NCBI GenBank assembly: GCA_018819105.1 | Contig: JAHJQV010000026.1 | Span: 1 to 49,276, forward strand | Length of the DNA stretch: 49,276 nucleotides | Direction of reading: 5' to 3' | DNA from: Gammaproteobacteria bacterium | GTDB taxonomy: Bacteria; Pseudomonadota; Gammaproteobacteria; Xanthomonadales; Wenzhouxiangellaceae | Shown: positions 1-49,276 of the stretch, in pieces | Position numbering within the stretch: the first letter of the stretch is position 1 | How the letters are laid out: each line of letters opens with the position of its first letter | The notes under the pieces: generated by a model | The model's database searches: none | What the model saw: the letters and a program-made list of their open reading frames with translations, nothing else | Told to the model about the DNA's origin: nothing | Program-made: the position numbers and the translations under genes

Positions 1-75
1 ACCCTTGAGCGCTTCAAGGCCGATCTTTGCCTTGAAAGCCGGGGGGTAGGACTTGCGTCTCTTTGTCTCACTCAT
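1..75 (-). CDS. IS3-family transposase OrfA, N-terminal fragment cut by window edge
   Basis: The 25 codons visible begin MSETKRRKSYPPAF and continue with KAKIGLEALKG, the usual opening of IS3-family OrfA proteins, whose helix-turn-helix N-terminus binds the IS ends. The ATG at 73-75 has a GAGGAG ribosome site a few bases upstream. The rest of orfA and all of orfB (the DDE integrase-like catalytic part, normally made by programmed frameshifting) lie left of the window. Family assignment is by recognition of the N-terminal pattern only; subgroup is not assigned. Confidence 0.75.
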   Translation of the reverse strand, partial: MSETKRRKSYPPAFKAKIGLEALKG

Positions 76-142
76 TCTTCTGCTCCTCAAACCTCGGAAC
101 GTAGCTTAAACTACTGTCCAGAATCTGGGGTCCACTTTACCA
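1..142 (-). mobile_element. IS3-family insertion sequence, terminal part
   Basis: The first 142 bases are the end of an IS3-family element read on the minus strand: a short leader, a strong ribosome site (GAGGAG) and the start of a transposase OrfA. The inferred terminus on the plus strand ends in CA at about 142, matching the TG...CA ends of this family; the exact tip and the target-site duplication cannot be confirmed because the other end lies outside the window. The element abuts an ATPase gene whose reading frame is open up to the junction, so the insertion most likely broke that gene. Confidence 0.75.
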
Positions 143-1020
143 TAAAGGATATCGAGAACCGCATACGTTATATTGAGAACGATCTTACAGCCAAACTGGA
201 TGCAAAACGCGCGGATCGAGATGATATTGCCCGTTCGATCTTTGAGGCAAAAACTAAGGTGCGGGCATTCTATGAAGCGCTGAAATCCAGTGTTGAGGAG
301 CGCTTGGAATCTGTTCGATCCGACGAATTCGAAGTGACCATAGATGCTTCGTTTGTTTCAATGCACGAGTTCCCCGAGCAGTTTTTTGATCTTGTAAACC
401 AAGCTTCGAGCGGTCCGTTTCGCGGAACGGCCCAAGGTGAGGCCGAACTAGAGTCGCGGATGGCGGAAACGGATTGGAACGATGTTGAAAGCGTTCTTGT
501 TTTTGCCAAAAGTATCATCGAAGACATACAAACTGAAGATGTCGGCAAGCAAGTCAAAGACATTAAGCGCCTATACGATCTACTGTTTTCTTTAGAATAT
601 TTTGATGCGCGCTATGAGTTGCGACTGGGCGGCAAGAATCTAAACCAGTTATCTCCTGGCGAGAAAGGCCTGCTCCTTTTGGTGTTTTATCTTCATTTAG
701 ATAAGGAGAAGACACCGCTCATCATAGATCAGCCCGAGGATAACCTCGATAACGACAGCATTTTCAGCGTTCTCGCTAGATGCATCAGACAGGCGAAAAA
801 GAGCCGTCAGGTCATATTGGTAACACATAATCCGAACCTTGCCGTTGGCGCGGATGCTGAGCAAATCCTTTACGTTTCATTAGATAAGGCTGCTGGCTAC
901 AAATTCTCATATGAATCGGGATCGATTGAGAATCCGAGAATTAATGACGTGATAGTCAAGATTCTTGAAGGATCAAAACCTGCTTTTGTGCAGAGACGCC
1001 TGAAATACCAAATCAAGTAA
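143..1020 (+). pseudogene. SMC/ABC-like AAA ATPase (TrlF-like), 5' part lost to IS insertion
   Basis: About 290 codons of the C-terminal half of an SMC-like ATPase remain. Visible are a coiled-coil-like start (from IKDIENRIRYIEND), the ABC signature LSPGEKG, a Walker B block (TPLIIDQPEDNLDN) and the H-loop VTHNPN, followed by a short C-terminal tail. The Walker A half is missing. The DQPEDNLDN plus THNPNL pattern is what I know from TrlF-type and related DNA-associated ATPases, some linked to phage defence; that link is inference. The frame stays open through the IS end (1-142), so no native start is visible; a GTG at 259 could restart a fragment, but without Walker A it could not hydrolyse ATP alone. 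A hairpin at 1110-1125 lies downstream. Confidence 0.7.
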
Positions 1021-1343
1021 ATTGGCGCATCCCGCTGGATCGGGCTCTCGTGAACCGAGCCAGCAAGCTGTCTCGGCCATTCGGCTTCGATCCCTTGCGC
1101 ATCATCTGACAGCCCTGAAGGGCTGAATTCCTTTTCTTTTCGTTTCGAGGGCCTGCGGCCCCGTCCTCCGTCAAGACCAAGCCCTTCGCTCGTGCTTCGG
1201 GCGAAAGCCATGGCCCGTGGCTCGGCTGCGCCTGCGCCCGCACCTTTTCCATGTCTTTCGGTCTGGACGGCCGTCCCCCCGCTCATCGGCGCGGGCCTAG
1301 TCCGGTTGCATGCGCAACCGACTACCCAAGAAAGGGGACAAAG
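1021..1343. other. Intergenic region with two hairpins upstream of ardC
   Basis: No gene is supported in these 323 bases. There is a GC-rich hairpin at 1110-1125 (arms AGCCCT/AGGGCT) followed after a few bases by a T-rich stretch, a plausible weak terminator for the ATPase remnant. A perfect 7-bp inverted repeat CGGTTGC-ATGC-GCAACCG lies at 1303-1320, ending 23 bases before the ardC start and well placed to be an operator or leader hairpin. Both roles are inferred from position. Open frames crossing the region look like shadows. Confidence 0.4.
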
Positions 1344-2219
1344 ATGAAAATCGACATTTATGAAAGGGTTACCAACAAGATCATTGCCGACCTTGAGCAA
1401 GGCGCACTGACATGGCTGAAGCCGTGGAGCGCTGGCAACATGGAAGGCAAGATCACCAAGCCACTGCGTCATAACGGCGTGCCCTATAACGGCATCAATA
1501 TCCTGATGCTGTGGGGCGCGGCCATAGAGAGCGGGTTTCTCTCACCGTACTGGATGACCTTCAAGCAGGCCAAAGAGCTAGGCGCGCATGTTCGCAAAGG
1601 TGAGCGCGGCAATCTGGTTGTCTACGCGAACACGATCACCAAGACCGAGGAACAGGAAGACGGCAGCGAAGAGGAACGCAAAATCCCGTATCTGAAGGGA
1701 TACAGCGTCTTCAACGTCGAGCAGATCGAAGGCTTGCCCGAGCACTGTTACACCAAGCCGAAAGCGATCATCGATCCCACGCGGCGCATTCAGCATGCGG
1801 AAAGTTTCTTTGCGAGCACGGGCGCAGACATTCGCCATGGCGGCAACTCTGCCCATTACAGCGGCGGCAGTGATCACGTGCAAATGCCGTTCTTTGAGGC
1901 CTTCAGAAGCCCGCAAGCCTACTGTGCGACATTGGCGCATGAGCTGACCCACTGGACCAAACACCCCAAGCGGCTTGACCGTGAATTCGGACGCAAGCGT
2001 TGGGGCGATGAAGGCTATGCCCGCGAAGAGCTTGTTGCCGAACTCGGCGCAGCATTCCTGTGCGCCGACCTTGAACTAGCGCCCGAACCGCGTGCGGATC
2101 ATGCGGCCTATATTCAGAGCTGGCTCAAGGTTCTGCAAAACGACAAGCGCGCGATCTTCAGCGCCGCCGCTCATGCACAGCGCGCCGCAGATTTCCTGCA
2201 TGGGCTTCAGCCTGTCTGA
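1344..2219 (+). CDS. ardC: ArdC-type antirestriction protein (ssDNA-binding domain plus zincin-like metallopeptidase)
   Basis: A 291-residue protein with the two-part layout of ArdC proteins: an N-terminal ssDNA-binding DUF1738-type domain (MKIDIYERVTNKIIADLEQG, then WLKPWSAG and RHNGVPYNGIN) and a C-terminal zincin-like domain with HELTHW at about residues 199-204 and a downstream glutamate-rich helix (AREELVAELGAAFL). Such proteins travel with conjugative and mobilizable plasmids and protect incoming DNA from host restriction. The ATG at 1344 is chosen because AAAGGGG precedes it at good distance and the family normally starts with this sequence; an in-frame start at 1251 would add an unrelated tail. 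It sits in the same element as the mob genes. Strong family call; substrate range unknown. Confidence 0.9.
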   Translation: MKIDIYERVTNKIIADLEQGALTWLKPWSAGNMEGKITKPLRHNGVPYNGINILMLWGAAIESGFLSPYWMTFKQAKELGAHVRKGERGNLVVYANTITKTEEQEDGSEEERKIPYLKGYSVFNVEQIEGLPEHCYTKPKAIIDPTRRIQHAESFFASTGADIRHGGNSAHYSGGSDHVQMPFFEAFRSPQAYCATLAHELTHWTKHPKRLDREFGRKRWGDEGYAREELVAELGAAFLCADLELAPEPRADHAAYIQSWLKVLQNDKRAIFSAAAHAQRAADFLHGLQPV

Positions 2220-2292
2220 TCAGTACGATGGGTTGAGAACACAATCTGATCGGATAAGGTGTGCGCTGGCGAATGCCAATCAAGTCGATGAA

Positions 2293-2736
2293 CTATTCGC
2301 GCGGATCGATCTTGCCTAGCAATCCAACAAGACTTTCAGCTTGCTTGTCAGTCAAGTGTACGCCAACCGCTTTTTGAATTGCGCGTGAGTATGTCGGCCA
2401 CATCGCTTTACGGACGTCAATTCCTTTGCGGGTTATCGTGGCTACTTGGCCACGTCTATCGCCTGGACATTTTTTTCGCTCGATCAACCCGCTTTCCTCA
2501 AGTCGAGCGGTCAGCCGCGACACCCCATACTGTTTGAGAAGCAATCTTTCTTCCAGCTCAATCAAGCGTAGGCCAGCCTCTTCTGCGCGCTCCAACTCCA
2601 AGAGAACATCATACCACTGAAGCGGAGGAAAATTCGCTTCTTTCAATGCTGACTCGACCGTGCCCATGGCGGCTTGGTGAGCTTTTACCAGGGCAATCCA
2701 CGCTGACACGGCATTAGGGCTAGGGCGATCTGACAT
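2293..2736 (-). CDS. MarR-family transcriptional regulator
   Basis: 147 residues with the MarR winged-helix layout: an N-terminal dimerization helix, a central recognition region (LIELEERLLLKQYGVSRLTARLEESGLIERK), the wing (CPGDRRGQVATITRKGIDV) and a C-terminal dimer helix. It is divergent from the doxX-gst pair, and the intergenic region carries a perfect 14-bp inverted repeat overlapping a good sigma-70 promoter (2755-2801), so it very probably represses the pair and itself and is released by a small-molecule or oxidative signal. The ligand cannot be read from sequence. AT-richer than the chromosome to the right, like its neighbours in the mobile element. Confidence 0.88.
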   Translation of the reverse strand: MSDRPSPNAVSAWIALVKAHQAAMGTVESALKEANFPPLQWYDVLLELERAEEAGLRLIELEERLLLKQYGVSRLTARLEESGLIERKKCPGDRRGQVATITRKGIDVRKAMWPTYSRAIQKAVGVHLTDKQAESLVGLLGKIDPRE

Positions 2737-2754
2737 AGGGACACTCTAACACTT

Positions 2755-2801
2755 CATGCATCTGCATGGAAGTTGACTTTGCATGCAGATGCATGTATAT
2801 T
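2755..2801 (+). promoter_or_regulatory. Promoter of doxX-gst with MarR-type operator
   Basis: Two exact 14-bp inverted arms, CATGCATCTGCATG (2755-2768) and CATGCAGATGCATG (2782-2795), are separated by 13 bases. They bracket the -35 box TTGACT (2773-2778); the -10 box TATATT (2796-2801) follows at the ideal 17-bp distance. Each arm also contains shorter nested palindromes (ATGCAT). A dimer on either arm would block RNA polymerase. The divergent marR gene makes MarR autoregulation the obvious reading; binding itself is inferred. Confidence 0.8.
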
Positions 2802-2826
2802 TTTTAGAAACGAAAGGATGCCCTTT

Positions 2827-3264
2827 ATGGATCAAGACGACCTCAACGCAACCGCAATTTTTCTGCTTCGTGTCGCACTCGGAACAATGTTCATAGCACA
2901 CAGTCTTTGGCTGAAACTGTTTATTTTCACGCTCGCCGGCACTGCAAGCTTCTTCGAATCAATCGGTTTGCCCGGATCGTTCGCGTACGTTGTTTTTACC
3001 GCAGAAGCAGTGGGTGGCATCCTCTTAGTTCTTGGTGTTCAGGCCCGTTGGGTGGCGCTTATGCTGGCCCCAATACTGGCGGGAGCGACTTGGGCTCACT
3101 GGGGCAATGGATGGATGTTCGGATACGAGAATGGCGGATGGGAGTATCCTGCATATCTTACACTCTTGGCGATTGTTCAGTTCATGCTCGGCGATGGACG
3201 TTGGGCGCTTGTTCGGTCACGACCGCTACCTGTTTTATCCAGCAACAATGGAGCGGTAACATGA
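2827..3264 (+). CDS. DoxX-family integral membrane protein
   Basis: A 145-residue protein with about four hydrophobic segments and the DoxX pattern: an N-terminal helix (ATAIFLLRVALGTMFIAHS), a central FFESIGLPG loop, the helix AVGGILLVLGVQARW, and a last helix before a short polar tail. DoxX-like proteins are inner-membrane proteins often paired with redox or detoxification enzymes. The ATG at 2827 is preferred over the one at 2818 because GAAAGGA (2812-2818) sits at ideal distance from it. Its stop codon overlaps the ATG of the glutathione transferase gene (ATGA), implying coupled translation. First gene of a MarR-controlled operon on the mobile element. Confidence 0.85.
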   Translation: MDQDDLNATAIFLLRVALGTMFIAHSLWLKLFIFTLAGTASFFESIGLPGSFAYVVFTAEAVGGILLVLGVQARWVALMLAPILAGATWAHWGNGWMFGYENGGWEYPAYLTLLAIVQFMLGDGRWALVRSRPLPVLSSNNGAVT

Positions 3265-3965
3265 GCGAGAAGTTGATCTTAGTTTCGCACCATTTATGCC
3301 CGTATGTGCAGCGCGCAGCCATATCGTTGGCGGAGAAGAACGTAGAATTTGAGCGCTCTTATGTAGATCTGTCGAACAAGCCAGATTGGTTCTTGGCGAT
3401 TTCTCCTCTGGGCAAAACGCCGGTACTGAGAGTCGGTGATTCAAGTGTTTTTGAGTCGGCAGTTATCTTAGAATATCTTGAGGAAACGCAGTCAAACAAT
3501 CTTCATCCATCCGATCCCCTCAAACGCGCGGAGCATCGTTCTTGGATAGAATTTAGTTCAGCAATCCTAAACGATATCGCCGGTTTTTATAACGCTAAAG
3601 ACAAGGACGCATTTGAGAAGAAAATCGACGACCTTGTTACGAAGTTCTCACGACTCGACGAAAGATTGGTGGGGACTCCCTGGTTTGACGGAAATGATTT
3701 CAGTCTTGTTGATGCGGCTATGGGGCCAGTTTTCCGTTACTTTGACGTTTTTGATCAGATTGGTTCATTCGTCGCTATGGAGGAATCTGACAATCTGACC
3801 GCTTGGCGGCAAAGATTGTCCGAACGCCCCTCAATCCGAGATGCGGTTCCAATTGACTATGAGGCTCGCCTTGAAGAATTCTTGCTGCGCCGAAATTCAT
3901 ACATCAGCAGATTGATCGAGGCAAAGCGGCCTGCGAGTTCTCTAGAGAACGATCCAGGCATGTGA
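3261..3965 (+). CDS. Glutathione S-transferase family protein (Cys-type, omega-like)
   Basis: 234 residues. The N-terminal thioredoxin-fold domain opens with HHLCPYVQRAAISLAEK, so the active site is a cysteine (CPYVQR), as in omega-class and related Cys-GSTs that act as thioltransferases or dehalogenating/deglutathionylating enzymes. SPLGKTPVL (cis-proline loop) and FESAVILEYLEE (glutathione gamma-glutamyl contact) follow; the rest is an all-helical C-terminal domain. It overlaps doxX by four bases and shares its promoter. With a MarR sensor, a membrane DoxX and a GST, the cassette looks like a portable electrophile or oxidant response unit; the substrate is unknown. Confidence 0.88.
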   Translation: MSEKLILVSHHLCPYVQRAAISLAEKNVEFERSYVDLSNKPDWFLAISPLGKTPVLRVGDSSVFESAVILEYLEETQSNNLHPSDPLKRAEHRSWIEFSSAILNDIAGFYNAKDKDAFEKKIDDLVTKFSRLDERLVGTPWFDGNDFSLVDAAMGPVFRYFDVFDQIGSFVAMEESDNLTAWRQRLSERPSIRDAVPIDYEARLEEFLLRRNSYISRLIEAKRPASSLENDPGM

Positions 3966-4026
3966 AAATTTACTCGATCTGTGCCTGTGAGCACGAAGCT
4001 CCGAATGTGCTTCACGGCAACGATTC

Positions 4027-4050
4027 GCGGCTGGCCATCTGGCCAGCCGC
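4027..4050. terminator. Perfect 10-bp hairpin between convergent genes
   Basis: Arms GCGGCTGGCC and GGCCAGCCGC with a 4-base loop lie between the end of gst (3965) and the end of the leftward small gene (4061). Position and strength suit a bidirectional terminator, but there is no T-run on either side, so factor-independent termination is uncertain. Confidence 0.45.
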
Positions 4051-4060
4051 GTTGATGGCC

Positions 4061-4240
4061 TCAAAGACCTGGCGGGCGAACCGCCAGTTCGGCCTCGATA
4101 TTGTGCAGTGATGCCAGAGCATTGCTGCGTTCGATCGATCCGCGAGGAGCGGAAGCAAAGGCGTTGAAAGCCTCGCGTAAAAGAGCATGCAGTTCGGCTG
4201 TGCTGCGCGATGCTGCATCGAAGCGTGTGATGAGTCTCAT
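4061..4240 (-). CDS. Small conserved-looking mobile-element protein, unknown function
   Basis: A 59-residue protein starting MRLITRFDAASRSTAELHAL and ending in RPPGL, predicted to be mostly helical, without cysteines or membrane segments. The ATG at 4240 has an unusually strong ribosome site (AGGAGGTGACG) directly upstream, which is the main argument that the gene is real; a longer in-frame start at 4312 has no such site. I recall similar small proteins in alphaproteobacterial mobile regions, but cannot name a family. No function proposed. Confidence 0.6.
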   Translation of the reverse strand: MRLITRFDAASRSTAELHALLREAFNAFASAPRGSIERSNALASLHNIEAELAVRPPGL

Positions 4241-4611
4241 CGTCACCTCCTGTTGATTGTCAGGAGGCCCCGAACCGTTCAGGGCCTTTCGGCCCTCGCA
4301 CACATCATCCATGGCCCAGAGAAGGCGCTGATGGATCGGGGTAACGCACTAGAAATCAAACGGAAGGTGGCGCTGAAAAACGCGTGAACAGGCATTCGGT
4401 GTCGGGAGTTAGCGCAGCATGAACGGACCTTTGCCCGCGCACGGCTTGCAGCAATTCGCCTTTCCCCTGACCAAACGCGGATCGCGCATCAATATCCTGC
4501 CCGCACCAGTTCGGCGGAGGCCTCACCCGTGTTGGACATGACGCGGCGATCCTTTGCCTTCGGTCTCATCGGGGGGCGTTAGCAAGCCAACCCGAACAAA
4601 GGAGATCAATC
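4241..4611. other. Gene-poor stretch upstream of two small genes
   Basis: Apart from a perfect 6-bp hairpin AGGGCC-TTTC-GGCCCT at 4281-4296, upstream of the leftward small gene, and the ribosome site AAAGGAG just before 4612, I see no gene, promoter with good boxes, or repeat here. Short open frames across it have no ribosome sites. Confidence 0.4.
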
Positions 4612-4860
4612 ATGGCACGCAACAAAACCCAAACCGCGCAAGAGCGCACACGCGAGTTCCGCGCACCGGAGTATCTGGCGTGGCACGTCACCCAGAACGG
4701 CGACAAATCCTTCTGGAACAAAGTCGGCGCAGCCTGGATGCACAAGGACGCCAAAGGCTACACGCTTCAACTCGAATCCCTGCCTGTCGGCGGTCGGATC
4801 GTCTTGCGCGAGCCGCTAGAAGACACGGCTTCACCTGCAAACGACACGGGGCGCTCATGA
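4612..4860 (+). CDS. Small hypothetical protein of the mobile element
   Basis: 82 residues, starting MARNKTQTAQERTREFRAPE, with an aromatic-rich middle (YLAWHVTQNGDKSFWNKVGA, then AAWMHKDAKGY) and a closing strand-like part (LQLESLPVGGRIVLREP). The middle reads like a small single-domain fold of the sort found beside plasmid replication and mobilization genes, but I do not recognise a named family. AAAGGAG upstream supports the start. Its stop overlaps the next start by four bases (ATGA), so the two are translated as a pair. Confidence 0.65.
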   Translation: MARNKTQTAQERTREFRAPEYLAWHVTQNGDKSFWNKVGAAWMHKDAKGYTLQLESLPVGGRIVLREPLEDTASPANDTGRS

Positions 4861-5141
4861 GCGCCCCAGTCACCAGTCAGATCGATTGGCGCGGTGTCGC
4901 GATAAGCGTCAGCTATCATCGGCATCAGTGGTCGGAGTTCGACCACATCGAAGTCAACGTCATCGGCGATGGGATAATACCCATCACCGAGACAGGCTAT
5001 CGCTCGCACTATCTGCACAGCGATGTCACGGACGAATATGGCGGGGCTGTTGCCTACGTGCTCGCGTGGCTTGAGCACGAAGCGCAGACTCCGCAATGGA
5101 AGAAGCGCGAAGAAGCCGCGCGTCAGCTTTCATTGTTCTAG
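4857..5141 (+). CDS. Small hypothetical protein coupled to the preceding gene
   Basis: 94 residues beginning MSAPVTSQIDWRGVAISVSY, with alternating short strands (HIEVNVIGDGIIPITETGYR), a GGAVAYVLAWLEHEA helix and a polar end. Not recognised as a named domain. The start is set by the ATGA overlap with the gene upstream. It converges on the relaxase gene with six bases between stops. Probably an accessory of the mobilizable element; no activity can be assigned. Confidence 0.65.
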   Translation: MSAPVTSQIDWRGVAISVSYHRHQWSEFDHIEVNVIGDGIIPITETGYRSHYLHSDVTDEYGGAVAYVLAWLEHEAQTPQWKKREEAARQLSLF

Positions 5142-5147
5142 CGATTT

Positions 5148-6575
5148 CTATCGGTCGAGATCAGGACCGTCATACGACGGTCCTTCTCTTTTTTGCTCGC
5201 GCAGTTTGCGCAGGCGATCTTGCGCCGACGTAGTGGAACGGGTCTGGCGCTCGGGCTTACGCTCCTTGAGCTTGTCGAAACGTGGACGTTCAGGCTGCTT
5301 TTTCGGTTCGGCTCGCAGCGTATCCAAACGTTCGAAGACTGTCTTCGCCTTGGGTTCTTCGCCACGACGCATCAGGCGATAATTTGCAGCATCGTGATGT
5401 AGGGCGCGCAAGGCTTGGGCATGTTTGGTGCGCGCAGCATTTATTTCCTTTTGAAGATCACCGCGCTCGTGCAGTTGCTCATTGATCGTCATTTGCCGCT
5501 GATCCTGATCGCGGCGCAGCGCCCACATCACTTCAAGCTGGTTCTGCTTTTCTAGCTGAGCCCGCTTGCCTGTCAGACGATCCCACAGGCCCATCATGCC
5601 TTTGCGGAAGCGATCCGCTCTTGTGCGGGCTTCAGCTTGAAACCGCGCCTTCTGGCCTGCGTCCAGCTTTGCGCGTTCATCAGCGTGCGCCTTGGCCATC
5701 TCCACGCGGCGCGCATTCAGTTGATCAAGTTCGGCACGGGCGGACGCGCGCGCTTCATCGACATGCGATTTGATGCGCGGAAGAATATCTTCAGCAATGC
5801 GCTTGCGGGTCTCTTCAACGCTGTTCAATGCGTCGGGCTTTCCAAGACGGGCGTGCAGCTCTTTCGCTTTCTTGCCCGTCGCCCGTGAGACCGAAATGAC
5901 CTCGCCTTCGAAGGTGACAGCCACATGGCCGCGCCGATCCCCGCGCGCCAAATAGAAGCCGCGTTCTTCGAGAGCATGCGCGAAGGTGCGCGCTGAGTCC
6001 GAAGTCGCCCAGGCTTCCTGTATCAGTTCTTTCAATTCGCCCGCATGCCGACCGACCCGCTTGGCCTGCTGCCATTCATCAAGCGAGAAGTTTCGGGGAT
6101 CGCGGTCCTTCGGATCGATCAGGCCGCGCGGCATCTGCCAACCGTTCTCAACATAGAGCTGGCGCGATACCTCCCGCAGCTTGTTCTTGTAGAACGACAT
6201 CGGCTTGGCGGTCATCGTCTCGGGGTCGATCCGGCTCCATACCGCATGACAGTGCCGCCGTCCTTCCTTTTCGTGGAAAACAACGACGCGCGGCTGGCCC
6301 GTCAGGCCGTTTTTCTCTTCGATGGCTTCCAGTGCTTTTTCGAAGGTGCGAACGTGGACACGCTCGTTCTCAGGCGGATTCAGAGACACCGAAAACATGA
6401 ACTGTCGGCACTTTGTGCCCTTTGCGATGGCCTCGGCTTCTCGGAGCGCGCCGACGACATCATCGGACATGAAGCCGCGAATATCGTGCAGTTCGACATG
6501 TTCGTTTACTTCGGTCTTGAGGAGATGCAGCCCGAGCTGCTTTGCGCCGCTTCGTTGTGATCCTTTCAGGATCAT
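5148..6575 (-). CDS. Relaxase / mobilization nuclease (MobA-like)
   Basis: 475 residues. The N-terminal relaxase domain carries the three-histidine metal motif HEKEGRRHCH (about residues 101-110) followed by AVWSRID, characteristic of PF03432-type relaxases that nick oriT and stay bound to the 5' end through a tyrosine. A long charged, helical, coiled-coil-like region follows (about 270-420, many Ala/Arg/Glu/Gln) and then a basic tail. No primase or helicase domain is seen, so it is a mobilization rather than a TraI-type relaxase. The start at 6575 overlaps the mobC stop (ATGA); earlier in-frame codons would intrude into mobC. It would need a helper plasmid's type IV secretion system, none being visible here. 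Confidence 0.9.
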   Translation of the reverse strand: MILKGSQRSGAKQLGLHLLKTEVNEHVELHDIRGFMSDDVVGALREAEAIAKGTKCRQFMFSVSLNPPENERVHVRTFEKALEAIEEKNGLTGQPRVVVFHEKEGRRHCHAVWSRIDPETMTAKPMSFYKNKLREVSRQLYVENGWQMPRGLIDPKDRDPRNFSLDEWQQAKRVGRHAGELKELIQEAWATSDSARTFAHALEERGFYLARGDRRGHVAVTFEGEVISVSRATGKKAKELHARLGKPDALNSVEETRKRIAEDILPRIKSHVDEARASARAELDQLNARRVEMAKAHADERAKLDAGQKARFQAEARTRADRFRKGMMGLWDRLTGKRAQLEKQNQLEVMWALRRDQDQRQMTINEQLHERGDLQKEINAARTKHAQALRALHHDAANYRLMRRGEEPKAKTVFERLDTLRAEPKKQPERPRFDKLKERKPERQTRSTTSAQDRLRKLREQKREGPSYDGPDLDR

Positions 6576-6955
6576 GACGGCTCCACATCGGTACGATGGC
6601 CGAGCGCGCGAAGAAGCTCCCGCCGCATCAGCGCCACGTCGGCGCATGCGCGCCGAATGTCGCGTTCCGTATCGGGGAGAACGGGAAGCGTACCGAGATT
6701 TGCCATCTTGGCGAGCTGGTTCAGATTATTGGCGATCCTCGATTGGCCAAGCATGGCCAGTACCTGCGCAAGCTTCTGCTCATCCTTGATCGGGCGGCGA
6801 GACCGAGCCCGTGCACGTTTCTTCTTGAGCCCCTGACCGTCGAAGACCTTGCGGCGGATGTACGCCCCAAGCGGCATGTCGCCAGCCAGCTCTTCAAGCC
6901 TAGCGCGTTCTTCAAAAGTCAGTCTGAGGGAAAAGGGAGGTGTCTTTGTCGTCAT
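6572..6955 (-). CDS. mobC: MobC-like relaxosome accessory protein
   Basis: 127 residues starting MTTKTPPFSLRLTFEERARL, the pattern of ribbon-helix-helix MobC proteins, with LGAYIRRKVF, a basic stretch, and the conserved LGQSRIANNLNQLAKMANLG block seen in this family before the C-terminal helix. MobC proteins bind oriT and help the relaxase open the strand. ATG 6955 is chosen over an upstream TTG at 6970 because a GGGGTGG ribosome-like site precedes it. It is translationally coupled to the relaxase gene. The candidate oriT lies immediately upstream (6967-7079). Confidence 0.85.
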   Translation of the reverse strand: MTTKTPPFSLRLTFEERARLEELAGDMPLGAYIRRKVFDGQGLKKKRARARSRRPIKDEQKLAQVLAMLGQSRIANNLNQLAKMANLGTLPVLPDTERDIRRACADVALMRRELLRALGHRTDVEPS

Positions 6956-6966
6956 CGCGCCACCCC

Positions 6967-7079
6967 GCAAATGTCCCGTTCGGGGGCATTTGCAGGGATT
7001 TGGATTACGCTAAGCACCTGATTCCATTGAGCGAGAATGTCGAACAAGGTGTTCGAACTTTCTCCGCTTAGGTGCGCCA
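6967..7079. other. Candidate origin of transfer (oriT)
   Basis: Directly upstream of mobC there are two inverted repeats: a hairpin at 6967-6993 (GCAAATG...CATTTGC with an inner CCC/GGG stem) and TCGAACA-AGG-TGTTCGA at 7040-7056. About 13 bases after the second repeat, TTAGGTGCGCC (about 7069-7079) resembles the TAAGTGCGCC nick core of IncQ/RSF1010-like origins. Position beside mob genes is the usual place for oriT. The relaxase is not obviously MOBQ, so the match to the IncQ core may be fortuitous. Confidence 0.4.
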
Positions 7080-7137
7080 TCCCTCTGCCAAGCCGGTAAA
7101 CAAAGCTCACTGCAGGTGCTTGCCTACAGCCAAGTAG

Positions 7138-7209
7138 GCCGGATAAGCGCAGCGCATCCGGCAATGCTCATCGCACTTAATACTGCCGGATGCGCTGCGC
7201 TTATCCGGC
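7138..7209. repeat. Pair of inverted REP palindromes (BIME-like)
   Basis: Two 25-bp palindromic units, 7138-7162 and 7185-7209, are exact reverse complements of each other (core GGATAAGCGCAGCGCATCC) and are flanked by GTAGGCC/GGCCTAC, like the paired REP units of enterobacteria. The same unit recurs at 17638-17662, 17935-17959 (degenerate) and 18113-18137. These are the first features of chromosomal character when reading from the left, and mark the approximate edge of the mobile element. No RAYT transposase is in the window. Confidence 0.85.
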
Positions 7210-7236
7210 CTACAATGCTGCTAAACAAAGCTCATT

Positions 7237-7259
7237 GTAGGAGACTGCTTGCAGGCGAA
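7237..7259 (+). repeat. Second REP family (GTAGGAG...GCAGGCGAA)
   Basis: GTAGGAGACTGCTTGCAGGC followed by GAA is of the type described in Pseudomonas REPs (GTAGGAGC...GCGAA). Two further copies in opposite orientations lie at 32176-32198 and 32262-32284. Intergenic, between the REP pair and the DUF1579 gene. Confidence 0.75.
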
Positions 7260-7306
7260 CCTAATCAGCCGGCTTGCCATCTGCCGGCACAAAGCGCTCG
7301 GCCAGG

Positions 7307-7331
7307 CGTTCCCACGCAGAGCATGGGAACG
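7307..7331. repeat. CGTTCCCACGC...GGGAACG palindromic repeat
   Basis: A 25-bp near-perfect palindrome with arms CGTTCCCA and TGGGAACG around CGCAGAGCA. I recognise this as a palindrome scattered through many proteobacterial genomes. It lies 46 bases beyond the stop of the DUF1579 gene. Single copy seen in this window. Confidence 0.7.
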
Positions 7332-7377
7332 AGCGTCAATCGATGCCAGCATACAAGCTGGCACCGCAGTCACAACT

Positions 7378-7998
7378 TTACTTGCGCTGCATCTCGATCT
7401 GCATGGTCCTGATTTCCTGACCATCGTGCATTTCGTACATGGTCATGACTTCCTTGCCTTCTTCAGGCGTTGTCAACACAGACCGCGTGGTCACCTTCTG
7501 CTTGCTCATCGGATCAACGTAGTCGCCATGAAAGGTGAACGTCTCCGCATCTGCATCGTAATCGCCATACATGATCATCACTGCGGTGGACATGTTGTCG
7601 GTCCAGGTGCTCCAGTAGCGACCGGTGACGTTGTCGTAGCCGGTGCGGCCAATGCCGGTAAACGGCTGCCCCATCATGCTGCCCTGCCAGTATTCCTCGA
7701 CCACGCGACCATTGAGTTCCAGCTTGCGGGTGACCTCTGCCGAGCTGACCTCAGGCGGTGCCGAGGGATCCATCCACATGCTCACGGTGGCACTCCAGTC
7801 ACCGACCGATTCCGCCAGCATGGCGTGCTGCGGACCGGGTTTGGCCGCCTGCTCGAAGGCCTCCATCATTGCCTGCATTTCCGGCGGCATGGCCATGCCG
7901 GCCTCATCGCCGGCCTGCTCGACGGACTGTGCCGAGGCAAGCAGGCAGAACATGCCCGCAGCCAGCCCGAACAAAGTATTGCTGAGTGTTGTTTGCAT
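7378..7998 (-). CDS. Secreted DUF1579-family protein
   Basis: 206 residues. A signal peptide (MQTTLSNTLFGLAAGMFCLL, cleavage near ASAQS) is followed by a methionine-rich linker and a DUF1579 domain: the GDWSATVSMWMDP opening, the LNGRVVEEYWQGSMMGQPF segment and the YDNVTGRYWSTWTDNMST motif are typical. The family forms a small beta-barrel of unknown function in periplasmic or exported proteins. It lies downstream of hutU in the same direction, 137 bases away, with no strong terminator between, but I see no functional link to histidine use. Confidence 0.85.
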   Translation of the reverse strand: MQTTLSNTLFGLAAGMFCLLASAQSVEQAGDEAGMAMPPEMQAMMEAFEQAAKPGPQHAMLAESVGDWSATVSMWMDPSAPPEVSSAEVTRKLELNGRVVEEYWQGSMMGQPFTGIGRTGYDNVTGRYWSTWTDNMSTAVMIMYGDYDADAETFTFHGDYVDPMSKQKVTTRSVLTTPEEGKEVMTMYEMHDGQEIRTMQIEMQRK

Positions 7999-8135
7999 TG
8001 TTATGTCTCCAGTTTTTTATCCCCTGACTTGTTTAGACAGGCCGGTCATGGCGATACCGTGACTGGTTTGCGCAGCACCAGCATATTGCCAGCGCATTGA
8101 TTATAGCGATTCCGACCAAACTACGAAAGCTGCCG

Positions 8136-9806
8136 TTATTGCAAAGAGATACCCGGCAGATCCAGCCCCTGTTCCCGCGCACAGGCCCTGGCCTGGTCAT
8201 AGCCGGCGTCGGCATGGCGCATGACGCCGGTGGCGGGATCGTTCCACAGCACGCGCCCGATGCGGCGAGCGGCGGCCTCGCTGCCGTCGCAGCAGATCAC
8301 CACACCGGCATGCTGCGAGTAGCCCATGCCGACACCGCCACCGTGGTGGATGGACACCCAGGTGGCACCGGAGGCACAGTTCAGCAGTGCGTTCAGCAGC
8401 GGCCAGTCGGACACGGCATCGGAGCCATCCAGCATGGCCTCGGTTTCGCGGTTGGGCGAGGCCACCGAGCCGGAATCAAGATGGTCCCGACCGATCACCA
8501 CCGGGGCCGACAACTCACCGCTTGCGACCATCTCATTGAAGGCCAGACCCAGGCGATGGCGATCACCCAGCCCGACCCAGCAGATGCGCGCCGGCAGTCC
8601 CTGAAAGGCAATGCGCTCGCGCGCCATGTCCAGCCAGTTGTGCAGATGCCGGTCATCGGGCAGCAGTTCCTTGACCCTCTGGTCGGTCTTGTAGATGTCT
8701 TCGGGATCGCCGGACAGGGCCACCCAGCGAAACGGCCCGATGCCGCGACAGAACAGCGGTCGCACATAGGCCGGAACAAAGCCGGGAAAATCAAACGCCT
8801 GGCGCAGGCCCTGATCCAGCGCCACCTGGCGGATGTTGTTGCCGTAATCGACGGTGGGAATGCCGGCCGCGTGAAAGCCCAGCATGGCCTCGACCTGCAC
8901 CCGCATGGAGGCACTGGCCGCGGCGATCACCGCCTGTGGATCGTCGCTTTGCTGCTGTCGCCAATGCTCAAGACTCCAGCCCTGCGGCAGATAGCCATGC
9001 ACCGGATCGTGGGCCGAGGTCTGGTCGGTGACCAGATGCGGACGGATGCCGCGTTCCAGCAGGGCCGGATAAACGTCGGCGGCATTGCCCTGCAGGGCGA
9101 CTGATTTTGCCTCACCAGCGGCGGTCCATTGTTCGATCATGGCCAGCGCCTCATCCAGCGAGGCGGTCGCGGCATCCACATAGCGCGTGCGCTGGCGAAA
9201 AGCGATGCGCTCGGGGTCGCACTCCACCGCCAGACAGCAGGCACCGGCCATCACCGCTGCCAGCGGCTGCGCGCCGCCCATGCCGCCGAGACCGGCGGTG
9301 AGAATCCACTTGCCGCGCCAGTCGCCCTGGTAATGCTGGCGACCGGCTTCCATGAAGGTTTCGTAGGTGCCCTGCACGATGCCCTGCGAACCGATGTAGA
9401 TCCACGAACCGGCAGTCATCTGGCCGTACATCATCAGGCCCTTGCGATCCAGTTCGTTGAAGTGAGACCAGTTGGCCCAGGCCGGCACCAGATTGGAATT
9501 GGCGATCAGCACGCGCGGTGCATCGGCATGTGTGGTGAACACGCCCACCGGCCTGCCGGACTGGATCAGCAGCGTCTGGTCCTCGCGCAAGCGCTTGAGG
9601 GTGGCGACGATGGCATCGAAATCCTGCCAGCTGCGTGCCGCCTTGCCGATGCCACCATAAACAATCAGCTGCTGCGGATTTTCCGCCACCTCCGGGTCCA
9701 GATTGTTCATCAGCATGCGCAGCGGTGCCTCGGTGGTCCACTGCAGCGCCTGCAGCTGAATGCCCCGCGCCGCGCGGATTGTGCGTTGGGATTGCTGATC
9801 GGCCAT
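8136..9806 (-). CDS. hutU: Urocanate hydratase
   Basis: 556 residues, the family's normal length. HutU adds water to urocanate to give imidazolonepropionate using tightly bound NAD+ as an electrophile, the second step of histidine degradation. The NAD-binding GLGGMGG is at about residues 172-178 and the [17 protein letters not shown] region holds the conserved active-site cysteine. The ATG at 9806 gives the standard N-terminus; an in-frame extension to 9854 is not conserved. It is the fourth gene of the leftward hut group, 151 bases after hutG, a gap containing a 7-bp hairpin (9889-9906), so it may have its own promoter. Very secure. Confidence 0.97.
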
Positions 9807-9957
9807 GGTGTGTTCCGCTTTGGGGATGGCCATCATTCTAACGCTGAATGGCATGCCCGGCGACTGGCCTGCCGAGCCGACCAGCGATGCCAGCGGGGAC
9901 GCTGGCGCTCCAGGGCGATGTTATGCACAGCAGGCCAGTGCCGGCAGGCAACGGCGT

Positions 9958-10809
9958 TCAGCGCTGCAGCCACGACAGTGCCTGCTGCAGGATCTCGCGC
10001 AGAATCGGACGCAGTCTGTCGGCTTTGGCGGCATCGTAATGCCACGGTGGCTGCTCCTGCATGTAGGCGCGTTGTGCCAGTTCCAGCTGCAGGGCATGCA
10101 CACCGGCAGCCGGCTGACCATGATGGCGGGTGGTGTAACCGCCACGAAAGCGGCCATTGACGACGTGGTCAAAGTCGCATGCACTGCTAGGCTGTTCCGT
10201 TCTGGACTGACCAGCTTGCGCACACACGGCAGCGACCATGGCGGTGAGCTGCGGAGCGCAGGAGCGATCATCAAAACTGCCGACGTTGAACACCGGCAGG
10301 CGGCCCTCGAACAAGGCCGGAATGTGCGAACGGATGGAATGGCAATCGAACACCAGCACTTTGCGGTGGCGCTGCTGCAGGCGGCGGATCTGGGCCGCTA
10401 TGGCAGCATGATAGGGTCGGTGCCAGCGCTGCAGTCGGTCCCGGATTTCTGCTGCATCGGGGGTCTGGCCGGGCTGGTACAGTGGCTGGCCGTCGAAGTC
10501 GGTCAGCGGGCACAGGCCGGTGCCATGACTGCCGGGATACATCGGCGTGTTGTCCGGCGGACGGTTGACATCGATGACATAGCGATGCACCGGAGTGCGC
10601 ACGATGCTGGCCTCTGGCAGCAGGCCGGCATACAGGCGCGGTATGTGCCAGTCGGTGTCGCTGAGCGCCAGCGCCTGTGGCCGCAGTCTGCGCTGCAGCG
10701 CGGTCGGCAGCCAGGTGCCGGCATGTGGCTGGGTGAGCACGATCGGCAGATCACCCTGAATCACTTCAATGGGGATCACATCATTGGCGGGCGGCGTCTC
10801 GTTGCGCAT
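9958..10809 (-). CDS. hutG: N-formylglutamate deformylase
   Basis: 283 residues of the N-formylglutamate amidohydrolase family, which hydrolyses N-formylglutamate to glutamate and formate, the last step of the five-enzyme histidine pathway. Visible are the VLTQPHAGTWLP opening with the metal-site histidine, DTDWHIPRLY, the RYVIDVNRPPD block, DCHSIRSHIP with the next metal ligand, and a final GRFRGGYTTRHHG. The ATG at 10809 gives the family start; a much longer frame reaching 11169 lies antisense-like inside hutH and is ignored. Presence of this enzyme with HutF shows that the deiminase route, not the direct formiminoglutamase route, is used. 23 bases after hutH. Confidence 0.95.
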   Translation of the reverse strand: MRNETPPANDVIPIEVIQGDLPIVLTQPHAGTWLPTALQRRLRPQALALSDTDWHIPRLYAGLLPEASIVRTPVHRYVIDVNRPPDNTPMYPGSHGTGLCPLTDFDGQPLYQPGQTPDAAEIRDRLQRWHRPYHAAIAAQIRRLQQRHRKVLVFDCHSIRSHIPALFEGRLPVFNVGSFDDRSCAPQLTAMVAAVCAQAGQSRTEQPSSACDFDHVVNGRFRGGYTTRHHGQPAAGVHALQLELAQRAYMQEQPPWHYDAAKADRLRPILREILQQALSWLQR

Positions 10810-10832
10810 GCCTGCGCTGCCTGGCAGACCGC

Positions 10833-12404
10833 TCAATCCGCTGTCAGCGTTGGCAGACCGACCTGGGCACCGGTATGCAGCAGCATGCCGGATTTGAGCA
10901 GCTGGCGTGCCTGCTCGATGTCGGCGGACATGAAGCGGTCCTGGTGCAGGCTGCTGACGCGGCTGCGCAGCCCATCGATGGCGGTCTGCAGCACCGGACT
11001 GGTGGTCAGCGGCTGGCGCATCTCCACGCCCTGGGCCGCGATCAGCCATTCGATGGCAAGAATGCCGGCCAGGTTGTCGTTCATTGCCAGCAACCGGTAC
11101 GCGGCATGACAGGCCATGGAGACATGGTCCTCCTGGTTGGCGCTGGTGGGAATCGAGTCGGTGGAACATGGCGTGCTGCGCTGCTTGTTTTCCGACATCA
11201 GTGCCGCCGAGGTGACCTCGGCAATCATGAAGCCCGAATGCAGCCCCGGATCCGGGGTCAGAAATGCCGGCAGGCCATAGTTCATCGCCGGGTCGATCAG
11301 CATGGCAATGCGGCGCTGGGCGATGGAACCGATCTCGGCGATTGCCAGCGCGATCTGGTCGGCGGCGAAGGCAACCGGTTCGGCATGAAAATTGCCACCC
11401 GAATAGATGGCGCCGGACTCGATGTCCAGCAGCGGGTTGTCGGTGACGGCACAGGCCTCAATCTGCAGCACTTCGGCTGCCTGCCGCAGCAGTTGCAGAC
11501 AGGCCCCCATCACCTGTGGCTGACAGCGCAGGCAGTACGGGTCCTGCACCCGCTCGTCGCCTTCCACGTGTGATTGCCGGATCACCGATGCCTGCAACAG
11601 CTCACGCAGGCTGGCGGCACAGTCGATCTGCGCCGGATGACCGCGCAGCTCGTGCACCACCGCCATGAACGGTGCCGATGAGCCCATGCCGGCGTCGGTG
11701 GACAGGGCTCCGGTGACCAGCGCCGAGCAAAGCAGGTCATGGGTCTCGAACAATGCCACCAGCGCCAGCGCGGTGGACACCTGGGTGCCATTGATCATGG
11801 CCAGGCCTTCCTTGGCGGCAAACTGCAGCGGCTCAAGCCCGGCCTGCTGCAGGGCCTGCATCGCCTGCAGTTCCTGGCCCTGATAGAGCATGCGGCCATG
11901 CCCCATCATGGCGGCGGCGACATGCGCCAGCGGTGCCAGATCGCCGGAAGCGCCGACCGAGCCCTGCGCCGGCACCAGTGGCAACAGATCGCGCTGCAGC
12001 ATCTGCTCCAGCAGGTCGGTGAGCTGCAGCCGCACGCCGGAGGCACCGCGCGCAAACGAGGCCAGTTTCAGCAGCAGGATCAGCCGCACCACGCCGGCAT
12101 CTAGCGCCGGACCGATGCCGGCGGCATGGGAAAGGATCAGATTGCTTTGCAGTTGCGCCAGCTGGCTGGCATCAATGCGCACGCTGGCCAGCTTGCCAAA
12201 ACCGGTGTTGACGCCGTACACCGCCGCCTCGCCATTGGCCGCTGCCGCCAGCATGACCGCAGATTGCTGCACGCGTGATCTTGCCTGCTCATGCAGCCGC
12301 AGTGCCGGCAGGGTGTCGGCGGAGGCCCGCGCGACCTGTCGGCACAGCGCCAGACTCAGTTCACCGGGGCGCAGTTCGATCGTTGCTGGGGATGGCTGGT
12401 TCAT
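10833..12404 (-). CDS. hutH: Histidine ammonia-lyase
   Basis: 523 residues. The Ala-Ser-Gly triad that cyclizes into the MIO electrophile is in [14 protein letters not shown] (ASG at about 152-154), and YGVNTGFG, the QEDHVSMA motif and EIGSIAQRR are the usual conserved blocks. It eliminates ammonia from L-histidine to give urocanate, the committed step. The ATG at 12404 gives the usual N-terminus; it overlaps the 3' end of hutI by 44 bases, so the two are translated from one message. With EgtD encoded in the same locus, HutH competes for the same substrate. Confidence 0.97.
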
Positions 12405-13626
12405 ACTGGCCAGCATGATAGCGCCGATGCAGCCGATTGACACCCACCAGATAAGACAGCTCCTCGGGATGATCCAGATTCCACAGCGCCAGATCGGCCC
12501 ATTTGCCGACCTCGATGCTGCCGGTTTCTGTGCCCAGACCAAGCGCCCTGGCCGCATTTAGCGTGGTGCCGGCCAGCGCCTGTTCCGGGGTCATGCGGAA
12601 CAGCGTGCAGGCCATGTTCATGGCCAGCAGAATGGAGGTCAGCGGCGCGGTGCCGGGGTTACTGTCGGTGGCCACGGCCACCGGCACACCGGCCTGCAGC
12701 AGCTGTGTCACCGGCGGCAGGCGGGTCTCGCGCAGGGTGTAAAACGCGGCCGGCAGCATCACCGCCACCGTGTTGCTGGCCGCCAGTGCGGCGATGCCGG
12801 CGTTATCCAGATACTCCAGATGATCGACCGACAGCGCCCCATGACGGGCTGCCAGCGCCGCACCATGCTGATTGCTGAGCTGCTCGGCGTGCAGCTTGAT
12901 GTCCAGGCCATGCGCGGTGGCGGCAGCAAACAGACGCTCGACCTGCGCCGGGCTGAAGGCAATGTGCTCACAGTAGGCATCCACGGCTTCGGCCAGACCT
13001 GCTTGCGCCACCGCAGGAATGAGTTCGTCGCAACTGTAATCGACATAGTCGTCAGCACGACCGGCAAATTCGGGTGCCAGTTTGTGCAGCGCCAGCAAGG
13101 TGGCCTTGATGCGCAATGGCCGGGCCGCCCGGATGCGCGCAATCACGCGCAGCTGTTTCAGTTCATGCTCCAGGGTCAACCCATAACCGGATTTGATTTC
13201 CAGCGTGGTCACGCCGCAGGCCAGCATGTCGTCGACCCGCTGCAGTGCCAGCTGCAGCAGCTCATCTTCAGTGGCTGCCCGGGTGGCATGCACCGTGCTC
13301 ATGATGCCGCCACCGTTGGCGGCGATGTCGCTGTATTCCACCCCATGCAGCAATTGAGCGAATTCATCGGCACGGGTGCCGGCGGCGACGATGTGGGTGT
13401 GGCAGTCAATCAGCCCCGGCGTGAGCAGACGCCCGCCACAATCGTACTGCGGCAGTTGCTGATACCGCTGCGGCAGCCGGTCATCCGCACCGCACCAGTC
13501 GATGCGGCCAGCAGACATGACCACGGCCGCATCGCGCAGATGCAGGCTGGCGGCCGTGCCGGGCGAGTACAGATGGGCATGTCGCAGCACGCTGCCCGAC
13601 GCTGGATCGACTTGTTCCTCTGTCAT
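12361..13626 (-). CDS. hutI: Imidazolonepropionase
   Basis: 421 residues of the amidohydrolase superfamily. HutI hydrolyses 4-imidazolone-5-propionate to formiminoglutamate. The metal motif [10 protein letters not shown] is at about 71-80, followed by EIKSGYGLT, the [11 protein letters not shown] metal/substrate segment, SVDHLEYLD, and the [11 protein letters not shown] loop with the conserved aspartate. First gene of the leftward hut operon; its start is 98 bases from the divergent hutF. No clear HutC operator is seen in that gap and no hutC gene lies in the window, so regulation is unknown. Overlaps hutH by 44 bases. Confidence 0.96.
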
Positions 13627-13724
13627 GGTGAATCCTGTCAGCTGAGCCAGGCGCAGGTGACTGTGGTGACCTGATCAGCAATAATGTCTGTGTTCATCCC
13701 CAGCGTCCATGCGCCATAAGCATT

Positions 13725-15146
13725 ATGCCACTGCACCAGAGTCGTCGAATTTATGCGGACCATGCCTTGCTGACGGACGGCTGGCATGCCCAGGTCGTGG
13801 TCGATATCAATGCCGATGGCATGATCAGCGCGGTGCACAGCAACGTCGACCCGGCCCAGCGCCGGCAACAGCCCTGCGACTGGTCCTGTCGCCACCTGGT
13901 GCCCGCCATCTGCAACCTGCACAGCCACGCTTTCCAGCGCGCCATGGCCGGCTGCAGTGAACGTCTGGACAGCGCTGACAAGCGCAATTTCTGGGGTTGG
14001 CGGGAGCACATGTACCGGCTCGCCAATGCGCTCACACCCGACAGCCTCAGCGCCATCAGCCGGCTGGCGTATATGGAAATGCTGGAAGCAGGATTCGCCG
14101 CCGTGGCCGAATTCCACTACGTGCATCATGCCGCTGACGGCAGCCATTACCAGCCGCTGGAACAGATGGCGCAGGGCATACTGGCCGCCGCCGCCGACAG
14201 CGGCATCGGCCTGTGCCTGTTGCCGGTGCTGTATACCCAGGCCGATGCCGATGGTAGGGCGCTGGCAGCGCAGCAACTGCGCTTCGGCAACAGCGTGGAT
14301 GACTATCTGCGCCTGCTGCAGGCAATCAATGGCTGTCTGGATCATCACGCCGCTGACACGCAACTGGGCATGGCGGCACATTCACTGCGCGCCGTCAGTC
14401 CGGCCCAACTGCAGTGTCTGCTGCAACAACTGCAGCCGCAGCAGCCCCTGCATATTCATGTCGCCGAACAGCGCGCGGAAGTCACCTCGGTGCAGCAGCA
14501 TCTGGGGCTGCCGCCGCTGCAGTGGCTGCTGGAAAACACCAACATCGATCAGCGCTGGTGCCTGGTCCACGCCACCCATGCCACAACGGCGGAGCTCAAG
14601 GCGCTGCAGCAGACCGGCTGCAGCATTGGCCTGTGTCCGCAGACCGAGGCCAATCTTGGTGACGGCGTGTTTGCCCTGCCCGACTGGCTGGCCATGGGCG
14701 GACACAGCGGCATCGGCACAGACGCAAACATCCGCATCAGCGTGACCGAGGAGCTGCGCCTGCTGGAATACACCCAGCGTCTGCTGCAGCAGCGACGCCA
14801 GGTGCTGCAGCCTGGCGACATCGCCGACAACATCGACGCCCAAGGCGAGGCCCTGTACCGGCATGCCCTGCGCGGCGGAGCGCAGGCATTGCAACGCCGC
14901 AGCGGGGTGATTGCCAGCGGCCACTGGGCGGATCTGCTGCATCTGGACGGCAGTGTCTGCGGCATGGACCACCTCAATCGCAGCAACCTCATCGACGGCT
15001 GGCTGTTCGCTGCCGGGTCGGACATGGTGCGCGATGTGTGGTCGGCTGGTCGCCACGTGGTGGTCAATGGAAGGCATGTGCAGCGGCAGCAGATTTGCAG
15101 CGATTACGCCGCAGCCATGCGCAATATCCAGCACAGCCTGACTTGA
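13725..15146 (+). CDS. hutF: Formimidoylglutamate deiminase
   Basis: 473 residues, amidohydrolase superfamily. HutF deaminates N-formimidoylglutamate to N-formylglutamate, which HutG then cleaves. The metal HxH is NLHSHAFQRA (about 64-73); FWGWREHMY is the signature helix of HutF; HVAEQRAEV, LVHATHATTAE and GIGTDANIRISVTEELRLLEY supply the remaining metal and substrate residues. Divergent from hutI. The downstream egtB start is only 31 bases beyond the stop, with no terminator, so hutF-egtB-egtD probably form one transcript. That grouping of catabolic and ergothioneine genes is unusual. Confidence 0.95.
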   Translation: MPLHQSRRIYADHALLTDGWHAQVVVDINADGMISAVHSNVDPAQRRQQPCDWSCRHLVPAICNLHSHAFQRAMAGCSERLDSADKRNFWGWREHMYRLANALTPDSLSAISRLAYMEMLEAGFAAVAEFHYVHHAADGSHYQPLEQMAQGILAAAADSGIGLCLLPVLYTQADADGRALAAQQLRFGNSVDDYLRLLQAINGCLDHHAADTQLGMAAHSLRAVSPAQLQCLLQQLQPQQPLHIHVAEQRAEVTSVQQHLGLPPLQWLLENTNIDQRWCLVHATHATTAELKALQQTGCSIGLCPQTEANLGDGVFALPDWLAMGGHSGIGTDANIRISVTEELRLLEYTQRLLQQRRQVLQPGDIADNIDAQGEALYRHALRGGAQALQRRSGVIASGHWADLLHLDGSVCGMDHLNRSNLIDGWLFAAGSDMVRDVWSAGRHVVVNGRHVQRQQICSDYAAAMRNIQHSLT

Positions 15147-15177
15147 ACCTGACACTTTGTGCCAGCAGAATAGCGTC

Positions 15178-16557
15178 ATGACTGATCCTCAGGCCACCGG
15201 GGCAACCACCAGCAAGGCTGATTCCAGCGCGCTTGACGGGGCCTGGAACCGGCTCGCGGAGGCCGAACTCGCTACCCACGCGGACGAACTGGTGGCTGCC
15301 TGGCAAGCGGTGCGACAGGCTTCGCTGCAACGGGTGGCCGGTCTGGATGCGGAAGACCTGAACCTGCAGGGTGCGGCATTTGCCTCCCCGGCCAAGTGGC
15401 ATCTGGCCCACACCACCTGGTTTTTTGAGACCTTTCTGCTGGCCGGGGAGCCAGGTTACGCCTGGCATCATCCTGCCTATTGCGAGCTGTTCAATTCCTA
15501 CTACAACGGCATCGGTCAGCAGTACAGCCGACCGCAGCGGCACATGCTGAGCCGCCCCACGGTGGCCGAGGTCATCGACTACCGTGAAACCATTGACCAA
15601 CGTCTGGCTGCGCTGCTTGATCGGCATGGTCACGCCTCCGACAGCAGGCAGCTGGCGCGGCTGCTGGCCTTGCTGCGGCTGGGCATGAACCATGAACAAC
15701 AGCATCAGGAGTTGCTGCTCACCGATCTGCTGCATGCCTTCAGCCACAATCCGCTGGCACCAGCACTGGGTCAGCCACTGCCGCCACCGTTGCCTTGTGG
15801 CGAACTGCAATGGATCGATTTTCCGGCCGGCATGACCAGCATCGGGGCAGCGGCCAGCGACGGCTTTTGCTTCGACAACGAGACCCCACGCCACCGGCAG
15901 CTGCTGCACGGTGATTACGCGCTCGCCAGCCGTCCAGTGAGCAACGGCGAGTATCTGCGCTTCATCAACGACGATGGCTATACCCGGGCGGAACACTGGC
16001 ACAGCGATGGCTGGGCCTGGTTGCAGCAGGCGTCGATCACCGCCCCGTGCTACTGGCGACGGCATGACGGACAGTGGCAGCAGTACACCCTGGCCGGTCT
16101 GCAGCCGCTACAGGAACACGCCCCGGTAAGCCATCTGAGCTGGTATGAGGCCAGCGCTTACGCCAGCTGGTGCCAGGCACGCCTGCCCACCGAAGCGGAA
16201 TGGGAACATGCCGCGCAATCGCCATGTGGACAGCACGGACTGGGCGGACAGCGCGGGCAATTCGCCGAATCAGGGATCTGGCAGGCTGCCATGCCCGCCA
16301 GCGGCAATGCTGCACTGGCCGGCATGTTCGGCCACGTCTGGGAGTGGACCGCCAGCAGCTACAGTCCGTATCCGGGCTTTAGCCCGGCAGCAGGTGCCAT
16401 CGGCGAGTACAATGGCAAATTCATGGCCAATCAGTATGTGCTTAAGGGCGGCTCATGTGCCACGCCGGAAAGTCACATCCGCAGCAGCTATCGCAATTTT
16501 TTCTACCCACAGGACCGCTGGCAATTCAGTGGAGTGCGCCTGGCGCGTGATGTCTGA
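15178..16557 (+). CDS. egtB: Ergothioneine sulfoxide synthase EgtB
   Basis: 459 residues with the two EgtB domains. An N-terminal DinB_2 domain carries the iron ligands: KWHLAHTTWFFE and MNHEQQHQELLL (an HX3H). A C-terminal formylglycine-generating-enzyme-like domain follows (WIDFPAGMTSIG, PVSHLSWYEASAYASW, LPTEAEWEHAA, FGHVWEWTASSY, LKGGSCATP, SSYRNFFYP, FSGVRLAR). EgtB is a non-heme iron enzyme joining a thiol donor (gamma-glutamylcysteine or cysteine) to trimethylhistidine with oxygen. The thiol donor type cannot be read by eye. ATG 15178 is chosen over a TTG at 15157. It sits 31 bases after hutF and 83 before egtD. No egtA, egtC or egtE lies in the window. Confidence 0.94.
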   Translation: MTDPQATGATTSKADSSALDGAWNRLAEAELATHADELVAAWQAVRQASLQRVAGLDAEDLNLQGAAFASPAKWHLAHTTWFFETFLLAGEPGYAWHHPAYCELFNSYYNGIGQQYSRPQRHMLSRPTVAEVIDYRETIDQRLAALLDRHGHASDSRQLARLLALLRLGMNHEQQHQELLLTDLLHAFSHNPLAPALGQPLPPPLPCGELQWIDFPAGMTSIGAAASDGFCFDNETPRHRQLLHGDYALASRPVSNGEYLRFINDDGYTRAEHWHSDGWAWLQQASITAPCYWRRHDGQWQQYTLAGLQPLQEHAPVSHLSWYEASAYASWCQARLPTEAEWEHAAQSPCGQHGLGGQRGQFAESGIWQAAMPASGNAALAGMFGHVWEWTASSYSPYPGFSPAAGAIGEYNGKFMANQYVLKGGSCATPESHIRSSYRNFFYPQDRWQFSGVRLARDV

Positions 16558-16640
16558 TCACCGCACAGGCTGGCGCTGCCGCCTGTGCACCGACCCATGC
16601 CGCTGAGCAAGCCAGCAAGCAGGTACAAGGAAACCAAGCA

Positions 16641-17603
16641 ATGAACCAGACCGCCGAGCAGCAGCGCTTTCTGCAGGATGTGATTGACGGGCTCAGTCAG
16701 CCGCAACCGGAAATCCCCAGCAAATATCTCTACGACGAGCTTGGCTCGGCGCTGTTTGAAGCCATCTGCGTGACGCCGGAATATTACATCACCCGCTGCG
16801 ACATCGAGATCCATCAGCAGCACGCCGCTGCCATCAGCCGTTTCCTCGGCACCCATGTGCATCTGATCGAATTTGGTTCCGGTGCCGGCATCAAGACCCG
16901 ATTGCTGCTGGAGTCGCTGCAACAGCCACAGGCGTACACCCCGATTGAGATTTCCGCCGCGGCACTGCAGGCTGCCGCCGACGTGCTGCGCTACCAGTTC
17001 CCGCATCTGCTGGTGCAGCCGCTGCAGGCTGACTACACCCAGCCGATCAATCTGCAGGCGCTGGACATCTGCCCGCGCTGCAGGCGGCGCGTGGTGTATT
17101 TTCCCGGCTCCACCATCGGCAATTTCACCCACGCCGAGGCGCGCGGGTTTCTCTCCCGCATCCACGACATCTGCTCGGCGGCGCGCGATGGCGTGCACGC
17201 CGGACTGCTGATCGGCTTTGACCTGCTCAAATCCACCGACATCATGATTCCGGCCTATGCCGATGCAGCCGGGGTCACTGCCGCGTTCAACAAAAACCTG
17301 CTGGCGCGGATCAACCGCGAACTGGGTGCCGATTTCGACCTGGCACAATGGCATCATGAGGCGCGTTTCAACCCGGTAGAACAGCGCATGGAAAGTTATC
17401 TGGTCAGCGCAGTGGCCCAGCAGGTCAGCATCGCCGGACGCCGCTTCGCGTTCGCCACCGGTGACGACATTCACACCGAGAATTCACACAAATACACGCT
17501 GGCGGATTTTGAGGCCATGGCGGCCGAGGCCGGGCTCAAGCTGCAGCAATACTGGATGGACGCCAAGGGCTGGTTTGTGACGGCGTATTTTGAGCTGAAG
17601 TAG
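16641..17603 (+). CDS. egtD: L-histidine N-alpha-methyltransferase EgtD
   Basis: 320 residues, full length for EgtD. It trimethylates the alpha-amino group of histidine with three S-adenosylmethionine to make hercynine, the EgtB substrate. Family marks: IPSKYLYDELGSALFEAIC near the start, TPEYYITRCD, the SAM-binding IEFGSGAGIKTRLLL, VVYFPGSTIGNF, and the histidine-binding IHTENSHKY with its conserved glutamate. A CPRCRRR cluster before VVYFPG is not something I associate with the family. An AAGGAA-type ribosome site precedes ATG 16641. It draws on the same histidine pool as hutH. Confidence 0.95.
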   Translation: MNQTAEQQRFLQDVIDGLSQPQPEIPSKYLYDELGSALFEAICVTPEYYITRCDIEIHQQHAAAISRFLGTHVHLIEFGSGAGIKTRLLLESLQQPQAYTPIEISAAALQAAADVLRYQFPHLLVQPLQADYTQPINLQALDICPRCRRRVVYFPGSTIGNFTHAEARGFLSRIHDICSAARDGVHAGLLIGFDLLKSTDIMIPAYADAAGVTAAFNKNLLARINRELGADFDLAQWHHEARFNPVEQRMESYLVSAVAQQVSIAGRRFAFATGDDIHTENSHKYTLADFEAMAAEAGLKLQQYWMDAKGWFVTAYFELK

Positions 17604-17637
17604 AGCTTGCAGACAGAACGCAGTGGCACAGCCCAAC

Positions 17638-17796
17638 GCCGGATGCGCTGCGCTTATCCGGCCTGATATGAATTGCGTTGCAACTTATTGTGCCAAATGG
17701 ATTTTTTTTGGCGCAATAATTGTCCAATCCGCAAGACTTCATGGATTGCATCGCAAGACGCGAAGCTGCGCTTGCGATGCAATCCATGGGGTCTAC
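17638..17796. repeat. 159-bp composite REP/palindrome element, copy A
   Basis: Starts with a REP palindrome (17638-17662), then an AT-rich inverted repeat (TTATTGTGCCAAA...TTTGGCGCAATAA) and a long hairpin whose arms are CATGGATTGCATCGCAAG and CTTGCGATGCAATCCATG, ending in GGGGTCTAC. Copy B at 17935-18093 is the same length with about 8 differences (about 95% identical). Noncoding; short open frames in it carry no ribosome site. May be a non-autonomous mobile repeat; no terminal inverted repeat or target duplication is obvious. Confidence 0.85.
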
Positions 17797-17843
17797 GTGC
17801 CTACCTGCATTGCTTGATTGCTGGCCGGTTGCGTCGTGCCCAA

Positions 17844-17915
17844 TCTGTGTCATCTGCGAAATCTGTGGATTAACCTGAGAATTTAATGATCCACAGATTA
17901 CACCGATTACACAGA
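17844..17915. repeat. 27-bp inverted repeat between the two composite elements
   Basis: Arms 17844-17870 and 17889-17915 (TCTGTGT...ATCTGTGGAT) pair with four mismatches around an 18-base loop. This ATCTGTGTNATC...ATCTGTGGAT palindrome is of a kind I know as dispersed repeats in many bacterial genomes. Lies in the 568-base gene-free stretch between egtD and the OmpA-like gene, the rest of which is the two composite elements and a REP. Confidence 0.7.
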
Positions 17916-17934
17916 GGTGAACCACTCAGGTGTT

Positions 17935-18093
17935 GCCGGATGCGCTGCGCTTATCCATCCTGATATGGATTGCATTGCAACTTATTGTGCCAAATGGATT
18001 TTTTTTGGCGCAATAATTGTCCAATCATCAAGACTTCATGGATTGCATCGCAACACGCGAAGCTGCGCTTGCAATGCAATCCATGGGGTCTAC
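17935..18093. repeat. 159-bp composite REP/palindrome element, copy B
   Basis: Direct repeat of copy A at an offset of exactly 297 bases. The REP part is degenerate on its 3' arm (CCATCC instead of CCGGCC), and the long hairpin arms carry one change each, CGCAAC in the left arm and CTTGCAATGC in the right. The near-identity of the rest suggests a recent tandem duplication or two insertions of one element. Confidence 0.85.
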
Positions 18094-18112
18094 AAAACCA
18101 GGCTCGTCTTAA

Positions 18113-18137
18113 GCCGGATAAGCGCAGCGAATCCGGC
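18113..18137. repeat. REP palindrome
   Basis: GCCGGATAAGCGCAGCGAAT followed by CCGGC is the same REP unit as at 7138, with one change, inverted relative to the one that opens copy B. It ends 34 bases before the stop of the leftward OmpA-like gene. Confidence 0.8.
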
Positions 18138-18171
18138 ACACTGACGCTATTTGCCCAGCAGCATACTGACG

Positions 18172-19146
18172 CTATTCGTCCAGCAGGATCACATCCACGC
18201 GGCGGTTCTGGCTGCGGCCTTCGGCGGTGTCGTTGCTGGCGATCGGAAAATCTTCACCCAGGCCGACCACGGTGATGCGATCAGGCGCGACCCCGGCATT
18301 GACCAGGGCATTGCGCACTGCCTGGGCGCGCTGTTCCGACAGCTGCAGGTTGAAGCCGGCATCGCCCGAACTGTCGGTATGTCCTTCGATGCGGATGCGC
18401 TTGTCCGGCTCGGCGGCAAGCAGGTCGACCACATCGGTGACATTTTGCGCGGCGGCATCCTTGAGCTCGCTTTCACCACTGGCAAACAGCACATCACCGA
18501 GGGTGACCACCACGCCGCGATCGGTTTCGCGCAGTTGCATGTGTTCCAGCCTCCGGCGCAGTGATTCGGCCTGCTGACTGGCCAGTTCGGCTTCGCGCTT
18601 GGCCAGTTCGGCTTCCTGCGCCCTGGCTGCGGCCAGCTTGCGCGCGGTTTCGGCTTCCTGCTGGGCCAGCTTGGCGCGCTCGGACGCCGACAACTGCGCT
18701 TCGCGCGCCGATTCGGCCTCATTGCGGGCGCGGGCGGCATCTTCGGCCTGCGCCGAACTCAGCAGGCGTGCCTGCTCGGCTTCCATGCGCGCCTGCTCGG
18801 CCTGCATTCTGCTGATGGTCACGCGCAATTCGGCGGCCTGCTCCTGCCAGTGACGGGTTCCGGTCTGCGCCTGTTTGCGCTGCACTTCAGCCACCGCCAG
18901 TTCGATGCGACGCTCGGCCAGATAGGCCAGATGATTGCGCAGATCAACGCCTTTGCCTGCGGCCTCGAGCTGGCGCACGGCGCGTTCGGCGTCACTGATC
19001 ATCAATGGTGCCAGCAGCTCCGCCTCGCTGTCGGCTTTCAGCGCCGCCAGCTGGTCACGCAGACGATCCAGACGCAGGTCGCGCTGCGGCTGGCTGGCAC
19101 AGGCGGTCAGCAGCACCAGCACGGTGATGACGATGAGGCGCTTCAT
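18172..19146 (-). CDS. OmpA-family lipoprotein with DUF4398 and coiled coil
   Basis: 324 residues. Lipoprotein signal MKRLIVITVLVLLTACAS with the lipobox LTAC; a DUF4398-like helical segment (LMISDAERAVRQLEAAGKGV, NHLAYLAERRIELAVAEVQR); a long Ala/Glu/Arg-rich coiled coil (about 95-205); then an OmpA C-terminal peptidoglycan-binding domain with VLFASGESELKD, IRIEGHTDSSGD, LSEQRAQAVRNALV, GLGEDFPIASN and GRSQNRRVDVIL. It should tether the outer membrane to peptidoglycan. The start overlaps the upstream DUF4398 lipoprotein stop (ATGA), so the pair are made together and may interact. Resembles a family seen widely in gammaproteobacteria. Confidence 0.9.
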   Translation of the reverse strand: MKRLIVITVLVLLTACASQPQRDLRLDRLRDQLAALKADSEAELLAPLMISDAERAVRQLEAAGKGVDLRNHLAYLAERRIELAVAEVQRKQAQTGTRHWQEQAAELRVTISRMQAEQARMEAEQARLLSSAQAEDAARARNEAESAREAQLSASERAKLAQQEAETARKLAAARAQEAELAKREAELASQQAESLRRRLEHMQLRETDRGVVVTLGDVLFASGESELKDAAAQNVTDVVDLLAAEPDKRIRIEGHTDSSGDAGFNLQLSEQRAQAVRNALVNAGVAPDRITVVGLGEDFPIASNDTAEGRSQNRRVDVILLDE

Positions 19147-19535
19147 TGCAGTTCTCCCGGCAGCGCATCGGCACCATAGGCATCGATGATGTTGGCACGC
19201 AGGCGATCAACTTCGGCCTTGGCCGCCGCCTCGCTCTCCCGCGCCATGAAGGTCTGGGCCTTGACATAGGCCAGCTGCGCATCCAGCTGCGCCTCCGCCA
19301 GACGCCAGCTGGCGAGCTCATAATCCTCGTTCGGCATGGCCGTGTTTTTGACAAACTCCAGCCGCTCGCGGGCAAACCGCAATTCCACCGGAGCGGACTG
19401 CTCGGCACCGGCATTGACGGCACGCTGGATGGCCGCCTCGGTGTCGTTGAACAGCGATGGATCGGGCGGTGATGTCGTGGCGCAGGCAGCCAGCAGCAAG
19501 GCGGCGATTAAGCTGAGCAGAACTTTGCAGGGCAT
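19143..19535 (-). CDS. DUF4398-domain lipoprotein
   Basis: 130 residues. MPCKVLLSLIAALLLAACAT is a lipoprotein signal with lipobox LAAC. The mature part is one helical DUF4398 domain (DTEAAIQRAVNAGAEQSAP, then VELRFARERLEFVKNTA and DYELASWRLAEAQLDAQLAY). ATG 19535 is chosen because of GAGGAAA upstream and because it begins the lipoprotein signal; the frame is open to 19799 but the extension is not protein-like and runs into maiA. Coupled with the OmpA-like gene. Role in the cell envelope is inferred. Confidence 0.85.
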   Translation of the reverse strand: MPCKVLLSLIAALLLAACATTSPPDPSLFNDTEAAIQRAVNAGAEQSAPVELRFARERLEFVKNTAMPNEDYELASWRLAEAQLDAQLAYVKAQTFMARESEAAAKAEVDRLRANIIDAYGADALPGELQ

Positions 19536-19699
19536 GTCGTTTCCTCGGATCATCCGGTTGCGAATGTCAGTATGGGCCTGAATTTTATGTGAGTACGGCA
19601 ACTGAAACCAGACCCGCACAATGGGTACAGGTTCCATGAATATCTCTGTGGCATGCGTCTTTGGCTCGCGACGCCGACCAGAGTCAGATTGTGCCACGT

Positions 19700-20368
19700 T
19701 CAGGCGGCATCGGGTTGCTGTTCGGGTGCGGCGCGCTGAAATGCCGGGTGTGCATCGCAGGAAGCGATGATCTGCCTGATCAGCGGATAACACTCCCATT
19801 CACAGGCAAACCGCCGCGCGTTGTAAATCTGTGCCGCCAGACAACAGTCGGCCAGACCTGGCTGCTCGCCATCACAGAACGCTGCCGCACGACCATAACG
19901 GGTCAGCAATGCCTCCACCGTGCGCAAGCCCTGGCTCATCCAGTGTTGGTACCAGCTGGATTTTGCAGCATCGCTGACAGCAAGCTCGCCGCTGAGATAT
20001 TGCAGCACGCGCAGATTGTTGAGCGGGTGCAGGTCGCAGGCGATGACCTGGGCCAGTGTGCGCACCTGCGCCCGTCGCAATGGCTCGGCCGGAAGCAGCG
20101 CCGGCTGCGGCCAGGTCTCGTCCAGATACTCAATGATCGCCAGCGACTGCGTCAGCACGCTCTCGCCATGCACCAGGGTTGGCACCAGCTGTTGCGGGTT
20201 CAGCGCGGCATACACCGGCTGGCGCTGCTCGCCACCATCGCGCACCAGATGAACACTGCGCTGTTCATACGCCAGTCCTTTCAGCTGCAGCGCAATGCGC
20301 ACGCGGTAAGCGGCGGTGCTGCGCCAGTAGTCGTACAGCAGCAGATCGGTACCGCTGACGGCGTTCAT
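19700..20368 (-). CDS. maiA: Maleylacetoacetate isomerase (zeta-class GST)
   Basis: 222 residues. Zeta-class glutathione transferase pattern: LYDYWRSTAAYRVRIALQLK near the N-terminus (the family motif is SSCxxRVRIAL; here STAAYRVRIAL, so the usual cysteine is an alanine), NPQQLVPTLV, LTQSLAIIEYLDE, and the C-terminal helix with LADCCLAAQIYNARRF. It isomerizes maleylacetoacetate to fumarylacetoacetate with glutathione in tyrosine breakdown. It overlaps fahA by four bases and is the last gene of hpd-hmgA-fahA-maiA. The changed motif residues merit a check but do not alter the call given the context. Confidence 0.92.
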   Translation of the reverse strand: MNAVSGTDLLLYDYWRSTAAYRVRIALQLKGLAYEQRSVHLVRDGGEQRQPVYAALNPQQLVPTLVHGESVLTQSLAIIEYLDETWPQPALLPAEPLRRAQVRTLAQVIACDLHPLNNLRVLQYLSGELAVSDAAKSSWYQHWMSQGLRTVEALLTRYGRAAAFCDGEQPGLADCCLAAQIYNARRFACEWECYPLIRQIIASCDAHPAFQRAAPEQQPDAA

Positions 20369-21348
20369 GCCTGTGCCGCGATCACTTGCTGATCAATGGC
20401 CCCGAAAATCGACTCTCCGGCGGCGTTGAACATCTCGATGCGCATGCGATCACCGAACTTGAGAAACGCGGTGCTCGGTTTGCCCTCGGCAATGATTTCC
20501 AGCATGCGTTTTTCTGCCAGACAGGAAGCGCCGCGTGCGGTGTCCTGATTGGCCACGGTGCCGGAACCGACAATGCTGCCGGCCACCAGCGGGCGGGTTT
20601 TCGCCGCGTGCGCAATCAGCTCGGCAAAGGAAAACTGCATGTCCTCACCGGCCTCGGGCTGACCGAACAGCTCACCGTTGAGATGGGAAACCAGTGGCCG
20701 GTGCAGTTTGCTGTCGCGCCAGTCACTGCCAAGCTCATCCGGGGTCACCAGCACCGGCGACAACGCCGAGCGCGGTTTGGACTGCAGAAAACCGAAGCCC
20801 TTGGCCAGTTCGCCGGGAATCAGGTTGCGCAGCGAGACATCGTTGACCAGACCGATCAGCTGAATGTGTCCAGCGGCGTCGGCGGCGCTCACGCCCATCG
20901 GCACATCGTCGGTGACGACGATGATTTCCGCCTCCAGATCGATGCCCCAGGCCTCATCGCCCACCGGAATGTCGTCGGTGGGGCCGTAAAAACCGGCTGC
21001 GGTGGCCTGGTACATGAGCGGATCGGTGTAGAAGCTTTCCGGCACTTCGGCACCGCGCGCCTTGCGCACGCGCTCGACATGCGGCAGGTAGGCACTGCCG
21101 TCAAGAAACTCATAGGCGCGCGGCAGCGGCGCGGCCAGTTGCTGTGGCTGCAGCGGCTGTGCCTGGGCAGTGCCGTCGTGCAGGCTCTCATACAGACTGT
21201 TCAGGCGCGGCGCGTGCTGATCCCAGCGCTCCAGCGCCTGCTGCAGCGTGGCGACGACAGCGGTGGCCTCGACATAGTGTTGCAGGTTACGGCTGACCAC
21301 GATCAGCGTGCCGTCGCGGCCGCCCTGTTTCAGTGTTGCCAGTTTCAT
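20365..21348 (-). CDS. fahA: Fumarylacetoacetase
   Basis: 327 residues of the FAH family, the shorter bacterial type. It cleaves fumarylacetoacetate to fumarate and acetoacetate, the last step of homogentisate degradation. Seen: YEFLDGSAYLPHVERVRKAR, a metal-site EAWGIDLEAEIIVVTDDVP (E and D ligands), NDVSLRNLIPGELAKGFGF, KPRSALSPVLVTPDEL and AGSIVGSGTVAN. The ATG at 21348 is preferred to the TTG at 21351: AAGGAG lies eight bases upstream of it. The gene starts three bases after the hmgA stop, so the two are tightly coupled. Confidence 0.93.
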   Translation of the reverse strand: MKLATLKQGGRDGTLIVVSRNLQHYVEATAVVATLQQALERWDQHAPRLNSLYESLHDGTAQAQPLQPQQLAAPLPRAYEFLDGSAYLPHVERVRKARGAEVPESFYTDPLMYQATAAGFYGPTDDIPVGDEAWGIDLEAEIIVVTDDVPMGVSAADAAGHIQLIGLVNDVSLRNLIPGELAKGFGFLQSKPRSALSPVLVTPDELGSDWRDSKLHRPLVSHLNGELFGQPEAGEDMQFSFAELIAHAAKTRPLVAGSIVGSGTVANQDTARGASCLAEKRMLEIIAEGKPSTAFLKFGDRMRIEMFNAAGESIFGAIDQQVIAAQA

Positions 21349-21351
21349 CAA

Positions 21352-22485
21352 TCAGTCTCCTTGTGGTTGCTGCCAGGACGCCGCATAGCCGTCCCATTCG
21401 ACCTGTTCGGCGGCGCTGCCGGCATTGAGGGCATCGCGGGTATCGATCATCACCGCCACTTCGTTGGTGCCTGCAGCCGATTGCTGCAGCATGTTGTTCA
21501 GCGCTTTCGGATGCGGGCCGTGGGTGAAGCCGCAGGGATGCCAGGTGAGCATGCCGGGGTGAATGTTGTCGCGCGAGAAGAACTCGCCGGCATGATAGAA
21601 AATCACTTCGTCAAAGTCGTCGTTGTTGTGGAAAAACGGCACCTTGATGGCATCGGCATCGGTCTCGAACGGCCGCGGCACAAAGGTGCAGACGACAAAG
21701 CGACCGGCGACAAAGGTGGTGTGTGCCGACGGTGGCAGGTGGTAGCGATGGCTCATCAGCGGCCGGATATCGCGCCAGTTGATGCGCACTGGCATGAGGT
21801 CGCCGTGCCAGCCGATGGCATCCAGCGGGTTGTAAGGATAATGCATGGTGGTGAGCTGCTGCTGGCGTTTGATCAGCACCCGGGTGTCGCCATCGGCCTG
21901 CGCCCGGAAAGCATCATCCAGCGCCGGCACATCCAGCATGGCCGGATCGAAAATCGCATGCGGGCCAAGCAGCCCCTTGTCCGGCAGCATGTAGCTGGTG
22001 TTGGTGGCCTCGATCAGCAATGCCTGGATCGGCGCGGTGTGCTCCAGCCGCCACATGGTGCTGCGCGGCAGCATCAGGTAATCGCCCTCGCGCAGGCTCA
22101 TATGGCCATAATCGCAGTACAGTTCGGCACTGCCTGCGTGCAGAAACAGCAGCTCGTCGCCATCGGCATTGCGCACCAGATGATCCATGGATGCGTTGGC
22201 CTGCCAGAAGCGCACGCGACAGTGGTTGTTGCTGAGCAGCTCGGCCGCCTGCCACGGTGAGTCGCCGGCCGCCGTGAGCAGATTGGCGTCAAACGCACGC
22301 GGAGACAACGGGCCCTCGAAACGCACCCAGCCGGTGGGCGGGCGCGGATGGTACATGTGCGTGGCCGGACCGAAAAAGCCCTCCTTGCCCAGCTCTCGCT
22401 CGTAGCTGCCGGCGGGCAGATTGCAGTGCGCCTGGCGTCCGGTGTCTCCTTCAGTGTGTCGGATCGGAATGTATTGTCTGGCCAT
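21352..22485 (-). CDS. hmgA: Homogentisate 1,2-dioxygenase, short type
   Basis: 377 residues, shorter than the roughly 430 of the human and Pseudomonas enzymes but in line with the compact type found in several gammaproteobacteria such as Shewanella. It opens the homogentisate ring with Fe(II) and O2 to maleylacetoacetate. Visible: MYHPRPPTGWVRFEGPL, the cupin-like FLHAGSAELYCDYGHMSLREG, YNPLDAIGWHGDLMPVRIN, and the iron-site region with FFHNNDDFDEVIFYHAGEFF and GMLTWHPCGFTHGPHP. Start with ribosome site CAGGAG. 21 bases after hpd. Context makes the reaction secure. Confidence 0.92.
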   Translation of the reverse strand: MARQYIPIRHTEGDTGRQAHCNLPAGSYERELGKEGFFGPATHMYHPRPPTGWVRFEGPLSPRAFDANLLTAAGDSPWQAAELLSNNHCRVRFWQANASMDHLVRNADGDELLFLHAGSAELYCDYGHMSLREGDYLMLPRSTMWRLEHTAPIQALLIEATNTSYMLPDKGLLGPHAIFDPAMLDVPALDDAFRAQADGDTRVLIKRQQQLTTMHYPYNPLDAIGWHGDLMPVRINWRDIRPLMSHRYHLPPSAHTTFVAGRFVVCTFVPRPFETDADAIKVPFFHNNDDFDEVIFYHAGEFFSRDNIHPGMLTWHPCGFTHGPHPKALNNMLQQSAAGTNEVAVMIDTRDALNAGSAAEQVEWDGYAASWQQPQGD

Positions 22486-22506
22486 GCTGTTGCTCCTGCG
22501 TCGGCG

Positions 22507-23586
22507 TCAAAGCACGCCGCGTTGTTGCTGATCGCGCTCGATGGCTTCGAACAGGGCGGTGAAGTTGCCTTCACCAAAGCCCTTGTTGCCCTTGCGCTGG
22601 ATGATCTCGAAAAAGATCGGACCGATGTTGGTCTCGGTGAAGATCTGCAGCAGCTGCTTGCTGGAATCATCCGGCTCGGCATCGATCAGAATGGAGTTTT
22701 CGCGCATGCGATCGACGTCTTCACCATGCTCGGGGATGCGCTGGTCTATCACCTGGTAATAGGTGTCCGGGGTGTCCAGAAACTTGACCGCGTGCGCATG
22801 CATGGCTTCAACGGTCTGGTAGATGTTGTCGGTGTAGAGGGCAATGTGCTGCACGCCTTCGCCGTGATACTGATCGATGTATTCGTTGATCTGCGACTTG
22901 GGATCGGACGACTCGTTGATGGGTATGCTGATGCAACCGTCGGGGGCCGTCATCGCCTGCGAGCGCAGGCCGGTCTGCTGACCCTTGATGTCAAAATACT
23001 TGACCTCGTAGAAGTTGAACAGCCGGCTGTAGAAATCCGCCCACTGACCCATGTTGCCATCGATGACGTTGTGGGTCAGGTGGTCGATGAAACTCAGCCC
23101 GAAACCGCGCGGATGCGGATCAACGCCATCAAGAAACTCGAACTGCGAGGTGAACACGGTGCCGTCGCGATGATCGCAAAGATACAGAATGCTGCCACCG
23201 ATACCCTCCAGCGCCGGTGCGCGGATGGCCAGTTCGGCCGCCGCCGGATGTGCCTGCGCGGCACGCTGCAGACAATGCTGATAGGCAGCTGCCGCATCGT
23301 CCACACGCAGCGCAAAGCCGGTGCAGCAGGGACCATGGGCGGCGACAAAGTCGCGCACAAAACCGCTCGCCTGCTGATGCACGACAAAATTGACATCGCC
23401 CTGACGGTACAGCGCCAGCGGTGCGGTGCGGTGATTGGCCACATGGGTGAAACCCATGCGTGTGAACAGGCTGTCCAGCTGCGCCGGATCGGGCGCGGCA
23501 AATTCGACAAACTCGAAGCCGCTCAGCCCCAGCGGGTTGTCACGTGCTTGCGGATCCGGTGAAACTGACGATGCGGATGCGTTCAT
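22507..23586 (-). CDS. hppD: 4-hydroxyphenylpyruvate dioxygenase
   Basis: 359 residues. Two vicinal-oxygen-chelate domains; the C-terminal one holds the iron ligands: a histidine in FIDHLTHNVI, one in EGVQHIALYTDNIY, and the glutamate in the terminal FFEIIQRKGNKGFGEGNF motif diagnostic of HPPD. It converts 4-hydroxyphenylpyruvate to homogentisate. ATG 23586 has GGAGAG upstream; an extension to 23637 is open but not conserved-looking. First gene of the tyrosine operon and divergent from a MarR gene 100 bases away that probably controls it. Also written hpd. Confidence 0.96.
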   Translation of the reverse strand: MNASASSVSPDPQARDNPLGLSGFEFVEFAAPDPAQLDSLFTRMGFTHVANHRTAPLALYRQGDVNFVVHQQASGFVRDFVAAHGPCCTGFALRVDDAAAAYQHCLQRAAQAHPAAAELAIRAPALEGIGGSILYLCDHRDGTVFTSQFEFLDGVDPHPRGFGLSFIDHLTHNVIDGNMGQWADFYSRLFNFYEVKYFDIKGQQTGLRSQAMTAPDGCISIPINESSDPKSQINEYIDQYHGEGVQHIALYTDNIYQTVEAMHAHAVKFLDTPDTYYQVIDQRIPEHGEDVDRMRENSILIDAEPDDSSKQLLQIFTETNIGPIFFEIIQRKGNKGFGEGNFTALFEAIERDQQQRGVL

Positions 23587-23686
23587 GGGACTCTCCGGTT
23601 GGTGGTTTTCTGGTGGCTGGATCGCAACATGATCCACGCCGTGAATCGTTCGTAGTATTATGGCACAAACGGCCAGTTAGTTACAT
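23587..23686. promoter_or_regulatory. Divergent promoter region hppD / marR
   Basis: This 100-base gap must hold both promoters. Leftward, CATAAT (rc of 23659-23664 region) is a fair -10 box. Near the marR start, CAGTTAGTTACATATG shows a GTTAGTTAC repeat that could be part of an operator. No long perfect palindrome like that at 2755 is present. Assignments are tentative. Confidence 0.3.
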
Positions 23687-24238
23687 ATGAAACCATCTAC
23701 CCACACCGCCGGCCAGCCGCCAGACAGTGCGCAGCAAGCCAGTCACGAACAGGGCGCGCAGACGGCCAGCGCCATCGACCTGGAGCGCTTTCTGCCCTAT
23801 CGGCTGATCCGGCTCAGCGCCGCCATCAGCCGCGGCATCGCCGCCGAGTATCAGCAGCAGTTCGGCCTCAGCATTGCCGAATGGCGGGTGCTGGCGGTGA
23901 TCGCCCGCTTTCCCGCCAGCAGCGCCAGCGAACTCGGCGAGCACACCGGCATGGACAAGGTGTCGATGCATCGCGCCGTGCGTGCCCTGCAACAGCAGGG
24001 GCTGATCGCCAGCGATCAGTCCACCCGCGACCGCCGCCGCCAGCACCTGCGGCTGAGTCGCAGCGGTCAGCAACTGCATGACCAGATCGCCCCGCGCGTG
24101 CTGGAATTCGAGCAGCGCCTGCTGGCACCGCTGGGCAGCGTCCGCAGTGGACAGTTGCACGCCCTGCTGGAAGCACTGCAACACAGCATCGATGCCCTCG
24201 ACAACAGCCAGCACGAAGCACCCCGGCATGAGTACTGA
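23687..24238 (+). CDS. MarR-family regulator, probable control of homogentisate operon
   Basis: 183 residues: a polar 35-residue N-terminal extension, then the MarR fold (ERFLPYRLIRLSAAISRGIA, WRVLAVIARFPASSASELGE, recognition helix with DKVSMHRAVRALQQQGLI, wing RDRRRQHLRLSRSGQQ). It is divergent from hppD, the usual arrangement for a local regulator; by analogy it would respond to homogentisate or a relative. Its 3' end overlaps amgK by 11 bases, so the regulator is translationally linked to cell-wall recycling genes, which is odd. Ligand and targets are inferred from position only. Confidence 0.85.
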   Translation: MKPSTHTAGQPPDSAQQASHEQGAQTASAIDLERFLPYRLIRLSAAISRGIAAEYQQQFGLSIAEWRVLAVIARFPASSASELGEHTGMDKVSMHRAVRALQQQGLIASDQSTRDRRRQHLRLSRSGQQLHDQIAPRVLEFEQRLLAPLGSVRSGQLHALLEALQHSIDALDNSQHEAPRHEY

Positions 24239-25247
24239 CCAGCTTGCCGGTGATGCCCGGCTGCAGTCGCTGCTGCACTGGGCCAGCGCTCAAACCGGCT
24301 GCAGCTGGCAGCCCGAAGCGGTGGCCGGAGACGCCAGCGCGCGGCGCTATTTTCGCCTGCAGCGCAACGATACGCAGGCTGCAGACAGTCTGGTGCTGAT
24401 GGATGCGGCACCGCTGGATGCGGCCGCGATTGATGAGTTCCGCCGCTTTCTGGATGTCACCGCACGGCTGCACCGCGCCGGTCTGCACGCACCGCAGATC
24501 CATGCCAGCAATGCCGGACTGGGTGCCATGCTACTGGAGGATCTCGGCGACAGGCTCTATCGCGACGCGGTCACCAGCGACAACGCCGATGCGCTGTACG
24601 GCGACATATTTGTGCTGCTGCAGCGACTGGCGCTGGAGGTCGATGCCAGCGGCCTGCCCGACTATGACCAGGCCAGCCTGCAGCAGGAAATGGACCTGCT
24701 GCCGCAGTGGTATGCCGACGCCTGGCTGCAGCAGCCGTTCAGCGACGCCGAGCGGCGCGACTGGCATCAGGTCTGTGACTGGCTGTGTCAGCAGGCACTG
24801 CAGCAGCCGCAGGTGTTTGTGCACCGTGATCTGCACAGCTGCAACCTGCTGCAGACCAGCGACAACAACCCCGGCATCATCGATTATCAGGATGCCGTGC
24901 GCGGACCGATCAGCTATGACCTGATCTCCTGGCTGGTGGACCGCTACATCCAGTGGCCACGTCAGCGTCTGGTGAACTGGTACGAACAGCACCGCCAAAG
25001 TCTGCAACTGCAGGTGCAACCGCAACAATGGCTGCAGTGGTGCGACGCCATGAGCATGCAGCGCAAACTGAAAGTGCTGGGCATTTTTGCCCGCCTAGCA
25101 CTGCGCGACCACAAGCCGCAGTATCTTGCGCTGCAGCCCGGTTTTTACCGTCATCTGCTGCATACCGCAGCGCTGTACCCTGCCACGCAGCCTTTGCTTG
25201 GCCTGCTCGGCAAGCGTCCGCCCGCAACCCATGAGCCGGCACCGTGA
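24228..25247 (+). CDS. amgK: N-acetylmuramate/N-acetylglucosamine kinase AmgK
   Basis: 339 residues of the aminoglycoside-phosphotransferase-like family. AmgK phosphorylates MurNAc and GlcNAc at the anomeric position in the recycling route that bypasses de novo UDP-MurNAc synthesis and confers intrinsic fosfomycin tolerance in Pseudomonas. Seen: VAGDASARRYFRLQ (nucleotide-loop region), MLLEDLGDRLY, the catalytic FVHRDLHSCNLL (about 198-209), the metal-binding IIDYQDAVRGPISYDL, and the C-terminal MQRKLKVLGIFARLALRD block typical of this subfamily. ATG 24228 lies inside the end of marR. The stop overlaps the murU start (GTGA). Confidence 0.93.
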   Translation: MSTDQLAGDARLQSLLHWASAQTGCSWQPEAVAGDASARRYFRLQRNDTQAADSLVLMDAAPLDAAAIDEFRRFLDVTARLHRAGLHAPQIHASNAGLGAMLLEDLGDRLYRDAVTSDNADALYGDIFVLLQRLALEVDASGLPDYDQASLQQEMDLLPQWYADAWLQQPFSDAERRDWHQVCDWLCQQALQQPQVFVHRDLHSCNLLQTSDNNPGIIDYQDAVRGPISYDLISWLVDRYIQWPRQRLVNWYEQHRQSLQLQVQPQQWLQWCDAMSMQRKLKVLGIFARLALRDHKPQYLALQPGFYRHLLHTAALYPATQPLLGLLGKRPPATHEPAP

Positions 25248-25939
25248 TCACCCAGGCGCTGATTCTGGCCGCCGGTCGTGGTGAGCGACTGCGCCCGCTG
25301 ACCGATCACTGTCCCAAGGCTCTGGTCGAGGTCGGTGGTCGCACCCTGCTGGACTGGCATCTGCTGAAGCTGGCGCAGGCCGGCATCGAACAGCTTGTCA
25401 TCAACACGCACCACCTGGCAGCACAGCTGCATGCCCATGTGGCAAACGCTGCCAACCACGGCATGCGCATCCGCTTTTCCGATGAGCAGCCGCAGGCACT
25501 GGAAACCCTGGGCGGCATCGTGCATGCCCGCAGACTGCTGCGCGACGAGCCGTTCGTGCTGGTCAATGCCGATGTGCATGTGGCCTGCGATTACCGGCAA
25601 CTGGTGCAGGCGTCACTGCAAGCCAGCGGCCCGCAGGCCCTGTTGCTGCTGGTGCCCAATCCGGCGCATCATCTGCGCGGTGATTTCAGCCTGCACGACG
25701 GCCTGCTGCAGACGGCCCATGCAGCACCCACCTACACCTATAGCGGCCTGGCCGCGATGCACCCGGCACTGCTGGCAGGCATACCCGATGACGGCCAGCC
25801 CCGACCGCTGGCACCGCTACTGCAAAGCAAGGCCAAACAGCAACTGATTGCCGCCGAACTGCTCCAGGGAGGCTGGCACGATGTGGGCACACCGGCGCGA
25901 CTGGCTGCTTGCCGGGAACATTTGCGCGCAGCCTGCTGA
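25244..25939 (+). CDS. murU: N-acetylmuramate alpha-1-phosphate uridylyltransferase MurU
   Basis: 231 residues, a nucleotidyltransferase with the GT-A-like signature LILAAGRGERLRPLTDHCPK (residues 6-25), ALVEVGGRTLLDWHL, the metal-binding VNADVH, and WHDVGTPARL near the C-terminus. It makes UDP-MurNAc from MurNAc-1-phosphate and UTP, completing the AmgK step. GTG start, four-base overlap with amgK. The pair is typical of Pseudomonas-like gammaproteobacteria and absent from enterics. Confidence 0.93.
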   Translation: MITQALILAAGRGERLRPLTDHCPKALVEVGGRTLLDWHLLKLAQAGIEQLVINTHHLAAQLHAHVANAANHGMRIRFSDEQPQALETLGGIVHARRLLRDEPFVLVNADVHVACDYRQLVQASLQASGPQALLLLVPNPAHHLRGDFSLHDGLLQTAHAAPTYTYSGLAAMHPALLAGIPDDGQPRPLAPLLQSKAKQQLIAAELLQGGWHDVGTPARLAACREHLRAAC

Positions 25940-25983
25940 TAGTTTATCTTTGATTTGAAGGATTAAACCAAGGGCTTACAACC

Positions 25984-27081
25984 GTGCTTGAAAATTTCAG
26001 ACATTACCTGATTTTGGCGATATGCTGTTTTTACAGCCTGCTGCCGATGCGCCTTTTTGCTGAAGATCATGCGCTGTGCAAAACACTCGATCAGGATGTT
26101 GCCATCGTTGAGCGGCAACAACCCGCTTTCCCCTACTTTGCTGCACTTTATTGTGTCGAAGGCTGGGTGCGGCTTGAATTCACCATCAATACCATTGGCC
26201 GCGCAGAAGACATCACGGTGCTGGACAGTTCGGCTCCCGGCGTGTTTGATTCTGTCACCAACGCCGTCGAACACTGGAAATTCCTGCCACGCTGCGTTGA
26301 GGGAGAACCGGTAAAGCAAACAGCAACGCAAGTCATTGACTTTGCACTGGCATCCTACAACGTTGAACAGTGCCAGACTGCGATCCCTGAGCAATTGCTT
26401 GACACCCTGATCAATCTCGCATCGATCAGAACTGAACTGACTGAAAAGGTCAATAATAATCAGTCAATTGATGACTATTTGCCGCTTACAGCCGTCGGCA
26501 GCGATGAGCTTGGGCAACTGGAGCAGATCCATCTTGATCACATGGCCAAGTTGTTGGAAATGCGTGTGCAGTGGTACCAACTGTACTCTGAGAACAACGA
26601 CATTGATGCGCTGATTCCATTGCTATCACCAGCCTACCTGGAGGCTGACGTTGATTTCAACGATGCTCAGCAATTGGTCAGCTCTGTGCAGCAATCCATC
26701 GTCTCCCGCTGGCAGACCTATCTGCAGCTCAACGCCCAGTTCAGGCAAACACTGCATGAAGTCGCAACAGAACTTTCAGATCTCGACACCGCTTCACGAG
26801 CCATTCTCATTGACAATAGCATCACTTCCCAGCTGGCCGAAGTCGAACAGGTGAAACAAATACAGCAAACCGAGCTGGACATCGCGCAACGTTATCATGA
26901 TCTCAGTCTCTGGTTGCATCTGAACAGGCGATCGTGGCAATCCGAAGACGGCCAACTCCAGTTCAAAGATGTGGCCGACGCGGATTACTACGCCGATCAA
27001 TTGCAGAAACTCGAAGATCAAATCAGCCATTTGCAGAACAAGCTGTATCTACCAATCAGCATTGCCGCCAAAGCACTCTGA
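25984..27081 (+). CDS. Exported protein with TonB C-terminal-like domain followed by long helical region
   Basis: 365 residues with a GTG start. A signal peptide or N-terminal anchor (HYLILAICCFYSLLPMRLFA) is followed by a TonB-C-like domain at about 45-125 (PAFPYFAALYCVEGWVRLEF, TINTIGRAEDITVLDSSAPG, VEHWKFLPRCVEGEPV). The remaining roughly 235 residues are helical and Gln/Leu-rich with coiled-coil character (QLAEVEQVKQIQQTELDIAQ, QLQKLEDQISHLQNKLYL). True TonB has the domain at the C-terminus after a proline-rich linker; here the order is reversed and no linker exists, so energy transduction is doubtful. No ExbB/ExbD nearby. Function unknown; probably periplasmic. Confidence 0.7.
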   Translation: MLENFRHYLILAICCFYSLLPMRLFAEDHALCKTLDQDVAIVERQQPAFPYFAALYCVEGWVRLEFTINTIGRAEDITVLDSSAPGVFDSVTNAVEHWKFLPRCVEGEPVKQTATQVIDFALASYNVEQCQTAIPEQLLDTLINLASIRTELTEKVNNNQSIDDYLPLTAVGSDELGQLEQIHLDHMAKLLEMRVQWYQLYSENNDIDALIPLLSPAYLEADVDFNDAQQLVSSVQQSIVSRWQTYLQLNAQFRQTLHEVATELSDLDTASRAILIDNSITSQLAEVEQVKQIQQTELDIAQRYHDLSLWLHLNRRSWQSEDGQLQFKDVADADYYADQLQKLEDQISHLQNKLYLPISIAAKAL

Positions 27082-27243
27082 TCCTCCTGCGGACAGATTC
27101 TCCCATGGCTCAGTCATGTTGGTTGCGATCCGGCATCCTGTCTCAACTGCAGACAGGTAGACCTTGTTGGCAGCATCCAGCCATGCATCCACACCGCGTG
27201 CAGATTACAATGATGGTCTTGTCCACAGTCAGGGAATCTGTTC

Positions 27244-28368
27244 ATGGCCACAATCGCCATTCTCAAGGAACATGGCAGCGGTGAGCGGCGCGTGGCGCTG
27301 GATCCGCCCAGCTGTCGCAAGCTGATCGATCAGGGCCACACGCTGCAGGTGCAGCGCGATGCCGGTGCCGAGGCCGGTTTCAGCAACCAGGCCTATGCGG
27401 ACGCCGGTGCCAAGCTGCTCGACGATGCCCAATCCACGATGCAGGGCTGTGATGTCCTGCTGTGGATCAATCCTCCGACACACGAAACCCTCAAACCTCT
27501 GGAATCAGGCCGTACCCTGATCGGCCAGATGCTGCCGGGCCTGCACGATCATCTGCTCGACGATCTGCGTCAGGGCCAGCATCTGGCGCTGGGCATGGAG
27601 CTGGTGCCACGCATCACCCGCGCCCAGAGCATGGACGTGCTGTCATCCCAGGCCACCATCGCCGGTTACCAGGCGGCGCTGATTGCGGCCGATCTGTGCC
27701 CGCGGGTGTTTCCCATGCTCACCACCGCCGCCGGTACCTTGCGTCCGGCCAAGGTGGTCATCATCGGCGCCGGTGTCGCCGGCCTGCAGGCGATCGCCAC
27801 CTGTCGTCGGCTGGGTGCCCAGGTGGAAGCCTATGACATCCGTGCGGCCGCACGCGAGCAGGTGCAGTCACTGGGGGCACGCATGATTGATACCGGCGTC
27901 GACGCCGAGACCGAGGGTGGCTATGCCCGCGACCTCACCGAGGCAGAAAGACAGCAACAGGCCGACGTGCTGGCCGAGCATCTGGCCAAAGCAGACGTGG
28001 TCATCAGCACCGCTGCCATCCCCGGTCGGCCGGCACCGAAGATCATCACCAAAGCCATGGTCGAGGGCATGCAGTCTGGTGCGGTGATCGTTGATCTGGC
28101 CGCCGAGACCGGCGGCAACTGTGAGCTAACCCAGCGTGGCGAAACCATCAACGTCAATGGCGTCATCGTTGCCGGGGTGGTCAACATGCCCAGCCGCGCG
28201 CCGCTGCACGCCAGCGAAATGTACGCCCGCAATCTGCTGGAACTGCTGAAACTGGTGTTTGACGAGCAAGCACAGGTGGCACCGGATTTTGATGACGAAG
28301 TCATCGCCGGCTGCGTGCTGAGCCGGGACGGTCGCATCGTGCACAAACTCTACGCCGACAAGGAGTAA
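27244..28368 (+). CDS. pntA: NAD(P) transhydrogenase subunit alpha, soluble domain I part
   Basis: 374 residues, the soluble NAD(H)-binding part of proton-translocating transhydrogenase. Two Rossmann lobes are visible: an AlaDH/PNT N-terminal lobe (ATIAILKEHGSGERRVALDP, YADAGAKLLDDA) and an NAD lobe with VVIIGAGVAGLQA (about 171-183), VEAYDIRAAAREQV and VIVDLAAETGGNCE. In enterics this is fused to membrane helices; here the membrane part is the separate next gene, as in Rhodospirillum and many others. ATG 27244 with AGGGA upstream. The enzyme balances NADPH and NADH using the proton gradient. Confidence 0.95.
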   Translation: MATIAILKEHGSGERRVALDPPSCRKLIDQGHTLQVQRDAGAEAGFSNQAYADAGAKLLDDAQSTMQGCDVLLWINPPTHETLKPLESGRTLIGQMLPGLHDHLLDDLRQGQHLALGMELVPRITRAQSMDVLSSQATIAGYQAALIAADLCPRVFPMLTTAAGTLRPAKVVIIGAGVAGLQAIATCRRLGAQVEAYDIRAAAREQVQSLGARMIDTGVDAETEGGYARDLTEAERQQQADVLAEHLAKADVVISTAAIPGRPAPKIITKAMVEGMQSGAVIVDLAAETGGNCELTQRGETINVNGVIVAGVVNMPSRAPLHASEMYARNLLELLKLVFDEQAQVAPDFDDEVIAGCVLSRDGRIVHKLYADKE

Positions 28369-28373
28369 CGAAA

Positions 28374-28697
28374 ATGGAAGGTTTTCTGACCCTGTATGTG
28401 ATCATGCTCGCCGCCGTGGCCGGCTTCGAGCTGATCTCGAAAGTGCCGGCGGTGCTGCACACGCCGCTGATGTCGGGCTCCAACTTCATCCATGGCATTG
28501 TGCTGGTCGGTGCCATGGTGGCGCTGGGCCAGGCGGAAACCACCATGGAACAGGTCATCGGCTTCGTCGCCGTGTTCCTCGGCGCTGGCAACGTGGTCGG
28601 CGGTTACGTGGTCACCGAGCGCATGCTGCAGATGTTCAAGCGCAGTGACCAGCAGGAGCAGCGCGCCGAGCGTGCTGCCGAGGAGACCTCGTCATGA
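28374..28697 (+). CDS. pntA2: NAD(P) transhydrogenase subunit alpha, membrane part
   Basis: 107 residues with three to four hydrophobic helices (FLTLYVIMLAAVAGFELI, IHGIVLVGAMVALG, VIGFVAVFLGAGNVVGGYVV) and the ERMLQMFKR end typical of the small PntAB/PntA2 subunit. The VPAVLHTPLMSGSNFIHGI segment is the conserved loop of domain II. Five bases after pntA, with AAGGAG in front. The stop overlaps the pntB start by four bases. Confidence 0.94.
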   Translation: MEGFLTLYVIMLAAVAGFELISKVPAVLHTPLMSGSNFIHGIVLVGAMVALGQAETTMEQVIGFVAVFLGAGNVVGGYVVTERMLQMFKRSDQQEQRAERAAEETSS

Positions 28698-30106
28698 TGC
28701 CCGAGTGGATGAACCAGTTCGTCATTCCCGCGGCGTATTTTGTCGCTGCGTTGGTGCTGATTCTGGGACTGCGCGCGATGAGCAGCCCGGTCACCGCCCG
28801 CCGCGGCATTGTGCTGGCCGGCCTGGGCATGGCGCTGGCGGTGCTGGTCAGCTTTGTGCATCCGGAAGTGATGGGCAATTACCTGCTGATGATCATTGCC
28901 ATTGCCGTCAGCGGCGTGCTGGCGCTGGTCAGCGCGCGGCGGGTGCCGATGACCGACATGCCGCAAATGATCGCGCTATACAACGGCATGGGTGGCGGCT
29001 CGGCCGCTGCCATTGCTGCGGTCGAACTGTTGCGCATCCAGGGCGGCCACGATGCCGGTCTGCTGCTGGCGGTGATCGCCGGAAGCGGTGCGCTGATCGG
29101 CGCGGTGGCGTTTTCCGGTTCGCTGATCGCATTCGCCAAACTGCAGGGCTGGATGAAGCGCAACTGGCGCTTTCCCGGCCAGCAGTGGGTCAATCTGCTG
29201 CTGTTTGCTGCCACCCTGGTGTCCGGCTTCATGGTGGTGGCCGGCATCCACACCGATGGCTTGTCGGCGGGCACGCTGATGCTGGCGTTTTTCACCCTAG
29301 CGCTGGTGTTTGGCGTGCTCATGACGCTGCCGATCGGCGGTGCCGACATGCCGGTGGTGATCTCGCTGTACAACGCACTGACCGGACTGGCGGTGGGCCT
29401 GGAAGGTTATGTGCTGGACATACCGGCGATGATGATTGCCGGCGTGGTGGTCGGCGCGGCCGGCACCATGCTCACACAACTGATGGCGAAAGCCATGAAC
29501 CGGCCATTGTCCAACGTGCTGTTCGCCGGCTTTGGCACCGGCGATGATGGTGCCGCTGCCGCCGGTGGCGACGGCAGCATGACCGCCATTGAGGCAGTCG
29601 ATGGTGCCATTCTCATGGCCTATGCCGAGACCGTGATCATTGTGCCCGGATACGGCATGGCGGTGGCTCAGGCACAGCACAAGATCTGGGAATTGACGCA
29701 GATCCTGCGCAAACGCGGTGTGCGCGTGAAATTTGCCATTCATCCGGTGGCCGGACGCATGCCGGGTCACATGAATGTGCTGCTGGCCGAGGCCGGGGTG
29801 CCGTACGACCTGATCGAGGATATGGAAGACATCAACGACTCCTTCAGCCAGGCCGATGTGGCGCTGGTGATCGGAGCCAACGATGTGGTCAATCCGGCCG
29901 CCCGCGATGACACCGCCAGCCCGATCTACGGCATGCCGATTCTCAATGTCGATCAGGCAAAGAATGTGATTGTGATCAAACGTGGTCGCGGCACCGGCTT
30001 TGCCGGCATCGAGAACGCACTGTTCGTGGCCGACAACACCAAGATGCTGTTCGGTGACGCACAGAAGATGGCACAGGAACTGATTGCCGGAGTGAAAACG
30101 CTGTAG
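28694..30106 (+). CDS. pntB: NAD(P) transhydrogenase subunit beta
   Basis: 470 residues. About nine transmembrane helices (up to about residue 250, including IALYNGMGGGSAAAIAAVE and the LPIGGADMPVVISLYNALTG proton-path region) are followed by the NADP-binding domain III with VIIVPGYGMAVAQAQHKI (about 315-332), HPVAGRMPGHMNVLLAEAGV, the DVALVIGANDVVNPAA block and the VIKRGRGTGFAGIEN loop. ATGA overlap with the small subunit. Last gene of the pnt operon; no clear terminator is seen in the 190-base gap downstream. Confidence 0.96.
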   Translation: MMPEWMNQFVIPAAYFVAALVLILGLRAMSSPVTARRGIVLAGLGMALAVLVSFVHPEVMGNYLLMIIAIAVSGVLALVSARRVPMTDMPQMIALYNGMGGGSAAAIAAVELLRIQGGHDAGLLLAVIAGSGALIGAVAFSGSLIAFAKLQGWMKRNWRFPGQQWVNLLLFAATLVSGFMVVAGIHTDGLSAGTLMLAFFTLALVFGVLMTLPIGGADMPVVISLYNALTGLAVGLEGYVLDIPAMMIAGVVVGAAGTMLTQLMAKAMNRPLSNVLFAGFGTGDDGAAAAGGDGSMTAIEAVDGAILMAYAETVIIVPGYGMAVAQAQHKIWELTQILRKRGVRVKFAIHPVAGRMPGHMNVLLAEAGVPYDLIEDMEDINDSFSQADVALVIGANDVVNPAARDDTASPIYGMPILNVDQAKNVIVIKRGRGTGFAGIENALFVADNTKMLFGDAQKMAQELIAGVKTL

Positions 30107-30242
30107 CTTGCACTGTTGGTTCCCATGCTGGCTTGTGGTAGCGGCTTACCATGTGCATGCAGCCAGGAACATGGCAAGACAATGCGGTCATGACGACGTC
30201 ACAGTCAGCCATCATCATGACCTATGGCACAGTCACTGACTG

Positions 30243-30284
30243 TTGAAAAAAACCAAACAGGTGTTATAGTGTTGTAAAACACTA
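30243..30284 (+). promoter_or_regulatory. Promoter with inverted-repeat operator before the large lipoprotein gene
   Basis: TTGAAA (30243-30248) and TATAGT (30265-30270) are 16 bases apart. A perfect inverted repeat TAGTGTT-GTAA-AACACTA (30267-30284) overlaps the -10 box and the expected start point, so a dimeric repressor bound there would block transcription. No regulator gene is adjacent. The 30107-30242 stretch before it shows nothing else I can support. Confidence 0.6.
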
Positions 30285-30296
30285 GAGGATAAAACC

Positions 30297-32084
30297 ATGT
30301 CGACAACTCGCCTAATCACTGTATTGACCGCCGCGCTGCTGCTGGCAGGCTGTGGCAAGGATAAGCCTGAAAGTGCCAGCGATCCCTATGCCAGGGTACC
30401 GGCCGATACCGCCTATTTCTTCACCAATCTGGAAAACGTTGATGCGGAATTGCAGGCCTTCATCTGGGAACAGATGGTCATGCCGCTCAATGATACCTTG
30501 CAGAATCTGTCCAGCGAGCCGCTGTACCTGCCAGAGCTGGATGACGAAGATGCCGCGCATGTGTTGCGGCTGCAGGAAAAACTGCTGGCGTTTCTTGCCG
30601 ATGTGGACTCACCGCAGCAATGGGCTGAGAAAACCGGACTGGCCACCGAGGGCCAGAGCATGATGTATGCGCTGGAGCTGTTCCCGGTGATCACCCAGCC
30701 TGTGGCCGATCAGGCCAGACTGGACGCGCTGATACTCGATGCCGTGGATGAACTGCGACTGACCGCCGATGTGGTCGATGTCGATGGCCAGCCGGTCAAC
30801 GCCGTGCACGGCGACAAAGACGACGCGCCGATCAGTCTGTACTGGCGCAGCAGCAGTGATCGACTGACCACGGCCATACTGCCGGATGCCACCGCCGCCG
30901 CCCTGTTGCCAATGGTGTTCGGCGAGCAGCTCCCCACCCTGCCGATGAGCGCGGCGACGATACGACAAATGAACGAAAAGCACGGCTTCTCCGACATCGG
31001 CAGCGGTTTCATCAAGCCGGCGTCGATGTTTCAGGTGCTGGCCGACGACGGCAGTCAGACCCACGGCATGCTGTCTGCCCTGGCCGCCAGCAGTGGCGAC
31101 GATGACCTGCAGGAAATGCTGGACTTCACACAGGATCCGCAATGCGTGAGCGAAATGAACGACCTGCTCAGCCGCATGCCGCAAATCAGCATCGGCTTGA
31201 CCGAATTGAGCAGGCAGGCCTACAGCACCCGTGTGGTCACCGCGCTGGATCAGCGCACCCAGGCGCTGGTGCAATCCATGCTGGGGGATGCCCCGATTGG
31301 CAACGATCCGGGCGGTCTGTTCAACATGGCCATGAACATCAGTGTGGGCAACAGCATCAAGGCCATGCGCAGCCTGGCGGAGACCGCACTGGCCGATCCG
31401 TTCCAGTGTGCAGCACTGGAGGATCTGAACGCCACCGCGCAGCAGCTGCTGGACGCTGCCAATGCACCGATTCCACCGTTCATCGGCAATCTGACCGGCT
31501 TCGCCATGCAGATTGCAGACATCGGCAGCGTCAATTTCTCCGCGGAGGATTTTGATCTCGCCGCCATGCTCGATAAACTGGACAGCAGTTTCGTCCTGTA
31601 TACCGACAACGCCGAAATGCTGCTCGGCATGGGGCAGATGTTTCTGCCGCAGCTCAATGGCGTGGAACTTGAACCAGGTGCCGAGCCGCAGCCGATTGAT
31701 GTGCCGGACATGGGCATGCTGAACCAGCCTGTGTATGCCGCGTTGACCGAGAAAGCCATCGGCATCAGTTACGGTGCCAACTCCACGGCGGGTCTGAGCG
31801 ATCTGCTGCAGGGCAGCAAGGTCATGCCTGATGCACTGCTGACTGCTGGCATTGATGCAAAACGCTACAACCAGATCATCAATGACACCATGCAGCAGGC
31901 ATTGTCCATGGAATCCATCGACGAATCCGACGATCCGGAAGCCTACCGCGATCTGCAGCGCACCAGGGAAATGATCGAGAACAACCTCAAATACAGTGAC
32001 AACCTGGGCCAGAACTTCACCACGCTGCGCATCACAGCCGATGGTCTGGTGCTGGACACTCGCCAGGAGTACGATCTGGACTGA
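30297..32084 (+). CDS. Large lipoprotein of unknown function
   Basis: 595 residues. Lipoprotein signal MSTTRLITVLTAALLLAGCG with lipobox LAGC; the mature protein is acidic and rich in Ala, Leu, Asp, Gln and Met, with no membrane helix, no repeats obvious by eye and only three further cysteines. Motif-like stretches (ARVPADTAYFFTNLENVDAE, MGSGFIKPAS-like glycine turns, VLYTDNAEMLLGMGQMFLPQ) recall DUF3352-type extracytoplasmic proteins, but I would not assign the family. Preceded by a strong promoter with an operator-like palindrome, and followed by REP repeats, so it is a single-gene unit. AGAGGA ribosome site. Confidence 0.75.
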   Translation: MSTTRLITVLTAALLLAGCGKDKPESASDPYARVPADTAYFFTNLENVDAELQAFIWEQMVMPLNDTLQNLSSEPLYLPELDDEDAAHVLRLQEKLLAFLADVDSPQQWAEKTGLATEGQSMMYALELFPVITQPVADQARLDALILDAVDELRLTADVVDVDGQPVNAVHGDKDDAPISLYWRSSSDRLTTAILPDATAAALLPMVFGEQLPTLPMSAATIRQMNEKHGFSDIGSGFIKPASMFQVLADDGSQTHGMLSALAASSGDDDLQEMLDFTQDPQCVSEMNDLLSRMPQISIGLTELSRQAYSTRVVTALDQRTQALVQSMLGDAPIGNDPGGLFNMAMNISVGNSIKAMRSLAETALADPFQCAALEDLNATAQQLLDAANAPIPPFIGNLTGFAMQIADIGSVNFSAEDFDLAAMLDKLDSSFVLYTDNAEMLLGMGQMFLPQLNGVELEPGAEPQPIDVPDMGMLNQPVYAALTEKAIGISYGANSTAGLSDLLQGSKVMPDALLTAGIDAKRYNQIINDTMQQALSMESIDESDDPEAYRDLQRTREMIENNLKYSDNLGQNFTTLRITADGLVLDTRQEYDLD

Positions 32085-32175
32085 ACACCTGATCCAGCCC
32101 GGGCGGCACTGCCGCTCGGGAGCCTGTCGCGCCGCTGCATTGATGGGCAAGCCTGTAAGCACCATCCAGTTTATG

Positions 32176-32284
32176 TTCGCCTGCAAGCAGGCTCCTACCC
32201 GGCTTACGGCAGCTGGATGGTTAGCCTGCAGGCTGGCTCCAAGCATGCAATGGCTTGAATTGTAGGAGCCTGCTGGCAGGCGAA
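32176..32284. repeat. Inverted pair of the second REP family
   Basis: TTCGCCTGCAAGCAGGCTCC (32176-32195, continuing TAC) and its counterpart GTAGGAGCCTGCTGGCAGGC (32262-32281, continuing GAA) face each other about 60 bases apart. Between them TAGCCTGCAGGCTGGCTCC looks like a decayed third unit, and CCATCCAGTT/AGCTGGATGG form another short palindrome. Same family as 7237-7259. Together with the 113-bp thrC fragment this fills the 32085-32612 gap between genes. Confidence 0.75.
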
Positions 32285-32334
32285 CCATATAGATCCCAAG
32301 AGCAGCAAGCCGAGCTGATTACGGGATATCGACA

Positions 32335-32447
32335 TCAATCCGGCAGCGGATACTTCAGACCGGTGGCACAGTTGAACAGCACCACATCCTCACCCGGCTG
32401 AATCCAGCCGCAGTCTGCCAGCTGCTGTGCCGCCGCCAGCGTGGCGG
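32335..32447 (-). pseudogene. 113-bp fragment: duplicated 3' end of the threonine synthase gene
   Basis: Bases 32335-32447 are identical to 34852-34964, the last 37 codons and stop of the threonine synthase gene (shared peptide includes QLADCGWIQPGEDVVLF and NCATGLKYPLPD). Identity ends abruptly at 32447/34964. The fragment has no start of its own with meaning; upstream sequence is unrelated. The two copies lie in the same orientation 2517 bases apart and bracket three AT-richer genes, the layout expected of an insertion into a gene's 3' end that restores the gene and leaves a copy at the far side. Confidence 0.9.
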
Positions 32448-32507
32448 GCTCATCCATGCATATATGCACGCTCATAATGACCCAGACCTGTTTATTTAAA
32501 AAGCGAA

Positions 32508-32536
32508 TTGACAAGCACATCGCTCAATGCTAGCCT
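32508..32536 (+). promoter_or_regulatory. Probable promoter of the bracketed gene group
   Basis: A consensus -35 TTGACA (32508-32513) is followed at 17 bases by TAGCCT (32531-32536), a weak -10. About 75 bases of AT-rich leader follow before the first gene at 32613. GGAG lies before the ATG. Confidence 0.5.
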
Positions 32537-32612
32537 GATATTCATAAAAAGGGGGGAAAGGGTTGAATCAGAGACATGGAATGTTACTGATCAAAGATAA
32601 TGGAGATTCGTT

Positions 32613-33062
32613 ATGAACACAGTTCCCCCCAACACCCCGAGTGTATCAGCACAATTACTACTGAAGTTTAGCAGCATAGCGCTGACTGCGCTGCTGGCAC
32701 AATCTGTATACGCCGGTAGCACCAACACCACCTGTGAGATGATCAACCCCAATCCACCACGCGAGTTCGTCTGTGACACTTTTGGCGATGGTGCCACACT
32801 GGTATCACAGACCTGGTCGCTGACAAGTGCAGGAACCATCCTGGGCCAGACCACCGGCCTGCTGGCTGTAAGATGCGGTGGTGGCTCGAGCGTTGGCTAC
32901 CAATTTATCGCTTCGCTGTCAGATGGCATGACTGATACTGGCTCTGGCAGCCTTCCCTGTGGAAACGGTGGTGGATCAGATTTTCCTGGACCTGTCGAAC
33001 AATGTATTCCAGTCAATGGCCCATGCCCGGAGCCAGAGAGCATTCCTGTTCCTGATTCCTGA
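32613..33062 (+). CDS. Secreted small protein, unknown function
   Basis: 149 residues. A long signal peptide (hydrophobic SSIALTALLAQSVYAGS, cleavage near VYAGS) leads to a mature domain of about 110 residues rich in Gly, Ser, Thr and Pro with six cysteines (TTCEMINPNPPREFVC, AVRCGGGSSVG, GSGSLPCGNGGGS, EQCIPVNGPCPEPE), ending in a proline-rich tail. Disulfide-stabilised, strand-rich extracellular protein by appearance. I recognise no family. First of three exported proteins inside the 113-bp direct repeats; 61 bases before the next. Confidence 0.65.
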   Translation: MNTVPPNTPSVSAQLLLKFSSIALTALLAQSVYAGSTNTTCEMINPNPPREFVCDTFGDGATLVSQTWSLTSAGTILGQTTGLLAVRCGGGSSVGYQFIASLSDGMTDTGSGSLPCGNGGGSDFPGPVEQCIPVNGPCPEPESIPVPDS

Positions 33063-33123
33063 ACAGATCAGTCATAATCGACCTAAACAGGATATTCATT
33101 TTTTAATTATCGATGAGTTGAAG

Positions 33124-33867
33124 ATGTCAATATCTCATAAATTTAATTTACTAATACTGCTGTTGCTGAGTTTCTCAGCAACAGCCCAGTTTGGCGTTAA
33201 TGACGGTTTTGTCAATACTAATGCAGTGCAATCCCTGCATTTGCTTGTGAGCCGTGCCGACAATGCCTACCAGAAGCAGAATTACAAAACTGCATTCAAT
33301 TTTTATCAGATTCTATCCAAACAAGCCTGGGATCAATTCTCGCAGTATCGCATAGCTTACATGTATGCCAACGGTCAACATGTCAGGCAAAACTATATCA
33401 TGGCTTATGCCTGGTCTACTCTAGCGGCAGAAACCGGCATTCCTGAGTTTAAACAATATAACTTACTTATCACTAATAAGATTGATGATAAAGACCTTGC
33501 AAAAGCTAAGGACATTGCAAACCGTTTGATAAGAGAATATGGCGTATTTCAGCAGGCCATGGCAAGCAGCAAGATGCTGCGAAAGGAAAAATTCAGCTGC
33601 ACTGGATCTCGTGTTGGGAATAGCTGTTCAAGAATAAGCTCCAGCGGTCCATCTTGCAGCATTGCGGCCGATCGTCCGCCGCCGCCGAAATGTCTACGCA
33701 TGGGGCGCCTAGGGCTGAACTCTGTAGCAGGTAATTTTCCATTACGTCTAAAAAGAGCTGAGCAACATTTGGAATTACTCATGCAGGAGTTCAACCCCGG
33801 CAGAGTGGAACTGCGTGATTTAGAGTTGTTTGAGGATGAAGTCAACGACGATGATGATTCCGAATAG
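33124..33867 (+). CDS. Secreted TPR/Sel1-like protein with Cys-rich C-terminal module (paralog 1)
   Basis: 247 residues. Signal peptide (FNLLILLLLSFSATAQF), then a helical segment with Sel1/TPR-like repeats (ADNAYQKQNYKTAFNFYQIL, WDQFSQYRIAYMYANGQHV, NYIMAYAWSTLAAETGI), then a distinct C-terminal module KEKFSCTGSRVGNSC ... PSCSIAADR ... KCLRMGRLGLNSVAGNFPL with four cysteines and a short acidic tail (NDDDDSE). The next gene encodes the same architecture. Sel1-like repeats usually mediate protein contacts in the periplasm; the C-terminal module is not one I know. Start at 33124 follows from the signal peptide. Marked low GC compared with the flanking chromosome. Confidence 0.75.
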   Translation: MSISHKFNLLILLLLSFSATAQFGVNDGFVNTNAVQSLHLLVSRADNAYQKQNYKTAFNFYQILSKQAWDQFSQYRIAYMYANGQHVRQNYIMAYAWSTLAAETGIPEFKQYNLLITNKIDDKDLAKAKDIANRLIREYGVFQQAMASSKMLRKEKFSCTGSRVGNSCSRISSSGPSCSIAADRPPPPKCLRMGRLGLNSVAGNFPLRLKRAEQHLELLMQEFNPGRVELRDLELFEDEVNDDDDSE

Positions 33868-33935
33868 AAGGTTCCCGAGCTTATTGCTGAGGCACCCAGT
33901 GGTACTGATCGTGATCATTAGATAGAGGGTAAATT

Positions 33936-34676
33936 ATGTACAGGCCAAATTTCGTATTGATGATCATTTTATTGACCATGCATGCTCCTGCAGCAAGGTC
34001 ACAACTCGGTAACAGTGGTTCTGCCAATACCAATGCCGTTCAGGCATTACAGGAAATCGTCTTACAGGCAGATCAAGCTTATGAAAATCAGGACTTCAAC
34101 AAAGCGTTCAAGCTTTACCAGCGACTGGCAAAAGATGCGGGTGACGAGTTTTCCCAGTACCGTTTGGCTGTCATGCACTATCTTGGTCAGCATGTCGAAC
34201 AAGATGTAGTCAGTGCCTATGCATGGTCGGCGCTCGCTGCCGAATCCGGCATTGAACAGTTCAGTCAATTCAATCGCAAGATGGCGTCAGCATTAAAACA
34301 TGAGCAGTTGGAAGCGGGAACGCGCATGGCTCAAGATCTGATTCAGCAATACGGTATTTTTCAGCAAGCCTGGAAAACGCGCAAGTTGCTTCGTCAGGAG
34401 AAGTTTTCTTGCACCGGATCGCGTGTTGGCAACACCTGTGCAAGCGTCAGCACACAGGACTTTTCATGCTCCATTGGTGCAGAGCGTACGCCATCTGAGC
34501 GATGTCTGCGCATCGGCCGTATGGGCCTGAGTGCTGTGGCTGGCGCATTTCCACTCGAAGTCAAACAGGCTGAACAGGCATTGGAGGCGCTGATGGATCG
34601 CTACAATCCCGGCAAGGTGACGATGGGAGAGCTTCAGTTGCTGGAAGATCATGAAGATCACCAGGCACAGGAATAA
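33936..34676 (+). CDS. Secreted TPR/Sel1-like protein with Cys-rich C-terminal module (paralog 2)
   Basis: 246 residues, clearly paralogous to the preceding gene: signal peptide (FVLMIILLTMHAPAARSQ), NTNAVQALQEIVLQADQAYE, FNKAFKLYQRLAKDAGDEFS, QYRLAVMHYLGQHVEQDVVS, AYAWSALAAESGI, and the C-terminal module QEKFSCTGSRVGNTC ... FSCSIGAER ... RCLRIGRMGLSAVAGAFPL. The four cysteines and the CTGSRVGN and CLRxGRxGL cores are kept, although the rest has drifted substantially, so the module is under selection. AGAGGG ribosome site. The 175 bases to the thrC stop hold no gene I can support. Confidence 0.75.
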   Translation: MYRPNFVLMIILLTMHAPAARSQLGNSGSANTNAVQALQEIVLQADQAYENQDFNKAFKLYQRLAKDAGDEFSQYRLAVMHYLGQHVEQDVVSAYAWSALAAESGIEQFSQFNRKMASALKHEQLEAGTRMAQDLIQQYGIFQQAWKTRKLLRQEKFSCTGSRVGNTCASVSTQDFSCSIGAERTPSERCLRIGRMGLSAVAGAFPLEVKQAEQALEALMDRYNPGKVTMGELQLLEDHEDHQAQE

Positions 34677-34851
34677 AAGACACATTGCTCTGCTGCAGAG
34701 AAACAAGTCATCTGCTGTTCTGCATCGCAGTGATGCCCATCACCATTCGGTGTCATGAGGTGATGGCACAGGGCGAAATGATGCGTTTGGCAACGATGTC
34801 GAAACGGAACTCGGCAGTTGAGGCTGACGTTTCCCTAATCCCGCAATCTTT

Positions 34852-36003
34852 TCAATCCGGCAGCGGATACTTCAGACCGGTGGCACAGTTGAACAGCACC
34901 ACATCCTCACCCGGCTGAATCCAGCCGCAGTCTGCCAGCTGCTGTGCCGCCGCCAGCGTGGCGGCACCTTCCGGGCACAACAACAGACCTTCATCGCGTG
35001 CCAGCTGCTTCCAGGCGGCAACAATGTCGTCGTCGCTGACCGCCCTGGCGGTACCGTTGGATTCACGCAAGGTCTGCAACATGAGCCGGTCGCCCACCGC
35101 GGCGGGTACCCGAATGCCCGCCGCCAGCGTGTCGGCGTGCTCCCAGCGCTTGGCTTCCTCGGCACCTTCGTCAAAGGCGCGCACGATCGGCGCGCAGCCA
35201 CTGGCCTGCACCGCGACCATGCGCGGCAGTTGTTCCTGCTCCAGCCAACCCAGTGCCTTAAGCTCCTGAAACGCTTTCCACATGCCGATCAGCCCGGTGC
35301 CGCCACCGGTCGGGTAGACAATCACATCGGGCAACTTCCAGCCATACTGCTCGGCCAGCTCCAGCCCCATGGTTTTCTTGCCTTCCAGCCGGTACGGTTC
35401 CTTCAGCGTGGAAACATCGAACCAGTCACTGCCGGCAATCAGTTCGCGCACGCGTTTGCCGCAGTCGTCAATCATGCCGTCCAGCAGTTCCAGCTCGGCA
35501 CCCTGCATGCGGATTTCATCAATGTTCATCTGCGGTGTGTTGTCGGCCGGGCATACCACCAGCGAGCGCATGCCACAGCGGCTGGCATACGCCGCCAGTG
35601 CCGCACCGGCATTGCCGTTGCTGGGCATGGCCAGCTTGTCGATGCCCAATTCACGCGCCCGCGCCACCGCCAGCGCCAACCCGCGCGCCTTGAACGAGCC
35701 GGTGGGCAGGCGGCCTTCATCCTTGATGGTCAAGCGCATGTGCGGATGGGCAACGCGGATCAATGGCGTCCGGATCTCGCCGAGCCGTGGCACGCGGGCA
35801 TAATCCTGGCACGGCAACAGCTCTTCATAATTCCAGAAACCACCGTTGCGCCGGGCGAACACATCACGATCCACCTCGGCACGGATGCGCGCCAGATCGT
35901 AGCGACACAGCAAGGGCCGGCCGGCCGGTGACAGCTGCTGGATACGATCGGCCGGAAACAGCTCGCCGCTGAGGCTGCACTGCAGCTGTTGCAGATAGGA
36001 CAT
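34852..36003 (-). CDS. thrC: Threonine synthase (PLP-dependent)
   Basis: 383 residues of the tryptophan-synthase-beta-like fold. The PLP lysine is in LPTGSFKARGLALA, the phosphate loop in YPTGGGTGLIGMWKA, and PSNGNAGAALAAYASRCGM is the asparagine loop. An N-terminal Cys-containing segment (LQCSLSGELFPADR) is usual for this threonine synthase type. It converts O-phosphohomoserine to threonine; no hom or thrB is nearby, so a related beta-replacing enzyme is possible but less likely. Start shared with the stop of the M23 peptidase gene (TGATG). Its last 113 bases are duplicated at 32335-32447. Confidence 0.87.
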   Translation of the reverse strand: MSYLQQLQCSLSGELFPADRIQQLSPAGRPLLCRYDLARIRAEVDRDVFARRNGGFWNYEELLPCQDYARVPRLGEIRTPLIRVAHPHMRLTIKDEGRLPTGSFKARGLALAVARARELGIDKLAMPSNGNAGAALAAYASRCGMRSLVVCPADNTPQMNIDEIRMQGAELELLDGMIDDCGKRVRELIAGSDWFDVSTLKEPYRLEGKKTMGLELAEQYGWKLPDVIVYPTGGGTGLIGMWKAFQELKALGWLEQEQLPRMVAVQASGCAPIVRAFDEGAEEAKRWEHADTLAAGIRVPAAVGDRLMLQTLRESNGTARAVSDDDIVAAWKQLARDEGLLLCPEGAATLAAAQQLADCGWIQPGEDVVLFNCATGLKYPLPD

Positions 36004-36962
36004 CAGGGTCTGACTCCGGTAATGCGCGTGGCGGTCAAGGGTTCGACCAGCTTGCCGCGGGCCTGCAGAAAACGAAACGGTATCGACTCCAGCCGCATGC
36101 CGGCATTGACCTGAATGGCAAAGTGCAGATGCGGGCCGGAAGAGAAGCCGGTGTTGCCGGAACGGGCAATGGTTTCGCCAGCCAGTACCACATCACCGGG
36201 CTGCACCAGCGCCCCCTCCACATCCAGATGCGCGTAGATCGCCATGCTGCCGTCGGCATGATGGATGCGGATGGCATTGGCGCGGGCACCAAAGCGCTCG
36301 CGATCCTGACCGGCCCCGTAGTAATCCTGCTGCACTTCCATCACCACGCCTTCGCGGGTGGCCACAATCGGCGTACCCACTGGCATCGGAATGTCCACCG
36401 CATAGATGGCGTCCGGGCTGTTGTGGGTGGTCTGGCCATGAAAACCCTGGCTGATGATGAACTGCTGGCCGGCTGGCCACGGCGGCAGGTAGCGATGATC
36501 GCGATCGACCTGCACATTCGGCATGCCCGGCACAAACCGCGAAGTCACCTGATAACTCCAGCTGCGGTCCTTGCGCTGAGGCAGGTAGCGCACCAGTTCG
36601 CCGCTGTAGCCGCGCTCCAGAACAAAGCGGCGCGGCAGCGGCGGCTCGGTGCGCACGTTGTCGGATTCGGTCAGCCGCAGTTCAATCTGCACCGGGCCGT
36701 GCATGAGGTTGTCGATGATCTGTTGTCGGCGACCGCCAATGGTCTCGGTGCGCATGCGTATGGCCGAGGCCGTGTCGACCCGCACGCGGCGCGTTTCCAC
36801 CTCGACATCGGCTTCCGGGGGCCGGTCGGTATAGTGGACAATGCCGTTTTCGTCGGTGTATTTGTAGATGGTTTTACCGACGGCCGTCAGCGGCAGCCAC
36901 AACAACGCTGCGGCCAGCAGACAGCGTGTCGGAATATGCCAGTGGGTTGCCTTCATCGCCAC
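36003..36962 (-). CDS. M23 family metallopeptidase with DUF4124 domain
   Basis: 319 residues. Signal peptide (CLLAAALLWLPLTAVGK), a DUF4124 domain right after it (TIYKYTDENGIVHYTDRPP), a central beta-rich region and a C-terminal LytM/M23 domain with HNSPDAIYAVDIPMPVGTPI (first zinc ligands H and D), YAHLDVEG and the HLHFAIQVNAG motif. Such enzymes cut peptidoglycan cross-bridges or, when degenerate, activate amidases; the ligands are present here, so activity is likely. ATG at 36962 (or 36956). Stop and thrC start share one base. Upstream it overlaps the end of the glycerophosphodiesterase gene by ten bases. Confidence 0.9.
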   Translation of the reverse strand: MAMKATHWHIPTRCLLAAALLWLPLTAVGKTIYKYTDENGIVHYTDRPPEADVEVETRRVRVDTASAIRMRTETIGGRRQQIIDNLMHGPVQIELRLTESDNVRTEPPLPRRFVLERGYSGELVRYLPQRKDRSWSYQVTSRFVPGMPNVQVDRDHRYLPPWPAGQQFIISQGFHGQTTHNSPDAIYAVDIPMPVGTPIVATREGVVMEVQQDYYGAGQDRERFGARANAIRIHHADGSMAIYAHLDVEGALVQPGDVVLAGETIARSGNTGFSSGPHLHFAIQVNAGMRLESIPFRFLQARGKLVEPLTATRITGVRP

Positions 36963-38107
36963 AATGCTACCGCAATACCCGGCTGATCAACAAAAAAACC
37001 GTCCACGCCCAGCGCCCGATAAAACCGCAGTTCGGCGGCCAGATCGCCACTGGCAGCCGGATCTGCACTGCTTTGCAATGCGCCGGGCAAAAACACGTTT
37101 TCCGCGCGGAATGTCCAGGCATGCACACACAGGCCCGCAGCGTGCGCAGCGGCCACCATGGTGCTGGCGTTGGCTGCCTGCAGTGCGCCGTCAGTATCGG
37201 CGCGCGCGATGATGTGCTTGTCCACACCCACCGCGTCGGCATGGTCGCTGATCTGACGCAAGCCCGCCGCCGTTGCCATGGCGGCATAGCTGTGCAGCCT
37301 GCTGGCGTCATCGGGCTGCTGCTGCAGATCTGCGGGTATCCCGTCGGCAGCAATCAGCTGCACCAGCCGCAGCTCAGTCAGTTTCCGCAGCCGTCTGAGT
37401 GACTGCGGCTCAAACGACTGCAACCAGACGGGATCGCTGCGCTGGCGATAGCCGGCAGCATGCAAGGTGTCCACCAGTGCCTGCTCCATGTCCAGCTCAA
37501 GGTCACGAAAATGCTGTGGATGCTTGAGTTCAGGATACAGCCCGATGGAGCGACCGGTAAGCCGCTGCAGCGACTGCACCAGCTCGATGATCGCGGCCAG
37601 ACTGGGCACCCCAAACTGATCATCGAACCCGGCGTTGACCGAACGCAAGTGCGGAATGCGCTCACGTGCCCGCAACTGGTGCAGTTCAGCCAGCGTGAAA
37701 TCCTCGCTGAACCAGCCATGCAGCAGCTCACCGTCAACCCTTTTGCTGCGCTGGCGATCGGCAAATTGCGGCAGCTCGGCGACGTTGGTGGTCAGCTCCA
37801 GACGATTGTCATGCCGCGCCACCAGTTCACCATCCCGGCTCATGACCAGATCCGGCTCAATCACATCTGCACCCTGAAACACTGCCAGCGCGTAGGCGGC
37901 CAGAGTGTGCTCGGGCAGGTGGCCACTGGCACCGCGATGGGCAATGATCAGCGGCACAGATTCAGTCATGCCACAGTCGGGCTGAGCAGCGGCCGTGTGC
38001 GACCATGCTGCTGGCAGCAGCGTCAGCAAGGTCGTCAGCAGCATCAACAGCAGCTGCGCTGCCGCACGGCGCTGGTGCCGTTGCCACAAGCTCGCCATAC
38101 TCCGCAT
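36953..38107 (-). CDS. Glycerophosphodiester phosphodiesterase, periplasmic
   Basis: 384 residues. Hydrophobic signal (AAAQLLLMLLTTLLTLLPAA) and a GDPD TIM barrel: VPLIIAHRGASGHLPEHTLA (catalytic HRG and E), ADVIEPDLVMSRDGELVARH (E, D and the second catalytic H), LYPELKHPQHF and the closing GVDGFFVDQPGIA. GlpQ-type length and sites; it splits glycerophosphodiesters to glycerol-3-phosphate and alcohol in the periplasm. Several starts are possible; 38107 (or 38098) places the signal peptide correctly, and the longer frame to 38227 runs into the divergent gene. No glpT nearby. Confidence 0.9.
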   Translation of the reverse strand: MRSMASLWQRHQRRAAAQLLLMLLTTLLTLLPAAWSHTAAAQPDCGMTESVPLIIAHRGASGHLPEHTLAAYALAVFQGADVIEPDLVMSRDGELVARHDNRLELTTNVAELPQFADRQRSKRVDGELLHGWFSEDFTLAELHQLRARERIPHLRSVNAGFDDQFGVPSLAAIIELVQSLQRLTGRSIGLYPELKHPQHFRDLELDMEQALVDTLHAAGYRQRSDPVWLQSFEPQSLRRLRKLTELRLVQLIAADGIPADLQQQPDDASRLHSYAAMATAAGLRQISDHADAVGVDKHIIARADTDGALQAANASTMVAAAHAAGLCVHAWTFRAENVFLPGALQSSADPAASGDLAAELRFYRALGVDGFFVDQPGIAVALWR

Positions 38108-38184
38108 CAGACTGCTGCATGGGCCTGCATGCAGCCACTCGAACGCGCTATCATCTGCACACTGTTTACCTGCGAGATGCCGTG

Positions 38185-38565
38185 ATGAAGCAAGCCGATG
38201 ACCAGCAAAACGTATTTGGCGAACCACTGCACGAATGCAGCTGCAGACCGATGACCGGCTGGCTGCGCGATGGCCGCTGTGTCAGCGATGCCACCGATCT
38301 GGGCCTGCACATAGTCTGTGCGCGCATGACGGCAGAATTTCTGCAGTTTTCCGCCGCACGCGGCAACGACCTGAGCACGCCAAGGGAGGAGTTCGGCTTC
38401 CCTGGTCTGAAGCCCGGCGACGACTGGTGTCTGTGTGCCCTGCGCTGGCAGGAAGCGCTGGAGGCCGGCGTGGCGCCACAGGTGCGACTGCAATCCACCA
38501 GCGCGGCGGCACTGGAAGTGCTGGACATTGCCGATCTGCGCAGACATGCCCTGGATCTGATGTAA
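38185..38565 (+). CDS. DUF2237 family protein
   Basis: 126 residues covering one DUF2237 domain: NVFGEPLHECSCRPMTGWLR, DGRCVSDATDLGLHIVCARM, TAEFLQFSAARGNDLSTPRE, FPGLKPGDDWCLCALRWQEA and a final LQSTSAAALEVLDIADLRRH. The family is common, conserved and of unknown function, with conserved cysteines (CSC, CLC) that could bind metal. Divergent from the glycerophosphodiesterase gene and convergent with ffh. A 7-bp hairpin TGCTCAG-GCC-CTGAGCA at 38597-38613 lies between the convergent stops, without a T-run. Confidence 0.92.
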   Translation: MKQADDQQNVFGEPLHECSCRPMTGWLRDGRCVSDATDLGLHIVCARMTAEFLQFSAARGNDLSTPREEFGFPGLKPGDDWCLCALRWQEALEAGVAPQVRLQSTSAAALEVLDIADLRRHALDLM

Positions 38566-38643
38566 GCCCGGATCATTCATGTCCCGCTGCAGCTCTTGCT
38601 CAGGCCCTGAGCATGCAGGGGTGTCTGTGCGGACTGACGATCA

Positions 38644-40014
38644 TCACATGCCCGGCGGCAGCATGCCCTTGGGCAGCCGTCCCTGCATTTTCTTCATCAT
38701 CTTGGCCATGCCACCGCCGCCCATCTTGCGGAACATTTTCTGCATCTGCGCATACTGCTTGATCAGCCGATTGATGTCCTGCACCTGGGTGCCGGAGCCA
38801 GCCGCGATGCGCCGCTTGCGTGAGCCACGAATGATGTCGGGGAAATGGCGCTCCTGGCGGGTCATCGAATTGATGATGGCGATCATGCGCTTGCTGTCAC
38901 TGCCCGCTGCCGCCTGCTTGCGCACGGCTTCCGGCAGCTGGCCCATGCCCGGCAGTTTGTCCATCAGCGATGCCATGCCGCCCATGTTTTCCATCTGCAG
39001 CAGTTGCTGACGAAAATCCTCCAGGGTGAACTTGCGGCCGCTCTGCACCTTGCGCGCCAGCTGCTCGGCCTGCTTGCGATCGACCTTGCGCTCGACCTCC
39101 TCGACCAGGCTGAGCACATCGCCCATGCCGAGTATGCGTGATGCCAGCCGGTCCGGATGAAACGGTTCCATGGCATCGGTTTTTTCGCCCATGCCGATGA
39201 ATTTGATCGGCTTGCCGGTGATGGCTCGCACCGACAGTGCGGCACCGCCCCTGGCATCACCATCGGCCTTGGTCAGTACCACCCCGGTCAACGGCAGAGC
39301 CTCGTTGAAGGCGCGTGCGGTGTTGGCCGCATCCTGACCGGTCATGGCATCGACCACAAACAGTGTTTCGTGCGGACCGATGGCCCGATGAATGGCCTTG
39401 ACCTCGTCCATCATGTCGGCATCAATGTGCAGTCGACCGGCGGTGTCCACCAGCAGCACATCAAAATGCTGTTGTCGGGCATGTGCCTGCGCCTGCTCGG
39501 CGATCTGCTGCGGTTTGCCGATGGCCTGGCCATCGAAGTAATCGGCACCGACCTGCGCGGCCAGCAGACGCAGCTGTTCCATCGCCGCCGGGCGATAGAT
39601 GTCACAACTGGTCACCAGCACGCGTTTCTTTTCACGTTCACGCAGATAGCGCGCCAGCTTGCCCACCGAAGTGGTCTTGCCCGCGCCCTGCAAACCCGCC
39701 ACCAGCACGGTGACCGGTGGCCGCGCCTGCAGATCCAGCGGTGCCACCTGTTCCCCCATCAGCGCCACCAGCTGCTGATGCACCAGTTTGACCAGTGCCT
39801 GGCCTGGCTGCAGGCTGGCATGTATCTCCTGCCCGACGGCGCGTTCGCGGATGGCGCTGATGAAGTCCTTCACCACCGGCAAAGCCACATCGGCTTCGAG
39901 CAGCGCCACGCGCACCTCGCGCAGGGTCTCGCGAATGTTGTCCTCGCTGAGCCTGGTCTGGCCGCGAAGCTTCTGCAGGGTGGCGTTTAGACGATCACTG
40001 AGATTTTCAAACAT
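38644..40014 (-). CDS. ffh: Signal recognition particle protein Ffh
   Basis: 456 residues, full length. N domain (about 1-85), G domain with GLQGAGKTTSVGKLA (about 107-121), DIYRPAAMEQL, LLVDTAGRLHIDADMM, VLTKADGDARGGAAL and GMGEKTDAMEPF, then a methionine-rich M domain (residues 320-456) with GGMASLMDKLPGMGQLP and SRKRRIAAGSGTQVQDINRL, which binds 4.5S RNA and signal sequences. It targets nascent inner-membrane proteins to FtsY. Divergent from the CcsA-like gene. 4.5S RNA is not in the window. Confidence 0.98.
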   Translation of the reverse strand: MFENLSDRLNATLQKLRGQTRLSEDNIRETLREVRVALLEADVALPVVKDFISAIRERAVGQEIHASLQPGQALVKLVHQQLVALMGEQVAPLDLQARPPVTVLVAGLQGAGKTTSVGKLARYLREREKKRVLVTSCDIYRPAAMEQLRLLAAQVGADYFDGQAIGKPQQIAEQAQAHARQQHFDVLLVDTAGRLHIDADMMDEVKAIHRAIGPHETLFVVDAMTGQDAANTARAFNEALPLTGVVLTKADGDARGGAALSVRAITGKPIKFIGMGEKTDAMEPFHPDRLASRILGMGDVLSLVEEVERKVDRKQAEQLARKVQSGRKFTLEDFRQQLLQMENMGGMASLMDKLPGMGQLPEAVRKQAAAGSDSKRMIAIINSMTRQERHFPDIIRGSRKRRIAAGSGTQVQDINRLIKQYAQMQKMFRKMGGGGMAKMMKKMQGRLPKGMLPPGM

Positions 40015-40143
40015 GTTGCTGGTTTACCTTGCTGATTGGCCCGCAGCCGGGCGCACCGGACACTGATCCACGGCCTCCAATGATGCATTATAACGGCGAC
40101 CATGTGATAATCATTCCCGGTTTCCATGCATTGATTGTGTTTC

Positions 40144-40953
40144 ATGTCCCTGACCCTGCCACTGGCCATAGTGCTGTACCTGTCTGCCGGATTTCTGGAA
40201 ATCCGCCAGCGCGGCATGGCGCAGATGACACAGCTGATGCGCTGGCTGCCAAAGCTGCTGCTGCTGGTTGCAATTTGCGCCCATGCCGCAGCGCTGGGCG
40301 GGTATCTGTTCAGCGATCAGACCACACTGAATGTGCACATACTGCATCTGTTCGGGCTGCTGGCACTGCTGGTCGCCATGCTGTCATTGAGTTTTTCCGT
40401 GAGCAAACCCAGCGCGATGCTGGACCTGAGCATCTATCCGGTGGCCATTCTGTCGCTGCTGCTGTTGCTGCTGCCGCATGGCGGCATTTTCATCGATCAT
40501 TACGACCAGCGCATGGGTGCGCACATCATCAGCTCACTGCTGGCTTACGCGCTGCTGTCGATCTGCGCCCTGCTGGCGATCCAGATTGCCGTGCAGGACA
40601 CGCTGATCCGGCGCGGGCGCATCATCTGGCCGTTTCAGCATCTGTCCATCATGAGCCAGGAAAAGCTGCTGTTCCGGCTGATGACCTTCGGCGTGCTGCT
40701 GCTCACCGTGTCACTGGTCACCGGTCTGCTGTTTGTGGACAATCTGTTCGCCCAGCATCTGGCCCACAAGACCGTGCTGTCGATCATGTCGTGGCTGGTG
40801 TTCACCGGCCTGCTGCTGGGGCGCTGGCGTTTCGGCTGGCGCGGACGGCTGGCCATTCGGCTGACGCTGGCGGGCATGCTGCTGTTGCTGCTGGCCTATT
40901 TCGGCAGCAAGTTCGTGCTTGAGGTCATGCTGCATGAAAGCTGGTCGAACTGA
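40144..40953 (+). CDS. CcsA/YpjD-type cytochrome c assembly-like membrane protein
   Basis: 269 residues, almost entirely hydrophobic with about eight helices. The layout and the HYDQRMGAHIISSLLAYALL segment, with its invariant histidine, fit the inner-membrane CcsA/HemX-like (YpjD) family, which in gammaproteobacteria sits between ffh and the CorC-like gene, as here. The family shares the heme-handling fold of cytochrome c maturation proteins, though the role of the YpjD branch is not settled. ATG 40144 is preferred to a TTG at 40135. The neighbour order is itself good support. Confidence 0.88.
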   Translation: MSLTLPLAIVLYLSAGFLEIRQRGMAQMTQLMRWLPKLLLLVAICAHAAALGGYLFSDQTTLNVHILHLFGLLALLVAMLSLSFSVSKPSAMLDLSIYPVAILSLLLLLLPHGGIFIDHYDQRMGAHIISSLLAYALLSICALLAIQIAVQDTLIRRGRIIWPFQHLSIMSQEKLLFRLMTFGVLLLTVSLVTGLLFVDNLFAQHLAHKTVLSIMSWLVFTGLLLGRWRFGWRGRLAIRLTLAGMLLLLLAYFGSKFVLEVMLHESWSN

Positions 40954-40990
40954 CATCCCGATGACAGCCGCACCGCATTAGGCCAGGTCT

Positions 40991-42253
40991 ATGGAGTCGA
41001 TCTCCACCACCACGCTGGCGATTGTGCTGGTGTTTCTTATTGTCATATCGGCGTTTTTTTCCAGCTCCGAAACCGGACTGATCGCGCTCAACCGTTATCG
41101 GCTCAAACACCGCGCCGATCGCGGCCACAAGGCAGCCATGCGCGCTGAGCTGCTGTTGCGACGACCGGACCGGCTGATTGGCCTGATACTGCTCGGCAAC
41201 AATCTGGTCAACATTCTGGCCGCCTCGATTTCCTCGCTGATTGCCATCCGTCTGCTCGGCGAAAGTGGCATCTGGGCCTCGACCGTGGTGCTGACGATCG
41301 TCATTCTGATCTTTGCCGAACTGGCACCAAAAACCATGGCTGTGCAGCATCCCGAACGCATCGCCTTTCCGGCGTCCTACGTGTTGACGCCGATGCTGAA
41401 GCTGCTGTATCCGCTGGTGGTACTGATCAATATGGCGGCCAACTCGGTGTTGCGGCTGTTTCGCATCCGGCCGCAGGAAGGTGCCATGCACCAGCTCACC
41501 CGTGACGAATTACGCAGCATTGTCTCGGACAAGCACCGCGACCTGTCCAGCGATCATCAGCAGATGCTGCTGAACATCCTCGATCTGGAACACGGCCGGG
41601 TCGAGGACGTGATGGTACCGCGGCAGGAAATCACCGGGCTCGACATCAGTCAGTCCTGGGAGCAGATTCTGCAAAGCATCTCGCAATCGCTGTACACCAG
41701 ACTGCCGGTGTACCGGGATGATCTTGACAATCTGGTGGGCTTTCTGCACATCCGCACCATCATCACCAAGCTGGCGCAGGGCCGGCTAACTTTTGCCGAT
41801 GTCAAAAAATCCGTGCGCAAGCCTTACTTCATACCCGAGGGCACGCCATTGACGCGGCAACTGCTGGAGTTTCAGCGGCTGGAGCGGCGTGTCGGCATGG
41901 TGGTGGACGAATACGGCGACATTCAGGGTATGGTGACGCTGGATGACATTCTGGAGGAAATCGTCGGCGATTACACCAGCGATGCGCGCATCGGACCGCA
42001 CAAGCAGATCCGGCGCATGGACGATGGTGCCTGGCTGATCGATGCCAGCATCAACCTGCGTCAGCTCAACCGGCAGTTCGACTGGGAGCTGCCCACCGAC
42101 GGTGCCGCCACCCTCAATGGCCTGATTCTGGAAACTCTGGAATCGATTCCCGAAGGCAAAGTGGCCCTGCGCATCGGCGAGCAGATCTTCACCATCGCCG
42201 ATCTAGGTGAGAACGGCATCCGCAAGGTGCTGGTCAAACCAGGCCAGGACTGA
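40991..42253 (+). CDS. HlyC/CorC-family (CNNM-like) transporter
   Basis: 420 residues. A DUF21 membrane domain (about 1-185; ISAFFSSSETGLIALNRYRL is its hallmark, with three to four helices), a CBS-domain pair (about 200-320; VEDVMVPRQEITGLD, LYTRLPVYRDDLDNLVGFLH, RVGMVVDEYGDIQGMVTLDD) and a CorC_HlyC C-terminal domain (WLIDASINLRQLNRQFDWEL). Homologous to YfjD and CNNM proteins, linked to magnesium or cobalt efflux. 37 bases after the CcsA-like gene and probably in one transcript. Converges on rnpB. Confidence 0.93.
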   Translation: MESISTTTLAIVLVFLIVISAFFSSSETGLIALNRYRLKHRADRGHKAAMRAELLLRRPDRLIGLILLGNNLVNILAASISSLIAIRLLGESGIWASTVVLTIVILIFAELAPKTMAVQHPERIAFPASYVLTPMLKLLYPLVVLINMAANSVLRLFRIRPQEGAMHQLTRDELRSIVSDKHRDLSSDHQQMLLNILDLEHGRVEDVMVPRQEITGLDISQSWEQILQSISQSLYTRLPVYRDDLDNLVGFLHIRTIITKLAQGRLTFADVKKSVRKPYFIPEGTPLTRQLLEFQRLERRVGMVVDEYGDIQGMVTLDDILEEIVGDYTSDARIGPHKQIRRMDDGAWLIDASINLRQLNRQFDWELPTDGAATLNGLILETLESIPEGKVALRIGEQIFTIADLGENGIRKVLVKPGQD

Positions 42254-42293
42254 TTCCGGCCTGTCACTGCGGCAGCCAACACCAGGTAAACAA

Positions 42294-42634
42294 CGAGTCG
42301 GCCGATAAGCCGGGTTCTGTCGTGGACAGTCATTCATCTGCGACCGCCGTCACCGGCAGCCTGTAGCGACCTACCCGAAGGCGACGCGGGCCACGCCAAG
42401 CCTTCCTATTTGGTCTTGCTCCGGGTGGGGTTTACCCTGCCACAACTGTTGCCAGTTGCGCGGTGCGCTCTTACCGCACCATTTCACCCTTACCACCGTT
42501 ACCGGTGGCGGTATATTTTCTGTGGCACTTTCCGTAGGCTCGCGCCTCCCAGGCGTTACCTGGCACCCTGCCCTGTGGAGCCCGGACTTTCCTCTGTCAG
42601 GCCTGGGCCCGGCAGCGACTGTCTGGCCGACTCG
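42294..42634 (-). ncRNA. rnpB: RNase P RNA (bacterial type A)
   Basis: About 341 bases on the minus strand. The universal GAGGAAAGTCCGGGCTCC (plus 42577-42594) and the 3' core ACAGAACCCGGCTTATCGGC (plus 42302-42321) are both intact, the outer P1 helix pairs GAGTCGGCC with GGCCGACTC, and the GGTAAACCCCACCCGGAGC specificity-domain segment is present. It is the catalytic RNA that matures tRNA 5' ends. Termini are set by P1 and accurate to a few bases. The 42635-42692 and 42254-42293 gaps show nothing else. Confidence 0.97.
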
Positions 42635-42692
42635 TGTCGCCATTATCACCGATTGGCCGCTGCACAACAATCTGAACCAGGCGCTTGCCCGC

Positions 42693-43271
42693 TCAGTCGT
42701 GCAAGGGTACCGTCACGGTGAATGCGCCGCGCAGCTCTCCGACTTCGAAATCACGCGCCTGGTCCTGTGGATAGCCGGCATCAATGGTCGCAGCCACTGG
42801 TGTAGCGATGTTGCTGCCATGGCAATTCAGACAGAGTGGCTGCATGGGAATGGCACGCATCCAGCGACCGCTACGCGCACCGTTGTCGTTGTGCACGGCA
42901 AACACCTCAATCTGGCTGGCCGGCTCACCGGCAGCCAGTCGCGCCTGCATGAGCTCCAGCATGCGTTGCTCACAGGCATCGGGCTGATTGTCTGGATTGC
43001 GCACGCGCAAGGCAGTACGGCCAACCTGCATGGCATGTGCGGTGGAAACCTGGTCAGCAATCTCCGGTGCCTGCAGGCGACAGAATGCAACCGCCGCCAC
43101 CGGCCCCTCAGCCTGGATGGACTGTTGCAGTGTGCTGACCAGGTTCCGGCCCAGTTCCGCAGCGCCCTGCCTGGCTTCGGTAACCCAATTTGGCGGTGCC
43201 TCCTCGCCACCGGCAGCCAGCGGCAGAATCAGCACACCGGCCAGCAGCCATGCTGTGTGGCGACCGCTCAT
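42693..43271 (-). CDS. Periplasmic heme protein, Tll0287-like (DUF3365) domain
   Basis: 192 residues. Signal peptide (AWLLAGVLILPLAAGG), then a Tll0287-like domain: a helical N-terminal half (GPVAAVAFCRLQAPEIAD), NPDNQPDACEQRML and a c-type heme motif CLNCH in QPLCLNCHGSNIA, followed by DFEVGELRGAFTVTVPL. Proteins of this group are small c-type heme sensors or redox proteins. The start at 43271 overlaps the DUF2892 gene stop (ATGA). A CcsA-like protein is encoded nearby, but no other cytochrome genes are. Confidence 0.85.
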   Translation of the reverse strand: MSGRHTAWLLAGVLILPLAAGGEEAPPNWVTEARQGAAELGRNLVSTLQQSIQAEGPVAAVAFCRLQAPEIADQVSTAHAMQVGRTALRVRNPDNQPDACEQRMLELMQARLAAGEPASQIEVFAVHNDNGARSGRWMRAIPMQPLCLNCHGSNIATPVAATIDAGYPQDQARDFEVGELRGAFTVTVPLHD

Positions 43272-43471
43272 TTGAATGCCGCGCCCGGTCGCTGTCCCAT
43301 CGTCTTCAGTACTCTGGCGAGTGGGCAGAATCCGGTGAAGGCCGCCTGCATGAGATTGACACCCATCAGCGCGGCCAGCCACAGCCACTGCCAACTGAAC
43401 AGCCAGCCCAGCGCAACGCTCAACAGTATCATGCCACCGGCAAATGCCATAACGATTCGATCTATGTTCAT
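43268..43471 (-). CDS. DUF2892 inner-membrane protein
   Basis: 67 residues: MNIDRIVMAFAGGMILLSVA opens the YgaP-like DUF2892 domain of two transmembrane helices, followed by ALMGVNLMQAAFTGFCPLAR with the typical GFCP motif and a short tail. Such proteins often accompany rhodanese or sulfide-responsive genes; here the partner is a c-heme protein. An AT-rich promoter region with an imperfect palindrome (43570-43591) lies upstream. ATG 43471 with GAGC in front; the frame is open further but not protein-like. Confidence 0.88.
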   Translation of the reverse strand: MNIDRIVMAFAGGMILLSVALGWLFSWQWLWLAALMGVNLMQAAFTGFCPLARVLKTMGQRPGAAFK

Positions 43472-43569
43472 TACAAGCTCCTGTGTGTGGTGACCCGGAC
43501 AGACCCGGTGACGCTTGCTGACAGTGACACCAGGGCCTGCTTGCGGGCTTGCATAGTTAATCTGCAAGT

Positions 43570-43591
43570 ACTAATATAAGATTATTCTAAT
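43570..43591. promoter_or_regulatory. AT-rich imperfect palindrome between DUF2892 and MMPL genes
   Basis: ACTAATATAA-GA-TTATTCTAAT has 10-base arms matching at seven positions and sits in an AT-rich 50-base stretch between divergent genes, about 100 bases from one start and 40 from the other. ArsR-type sulfide/peroxide sensors such as BigR bind AT-rich palindromes ahead of DUF2892 genes, so that kind of control is possible; no regulator gene is in the window. Confidence 0.4.
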
Positions 43592-43629
43592 TTATAGTCA
43601 AGCCAGCGGCAATCACCGAGGTCAGGTTC

Positions 43630-46323
43630 ATGTCATACCCTTCCATGCTGGATAAACTGGCACATCGCAGCACTGCTTTCGCGCTGCGTCGTGCCGGACT
43701 GATCAGCCTGAGCCTGCTGCTTTCCACGCTGTTGCTGGTGGCGCTGGCAGCTCTGCCCAGTCTGTGGCCACAGCAGTTTCCCGGTCTGCATGCACTGAGC
43801 ATTGATACCGACCCGGAGAACATGCTGGCCGCAGATGAGCCGGTGCGACAGTTTCACGATCAGGCCACTGCCGATTTCGCCATTCATGACCTGCTGGTGA
43901 TCGGCATCATCAACCGTAGCGATCCCGACGGCGTGTTCAACCCGGCGTCGCTGGCGCGCATTCATGCGCTGAGCGAATATGCCGTAGGGCTGAGCTATCC
44001 CGCTACCGCTGATGGCTCCGGTGCCCGACAAACCGAGCGCGTCATCGGTGTCGACATCCTGTCACCCGGCAACGTCGACGACATACGCCAGGACGGCCCG
44101 GGGCAGGTTACATTTTCCTGGCTGATGCCTGAGCCACCGGACACGCGCAAACAGGCGCGGGCGGTGCGGGAGAGGGCTCTGCGCATCCCCATGCTGGCCG
44201 GCACCATGCTCGGTCGCGACCACAGCACGCTGGCCCTGTACCTGCCATTGAGCAGCAAGACGATCTCATGGAATGTGCGCCGTGACCTGTTGGCATTTGT
44301 CGCCGACTGGCCGGCGGACGACGAACTGCACATCACCGGACTGCCGGTGGCAGAAGACACCTTTGGTGTGGAGATGTTCTACCAGATGGCCATCTCGGCA
44401 CCACTGGCGATGCTGGTGATCTTTCTGCTGATGTGGTGGTTCTTTGGTCATCTGCTGCTGGTGATCTCACCCATGATCGTGGCGCTGGTCAGCGCGCTGT
44501 CTACCATGGCGCTGCTGATCATCAGCGGCAACACCATCCACATCATGAGTTCGATGATCCCGATCTTCATCATGCCGATCGCGGTACTGGACGCGGTGCA
44601 CATTCTGTCAGCAGCGTTCGACAGCCATCATCAGCATGAAACTCGCGCCGACACCATGCAGGCGGTGATGACCGAACTGTTTCGGCCCATGCTGTTCACC
44701 ACGCTGACCACCAGCGCCGGCTTTGCCTCACTGGCATTGACACCAATCCCGCCCGTGCAGGTGTTCGGCATATTCGTCGCCATCGGTGTGCTGCTGGCCT
44801 GGCTGTTTAGCATCACCTTTATCCCCGCCTACTTCATGCTGATTCCGGAGCAGCGGCTGCAATCCTTTGGACATGCCACCAGCGCCGGCAACGATCGCGG
44901 CAGCTGGCTGGTTCGATCAATGCAGCTGTGCGCCCGACTGGCGACCACACAACATCGCCTGATCATGCTGGCGGCACTGCTGATGCTGCTGTTGTCTGTC
45001 TGGGGCATCAGCCGCATCCAGATCAATGACAACCCGATCAAGTGGTTTGAATCCTCCCACCTGATTCGCGTCGCCGACCAGGTTCTCAATGATCAGCTCG
45101 CGGGCACCTACATGGCCTATCTGCAAATTGAGGCCGATGCCAGCGACGATCTGCCGGCGCTGCGCCAGCAACTGATCAATGCCCTCAAACAACAGGCGCA
45201 GGACATGCCTGCCAGCGATGCTGCGGTCATGCAGGCGGCAATGCAGGTGATCCGGTCCGAGCCAGCTGACGAGCTCAATGACTGGTATCAGGCCATCCAG
45301 CAACAGCTTAGCGACCAGGCCGATCATAGCGACCAGCCACTGCTGTGGGAGGACGCCTGGCAGCTGGTTGACCGTTCGCGTGCACTGCAGGAAAGCTTCA
45401 AGCAGCCAGCCATGCTGGCATGGCAGCTGCAGTTGCAGCAGGCGCTGCAGGCCAGTGAGCAGGTGGGCAAGATCAATGCCTTGACCGACATCGTGCAGAC
45501 GGTCTACCGCGAGTTGCTGGGCGGTGATGACTCAGCCTATCGTTTGCCGGAAAGCTCTGCGGCCGTGGCCCAGACGCTGCTCACCTATCAGAACAGCCAC
45601 CGCCCCCAGGATCTGTGGCACTTTGTCACCCCGGATTTCCGCCGCAGCAATCTGTGGGTGCAGCTCAACAGCGGTGACAACCGCGACATGGAGCAGGTTA
45701 TTGCCAGCCTGGAGCGGTTTTTGCAATCCCATCCACCACCTCAGCCGGTCAGCGCAAAATGGTTTGGACTCACCTACATCAATGTGGTGTGGCAGGACAA
45801 GATGGTGCACGGCATGCTGCTGGCGTTTCTCGGCTCATTCCTGATCGTGCTGCTGATGATGAGCCTGCTGTTCCGTTCGCTGTTGTGGGGTCTGCTGGCG
45901 ATGCTGCCGCTGACGCTGACCGTGGCGCTGATCTATGCCGTGATCGGCTTTATCGGCAAGGATTATGACATGCCGGTGGCGGTGCTCAGCGCGCTGAGCC
46001 TGGGCCTGGCGGTGGACTTCGCCATTCACCTGCTCACGCGCACGCGCCAGTTTTATCGCCAGCATGGCAGCTGGGCGAAGACCGTGCCCCAGGTGTTCGG
46101 CGAGCCGGCGCGGGCGATCTCGCGCAATATCATTGTGCTTGGTGCCGGATTCCTGCCGCTGCTGGCGGCACCACTGGTGCCGTATCAGACGGTGGGCATA
46201 TTCATTGCCGCCATCATATTCGCTGCCGGCATGATCACGCTGTTGCTGTTGCCCGCAGTGATCCAGGCTTTGCAACGACCATTGTTTGACCGGCTCAGTC
46301 GCCGGCAGGAGGACTCAACATGA
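43630..46323 (+). CDS. RND superfamily (MMPL-type) exporter
   Basis: 897 residues with the doubled RND layout: an N-terminal helix, a periplasmic loop (about 55-245), a first five- to six-helix MMPL block (YQMAISAPLAMLVIFLLMWW, IPIFIMPIAVLDAVHILSAA, TTLTTSAGFASLALTPIPPV), a second helix and large periplasmic loop (about 440-710), and the second MMPL block ending in ALSLGLAVDFAIHLLTRTRQ and VPYQTVGIFIAAIIFAAGMI. The relay residues GxxxD in both blocks (AVLDAVH and AVDFAIH) are present. With a LolA-like and a barrel protein behind it, it probably extracts a lipid or hydrophobic substrate; identity unknown. Ends in an ATGA overlap. Confidence 0.9.
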   Translation: MSYPSMLDKLAHRSTAFALRRAGLISLSLLLSTLLLVALAALPSLWPQQFPGLHALSIDTDPENMLAADEPVRQFHDQATADFAIHDLLVIGIINRSDPDGVFNPASLARIHALSEYAVGLSYPATADGSGARQTERVIGVDILSPGNVDDIRQDGPGQVTFSWLMPEPPDTRKQARAVRERALRIPMLAGTMLGRDHSTLALYLPLSSKTISWNVRRDLLAFVADWPADDELHITGLPVAEDTFGVEMFYQMAISAPLAMLVIFLLMWWFFGHLLLVISPMIVALVSALSTMALLIISGNTIHIMSSMIPIFIMPIAVLDAVHILSAAFDSHHQHETRADTMQAVMTELFRPMLFTTLTTSAGFASLALTPIPPVQVFGIFVAIGVLLAWLFSITFIPAYFMLIPEQRLQSFGHATSAGNDRGSWLVRSMQLCARLATTQHRLIMLAALLMLLLSVWGISRIQINDNPIKWFESSHLIRVADQVLNDQLAGTYMAYLQIEADASDDLPALRQQLINALKQQAQDMPASDAAVMQAAMQVIRSEPADELNDWYQAIQQQLSDQADHSDQPLLWEDAWQLVDRSRALQESFKQPAMLAWQLQLQQALQASEQVGKINALTDIVQTVYRELLGGDDSAYRLPESSAAVAQTLLTYQNSHRPQDLWHFVTPDFRRSNLWVQLNSGDNRDMEQVIASLERFLQSHPPPQPVSAKWFGLTYINVVWQDKMVHGMLLAFLGSFLIVLLMMSLLFRSLLWGLLAMLPLTLTVALIYAVIGFIGKDYDMPVAVLSALSLGLAVDFAIHLLTRTRQFYRQHGSWAKTVPQVFGEPARAISRNIIVLGAGFLPLLAAPLVPYQTVGIFIAAIIFAAGMITLLLLPAVIQALQRPLFDRLSRRQEDST

Positions 46324-47171
46324 ACATCATCACCATGATCAGCCGTGTCCTGATCGCTGTGGCGGCACTGCTGTGGTGTTTGCCGACAGCGGCCACTGAC
46401 AACAGCGCGCTCAACGTGGAAGAGATCGTGCATCGGGCCAATCTGATTGCCTATTATCAGGGCAAGGATGGCCGCGCCGAGGTGCAGATGACCATCACCG
46501 ACCAGCAGGGACGCGAACGAGAACGGCGCATGATCATCCTGCGTCGGGACGATGCAGACAGCGATGCACTGGCTGCACATGCCTATCTCAGTGCACAGCA
46601 GTATTATGTGTATTTTCAGCGACCGGCCGACCTGAACCGCACCGTGTTCATGGTATGGAAACAGCTGGACAGCGAAGATGATCGCTGGCTGTATCTGCCA
46701 TCACTGGATCTGGTGCGGCGCATTGCCGCCACCGACAAGCGCAACAGTTTTGTCGGTTCGGACTTCTACTATGAAGATGTTTCAGGTCGTCAGCTGGACC
46801 TGGATGAACATGCACTGATCACTGAAACCGAGCAGTATTATGTGCTCAGATCCACGCCCAAACAGGCCGATCAGGTGGAGTTTGACTGGTATGTCAGCCA
46901 TGTCCACAAAAGCACTTTCATCCCGGTGCAGATCAGTTATTACCGCAATGACCCCAACAAACCGGAAGGCCACAAGTACCGGGAGGCCACCGTACTGCAG
47001 GTCGAAACCATACAGGGCCGTCCAACCGTGACCCGCGCGCGCATGCAGTCACTGGATGCGGGCACCGAGACGGTGATGAGCTATCGCCGAGTCGAATACG
47101 ACGTCGGTCTGCCTGCGGACATCTTCAGTGAGCGTCATCTGCGCTCGGCACCCAGACAGTATCTGCGCTGA
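46320..47171 (+). CDS. Outer-membrane lipoprotein-sorting (LolA-like) protein
   Basis: 283 residues. Signal peptide (RVLIAVAALLWCLPTAATD), then the PF17131-type LolA-like fold: VEEIVHRANLIAYYQGKDGR, the FQRPADLNRTVFMVWK segment, RWLYLPSLDLVRRIAATDKR, NSFVGSDFYYEDVSGRQLDL and FIPVQISYYRNDPNKPEGHK. These proteins are habitually encoded with MMPL/RND transporters, and presumably carry a hydrophobic cargo across the periplasm. Coupled to the transporter gene by a four-base overlap and followed by the barrel gene after nine bases. Confidence 0.92.
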   Translation: MNIITMISRVLIAVAALLWCLPTAATDNSALNVEEIVHRANLIAYYQGKDGRAEVQMTITDQQGRERERRMIILRRDDADSDALAAHAYLSAQQYYVYFQRPADLNRTVFMVWKQLDSEDDRWLYLPSLDLVRRIAATDKRNSFVGSDFYYEDVSGRQLDLDEHALITETEQYYVLRSTPKQADQVEFDWYVSHVHKSTFIPVQISYYRNDPNKPEGHKYREATVLQVETIQGRPTVTRARMQSLDAGTETVMSYRRVEYDVGLPADIFSERHLRSAPRQYLR

Positions 47172-47180
47172 GTCACTGTT

Positions 47181-48668
47181 GTGCGTGCTGCAACCTGGTT
47201 GATTGTGCTGGCTCTGATTGCCGGCAGTGCACCTTCGTTGTGGGCACAGGACAACAGCGCAGAGTCTGGGCAGGCAACCGACATCCCACCTCTGCCGCCG
47301 GGACTCCAGGATCCGCCACCGACAGATAGCAATGCAGAAATCGATGCGCGGACCAGTACAGAGACACCGCCTTTGCCGCAGGGTCTGGGTGACACCACAC
47401 TAGCGTCAAAACCAGCACACAGCGATGCGGTCAACTCAGCTTTTGACAGCGGCGTGCATGGTTTCTGGGAAGTCAGGCTGGGCAGTCGCCTGCGCAGCGA
47501 TCCCGATCAGCGCAGTCTGAGCATGGCAGAAACCCGCTTGCAGTTGCGCCGTGATCAGTCGCTGGGTGCGGTATTGCTGCGGGTCAACGCCGATCTGCTG
47601 TATGACGGCATCGCTGAAACGCAGAACATCGATCTGCGCGCAGGCCGCGGATGGCTGGATCTGCGTCAGGCCTATGTCTCGACACCGCTCGGTCAGTACC
47701 TGGATCTGCGCGCTGGCCGGCAGATACTTACCTGGGGCGTCGGCGATCTGCTGTTTCTTAATGACCTGTTTCCAAAAGACTGGAATGCTTTTTTCATTGG
47801 CCGTGATCTGGAGTATCTGAAGGCGCCGTCTGATGCCATCAAGCTGTCGGCATACACTGACGCATTCAACGTGGACCTGGTCTACACACCCCGCTTTGAT
47901 CCAGACAGATTTGTCGACAACAGCAGATTGTCATTTTTTGATTCGCGCAGCAACAGTGTGATCGGTAGCAGCACTGTGTTCGAGCCGGTGTTGCCGGATC
48001 GCTGGTTCCGGGACGACGAATGGTCGATGCGCGCGCATCGTGTGCTGGGAGCGTGGGAGTTCGCCGGCTATGGCTACCGTGGTTACTGGAAAAGCCCGAA
48101 TGGTTTTCGCCTGGCTGCTGACCACGACATGTCAGCGTCGTTGCAAGTGGTGTTCCCACGCTTGCATGCCTGGGGTGCAAGTCTGCGCGGCCCCATCTTC
48201 AACGGCATTGTGTCGATGGAAACCTCTCGCTATGACTCCCGCGATGACCCGACTGGCAGTGATCCACTGCTGCCCAATGATCAGTGGCGTTTTCTGCTTG
48301 GCTACGAGCAGGAACTGGTCGCCGATCTGACTCTGGGTCTGCAGTACTATCAGGAGCGCACACTGGATTACGATGCATTGCTGGCCTCGTTGCCGGATGG
48401 CATTGCAGCACCCGATCTTCGTCGTCACCTGCTGACTGGCAGAATAAATCTGCTAACCCATAACCAGAACGTGAACTGGACACTGTTTCTGTTTGCCTCA
48501 CCGTCTGATGAGGACTTGTATCTGCGTGCCAGCTGGCAATGGCAGATGACGGATCGCTGGCAGACCGGGATCGGCTTCAACGTGTTTGCCGGAAGACAGC
48601 GGAACAGCTTTTTTGGCCAGTTCACAGACAACACCAATGTCCATGCCAGTCTGCGCTATGGCTTCTAG
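47181..48668 (+). CDS. Predicted outer-membrane beta-barrel protein
   Basis: 495 residues. GTG start, signal peptide (ATWLIVLALIAGSAPSLWAQ), a proline-rich linker with a doubled motif (PPLPPGLQD and PPLPQGLGD), then alternating amphipathic strands to the end with the terminal aromatic signature RYGF. FWEVRLGSRLRSDPDQRSLS, ETRLQLRRDQSL and LRAGRQILTWGVGDLLFLND resemble DUF1302-type porin-like proteins that accompany RND plus LolA-like genes. It would complete an envelope-spanning trio for export of, or signalling with, a lipid-like substrate. Third gene of the operon; no T-rich terminator right after. Confidence 0.85.
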   Translation: MRAATWLIVLALIAGSAPSLWAQDNSAESGQATDIPPLPPGLQDPPPTDSNAEIDARTSTETPPLPQGLGDTTLASKPAHSDAVNSAFDSGVHGFWEVRLGSRLRSDPDQRSLSMAETRLQLRRDQSLGAVLLRVNADLLYDGIAETQNIDLRAGRGWLDLRQAYVSTPLGQYLDLRAGRQILTWGVGDLLFLNDLFPKDWNAFFIGRDLEYLKAPSDAIKLSAYTDAFNVDLVYTPRFDPDRFVDNSRLSFFDSRSNSVIGSSTVFEPVLPDRWFRDDEWSMRAHRVLGAWEFAGYGYRGYWKSPNGFRLAADHDMSASLQVVFPRLHAWGASLRGPIFNGIVSMETSRYDSRDDPTGSDPLLPNDQWRFLLGYEQELVADLTLGLQYYQERTLDYDALLASLPDGIAAPDLRRHLLTGRINLLTHNQNVNWTLFLFASPSDEDLYLRASWQWQMTDRWQTGIGFNVFAGRQRNSFFGQFTDNTNVHASLRYGF

Positions 48669-48753
48669 TCTGCCGGTAAGGATTTATCAGGGCATTAGCC
48701 ACCGCTTACGTATGGAATCCAGCAAGCTCAAGTGACTCAACTTACATGATCAG

Positions 48754-48805
48754 TGCCTTCACCTGCAGCGAAGGCGGAAGGTGAATGACGATACACTGCC
48801 AGGCC
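48754..48805 (-). ncRNA. Truncated leftmost copy of the tandem structured repeat
   Basis: Only the 5' part (minus sense) of the repeat body is present: the GGCCTGGCAGTG strand and the first hairpin (TTCACCT...AGGTGAA arms), with one change in the hairpin loop. The closing strand and terminator are missing; left of 48754 the sequence is unrelated. The 48669-48753 stretch after the barrel gene holds nothing else recognisable. Confidence 0.6.
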
Positions 48806-48828
48806 ATAGGCATTCGTATCCTGTGCAT

Positions 48829-49005
48829 AAAAAAACCCCGACAAAACGAAGTGTATCGGGGTTTTGCTTGTAGATGCCTGGCAGTGACCCGGCTGCGCGG
48901 CCGTAACCGCGACAATGCATAGGCGGACTTCGCCGCTCCGTATGGCCCGTCAGGGCCTTCACCTGCAGCGAAGGCGAAAGGTGAATGACGATACACTGCC
49001 AGGCC
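48829..49005 (-). ncRNA. Structured RNA unit with intrinsic terminator, copy 1
   Basis: Read on the minus strand: a 131-base body (49005-48875) closed by an 11-bp helix GCCTGGCAGTG/CACTGCCAGGC and containing hairpins TTCACCT...AGGTGAA, GGCCC-TGAC-GGGCC, a GCGG/CCGC stem and CGCGG...CCGCG; then a short linker and a terminator hairpin (48861-48836, CCCCGA...TCGGGG) followed by seven T. On the plus strand the same hairpin has only four T, so minus-strand transcription is favoured. Copy 2 follows at an offset of 198. I know no RNA family with this layout. Confidence 0.65.
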
Positions 49006-49025
49006 ATAATATTAGAATCCTGTGC

Positions 49026-49203
49026 AAAAAAAACCCCGACACAGCGATGTGTATCGGGGTTTTGCTTGTAGATGCCTGGCAGTGACCCGGCTGCGCGGCC
49101 GTAACCGCGTCAATGCATAGGCGGACTTCGCCACTCCGTATGGCCCGTCAGGGCCTTCACCTGCAGCGAAGGCGAAAGGTGAATGACGATACACTGCCAG
49201 GCC
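49026..49203 (-). ncRNA. Structured RNA unit with intrinsic terminator, copy 2
   Basis: Same unit as at 48829-49005: body 49203-49073, terminator hairpin 49059-49034 with an eight-base T tract (minus sense). Differences from copy 1 are few and leave the closing helix intact; the terminator inner stem is longer here (ACACA/TGTGT). An open frame that spans copy 1 is stopped here by TGA, so the conservation is not of a protein. TAATAT just upstream (plus 49207-49212 region) is a possible -10 box. Confidence 0.65.
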
Positions 49204-49225
49204 ATAATATTAGAATCCTGTGCAT

Positions 49226-49276
49226 AAAAAAACCCCGACACAGCGATGTGTATCGGGGTTTTGCTTGTAGATGCCT
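49226..49276 (-). ncRNA. 3' end of a further structured RNA unit cut by the window edge
   Basis: The terminator hairpin (49258-49233) with its T tract and the final AGGCATC of the next body are present; the rest lies beyond the window. This shows that the array continues to the right with at least one more copy. Confidence 0.65.

Follow-up and report, generated by a model that had tools for sequence, protein, structure and literature searches.

A tandem array at the end of a gammaproteobacterial contig is most likely a serial rRNA operon terminator tail derived from 5S-end duplication

The window analysed here is the whole stretch of 49,276 nucleotides, and its final 527 bases (48750-49276) hold a minus-strand array with periods of 198-200 in which two units are complete, a third is truncated and three terminator hairpins occur. 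Tandem Repeats Finder reports the same interval as a repeat with a period of 198, 2.6 copies and 95% matches, and a register search places the bodies 200 and 198 bases apart. Because the contig itself ends at 49276, the array ends there as well, and the copy number is a minimum. Downstream of the array lies a convergent gene on the plus strand (47181-48668) for a protein of 495 amino acids, whose match to DUF1302 is weak but above the cut-off.

Read along the minus strand, the array begins with AGGCATC (49270-49276), the end of a 5S-type 3′ strand that belongs either to 5S itself or to a further unit and is cut by the contig end. It continues with terminator hairpin 1 nearest the contig end (49226-49258), complete unit body 1 (49074-49202), terminator hairpin 2 (49026-49059), complete unit body 2 (48876-49004) and terminator hairpin 3 (48829-48861), and closes with truncated body 3 (48750-48804), which register search and arms identify as a 5′ arm and first hairpin only. 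The three terminator stems fold directly at -16.8, -16.8 and -11.4 kcal/mol and are followed by runs of 7, 8 and 7 T. A simple terminator scan listed one of the three, compared with 0.8 expected in shuffles, and thus found no excess.

Both complete bodies, which are supported by fold, arms and model match, are 129 nucleotides long (49202-49074 and 49004-48876), differ at 2 of 129 positions and are each enclosed by a perfect 11-base-pair closing helix. The 5′ arm GCCTGGCAGTG is the complement of the 5S-type 3′ strand and occurs three times on the minus strand (49192-49202 in body 1), and the complete 3′ arm CACTGCCAGGC occurs twice (49074-49084 in body 1). Four internal hairpins besides the closing helix are present both in the fold and in an alignment consensus. 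Compared with dinucleotide shuffles, the two bodies fold with z values of -3.7 and -3.2, and only 1 of 200 and 0 of 200 shuffles folded equally well. A first-pass annotation of this DNA had described nearly all of this anatomy, and we recovered its repeat spacings of 200 and 198, its three bodies with one truncated, its three minus-strand terminator hairpins of GC stem and 7-8 T, its minimum of four internal hairpins and the continuation of the array to the window end. Its body carried the correct 11-base-pair helix, while the length it gave, 131 bases, was slightly too great.

Searches with Rfam gave no family for the array. At the gathering threshold, the only match in the entire window is the bacterial class A RNase P RNA at 42290-42634 on the minus strand (347 bits), and when the array was searched at E values up to 10, 15 matches appeared, all far under their gathering scores. 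This agrees with the earlier statement that no RNA family could be recognised. The RF00001 covariance model for 5S rRNA likewise does not match the array at the gathering threshold or at E values up to 10. The interior of the unit is not 5S, and the 5S family, as defined by its covariance model, does not include the unit.

The boundaries of the unit are another matter. The 3′ strand that closes it (CACTGCCAGGCAT) consists of the 3′ strand of 5S helix I joined to an rrn-type terminator. In the array this combination is present as CACTGCCAGGC plus a hairpin, as at the 5S ends of relatives, and the 3′ strand in the window is identical in sequence to 5S ends found in the family. In units of relatives, the 3′ strand of the closing helix and the terminator duplicate the 5S end and its adjoining terminator. 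The first-pass view that the closing helix only superficially recalls 5S rRNA overlooks this central relation.

The location of the units in relatives is equally informative. A DNA search of 61 genomes produced matches in seven, namely the genome of the window itself, G005, G028, G010, G024, G016 and G008. Among the six matching loci outside the window's genome, Infernal identified a 5S gene at every one and a 23S gene at four (L003, L005, L007 and L008). The most extensive similarity is in G005, Wenzhouxiangella sp. XN79A, a genus placed by NCBI in the Wenzhouxiangellaceae, to which the window therefore probably belongs as well. Here four matches of 69-70% identity form an array. The order in this genome is 23S, 5S, terminator and then 182-base-pair units, of which five were counted, one broken by a run of N. 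For the remaining five genomes, the match is limited to the first 61 bases and represents the 5S 3′ end with its terminator. In G010, G024, G016 and G008, this short match is followed by additional 5S 3′-end copies separated by bodies; none are displayed for G028.

Units with the same core as the window, which we call type A, also follow the 5S gene in G009, G011 and G015. In G098, a member of a second family (f8) that took no part in model building, the order is 23S, 5S, terminator, unit and terminator. A 23S gene is visible upstream of type A units behind 5S in two genomes (G005 and G098). The number of units in relatives ranges from none to five, and among the matches listed, the tails of G028, G033 and G019 from genus g6 lack a unit, which indicates that the unit is dispensable in that genus. 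An exact-pattern scan of named genomes, among which records close to the window's own genome may be missing, matched eight stretches, of which two (L079 and L085) are rrn tails. The remaining six have no adjacent 5S in a simple motif look, read like unrelated sequence and were set aside.

The assembly of the window's genome yields neither a 5S nor a 23S match. This, together with the contig end inside the array, suggests that the contig probably breaks at an rRNA operon. The linkage of the window's array to 5S is by homology, since the 5S gene of its own genome is not visible in the assembly, and we infer that this array would also follow its 5S gene.

Conservation of the type A core was assessed with an alignment (A1) of eight rows from four genomes (the window's, G005, G011 and G015). 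Ten of its 36 predicted pairs show changes on both sides, and its covariation score of 0.241, compared with 0.129 in shuffles, was reached by none of 500. When one row per genome was kept for the four genomes, 8 of the 36 pairs remained changed on both sides. Paired cells amount to 94.1% versus 34.6-42.8% with slid partners, a comparison that favours the test structure because it came from this very alignment. All these measures are also inflated by related rows. Further pair types are no more numerous than in shuffles (232 of 500 as high). The closing helix has changes on both sides at 1 of 10 pairs; the changes sit in the inner helices. Given the origin of the structure and the related rows, we regard the type A covariation as support rather than proof. 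The compensatory changes between species in inner helices are nonetheless in line with the earlier description of structured, apparently non-coding units that each carry a terminator.

A model of this core (R1) has matches in 10 of 398 genomes at E values up to 0.01. Strong matches (E < 1e-9) are found in the four genomes used to build it (G000, G005, G011 and G015) and in two that were not, G009 and G098. Partial matches away from rrn tails number five in G015 and one in G013, and most of them cover the unit's second half. Weak hits in G282, G333 and G358 (E 0.005-0.007) are by eye unlike the units and were rejected.

Other tails, in genus g6 of the same family and in family f8, carry a different core, here called type B. 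Its alignment (A3), built from ten genus g6 genomes and G053 of family f8, includes 26 pairs, 10 of them changed on both sides, and gives a covariation score of 0.313 compared with 0.101 in shuffles, none of 500 being as high. As with type A, the closing helix contributes little, with changes on both sides at 0 of 7 pairs.

At E values up to 0.001, the type B model (R2) has 41 hits in 23 of 398 genomes. Sixteen of the 41 were checked for an upstream 5S end over a reach of 220 nucleotides, or less where the contig was short. In G166, G189 and G074, all from family f8 and outside the alignment, a 5S end lies 70-79 nucleotides upstream of the hit, and in G025 and G034 the unit stands at the contig start. 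No 5S end lies upstream of the other eleven, which score more weakly, and the type B core therefore occurs in rrn tails as well as elsewhere. Five of these eleven dispersed copies lie within inverted repeats longer than the control 95th percentile (14), and two exceed the control maximum (21). The dispersed cores at L245, L235, L237, L236 and L244 are seen within inverted repeats of 15-28 bases with up to one mismatch.

These dispersed copies raise the possibility that a palindromic repeat, dispersed and perhaps mobile, forms the core and has landed in rrn tails by chance, and that the array is neutral debris from unequal recombination. The type B matches at sites other than 5S ends, both within genus g6 and outside it, the inverted repeats around some of them, and the partial type A matches of G015 and G013 off their rrn tails all speak for this explanation. 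Against it, the window's genome, in an incomplete assembly, has the core in the array only, and both models have their top hits behind 5S wherever upstream contig exists, although most of the genomes concerned built the models. On balance we judge a dispersed origin unlikely. REPs are described as palindromes of 20-40 base pairs with a GTAG or CGTC end (PMC3733652), and REP palindromes and clusters (PMC3733652; see also PMC2817692) resemble the present elements in their palindromic form and complementary stem changes, and their dispersal resembles that of the type B core. The array bodies differ in being about 130 nucleotides long and in having 5S-like arms. Many dispersed copies per genome characterise REPs and BIMEs, whereas in the window's genome matches are confined to the array.

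How commonly the 5S end is repeated behind 5S was surveyed across the order. A 5S match is present in 25 of 43 genomes of the family (none in 18) and in 86 of 120 genomes of the order, 70 of these outside the family. From 63 of those 70 genomes, 70 loci were taken (G069, G075, G087, G102, G112, G132 and G169 were omitted). The count took in 51 of these 63; ten others offered less than 300 nucleotides behind 5S, and an unrecognised 5S end excluded G039 and G126. The survey therefore covers 76 genomes (25 from the family and 51 others) with at least 300 nucleotides behind 5S. A repeat was scored when 13 bases of the 5S 3′ end recurred with up to two mismatches within 450 nucleotides behind 5S, with the reversed probe as control.

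By this measure, 23 of 76 genomes repeat the 5S 3′ end, compared with 0 of 76 in the control. By family the counts are 6/25 (f1), 7/18 (f2), 4/7 (f8), 3/13 (f12), 2/9 (f9) and 1/1 (f4), with none in three genomes of f3, f5 and f6. The family of the window (f1) scores only 6 of 25 by the 13-base criterion because most genus g6 units end differently. Among the 18 genomes of family f2, six of the seven with a repeat carry complete 5S genes in tandem, with a spacing of 247-275, and units that carry only the last part of 5S are found in G044 and G096. The tandem f2 genes were noted at L186, L187, L188, L190, L191 and L194, with four in G078.

Such arrangements bring to mind decayed tandem 5S pseudogenes without function. 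Among the published reports listed, PMC7812874 is the only one relevant to rrn tails and gives the closest description found. In Peptococcaceae and Pseudoalteromonadaceae, it describes 5S-like remnants that follow a normal 5S gene at the distal end of rrn operons, sometimes in several copies, with a putative terminator before each copy and insertions inside; 5S is still recognisable in them, and they were judged likely not to be transcribed (PMC7812874). The present units share with them the position (here in relatives), the multiple copies and the terminators, and the complete f2 tandems and partial units of G044 and G096 resemble intermediate stages of such a process. The present units differ from those described there (PMC7812874) in retaining only the 3′ strand of helix I, the rest being a conserved non-5S fold with compensatory changes. 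The core gives no 5S match even at E values up to 10, and compensatory changes in inner helices are not predicted by decay alone, which makes simple pseudogenes a very unlikely account. Likewise, the f2 tandems resemble the array in repeating a 5S end and terminator behind 5S, but they contain the full 5S sequence at a spacing of 247-275, unlike the array units.

The first-pass annotation had favoured a cluster of identical small RNAs, each with its own terminator. As stand-alone genes of about 180 nucleotides, these would each have a promoter of their own as well. A terminator-like hairpin in every unit and a fold with compensatory changes would suit such genes. A scan limited to sigma-70-like promoters found none in 48600-49276, compared with 0.6 expected in shuffles. 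The absence of a sigma-70-like site from the array, and the position of the units of relatives behind 5S in numbers from none to five, render stand-alone genes highly improbable, and we do not retain the earlier proposal.

We consider instead that the array is probably the distal tail of an rRNA operon, in which a repeated 5S end and rrn terminator surround a strongly folded, non-5S core. A serial rrn terminator tail that arose by 5S-end duplication is thus the most likely identity of the array, which is not proven to be a new set of small RNA genes. Its units may have multiplied through recombination or slippage between the repeated 5S-end and terminator segments, and would be transcribed solely by polymerases reading past the first terminator. 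They could then serve as back-up terminators insulating the convergent gene at 47181-48668 and not as separate small RNA genes. Several points stand against an operon tail. The conserved core exceeds what a terminator needs, the window's own 5S gene is not visible, the closing helix hardly covaries, few genomes of the family repeat the 5S end by the 13-base criterion, some g6 tails lack a unit, and the terminator scan showed no excess. In E. coli, the rrnB operon has tandem terminators, T1 and T2, in series after 5S. The array would resemble rrnB in placing terminators serially behind 5S and differs in that each extra terminator is preceded by a 5S-end copy and a conserved fold.

A complement of at least eight bases to the 5S end lies 30-300 nucleotides behind 5S in 18 of 76 genomes, compared with 3 of 76 and 1 of 76 in controls. 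Twelve of these genomes are from f1 (eleven of genus g6, plus G011), and in ten of the eleven g6 genomes the stretch occupies nearly the same place, 67-73 nucleotides behind 5S. G005 and G015 fall one base short, with seven, and the arm of G074 matches its own genome's variant of the 5S end. Conceivably, the segment that follows the first terminator serves as an arm antisense to the 3′ end of the host's own 5S. On read-through transcripts it would capture this end or pair with the next unit's copy of it. The tail would then mark or trim faulty 5S precursors, and excised units would accumulate as stable RNAs. We regard this antisense function as quite unlikely.

Nearly perfect inverted repeats that start at the 5S 3′ end, span the terminator and return were observed in G053 (L155) and G166 (L230). 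As a guess from these two loci, the arm might have been born by snap-back copying at the terminator hairpin, an origin by which it would also match the local 5S.

To our knowledge, the ends of rRNA operons have seldom been examined, and assemblies such as that of the window can break there. Several families of one order repeat the 5S end behind the operon, and in two of them the repeats enclose folded cores with compensating changes. Should the arms act on 5S ends, these tails would add a new level to 5S maturation or rrn termination; otherwise, the tails would be a natural record of rrn-tail growth and decay. An operon tail would also account for contig ends that resemble a novel small-RNA cluster.

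Additional features were seen by eye around these tails. In genus g5, another long palindromic element lies near the rrn tail, around GCGCATGTCCG and GCGCTGGACGCG (L030 of G009, L032 and L085 of G015, and L079 of G005), and its stems differ yet are self-complementary. In genus g6, each assembly with 5S has one rrn tail (G020 has two partial ones), and the sequence past the tail varies between species (L036, L034, L043 and L047).
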